A stretch of DNA of 12,525 nt. Origin: Gammaproteobacteria bacterium (GTDB lineage: Bacteria > Pseudomonadota > Gammaproteobacteria > Steroidobacterales > GCA-2729495). The stretch's first letter is position 1. Every line of letters starts with the position of its first letter. The stretch lies in the NCBI GenBank assembly GCA_023150055.1, contig JAKLLP010000025.1:1-12525 (forward strand), given 5' to 3'. Shown one piece after another: positions 1 through 12,525 of this stretch. Both the position numbers and the translations under genes were made by a program. The notes beneath the pieces were generated by a model. That model searched no databases. It saw nothing but the letters and a program-made list of their open reading frames with translations, and had not been told where the DNA came from.

Positions 1-87
1 CTCCGCGTCGCCGAGGTGTTCACGCCAGAGGACCTCCACCTCCGGCAGTCGATCCGGCGTATAGGGCACCACCCGGTAAGCTGGCAT
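1..87 (-). CDS. N-terminal fragment of a probable GNAT-family acyltransferase (cut by window edge)
   Basis: An open frame starts with ATG at 87, directly after the TAG stop of the deacetylase-like gene (TAG-ATG junction), and runs off the left edge after 29 codons. It begins MPAYRVVPYTPDRLPEVEVL and continues WREHLGDAE. A GGTGA Shine-Dalgarno-like element lies 8 bases before the ATG, inside the end of the preceding gene, which suggests translational coupling. The opening pattern (short beta strand Y-R-V-V-P-Y, then a helix ending in W-R-E-H-L) resembles the start of GNAT N-acyltransferases found in exopolysaccharide loci, where they may acylate sugars or proteins. Only 29 residues are visible, so no acetyl-CoA binding motif can be checked. 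That this is a gene start is fairly well supported; the family call is tentative. Confidence 0.5.
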   Translation of the reverse strand, partial: MPAYRVVPYTPDRLPEVEVLWREHLGDAE

Positions 88-1290
88 CTACGCGGTCACC
101 GCTCGCTCTGTCGGCGGAAAGCTCACCATGTAGCAGTGGTCCTCCAGTCTCGTGATGGCCGCCGTAACCGGGCGCCCTGCGACCCGCACCTCGATGTCGC
201 GCGCGCGGCCGGCGATGCGCAACCCGAAGATGTGCCCGGCCAGGTCGGCCGGCTCGAGCCGTGCATAGCGGATACCGTCGGGGCGGAAGTCTATGTACTC
301 GCCGTCAGCCGCAATTGCAACATGGTCGCGAAGCACGAGGTAGTCGAGCAATGTCGACAATGGCGAGAGCTTGAGCGCACCTTGCTCGTAGCGGCTGCGC
401 AGATTTGCGAGCGCTGCCCGCGTCGCGGGCGGAATGTGCGTTGCCTCTCCCCGGCGCGCGGCCCGGCGCTTGCCGAGGTGAGAATACACGATGCAGGTTC
501 CCTCCCGGGAAAGCAGCCGATCCACGTTGTCGGGCGAGATCAGTGTCGCCAGGCCGTCGATGTCGGCATCACGCCAGGTGCCATAGCGGCGAAAGCAGTA
601 GAGCGTGCGACCGTCTGCGAACCTGTGGGGGTAATACTGCCGGTTCACGTTCGCGTTGTGGGTGACCATGCCGCGGCCCCAACGCACGAGCCCGAGCCGC
701 GACAGCCCGTGCCAGGCGAGCAGGAAGGCCGTTCTCGATGCGGACGCATGGCCACGCGCATACCACACCCGTGGTGATACCGGCACGTCCTGCCCCAGGA
801 TCGGGGTCAGCCGCCCGTCCCAGACGTAACGGATGCCGAGTTCGGCCACGAGATCGAGCGTATAGGTGAAGCTCTCGTAGACGACGCCGGAGCCGTCGAC
901 GTGTCGCGGCGTCGAGCCCTCGGTCGAGTTGTGCAACAAGTTCTGCGGGTGGGTCGAGTGGTCCACCCAGACGCGCGGCGACAGCCCATGAGCCTCGAGC
1001 AGCTCCATCGCCTGCACCGCGTCGTCGCGGTCGAAGCCCCGTTTGCGCGCATGCACGTAGTCGCCCCAGCCGTGGAGGGTGTCGTGGTAGTGGGCGGCAG
1101 CGATCTCCGGGTTGTCGTGCAGATTGACCTGCCCGGGCAGATTGCAGTTGAAGGAACGCACGAACAGCGCATCGCCGAAAGGAAGCGACATCTCGTCCCA
1201 GATGGTCGAATGCAACTCGGCCCAGTCGGCTGCGCCGGTGTTGTCGGGGTCATTGGAGATCGTCAACCAGGCACGGTACGGCGGCGGCAT
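88..1290 (-). CDS. Polysaccharide deacetylase-like (NodB-fold) protein, 400 aa
   Basis: Probable carbohydrate-deacetylase-fold protein. The frame stays open to 1569, but I place the start at ATG 1290 because the residues upstream are low-complexity Arg/Ala/Pro-rich. The protein proper opens with a hydrophobic strand and an acidic pair (A-W-L-T-I-S-N-D14-P-D16), as in the first motif of carbohydrate esterase family 4. A histidine cluster, D110-H111-S-T-H114-P, resembles the metal-binding H-[ST]-x-x-x-H motif but with altered spacing. Other candidate site residues are H73-G-W-G-D and Y269-S-H271-L. The last ~90 residues look like a small beta-rich domain. No signal peptide is visible, so a cytoplasmic role on precursor glycans is plausible. 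The motifs are divergent, so the protein could be a non-catalytic or repurposed NodB-fold member. It sits 178 bases downstream of the secreted-protein gene and abuts the GNAT-like gene. Confidence 0.6.
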   Translation of the reverse strand: MPPPYRAWLTISNDPDNTGAADWAELHSTIWDEMSLPFGDALFVRSFNCNLPGQVNLHDNPEIAAAHYHDTLHGWGDYVHARKRGFDRDDAVQAMELLEAHGLSPRVWVDHSTHPQNLLHNSTEGSTPRHVDGSGVVYESFTYTLDLVAELGIRYVWDGRLTPILGQDVPVSPRVWYARGHASASRTAFLLAWHGLSRLGLVRWGRGMVTHNANVNRQYYPHRFADGRTLYCFRRYGTWRDADIDGLATLISPDNVDRLLSREGTCIVYSHLGKRRAARRGEATHIPPATRAALANLRSRYEQGALKLSPLSTLLDYLVLRDHVAIAADGEYIDFRPDGIRYARLEPADLAGHIFGLRIAGRARDIEVRVAGRPVTAAITRLEDHCYMVSFPPTERAVTA

Positions 1291-1407
1291 CGCCAGGACC
1301 TGGATGTCGCCCGGGGCTGCGTCGGGCGCCGGACGGCGCCTCACTGGATCACGAGGCAACACAGCAGCACAACCCGCGGATAATGGTTTCGAAGCTCCCT
1401 TCAGGGG

Positions 1408-1436
1408 AGTGTAGCGGGCGGGCGGCGGACTGGCGA
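1408..1436 (-). promoter_or_regulatory. Candidate sigma70-type promoter for the deacetylase-like gene
   Basis: Read on the minus strand, TCGCCA (plus-strand 1431-1436, 4 of 6 matches to TTGACA) is followed after exactly 17 bases by TACACT (1408-1413, 4 of 6 matches to TATAAT). Transcription would begin near 1401 and leave a leader of about 110 bases before ATG 1290. A short palindrome (CTCCC/GGGAG, arms 1395-1399 and 1405-1409, loop of 5) touches the -10 box and could be an operator or leader hairpin. Chance matches of this quality are common, so this is only a candidate. Confidence 0.3.
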
Positions 1437-1468
1437 GGCCGTGCGTTCTGGCAGCAACCCCAGCAGCG

Positions 1469-2200
1469 CTACTGCCATTTCTGGATTCCGAACACGGCGC
1501 GGCGGGATGCGACCCCCTCCGGCGGGGGCACGCGGCGCAGGTCGAGCCCCAGGATCCAGTAGTCCGCACCGCCCTCGGCCGTCTCGAACAGCAGCGGTCC
1601 CGGCAGCCGGCCGATCTCCCGGTCGCCGTAGCGAACGACCAGAGGCCTCCTTTTCTCCCTGGACGCCAACGACGGCTTCCACAGGTGGTAGCTGACGCTG
1701 AAACGGTGCACGGTGTCGATGCGCTCGACCTCGTGAAACAGGTAGCGGCTGCCCGAGCCGTCCGTGGGCCGGGTCTCGATGCGGAACCGGTCGCCGTCCA
1801 CGTAGAAGGCGACCGTGTTCCTGTTGTTCGACTTGAAGGTCAGGAACTTGACCATGTAATCGACGCTGTCGGGGTTTCCCGCCACGAGTCGCGGCGCGGC
1901 GACCCAGCCGGTCAGGTCGATGGTGAACTCGAGCTGGCCGCGAACCCGCTCCGCGCCCGGCGGCCGGTATTTCCAGGGCTTGCCGAGCATGTAAGAGACC
2001 TGCGGCCGCCACGGCCGACCGTCCGCGGCGCGCTGGCCAGGCGCACCGTAATACGCCACAGCCTCGAAATTCAGCGGCGTCAGCCGGCTGCCTTCGGTTT
2101 GCTTGTACAACTGGATCTGGGCGGGCGCCGTGCCGGCCGCAAGGGCCAGCACCAGCCCGGCGGCGAGCGCACGCGACCACCGGATGACCGGGTTCACCAC
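1469..2200 (-). CDS. Secreted beta-rich protein of unknown function, 243 aa
   Basis: I do not recognise this protein with confidence. From GTG 2200 it has a classic Sec signal peptide: a basic n-region (N-P-V-I-R-W-S-R), a hydrophobic core (A-L-A-A-G-L-V-L-A-L-A-A-G) and an A-P-A|Q cleavage site near residue 27. The mature ~216 residues are rich in alternating beta-strand patterns, tryptophans and tyrosines (e.g. G-Q-L-E-F-T-I-D-L-T-G-W, residues 88-99, and A-D-Y-W-I-L-G-L-D-L, residues 212-221). This would fit a jelly-roll or concanavalin-like carbohydrate-binding or lyase fold, but that is inference. A GGAG element lies 11 bases before the first of two tandem GTG codons. The frame stays open to an ATG at 2344, but that start would bury the signal peptide behind ~48 Arg-rich residues, so the GTG is preferred. 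The likely location is the periplasm or outside the cell, acting on the polymer. Confidence 0.6.
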   Translation of the reverse strand: MVNPVIRWSRALAAGLVLALAAGTAPAQIQLYKQTEGSRLTPLNFEAVAYYGAPGQRAADGRPWRPQVSYMLGKPWKYRPPGAERVRGQLEFTIDLTGWVAAPRLVAGNPDSVDYMVKFLTFKSNNRNTVAFYVDGDRFRIETRPTDGSGSRYLFHEVERIDTVHRFSVSYHLWKPSLASREKRRPLVVRYGDREIGRLPGPLLFETAEGGADYWILGLDLRRVPPPEGVASRRAVFGIQKWQ

Positions 2201-2448
2201 CCGCGCTTTTGCTCCGCCGGGGGCAACACGGGAGCGATCCCCCGATGAACCGCGGCCATCCCACCGCTCGACGGGATCGCATCGAACTGCGACTGGTTCG
2301 CGGCGCACGCGTTCGCGGATATCTCTGATTTGTTCGCTTCTCATCGTACACTGGCGCCTGCAGGGGACCGAGGGTATCACGATGTCCGGGAAGAGCAGAT
2401 GACACTGGCCGACGCGCGATTCGGGCAGCGACGCAGGATGGGCTTGGC

Positions 2449-3282
2449 ATGCTGCCCGATTATCTGATCATCGGCGCCGCGCGCTGCGGCACGACCTACA
2501 TCGCGCAGGTGCTGCGCTCGCACCCCGAGGTCTTCATGGCCCGGCAGAAGGAATTGCATTTCTTCGAGCGCGACTACGACAAGGGCATGGCGTTCTACGA
2601 GTCGAATTTCCCGTCCGACGACACCGGGCAATACAAGGTCATCGGCGAAGCGACGCCCGCCTACCTGTATTTTCCCGAGGTCCCCGAGCGCATCCACCGG
2701 CACCTGCCCGACGCGAAGCTGATCGTCAGCCTGCGTAACCCGATCGACGCCGCGTACTCTGCCTACTGGAAGGCATACTCGGCAGACGAGCGCACGCGCA
2801 GGATGACGTTCGAACAGAAGCTCGAGAAGGAACCCCGTCTGATCGCCGGCGGGCGCTACGCGGAGCAGCTCGCGCGGTACCTCGCGCTGTTTCCGCGCGA
2901 GCGCATTCACGTGATCGTGTACGAGCAACTCGTGGCCGGACCGGAGGCCGAGTTCCGCCGCCTGTTTCGCTTCCTCGGCGTCGCCGAGGATTTCGTCTCA
3001 CCCTACATGACGCAGAGAATCAACGCATCCGGGATGAAAAACGGGCGTTCGCGGCTGCTGCGTTATGCGCACCGCCTGTTCTTCCGTTACATCGAGGTGC
3101 CGTCGATCGCGGGCTGGATCGAACGCATCAACTTCCTGCCGATCCCGCCGATGGCGCCGGCCACCCGGCAGCGCCTGCAACAGGAATTTGCCGGCCCCAA
3201 TGCCGAACTCGGGAGATTGACGGGGGCAGACCTGTCGGCGTGGTCCGGCGACGGTCGCGCTACCGTCAGCGACGGCCGGTAA
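2449..3282 (+). CDS. Sulfotransferase (heparan-sulfate-sulfotransferase-like), 277 aa
   Basis: PAPS-dependent sulfotransferase, predicted to move sulfate from 3'-phosphoadenosine-5'-phosphosulfate to a hydroxyl or amine on a glycan in the cytoplasm. The 5'-phosphosulfate loop is G9-A-A-R-C-G-T-T16 at the very N-terminus. The 3'-phosphate site is L94-R96-N-P with S104 (R-N-P-I-D-A-A-Y-S-A-Y). The stretch K34-E-L-H-F-F, then Y43-D-K-G-M-A-F-Y, G66-E-A-T-P-A-Y and V78-P-E-R-I-H follows the order seen in animal heparan sulfate 3-O- and N-sulfotransferases, where the Glu of K-E-x-H-F-F is the catalytic base; E35 is the candidate here. Arg12 sits where many family members have Lys. ATG 2449 is preceded by AGGA at a spacing of 10. 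The gene is alone on the plus strand and its last 17 bases overlap the convergent wecG-like gene. The exact acceptor cannot be told from sequence. Confidence 0.85.
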   Translation: MLPDYLIIGAARCGTTYIAQVLRSHPEVFMARQKELHFFERDYDKGMAFYESNFPSDDTGQYKVIGEATPAYLYFPEVPERIHRHLPDAKLIVSLRNPIDAAYSAYWKAYSADERTRRMTFEQKLEKEPRLIAGGRYAEQLARYLALFPRERIHVIVYEQLVAGPEAEFRRLFRFLGVAEDFVSPYMTQRINASGMKNGRSRLLRYAHRLFFRYIEVPSIAGWIERINFLPIPPMAPATRQRLQQEFAGPNAELGRLTGADLSAWSGDGRATVSDGR

Positions 3283-4015
3283 CGCGCGCGACGAGGACTT
3301 TCCACGCGAACCGCGGCAACGCGGTCTGGCGCAGCAGGCGGCGCGGTTCGGCCAGCAGCCGGTACAGCCACTCGAGGTGCAGGCGCCGGAAGGCCGCCGG
3401 TGCGCGCCTGACCTTGCCGACCAGCACGTCGAACGTCCCGCCGACACCCTGGCAGACCCGCACGTCGAGCTGCGGCAGGTACTGCTTCATCCACAGTTCC
3501 TGCCGCGGACTGCCGAGCGCGACGAACAGTATCTGCGCGCCGGAGGCGTTGATCTCCTCGACGAGCGCCGGCATGTCCGCCTCGCCGACGTAGCCGTGCC
3601 GGTGTCCCGCCACGCGCAGGCCCGGGTAGCGCTCGACGAGCACCTGCGCCGCGCGTTCGTTGACCTCCGGCGTCGCGCCGTACAGGAACACGGCGTGGGC
3701 CTTCCCGGCGGCCCGGGCGCAGATCGCCGGCATCAGCTCCGAGCCCGGCACCCGCTCGAGACGCCGGCCGAGCAGCAGGCGAACCGCGACCACCACGCCG
3801 ATGCCGTCCGGGATCAACAGCCCCGCGCCGCGCAGGCTCTCCCGCACCAGGGAGTCCGTCTGCGCCTTCATGATCTTCTCGGGATTGACGGCGAGCACCG
3901 TCTGCGGACGGCCGCCCGCGATCATGGACTCGACCGCGTCCAGGGCGCCCGCCATGTCGATGCAATCGACCGGCACGCCGAAAATTTCCACGCGTTCAGG
4001 GGGTACCGCTGGCAC
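3266..4015 (-). CDS. WecG/TagA/CpsF-family glycosyltransferase, 249 aa
   Basis: Member of the GT26 family. Characterised members transfer N-acetylmannosamine or N-acetylmannosaminuronic acid to a polyprenyl-diphosphate-linked GlcNAc at the inner face of the membrane. Family landmarks appear in order: V43-N-P-E-K-I near the N-terminus, the L-I-P-D70-G-I-G segment with the conserved Asp, F110-L-Y-G-A, A166-L-G-S-P-R-Q-E-L-W-M, and G190-V-G-G-T-F-D-V-L-V-G followed by R-R-A-P and an L-E-W-L-Y-R-L helix (214-220). The length is normal for the family. The start is GTG 4015, 9 bases after the methyltransferase stop, with no clear Shine-Dalgarno element close by; GTG 3991 is an alternative. It is the last gene of the five-gene minus-strand operon, and its 3' end overlaps the convergent sulfotransferase gene by 17 bases. 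The donor sugar cannot be assigned from the sequence. Confidence 0.9.
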   Translation of the reverse strand: MPAVPPERVEIFGVPVDCIDMAGALDAVESMIAGGRPQTVLAVNPEKIMKAQTDSLVRESLRGAGLLIPDGIGVVVAVRLLLGRRLERVPGSELMPAICARAAGKAHAVFLYGATPEVNERAAQVLVERYPGLRVAGHRHGYVGEADMPALVEEINASGAQILFVALGSPRQELWMKQYLPQLDVRVCQGVGGTFDVLVGKVRRAPAAFRRLHLEWLYRLLAEPRRLLRQTALPRFAWKVLVARVTGRR

Positions 4016-4024
4016 TGCGCGAGG

Positions 4025-4633
4025 TCAGACCTTCTCCAACAGCACGACCTTGCCGCCGGCGACGCCCGGCAATACATACCGGGTGCGCACGCGCTGCAGC
4101 CCCACCCCGCCAATCAGCCGGTCGAACTCGGCGACCGACAGCGTCGTCTTCCGGCGGCCGCGCACGATGCCGTACAGGTTGGCGAGCGACCAGCGCGTCG
4201 GGTAGGTCGCAATAAGCCACCGCGAGGTCACGCGACGCAGCTCGGCGAACATCGCCGGCAGGCGGCCCTTGTCGATGTGCTGGACCAGCGAACAGCACAG
4301 CACCAGATCGAATTCGTCGTCGGCGAACGGCAGGTCGAAAAGATCGCAGGCTACCGTCCGGATGTCGTGACCCGGGAAGTACGCGCGAATGTCCTCGAGC
4401 CGCCCGTCGGTGATGTCCGCACAGGTGACCTGCCAGCGAAGCAGCAGGTCGACCATGCGGCCCGCACCCGACGGACAGTCGAGCACCCGGGTTGGCGGCG
4501 CCATCCGCTCCGCCTCATCGAGCAGTGCCTGTATGCAGCTTCTCTGACGACGATGGGTGAGGACATTCGCACCGATGCGCCATTTGCTGAAGTTCTCGCC
4601 CCGGAACAGGCTGGGCTCGGCGAGTTTTTTCAT
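4025..4633 (-). CDS. Class I SAM-dependent methyltransferase, 202 aa
   Basis: Small methyltransferase of the type-11-like class. The SAM-binding motif I is V50-L-D-C-P-S-G-A-G-R59. An acidic residue follows at the end of strand 2 (A72-D73-I-T). The post-motif region is C96-D-L-F-D-L-P-F-A-D-D-E-F-D-L-V-L (96-112), and a Q118-H motif precedes the next helix. The family uses S-adenosylmethionine to methylate O, N or C atoms; in a polysaccharide locus a sugar or sugar-lipid acceptor is the natural guess, but nothing in the sequence proves it. ATG 4633 is well supported by TAGGA seven bases upstream. The gene lies 43 bases after the GT4 gene stop and 9 bases before the WecG-like start, consistent with one operon. 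The length is near the minimum for a complete Rossmann methyltransferase domain. Confidence 0.85.
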   Translation of the reverse strand: MKKLAEPSLFRGENFSKWRIGANVLTHRRQRSCIQALLDEAERMAPPTRVLDCPSGAGRMVDLLLRWQVTCADITDGRLEDIRAYFPGHDIRTVACDLFDLPFADDEFDLVLCCSLVQHIDKGRLPAMFAELRRVTSRWLIATYPTRWSLANLYGIVRGRRKTTLSVAEFDRLIGGVGLQRVRTRYVLPGVAGGKVVLLEKV

Positions 4634-4676
4634 CGCGGCATCCTACCAGAACCCCCGTCCACACCAACGGCACGGC

Positions 4677-5732
4677 TCAGATGGCCGCATAGATCTTCTC
4701 GAGCCGGGCGGCAACGCGCGAGGCACTGAAGCGCTCGCGGGCGTACGCCCGGTTGAAGGCGCCGATCTCGTCGCGCCGTTTGCGGTCGCCGACCAGCGGC
4801 AGCAGCAGCGCGGCGAGTTCGGCCGGGTCGCGGCTGTCCGTGATGCGGCCCATGCGGCCGTCTTCGAAGAAGTCGCGCAGGCCGCCGACGGCGCGCGTCA
4901 CGACGGGCAGGCCCCAGGCCATCGCTTCGAGCACGGCGTTGGGCATGCCCTCGCCGTAGCAGGTCGGGAAGAAGTTGTCCGCGTCGAGAAACGCAGCCCG
5001 CTTGGCGTCACCCTCCACGTGGCCGATGAAGTGGACGCCGGGAAGCGCACGTTCCCCGACCAGCTGCTCGGCGCGCGACCGCTCCGGGCCATCCCCCGCG
5101 ATCGTCAGCCGGCAGTTCGGGTGCCGCTCGCGCACCCGGGCATACGCCTCGATCGCCTCGACGAGCCCCTTCTCCCGATCGAGCCGGCTCATGAACAGGA
5201 GGTTGACCGGCGCACGATCCGACCCGGACGCCGGTCTCGGCGCCTCGCACGCGGCGTCTTCCACGACCGTGGTCTCCACCTGTACGGGTGTCCTGATGCC
5301 CCAGGCGGCGAGCTGGGTGCGGAATTCCTCGGCAAGCACCACGAGTTTGCTGGCCCGGCCGTAGACCAGGCGGAACAGCCAGGCCCACTGCGCGGTGATC
5401 CGCTCCGCCAGCGCCCGGTCCCAGCCGCGGAAGAACACCAGCACCGGCAGCCGGTGCGCTCGCGCGATCAGCAGCAGGATGCCGTCACGGACGACCGCCC
5501 TGCGCCCGAGCGACGGGTTGAGGTGCACGAGGTCGAACTGCCCGGTCCGCAGCCGGCGATGGAAAGCCGCGAAATCGCCGAGCAGGCGGGCGGCCGATGC
5601 GCCACGCTCCCCCGCCTGCCGGCCCACCTCGTAATAGACCTTGTCCGCGTCGAGGTGGCTGCGCAGGACGCGATAGTAGTTCGCCACGCCGCCGGCGAGA
5701 TCGAGGCGCGGCACGACGACGAGCACTTTCAC
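4677..5732 (-). CDS. GT4-family glycosyltransferase, 351 aa
   Basis: Retaining GT-B glycosyltransferase, expected to act in the cytoplasm on a lipid-linked glycan using a nucleotide-sugar donor. The N-terminal domain opens V-K-V-L-V-V-V-P with the glycine-rich turn G14-G-V-A-N-Y. The C-terminal donor domain has S182-R-L-D-R-E-K-G-L, A212-G-D-G-P-E-R and the EX7E pair E261 and E269 (Y-G-E-G-M-P-N-A-V-L-E-A-M-A-W-G), followed by P-V-V-T. The frame is open far upstream, but the true start is GTG 5732: AGGAG lies 8 bases before it and the protein begins exactly at the first beta strand of the fold. Starting further upstream would read through the preceding sulfotransferase gene in the wrong frame. 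It lies 32 bases after that gene. The sugar added is unknown. Confidence 0.9.
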   Translation of the reverse strand: MKVLVVVPRLDLAGGVANYYRVLRSHLDADKVYYEVGRQAGERGASAARLLGDFAAFHRRLRTGQFDLVHLNPSLGRRAVVRDGILLLIARAHRLPVLVFFRGWDRALAERITAQWAWLFRLVYGRASKLVVLAEEFRTQLAAWGIRTPVQVETTVVEDAACEAPRPASGSDRAPVNLLFMSRLDREKGLVEAIEAYARVRERHPNCRLTIAGDGPERSRAEQLVGERALPGVHFIGHVEGDAKRAAFLDADNFFPTCYGEGMPNAVLEAMAWGLPVVTRAVGGLRDFFEDGRMGRITDSRDPAELAALLLPLVGDRKRRDEIGAFNRAYARERFSASRVAARLEKIYAAI

Positions 5733-5764
5733 CGGCGGGGCTCCTGCACGTGGGACGTCGTCGG

Positions 5765-6766
5765 CTAAAGGCGCATGCGCGCCTTCGCCAGCGTGCTCTT
5801 CGCCACGAAGCGCAGACCGCGCCCGAGCTTCAGGTCGAACAGGAAGCGGTTGATCACGTCGAGCAGCGCGTACCAGCCGAGGGCGAGCCGCGACAGCCGG
5901 CGGCTCGGCGCGTCGATACGACACTCGTAGCCATAGTGCCGCAACTCGGAAGCGCAGACCGATTCGATCCTGCGCCGCTCGCGCTCCGACATCCGGGACT
6001 GGTACTTCCTGACGTTGCCCGGCAGTATTTCGCGCGCCCCGGCCGCCGCACCGAGGTTTTCCGACGGCAGGTCCAGCGTCAGCATCTTCTCGTCGAACTC
6101 CACCCCGAGAAACGCCGTCACCCGCGCCAGCGTCTCGGCCGGGCGCTCGAGCAGGTCCTCGTAACGCAGCTCGAGCACATCGCTTGCCGGCAACCCGCCG
6201 AAGTCGCGCCATAGCACCCGCAGCCCGTCGCTCCAGCGCTGTGCGAAGCGGTACATGTTCTTGCCCCAGGCCTTGCGCGCGGAGAGCGCCGCGTCCCTGA
6301 CGTCGCGCACGATGTGGATGATCTTCGCCTCCGGGATCTCCCGCTTGATCAGGGCGAGCCGGGTGGTGTAGTTGGGCGACTTGTCGCCGAGCCAGAGACC
6401 GGGATGCTCCGGCGCCTTTGCTTCCCGCCGCATTATCGGCAGCAGCACGCCGGCGGGGTCGAAGGTCGCGCAACGCGTGTACCACTCCTCCTCGCTGAGC
6501 GTCTCCATGCCCTGCACCGCGCGCACGGCGAAATAATGCGCGCGCATGACGTCCGCGTAGAGCCTCGCAAAGTTCTCGCGCCGCGCCACGTCGCCGTAGC
6601 CCGGCCAGCGCTCCAGCAGCCAGGGCACGAACATCAGTTCCTGGGTGACAAAGATCTGCTCGTGCCGGTTCAGCAGCTTGCGCAGCAGCTTGGTCCCCGA
6701 ACGCGGGAAGCCGACGATGAACAGGATCCGGCGGCCGCCAGCAGGATTTCCTCCCGTGTCGCTCAT
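5765..6766 (-). CDS. Sulfotransferase family protein, 333 aa
   Basis: PAPS-dependent sulfotransferase, predicted to sulfate a carbohydrate or related acceptor. The phosphosulfate-binding loop is V18-G-F-P-R-S-G-T-K26 and the 3'-phosphate site is I152-V-R154-D-V-R with S162. Supporting blocks are T41-Q-E-L, L126-G-D-K-S-P and L200-R-Y-E-D-L-L, all typical of bacterial sulfotransferases of the G-x-P-R-S-G-T type. After about residue 285 a helical C-terminal tail (to 333) extends past the core and could contact a partner or the membrane surface. The ATG at 6766 overlaps the TGA of the upstream sulfotransferase gene (ATGA), so the two are translationally coupled; no strong Shine-Dalgarno element is present. 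The motifs differ clearly from both other sulfotransferases in the window, so it is not a recent duplicate. Acceptor unknown. Confidence 0.88.
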   Translation of the reverse strand: MSDTGGNPAGGRRILFIVGFPRSGTKLLRKLLNRHEQIFVTQELMFVPWLLERWPGYGDVARRENFARLYADVMRAHYFAVRAVQGMETLSEEEWYTRCATFDPAGVLLPIMRREAKAPEHPGLWLGDKSPNYTTRLALIKREIPEAKIIHIVRDVRDAALSARKAWGKNMYRFAQRWSDGLRVLWRDFGGLPASDVLELRYEDLLERPAETLARVTAFLGVEFDEKMLTLDLPSENLGAAAGAREILPGNVRKYQSRMSERERRRIESVCASELRHYGYECRIDAPSRRLSRLALGWYALLDVINRFLFDLKLGRGLRFVAKSTLAKARMRL

Positions 6767-7680
6767 GCCGGCGCCCGGTAGCCGAAGGTCGCGATTTCCT
6801 TCTTCAGCAACGACTCGATGATCGCCCGCCCCGCTCGCGGGATGTGCTCTTTCCAGCGCTCCAGCGTCCGCGCATCGAAACCCCGCTGCGCCTTGCTGCT
6901 GTCACCGTAGTTGGAGCCCACGCCCATCTGCGGCTCGCACATCGCCGGACGGAACTCCAGCTCCAGGAAATCGCAGAGCGCCCTGATCGTCGTCTCCGGC
7001 TCCCGGATGACGTCCTCGAAGCGGAGCAGATGATAGAACGGCTCCTTCGCGTAGGCCGCGTGCACCCGTCCGCTGTGCCGGTACTGCTGGACCGCGTAGT
7101 ACAGCCGCGCGGCCTGCGCGGGCTTCTCGCTGCGCAGTAAGGCGACGCGCGAACGTTTCTCGCTCATCTTGACCATCGATGTGTAGATCGCGCGCGGATC
7201 GCGAACGAGGTGCACGACGCGGCAACCGGGAAACCAGCCGATCAGCGTCGGCGTGTGGGCGATGTTGACCGGGAACTTCGCGCCCGCGACCCTGCGGCCC
7301 GTGCGTGCCGCGTGCTCCTCCAGCAGGATCTGCATCACCGCGCGATAGCTCCGGTCGCTCCGCAGGATGGCTTGCTGCAGGCGTTCAGGGTCGAGGTCGT
7401 CGATGCGGCCGGGCGACTCCTCGATGCGGCGGCCGGGATCGGTCCGCCAGAACGACCCCGCGAGCCGATTGGAGTACATCAGGTCGACGAGCGCACGCAC
7501 GTTGCGGTCGACCGCGAGCGGCCCGATCTCGCGCGCGTGGTGCACGAAATCCTTCTTGATCCAGCGGGGCACGAGGAAATGCAGTTCCGCGAGAATATCC
7601 ACGTCGGGATGGGTCATCAGGATCTGCCTGATCAGCTTCGAGCCGGTCTTCGCGCAGCCGACGACAAAAATGTATTCCAT
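6763..7680 (-). CDS. Sulfotransferase family protein, 305 aa, first gene of the operon
   Basis: PAPS-dependent sulfotransferase. The N-terminal loop is V7-G-C-A-K-T-G-S-K15, carrying the usual Lys at position 11. The 3'-phosphate site is L158-V-R160-D-P-R163 with S168. Other blocks are A31-E-L-H-F, G133-A-K-F-P and L219-R-F-E-D-V. ATG 7680 places the first beta strand (M-E-Y-I-F-V-V-G) at the N-terminus, as expected. The same frame stays open upstream to 9555, but that part is antisense to the heparinase-like gene and is not protein-like. It is the promoter-proximal gene of a run of five minus-strand genes and ends in an ATGA overlap with the next sulfotransferase. Co-translation of two dissimilar sulfotransferases suggests they act at different positions of the same glycan. 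Acceptor unknown. Confidence 0.88.
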   Translation of the reverse strand: MEYIFVVGCAKTGSKLIRQILMTHPDVDILAELHFLVPRWIKKDFVHHAREIGPLAVDRNVRALVDLMYSNRLAGSFWRTDPGRRIEESPGRIDDLDPERLQQAILRSDRSYRAVMQILLEEHAARTGRRVAGAKFPVNIAHTPTLIGWFPGCRVVHLVRDPRAIYTSMVKMSEKRSRVALLRSEKPAQAARLYYAVQQYRHSGRVHAAYAKEPFYHLLRFEDVIREPETTIRALCDFLELEFRPAMCEPQMGVGSNYGDSSKAQRGFDARTLERWKEHIPRAGRAIIESLLKKEIATFGYRAPA

Positions 7681-7736
7681 ACCAGAGGGACTCTGCACAT
7701 GACTGGACGGGGGACCGGGGCCGATCGTGCAACGGC

Positions 7737-7765
7737 TTTCTACTGCAGGTATCATGCCAACGCAA
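7737..7765 (-). promoter_or_regulatory. Candidate promoter for the sulfotransferase operon
   Basis: On the minus strand TTGCGT (7760-7765, 3 of 6 matches to TTGACA) is followed after 17 bases by TAGAAA (7737-7742, 4 of 6 matches to TATAAT). It lies 57 bases before ATG 7680, in a locally AT-richer patch of the divergent intergenic region (7681-7866). It is the best-placed candidate I see for the five-gene operon, but the match is weak. Confidence 0.27.
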
Positions 7766-7870
7766 GCGAAGGCCGGCGAGGCCTCTGATCTCACCGAGTC
7801 GACCCACACCATGCAACGCTCGCCCGCCCGGGAGCCCGGACACCGGCCTGCCCGGCGTCGCCATCGATGA
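7754..7870 (+). CDS. Possible 38-aa upstream ORF coupled to the heparinase-like gene (speculative)
   Basis: An ATG at 7754 opens a 38-codon frame (M-P-T-Q-A-K-A-G-E-A-S) whose TGA stop overlaps the heparinase ATG in the arrangement ATGA (7867-7870). A second in-frame ATG at 7811 would give a 19-residue, Arg-rich peptide. The heparinase start itself has no clear Shine-Dalgarno element, so translation arriving from this frame could help start it. There is only a weak AGG element before 7754, no recognisable domain, and short open frames are common in such GC-rich DNA. It also overlaps the candidate promoter of the opposite operon. It may well be chance. Confidence 0.2.
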   Translation: MPTQAKAGEASDLTESTHTMQRSPAREPGHRPARRRHR

Positions 7871-9744
7871 ACAAGCTGGCATGGTACTGGCGCCGCCTGC
7901 GCGTCATGGGGTTTTCCGAAATCCTCCACCGTCTCGCAGAGGCGGCACGCGGCGCGCGGTTTCGTGTCGACCACGCGCTCGGCATCGCGGCGCGCCGGCA
8001 CCGCGCGCTTCGCGCGGCCGACTTCGCGTTCTGCACCAGCGCCACCCGGCGCCTGCCCAGCCTGCGCTTTGCCAGTGAGTTCGACGCGGCCGCAAGGCGA
8101 GCGCTGCTCGATGGGCACCGGCCCGCGCTCGGCCATGCGTGGCAGTGGCGGGATGCCGCCGAGGCCTGGCACCGCGCGCCGGATACCGGGCGGGCCTGGC
8201 CGCGGTCTTTCTTCGGCGCGATCGACTACCGCGCCGGCAACCCGCACGGCGACGCCCGCGTGACCTGGGAGCCGGCCCGGTTGCAGCACCTCGTCGATCT
8301 CGCGGTGCTGGCCGATACCTCCGCCACGGATCGCGACGCGGCGACCGCGCTGCTCGCCGACATGCTCGCCTCGTGGATGACGCACAACCCGCCCGGCGGC
8401 GGCATCCACTACGTCTCGGCGATGGAGTGCGGCCTGCGCCTGGTGGCCGTGCTCTACGCCGTGGACATCGCCAGGCCGGCGCTGGGTACCCGCCCGGACG
8501 CCTGGCAGGCAACGGCGCAACTGGTGGCCTCGCATGCGCCGCAGATCGCGGGACGACTTTCCCTGCATTCCTCGGCTGGCAACCACACGATCGCCGAGTG
8601 CGTCGCGCTCGTCCATGCCGGCCTGCTGTTCCCGGAGCTGCCCGGCGCGGCCGGCTGGCTGCGCTCGGGGCTCGACCTGCTCGCCTCCGAGGCCGACCGG
8701 CAGGTGCTGCCGGACGGCGGCGGCATCGAGGGGTCGACCTGGTACCACTGGTTCGTCGTGGATCTGCTCGGCCTGGCGCAGGCGCTGCTCGATCATCATG
8801 CACGGCCGGTGCCCGCCCCGCTCCGCGCGGCCGTGCAACGCGGCCGCGGCTTCCTCGCCGCGCTGGCGCCTGGGCCGGAGGGCCTGCCGCGTTTCGGCGA
8901 CGCCGACGACGGCAACGCGCTGTCGCCCCGGTTGCGGATCTCCTGGCCCGACGCGCCGCTGCCGGCGAAGTTCCGCGTGTTTCCCGACTTCGGCCTGAGC
9001 GTCGTGCCGGTGTCGGCGCAACAGGTTCTTTTCCTGCGGCACGGCCCATTGGGTATGCCACCCCTGTTCGGTCACGGCCATGCCGATGCGCTCGCGGTGT
9101 GCCTGCATGGCGACGGCGTGCCGATACTGACTGATACGGGCACGTTCACTTACAGCGGTGATCCGCAGTGGCGCGCTTATTTCCGCGGCACCGCGGCCCA
9201 CAACACGGTGCGCGTCGACGGGCGCGACCAGGCGCGGCAGGACAGCCCGTTCAAGTGGTCCGACCCGTATGCGGCGGAACTGGTCGCGCACACGGTGCGC
9301 CATGACGGCATCATCGTGCTCGAGGCACGGCACGACGGCTACGCCGATCTCGGCGTGATGCATACGCGCAAGGTAATCGTCGTGCCCGACACCCTGGTCA
9401 TCGTCAGGGACACGCTGTCCGGGGCCGGCATGCATGAACTCGAGTTGCACTGGCACTGCGGCGTGGAGCCCGAGCGCGTGGGCGATGCCCTGCGCCTGCG
9501 GGCAGGAGGCGGGAGCGTGCAGATGCGGTTCGCGGACGGCGACTTCGAACTGCATCGTGGTGACACCGAGCCGTCACGTGGCTGGCGTTCGCCCGGCTAC
9601 GGCCGGCGGGAACCGATCACGACCGTCCGGCAGGCGTCGCGCGGCGCGCTGCCGGTGGAATTCACCACCATCATCGAACTGGGCCGAAGCACGGCGTCGC
9701 CCGCCGAGATCGAGCGCCTGCTCGGCCTGGGGCGGCCGCAGTAG
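7867..9744 (+). CDS. Heparinase II/III family protein, 625 aa
   Basis: Member of the heparinase II/III superfamily, whose characterised enzymes cleave uronate-containing polysaccharides by beta-elimination. An N-terminal alpha-helical toroid (to about residue 330) contains W134-E-P-A-R-L-Q-H-L, S235-S-A-G-N239-H240 and D283-G-G-G-I-E-G-S-T-W-Y293-H294, where Asn, His and Tyr are candidate catalytic residues. The C-terminal beta-sandwich carries G402-H403-G-H405-A-D407-A-L, L421-T-D-T-G-T-F-T-Y and F439-R-G-T-A-A-H445-N-T-V-R-V-D, the signature of this superfamily. The length is typical of members found in exopolysaccharide loci. No signal peptide is visible at the N-terminus (M-N-K-L-A-W-Y-W-R-R-L-R), so export is unclear; a cytoplasmic or peripheral role in synthesis is possible. 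The start matches the usual family opening although its Shine-Dalgarno element is poor. It is transcribed divergently from the sulfotransferase operon. Confidence 0.9.
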   Translation: MNKLAWYWRRLRVMGFSEILHRLAEAARGARFRVDHALGIAARRHRALRAADFAFCTSATRRLPSLRFASEFDAAARRALLDGHRPALGHAWQWRDAAEAWHRAPDTGRAWPRSFFGAIDYRAGNPHGDARVTWEPARLQHLVDLAVLADTSATDRDAATALLADMLASWMTHNPPGGGIHYVSAMECGLRLVAVLYAVDIARPALGTRPDAWQATAQLVASHAPQIAGRLSLHSSAGNHTIAECVALVHAGLLFPELPGAAGWLRSGLDLLASEADRQVLPDGGGIEGSTWYHWFVVDLLGLAQALLDHHARPVPAPLRAAVQRGRGFLAALAPGPEGLPRFGDADDGNALSPRLRISWPDAPLPAKFRVFPDFGLSVVPVSAQQVLFLRHGPLGMPPLFGHGHADALAVCLHGDGVPILTDTGTFTYSGDPQWRAYFRGTAAHNTVRVDGRDQARQDSPFKWSDPYAAELVAHTVRHDGIIVLEARHDGYADLGVMHTRKVIVVPDTLVIVRDTLSGAGMHELELHWHCGVEPERVGDALRLRAGGGSVQMRFADGDFELHRGDTEPSRGWRSPGYGRREPITTVRQASRGALPVEFTTIIELGRSTASPAEIERLLGLGRPQ

Positions 9745-9813
9745 ATGAGCCTTTGCCCGGACAGACTCCTGGTGCAGCGTTCCGCAGATACGTTGACGAA
9801 CCGCGAGCTCTGA
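9745..9813 (+). other. 22-codon ORF abutting the heparinase-like stop (doubtful)
   Basis: An ATG follows the TAG stop of the heparinase-like gene with no gap (TAGATG) and opens a 22-codon frame, M-S-L-C-P-D-R-L-L-V-Q-R-S, ending in TGA at 9811-9813. The stop-start arrangement would allow reinitiation. No domain can be recognised. It could be a relic of a following gene or plain chance; it is recorded because nothing else explains this stretch. Confidence 0.15.
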
Positions 9814-9880
9814 ACCGCCCGGAGGCGGGGGCCTGCGCCCAAAGCGAGTATTCGCGAACGAGGGCGGGAGCGACGGCACA

Positions 9881-9903
9881 GACCGCCCGCCGCAAGGGCG
9901 GTC
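9881..9903. terminator. Hairpin between convergent genes, possible bidirectional terminator
   Basis: GACCGCCC (9881-9888) and GGGCGGTC (9896-9903) form a perfect 8-base-pair stem around the 7-base loop GCCGCAA. It sits between the ends of the heparinase-like gene (stop 9744) and the GT4 gene (stop 9935), which converge, so one hairpin could serve both. Neither side has a clean T-tract, so it is not a textbook intrinsic terminator. A smaller GC hairpin (CCGCC/GGCGG, 9815-9828) lies just upstream. The rest of 9814-9934 shows no gene. Confidence 0.45.
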
Positions 9904-9934
9904 ATTGCTGGCAAGTTATTTGCGGAACACCACG

Positions 9935-11167
9935 CTAGGCGCCCGTGACCTCGCGCAGCAGGGCCAGCAGTTTCGCGCCGTTCGCCGCCGCGTCGAAGTT
10001 CGCCTCCGCGATCCGGCGGCCATTCCCCCCGACGCGCAGCGCCGCTGCGGGATCGGCCAGGGCCCGCTGCAACCCCTTCGCGATGCCTGCCGTCGAGCCT
10101 GGCTCGACCAGGAACGCGGATTCGCCGTCGACGAGCAGCTCGGGGATGTCACCGACGCGCGAGGCGATCACCGGCCGGCCGCTCGCGAGGTACTCGCCGA
10201 GCTTGAACGGAAAGCCGCGGTCGGCGAACTCCGAGGCGACCCGCACGACGCAGGGCAGATCGCAGGCCGACAGCGCCTGGAAATACTCGTCATCCGAGAG
10301 AAACCCGAGATAACGAATCCGCGCGGCGTGCCGGGAGGCAGAGATGCGCGCCTCGACCTCGGCCATGCGCGCGGCCATGCCCTTGCCGGTCAGTCGCAGC
10401 TCGACGTTCACATCGTCGTCGGCCACGCGCTCGAAGGCCTCGAGCAGGTACTCGAACCCGTCTTTCTCGGCGAACGTTCCGGCATAGAAGACCCGCACGG
10501 GCGCGTGGAATGGTTCGCTCGATGCGCGCAGCCGCCGCAGGTCGACCGAGACCGGGATGCGGACAATCGGCAGGCGGCCGCGATCGCGGCCCGCGAACTT
10601 CTTCTCGAGGTAGCTCGAGATGACGATCACGCCGTCGACGACACGGTGCAGTCGCCGCGCGACCAGCCGCGACGAGGCGGCCTTCAGGCGCGACAGCCAG
10701 GGCGCAGCCGGACCCACGTTGTAGGCATCCTCGACGATGTCGCAAACGACGCGGTAGCCGTGCAGCCGCGCGTAGAGCAGGAACGGCAGGCTCTCGAGGT
10801 TCGGCTGCCCGTACAGGAACACGACGTTGGCGCCCTGCGCAAGCTGCCGTTCGCGCAGCCAGCGGCAGCCGCCCGCCCAGAAGCGCAGCAGCGCGAGCGG
10901 CAGGCCGGGCCCCGCTTTCAGGTCGGCCCCGACCGTCGTGTACGCCACGCCCTCGTGCGAGCCCTCGAGCCGGGTGTCGTCGCGGCCCGCGTGCCCCTGC
11001 CGCAGCAGCAGCACCGAGGCCGTCATGCCGGGCCGGGCCCGCACGGCGTCGACGAAGAGTTGCACCCGCTTGGTGCCCGCCATGCCGCGCGGATAGAGAA
11101 AATTGCCCATGAACACGACGTTGGTCGCCGGCAGCGCCCGTTCTGCCTCGTTTCCGGCCGCCGTCAT
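9935..11167 (-). CDS. GT4-like glycosyltransferase, 410 aa
   Basis: GT-B fold glycosyltransferase expected to extend the lipid-linked glycan in the cytoplasm. The N-terminal domain shows N16-V-V-F-M-G-N-F-L-Y-P-R-G and, at its end, V183-I-S-S-Y-L-E-K-K, the usual acceptor-domain linker pattern. The donor domain starts at V225-F-Y-A-G-T-F-A-E-K-D-G and includes L259-T-G-K-G, R285-Y-L-G-F-L and F319-P-F-K-L-G-E325-Y-L-A-S-G-R-P-V-I. That last block is the family's nucleotide-sugar site, with E325 the likely second Glu of the usual pair. ATG 11167 overlaps the flippase stop as ATGA, so the gene is coupled to it; no separate Shine-Dalgarno element is evident. The frame remains open further upstream only as a shadow of the flippase gene. 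It ends just beyond the convergent hairpin. Donor and acceptor are unknown. Confidence 0.88.
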   Translation of the reverse strand: MTAAGNEAERALPATNVVFMGNFLYPRGMAGTKRVQLFVDAVRARPGMTASVLLLRQGHAGRDDTRLEGSHEGVAYTTVGADLKAGPGLPLALLRFWAGGCRWLRERQLAQGANVVFLYGQPNLESLPFLLYARLHGYRVVCDIVEDAYNVGPAAPWLSRLKAASSRLVARRLHRVVDGVIVISSYLEKKFAGRDRGRLPIVRIPVSVDLRRLRASSEPFHAPVRVFYAGTFAEKDGFEYLLEAFERVADDDVNVELRLTGKGMAARMAEVEARISASRHAARIRYLGFLSDDEYFQALSACDLPCVVRVASEFADRGFPFKLGEYLASGRPVIASRVGDIPELLVDGESAFLVEPGSTAGIAKGLQRALADPAAALRVGGNGRRIAEANFDAAANGAKLLALLREVTGA

Positions 11168-12525
11168 TTGGGGTTGCGCCGGCGTCGCATCGGCAGGATG
11201 CCACCGGAGGCGAGCTGCCGCAGGTCGATGCCGAGCAGCGCCGCCAGCAGCGCGGCGAGACCCGCCAGCGCGAGGACTTTCGCCACGAGACTCGGCAGGC
11301 CGACGGGTATGTCGACGAAGATGACGGAGCAGGAGGCGGCCGCGGCGCTGCCGAAGGCCAGCAGGGTCCGCCCCCAGCGGTAGGGGACGTGGTACAGCCT
11401 CTGGCTGATCCACATGCTGGCTGTCGCCAGGAAGCCGTAGGAGAGCACTGTCGCGAGCGCCGCCCCGACGAATCCGTAACGGGGGATCAGCAGGAGATTC
11501 AGGGCGCAGTTGACGAGCACACCGGCAACGTTGATCACCAGCCTGTAACCCGACTTCTTCTCGATCTGGATGCCGTAAGTGAAGTAGCCCGTGATAGACG
11601 CGAGGATCGCAGAGGTGACGAGCAGTGGCACTACGACGTAACCGCCCACGAAATCCCTGGTGGTCAGCAGGATCAGGGTTTCCTTGCCGAACAGGGACAA
11701 CACGGCGACGATCATCATCGTCGCGAACAGGTAGTACTCGAAGACCGTGCGGAACCGCTCCTTCGCCCCCTCCTCCCGGAAGCTGCTCATGACCATCGGT
11801 GTCCACGCGCCCTGGAACCCCATCAGGAACAGGTTCACCAGCGAGGCGAGCCGCGCGCCGATGCTGTAGAGGCCGACCTCCTTGAGTTCCCGCAACTCGT
11901 TGATGAACACGCGGTCGAGATACTGCATGCCGTAGAACGATAGCGTTCCCGGCACCAGCGGCAAGCTATAGGCGACCATCCGTCGCAGTAGCGGCCAGTG
12001 GAAGGTCAGCGCGTAGCTGCGCCGGCCCAGGTACAGCGCCACGAAACCGAAGAGGAGCTGGCCGATCGTCTGCCCGAGGTAGACGCCGATGACCCCCCAG
12101 CGCAGGAAGAACACGAACAGGATGCTGAGCGAAGTGCTGACGAGAACATTGCCGACGTGGCAGAGCGCGTACTGCTTCGACAGGAACTGGAACCGCAGTT
12201 GATTGTTCGCGACGATGAAGATCGAGTGCACCCACATGTAGACGAACACCATGACCGCCGTGCGCCGGTCGATCTGGCCGCTGAGCCAGGTGTTTGCCAT
12301 CCAGTCCGTGAATGGCCAGGCGAGCGGAATGAGACATAGGAAAATCGCGACGTTGTAGAAAAGCACCGTGGACGCGATGCGCTTCTTTTCCCCATCGTCG
12401 TCGGTATCGAGGTAGAACCGGGCCACGGCCTGGTCGAGGGCGAGGCCGATCGCTATCGGGGCGATGACCGTCAGCATCGACAGGAGATCCAGCGCGCCGT
12501 AGTCGGCCGGACTGAGGGCGCGCGT
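11164..12525 (-). CDS. Wzx-type oligosaccharide flippase (5' end cut by window edge), at least 453 aa
   Basis: Polytopic inner-membrane protein of the polysaccharide-biosynthesis/MOP flippase superfamily, predicted to move undecaprenyl-diphosphate-linked repeat units across the membrane. The reading frame continues to the right edge, where residues A-L-S-P-A-D-Y-G-A-L-D-L-L precede the first internal Met at 12477; this S-P-A-D-Y-G block is a hallmark of the N-terminal region of such flippases, so the true start lies outside. About twelve hydrophobic segments alternate with short polar loops (for example visible residues 53-71, 89-106, 127-140, 144-166, 263-279, 296-316, 328-347, 351-371, 386-404 and 412-431). 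The C-terminus is strongly basic (M-R-R-R-R-N-P-K), consistent with a cytoplasmic tail. Its TGA overlaps the ATG of the following GT4 gene. Its presence argues for a Wzx/Wzy-type assembly route. Confidence 0.9.
   Translation of the reverse strand, partial: TRALSPADYGALDLLSMLTVIAPIAIGLALDQAVARFYLDTDDDGEKKRIASTVLFYNVAIFLCLIPLAWPFTDWMANTWLSGQIDRRTAVMVFVYMWVHSIFIVANNQLRFQFLSKQYALCHVGNVLVSTSLSILFVFFLRWGVIGVYLGQTIGQLLFGFVALYLGRRSYALTFHWPLLRRMVAYSLPLVPGTLSFYGMQYLDRVFINELRELKEVGLYSIGARLASLVNLFLMGFQGAWTPMVMSSFREEGAKERFRTVFEYYLFATMMIVAVLSLFGKETLILLTTRDFVGGYVVVPLLVTSAILASITGYFTYGIQIEKKSGYRLVINVAGVLVNCALNLLLIPRYGFVGAALATVLSYGFLATASMWISQRLYHVPYRWGRTLLAFGSAAAASCSVIFVDIPVGLPSLVAKVLALAGLAALLAALLGIDLRQLASGGILPMRRRRNPK

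Follow-up and report, generated by a model that had tools for sequence, protein, structure and literature searches.

The xss cluster on plasmid pSYSM of Synechocystis sp. PCC 6803 is the closest characterized counterpart that we found for the locus described here. This Wzx/Wzy-type exopolysaccharide (EPS) cluster has a cyanoexosortase-system protein annotated inside it. It is described as required for production of sulfated synechan, whose reported constituents are limited to Rha, Man, Gal, Glc, and sulfate (PMC8205485). Because deletion of XssE is reported to have left the bloom and the amount of EPS without substantial change (PMC8205485), the role of XssE itself remains putative. Among gammaproteobacteria, Vibrio sp. 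KMM 8419 (PMC11641403) and Cobetia marina KMM 1449 (PMC11766843) are each described with a sulfated capsule of solved structure, with sulfate placed by NMR, and a gene cluster containing sulfotransferase genes. The remark in a first-pass annotation of our sequence that sulfated capsules are rare among described bacteria is thus dated. Several sulfotransferases are also described for a putative sulfated glycosaminoglycan (GAG)-like cluster of Pontiella sulfatireligans, one of them inside the glycosyltransferase cluster (PMC7356697), and for Actinoplanes wps-1, with two inside it (PMC13390465). Chemical analyses have detected sulfated polymers in wastewater granules and microbial mats, and the accounts of them describe genes and producers as poorly known (PMC10483923, PMC9723792). 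In the part of the open-licence PMC literature that our searches covered, we found none that describes a sulfotransferase within a proteobacterial exosortase EPS locus.

Here we analyze a contig from an uncultured gammaproteobacterium. It probably represents part of an exosortase-associated, Wzx-dependent EPS locus with a sulfation module.

Gene content of the window

The window, by which we mean the whole stretch of DNA analyzed (12,525 nucleotides), is one entire contig (C177) of the source genome (G000), whose assembly is 2.65 Mb and 73% complete. It contains the following features.

88..1290, minus strand: putative NodB-like protein according to the first-pass annotation; an orphan with no family match
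1469..2200, minus strand: orphan protein of no family, with a signal-peptide-like N-terminus; GTG at 2200 or 2197 is the likely start, judged by eye
2449..3282, plus strand: ST1, XssA-like sulfotransferase (Sulfotransfer_1/3), 277 aa (Pfam, BLAST, tree)
3266..4015, minus strand: WecG/TagA/CpsF-family glycosyltransferase, XssN-like (Pfam, BLAST)
4025..4633, minus strand: SAM-dependent methyltransferase (profile match)
4677..5768, minus strand: GT4 glycosyltransferase a (GT4a); the real start may be 5732
5765..6766, minus strand: ST2, XssE-like sulfotransferase (Sulfotransfer_3), 333 aa (Pfam, BLAST, tree)
6763..7680, minus strand: ST3, second XssE-like sulfotransferase, 305 aa (Pfam, BLAST, tree)
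7867..9744, plus strand: heparinase II/III (PL12-like) protein, 625 aa (PF07940, PF16889)
9935..11170, minus strand: GT4 glycosyltransferase b (GT4b); exact start unsure
11164..12525, minus strand: Wzx-type flippase (Polysacc_synt); 5' end lost at the contig end

Because the window is a whole contig of a 73%-complete assembly and the Wzx open reading frame is cut at its right end, the locus within it is incomplete. Pfam matches confirm both the WecG and the Wzx assignments of the first-pass annotation. On this 12.5-kb contig, with its partial locus, we saw no Wzy, priming transferase, co-polymerase, or export porin, and no exosortase; the source genome carries two exosortases on other contigs (C104 and C222). 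APS kinase, the PAPS maker, was not found in the 73%-complete source assembly and is present in 4/4 other genomes searched. The top NCBIfam matches of GT4a, EpsE and TIGR03088, both fall far under their cut-offs. Sugar O-methylation is a possible function of the methyltransferase.

Three dissimilar sulfotransferases

ST1, ST2, and ST3 are complete open reading frames, and each exceeds the curated cut-offs of both PF13469 and PF00685, in agreement with the earlier reading of three sulfotransferases. Each retains an intact loop resembling the 5'-PSB (GAARCGT, GFPRSGT, and GCAKTGS, respectively) and a motif resembling the 3'-PB (RNPIDAAYS, RDVRDAALS, and RDPRAIYTS). As had also been noted, they are mutually dissimilar: ST2 and ST3 have ~23% identity, and ST1 gives short, weak matches to either. 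In a 27-row tree, the ST1 group is split from the ST2/ST3 group with 100/99 support; ST1 falls with XssA (100/99), and ST2 and ST3 lie on the XssE side. Pairwise identities agree with this placement (ST1–XssA 29%, 1e-27; ST2–XssE 26%, 2e-20; ST3–XssE 24%, 2e-12). WecG is likewise similar to XssN (30%, 5e-26); between the window Wzx and XssH, BLAST detected no similarity at E≤1e-3. Among plasmid records, the best matches of ST1 are uncharacterized Sinorhizobium and Leisingera proteins (32–34%), which are closer to it than XssA.

The three genes are interspersed with those for GT4a, WecG, and the lyase. The ST3 stop overlaps the ST2 start by 4 bases (ATGA), and the ST1 and WecG genes are convergent, with a 17-base overlap. 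PF00685 has six matches in the 2.65-Mb assembly (five above the cut-off), and three are on the window contig; the chance of three matches on one such contig is P ~2e-6 under uniform scatter, or 4e-4 allowing for the number of stretches. With three different sulfotransferases in a surface-sugar cluster, the organism probably makes a sulfated slime, like some cyanobacteria.

A conserved EPS backbone in related genomes

Counterparts of Wzx (62%), GT4b, GT4a (53%, with an ortholog also in G001), and WecG, spanning 53–63% identity, lie inside ~27 kb of G030. The same ~27 kb holds an ST2 ortholog (48%), a second sulfotransferase, exosortase XrtD, an XrtA-type ATPase, a kinase, and amidotransferases. 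A scan of genome contigs with a two-sequence ST2 alignment, which has limited reach, returned the G030 record alone. Backbone orthologs in G030, G001, G008, and other genomes sit with exosortase or XrtA-type EPS genes, and a UDP-GlcNAc 2-epimerase gene (WecB) adjoins exosortase genes in relatives.

Clusters of at least two stand-alone sulfotransferases are present in nine of the 40 genomes of the source's family, the source genome included and one (G026) doubtful. This count leaves out open frames ≥450 aa, presumed mostly TPR-fused, and joins gaps ≤13 kb; the G026 pair contains a 133-aa frame and looks spurious, and the G155 rows include one frame of 93 aa. At the loci compared, G007 and G009 seem nearly identical, so they do not count as independent. 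All three typed clusters (G018, G014, G024) sit among XrtA/XrtD-type EPS genes. A conserved sulfotransferase adjoining lol-like genes was also found and was judged separate. Within this family, a single conserved EPS backbone can be compared between natural settings that include sulfotransferases and others that do not, and the sulfotransferase clusters suggest possible producers as well as candidate glycan sulfotransferases.

Wzx, WecG, and GT4 genes are common to O-antigen and EPS pathways, and the contig ends hide polymerase and ligase. The sulfotransferases could modify an O-antigen, or some other glycan attached to lipid or protein, and not a free exopolysaccharide or capsule, and a sulfotransferase is described in a proposed O-antigen cluster of Vibrio KMM 8419 (PMC11641403). 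The company that the orthologous backbone keeps in G030, G001, G008, and others argues against this reading, which we consider unlikely.

On the preferred reading, an EPS locus with a sulfation module, the GT4 and WecG-family transferases would assemble a lipid-linked repeat unit. With PAPS as the donor, ST1 (XssA-type) and ST2 and ST3 (XssE-type) may sulfate as many as three different acceptor positions, and a methyl group may come from the methyltransferase. Wzx would then flip the unit, with polymerization by genes outside the window contig, and the heparinase II/III protein may trim the polymer or turn it over, cleaving beside a uronate by beta-elimination. Weighing against this reading are the APS kinase missing from the 73%-complete assembly, the EPS genes and exosortase not seen on this contig, the Wzx that does not pair with XssH, the plasmid matches of ST1 that are closer than XssA, the tyrosyl-protein sulfotransferase folds nearest to ST2, and the seven relatives in which the stretches read beside the heparinase ortholog held no sulfotransferase. 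The earlier proposal of a multiply sulfated polymer is thus retained as far as sulfation of a Wzx-exported polysaccharide, for which gene order, the operon-like overlap, and homology to xss argue; its heparan-like chain is not.

The heparinase-family protein and the nature of the chain

The heparinase-family protein recognized in the first-pass annotation matches PF07940 and PF16889 (Hepar_II_III N and C domains). Its Asn239, Tyr293, and His403 (motif starts 238, 290, and 401) align with the catalytic residues of heparinase III. The Asn-Tyr-His set is intact in 7/7 aligned sequences, the window protein and those of six relatives. By eye, we saw no signal peptide. The heparinase lyase superfamily is described as cleaving uronate polymers, GAGs included (PMC11848413), and the retained residues suggest lyase activity on a uronate polymer. 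Taken with two nucleotide-sugar dehydrogenases on other contigs of the source genome and WecB near the relatives' exosortase genes, they make the suggested uronate and hexosamine content plausible only; uronate in the polymer backbone is itself plausible. It is unlikely that the conserved family backbone, with its lyase, Ugd-type, and WecB genes, contains both uronate and hexosamine and that, in some members, swappable sulfotransferase modules convert it into true bacterial sulfated glycosaminoglycan analogues with their own lyase.

A heparan-sulfate-like polymer would go further, with uronate–hexosamine repeats that are deacetylated and N- and O-sulfated by separate enzymes, and with its own heparinase. 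ST1 matches heparan 3-O-sulfotransferases (3-OSTs; E 3e-22) and NDST (2e-9); its motif KELHFFERDYDKG aligns to AEPHFFDRSYDKG of 3-OST-3, and the E-x-H-F-F motif is kept. The lyase residues, the dehydrogenases, and the relatives' WecB also fit such a chain. However, XssA, whose cluster makes the Rha/Man/Gal/Glc and sulfate product (PMC8205485), matches the same 3-OSTs as ST1 does. The 3-OST/NDST-type match is therefore not diagnostic, and we rejected it as a sign of a GAG acceptor.

The lyase is no better guide. PF07940 has 27 matches, in 20 of the 40 family genomes. In tables read by eye, it lies within ~20 kb of a stand-alone sulfotransferase on the same contig in at least three of these 20 (G000, G018, G024), a lower bound because of contig breaks; four (G003, G004, G032, G190) gave no hit to PF13469 at E≤1e-5. 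Heparinase orthologs adjoin WecG or GT4a in seven family genomes, and the stretches read around them held no sulfotransferase. On these grounds, the presence of PF07940 was rejected as a sign of a heparan-like polymer. Glucuronyl C5-epimerase (PF06662) was found in 0/10 genomes searched, the 73%-complete source genome among them, and none of the Pfam families matched by the window proteins is a GlcA/GlcNAc co-polymerase.

The protein at 88–1290 had been proposed as a NodB-fold deacetylase-like neighbor. Searches of Pfam at E≤5, PF01522 included, and of the PDB at E≤1 gave no match to it, and its AlphaFold model is uninformative (pLDDT 32), leaving the deacetylase unproven. Remote homologs keep motif-like ISxDxD, D-H, and late H residues; ISxDxD is present in two of three aligned sequences, the third of which begins later. 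Besides the source genome, one of 196 genomes of the order (G193) has a homolog, in a locus with amidotransferase-like and deacetylase genes. Across 369 genomes of the class there was one weak match, with two internal stops; one plasmid record, an Alicyclobacillus plasmid, holds a remote homolog, and viral contigs hold none. Nothing shows that the chain resembles animal heparin, and we regard a heparan-sulfate-like polymer as very unlikely.

For ST2 and ST3, tyrosyl-protein (TPST) and CurM/olefin-synthase sulfotransferases are better matches than GAG enzymes. Structure-based comparison, which had been proposed for the sulfotransferases and here covers ST2, agrees: the nearest PDB folds to its predicted model (pLDDT 80) are tyrosyl-protein sulfotransferases, with heparan 3-OST at rank 18. 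These matches would suit TPST/CurM-like enzymes acting on proteins or small molecules as bystanders in the locus, a reading we find most improbable: XssE belongs to a sulfated-EPS cluster and yet hits these same CurM and TPST structures, and sulfotransferase genes overlap here and recur in EPS loci.

Comparison with known systems

With the animal heparan sulfate pathway, the window has in common the family and active-site motif that ST1 shares with 3-OST/NDST; unlike that pathway, it has no proven deacetylase, no C5-epimerase found, and no proven uronate–hexosamine backbone. The Pontiella and Actinoplanes clusters, which by their descriptions resemble the window in their several sulfotransferases, belong to other phyla. 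The Vibrio KMM 8419 and Cobetia KMM 1449 systems are, like the window, gammaproteobacterial surface-polysaccharide clusters with sulfotransferase genes; compared by their descriptions, these capsules differ in being of ABC-transporter type, in their sugars (Rha/Glc and Rha/Man), and in having PAPS genes in the cluster.

XrtD/XrtA (PEP-CTERM) exosortase EPS loci share Wzx, GT4, WecG, and heparinase orthologs with the window, found in relatives with an exosortase, XrtA-type ATPase, or amidotransferase. They differ from it in that the 19 backbone stretches read in relatives held no sulfotransferase, and the window has no linked exosortase.

The xss cluster and the window both combine XssA-type and XssE-type sulfotransferases with a WecG/TagA-type transferase, GT4-like transferases, and Wzx. 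The window comes from another phylum, its Wzx is dissimilar by BLAST, and its contig has no polymerase or priming gene; unlike xss, it has a heparinase II/III protein, a methyltransferase, and three sulfotransferases in place of one XssA-type and one XssE-type enzyme.

Three sulfotransferases, two of them in an operon-like arrangement

The window, contig C177 in its entirety, comes from an assembly (G000) of 2.65 Mb in 517 contigs that is 73% complete. Its genes, from left to right, are:

88-1290, minus strand, orphan protein
1469-2380, minus strand, orphan protein whose start resembles a signal peptide; the gene ends at 1469
2449-3282, plus strand, sulfotransferase ST1, next after the two orphans
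minus strand, WecG, right of ST1
minus strand, methyltransferase, right of WecG
minus strand, GT4a, right of the methyltransferase
5765-6766, minus strand, sulfotransferase ST2, right of GT4a
6763-7680, minus strand, sulfotransferase ST3, right of ST2
7867-9744, plus strand, heparinase II/III, right of ST3
minus strand, GT4b, right of the heparinase
minus strand, Wzx, rightmost gene, cut by the contig end

ST3 and ST2 share four bases (ATGA) and GT4a is close behind, an operon-like arrangement. A 930-aa open reading frame (6763-9555, minus strand) has ST3 at its end; its remainder is antisense to the heparinase gene and was taken as a high-GC artefact. The orphan at 1469-2380 looks secreted and, besides G000, has one weak match in 369 genomes of the class and none among plasmids.

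The three sulfotransferases named by the first-pass annotation were confirmed, each matching both PF13469 and PF00685 above cut-offs (3/3). The strongest PDB match of ST1 was 3rnl (9e-33), a bacterial sulfotransferase; heparan 3-O-sulfotransferases came next at 3e-22, followed by NDST at 2e-9, and KELHFFERDYDKG of ST1 aligns with AEPHFFDRSYDKG of 3-OST-3. ST2 and ST3 matched CurM, olefin-synthase and tyrosyl-protein sulfotransferase domains. An AlphaFold model of ST2 (pLDDT 80) came closest in fold to tyrosyl-protein sulfotransferases, with E values down to 7e-12 but TM scores of just 0.50-0.57; the first heparan 3-OST-3 entry was ranked 18th (9e-6) and NDST1 31st. NoeE was the sole NCBIfam model matched by ST1 and ST2, far under its cut-off, and ST3 had zero NCBIfam matches. 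APS kinase was not found in G000, of which about a quarter is missing; it was present in 4/4 other genomes searched, in frames of 572-603 aa.

The heparan-sulfate analogy

The same annotation had proposed a sulfated glycosaminoglycan-like polymer by analogy with animal heparan sulfate, an analogy that fails as evidence. XssA of the Synechocystis synechan (xss) cluster likewise matches 3-OST-5 (1e-11) and NDST (5e-5), and therefore similarity to heparan enzymes is no pointer to a glycosaminoglycan acceptor. In seven genomes (G001, G003, G008, G035, G190, G007, G009), orthologs of the window's heparinase (41-48%) lie alongside a WecG counterpart at 58-63%, seen in five of them, or a GT4a counterpart at 49-53%, seen in G001, G007 and G009. 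No sulfotransferase was detected in the 19 stretches read, those of the seven genomes included, each at most 20 kb (tblastn at 1e-8 with 27 queries, which weaker relatives would escape), and PF13469, the model used for that search, had no match at E<=1e-5 in the G003 and G190 assemblies. C5-epimerase PF06662 was found in 0/10 genomes searched, and the NodB-fold deacetylase proposed at 88-1290 is unproven. The orphan family of that protein, shared with locus L105 (7794-9206), keeps ISxDxD, D-H and a late H; it also has a member on a plasmid of Alicyclobacillus dauci, and no sugar genes are annotated near that member.

Asn, Tyr and His at heparinase III positions are kept in all seven aligned heparinase proteins (the window's and six relatives). 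Since PL12, 15, 17, 21, 33 and 39 are reported to share this protein's fold and to act on GAGs, alginate or gellan (PMC11848413), the heparinase-type lyase suggests a uronate in general rather than a particular one. Nucleotide-sugar dehydrogenases are present in G000 on contigs C52 and C238, unlinked to the window; WecB-type epimerases adjoin exosortase genes in relatives G024, G022, G027 and G017, and in G030 one lies on the contig of the ST2 counterpart, ~20 kb away. Lyase, dehydrogenases and WecB together make a uronate or hexosamine possible, and go no further.

Sulfotransferases at exosortase loci of the family

A locus in G030 has counterparts of Wzx (62%), GT4b (about 55%), GT4a (53%), WecG (63%) and ST2 (48%), a second sulfotransferase, and XrtD above its cut-off; for its ATPase, kinase and amidotransferases, XrtA-system models were the best or second-best match, below cut-offs. 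Clusters of at least two stand-alone sulfotransferases, counted without open frames >=450 aa and with gaps up to 13 kb joined, occur in 9/40 family genomes (G000 included, G026 doubtful). PF13469 was detected in 33/40 family versus 2/14 control genomes, many matches lying in long open frames rather than stand-alone. In G029 (C162, locus L052, 1603-11479, 43% GC), a span of about 10 kb contains five different sulfotransferases (four by Pfam, the fifth by BLAST to ST1), next to WecG and a gene that by eye looks like a flippase. Two sulfotransferases accompany two heparinase-type proteins, an amidotransferase and an XrtA-type ATPase in G018, a nucleotide-sugar dehydrogenase in G014, and XrtD and WecB in G024. 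The sulfotransferases thus look like variable decorations of exosortase exopolysaccharide (EPS) loci in this family.

The small G000 genome has two exosortases (C104, C222), 27% identical. G155 carries near-identical sulfotransferases plus a repeat-rich large protein, in reversed order, on C35 (L098) and C49 (L099), either a segment duplication or an assembly effect. In three genomes of G000's genus, a sulfotransferase outside any EPS locus seen adjoins lolC/E- and lolD-like genes (L047 1409-2410, on G000 C46; L054 217-1215; L055 8856-9854), with comEC too in G007 and G009; these gene names were assigned by eye.

Comparison with known systems

The closest CHARACTERISED system found is the xss cluster of Synechocystis plasmid pSYSM, the reported maker of the sulfated EPS synechan (Rha:Man:Gal:Glc:sulfate = 1:1:1:5:2; PMC8205485). 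With Xss letters given by gene order in the plasmid record and the list in that paper, XssA resembles ST1 (29% identity, 1e-27), XssE resembles ST2 (26%, 2e-20) and ST3 (24%, 2e-12), and XssN resembles WecG (30%, 5e-26); the window's Wzx had no match to XssH at 1e-3. A 27-row sulfotransferase tree, built only from sequences of the present analysis with animal enzymes left out and numerous long branches, has a 100/99 split between an XssA/ST1 group (7 rows) and an XssE/ST2/ST3 group (20 rows). Deletion of xssA abolished the bloom and suppressed EPS; deletion of xssE did not substantially alter either (PMC8205485). Plasmid searches matched Synechocystis records with ST1 (5), ST2 (4) and ST3 (4). 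Most of the 212 plasmid records matched by ST1 are from Sinorhizobium (77) and Phaeobacter (58), and its best plasmid matches (32-34% identity) are closer to ST1 than XssA is. ST1-like sulfotransferases at 32-34% identity occur on Sinorhizobium pSym-type plasmids and in Leisingera.

None of the open-licence papers listed in our searches described sulfotransferases with an exosortase-type backbone and a lyase in Gammaproteobacteria. Sulfated polysaccharides with gene clusters are published for cyanobacteria (PMC8205485), Vibrio and Cobetia, and putative clusters for Pontiella and Actinoplanes; mat MAGs from two gammaproteobacterial orders carry sulfated-EPS genes (PMC9723792). The window joins these published bacterial sulfated-polysaccharide clusters as a further example.
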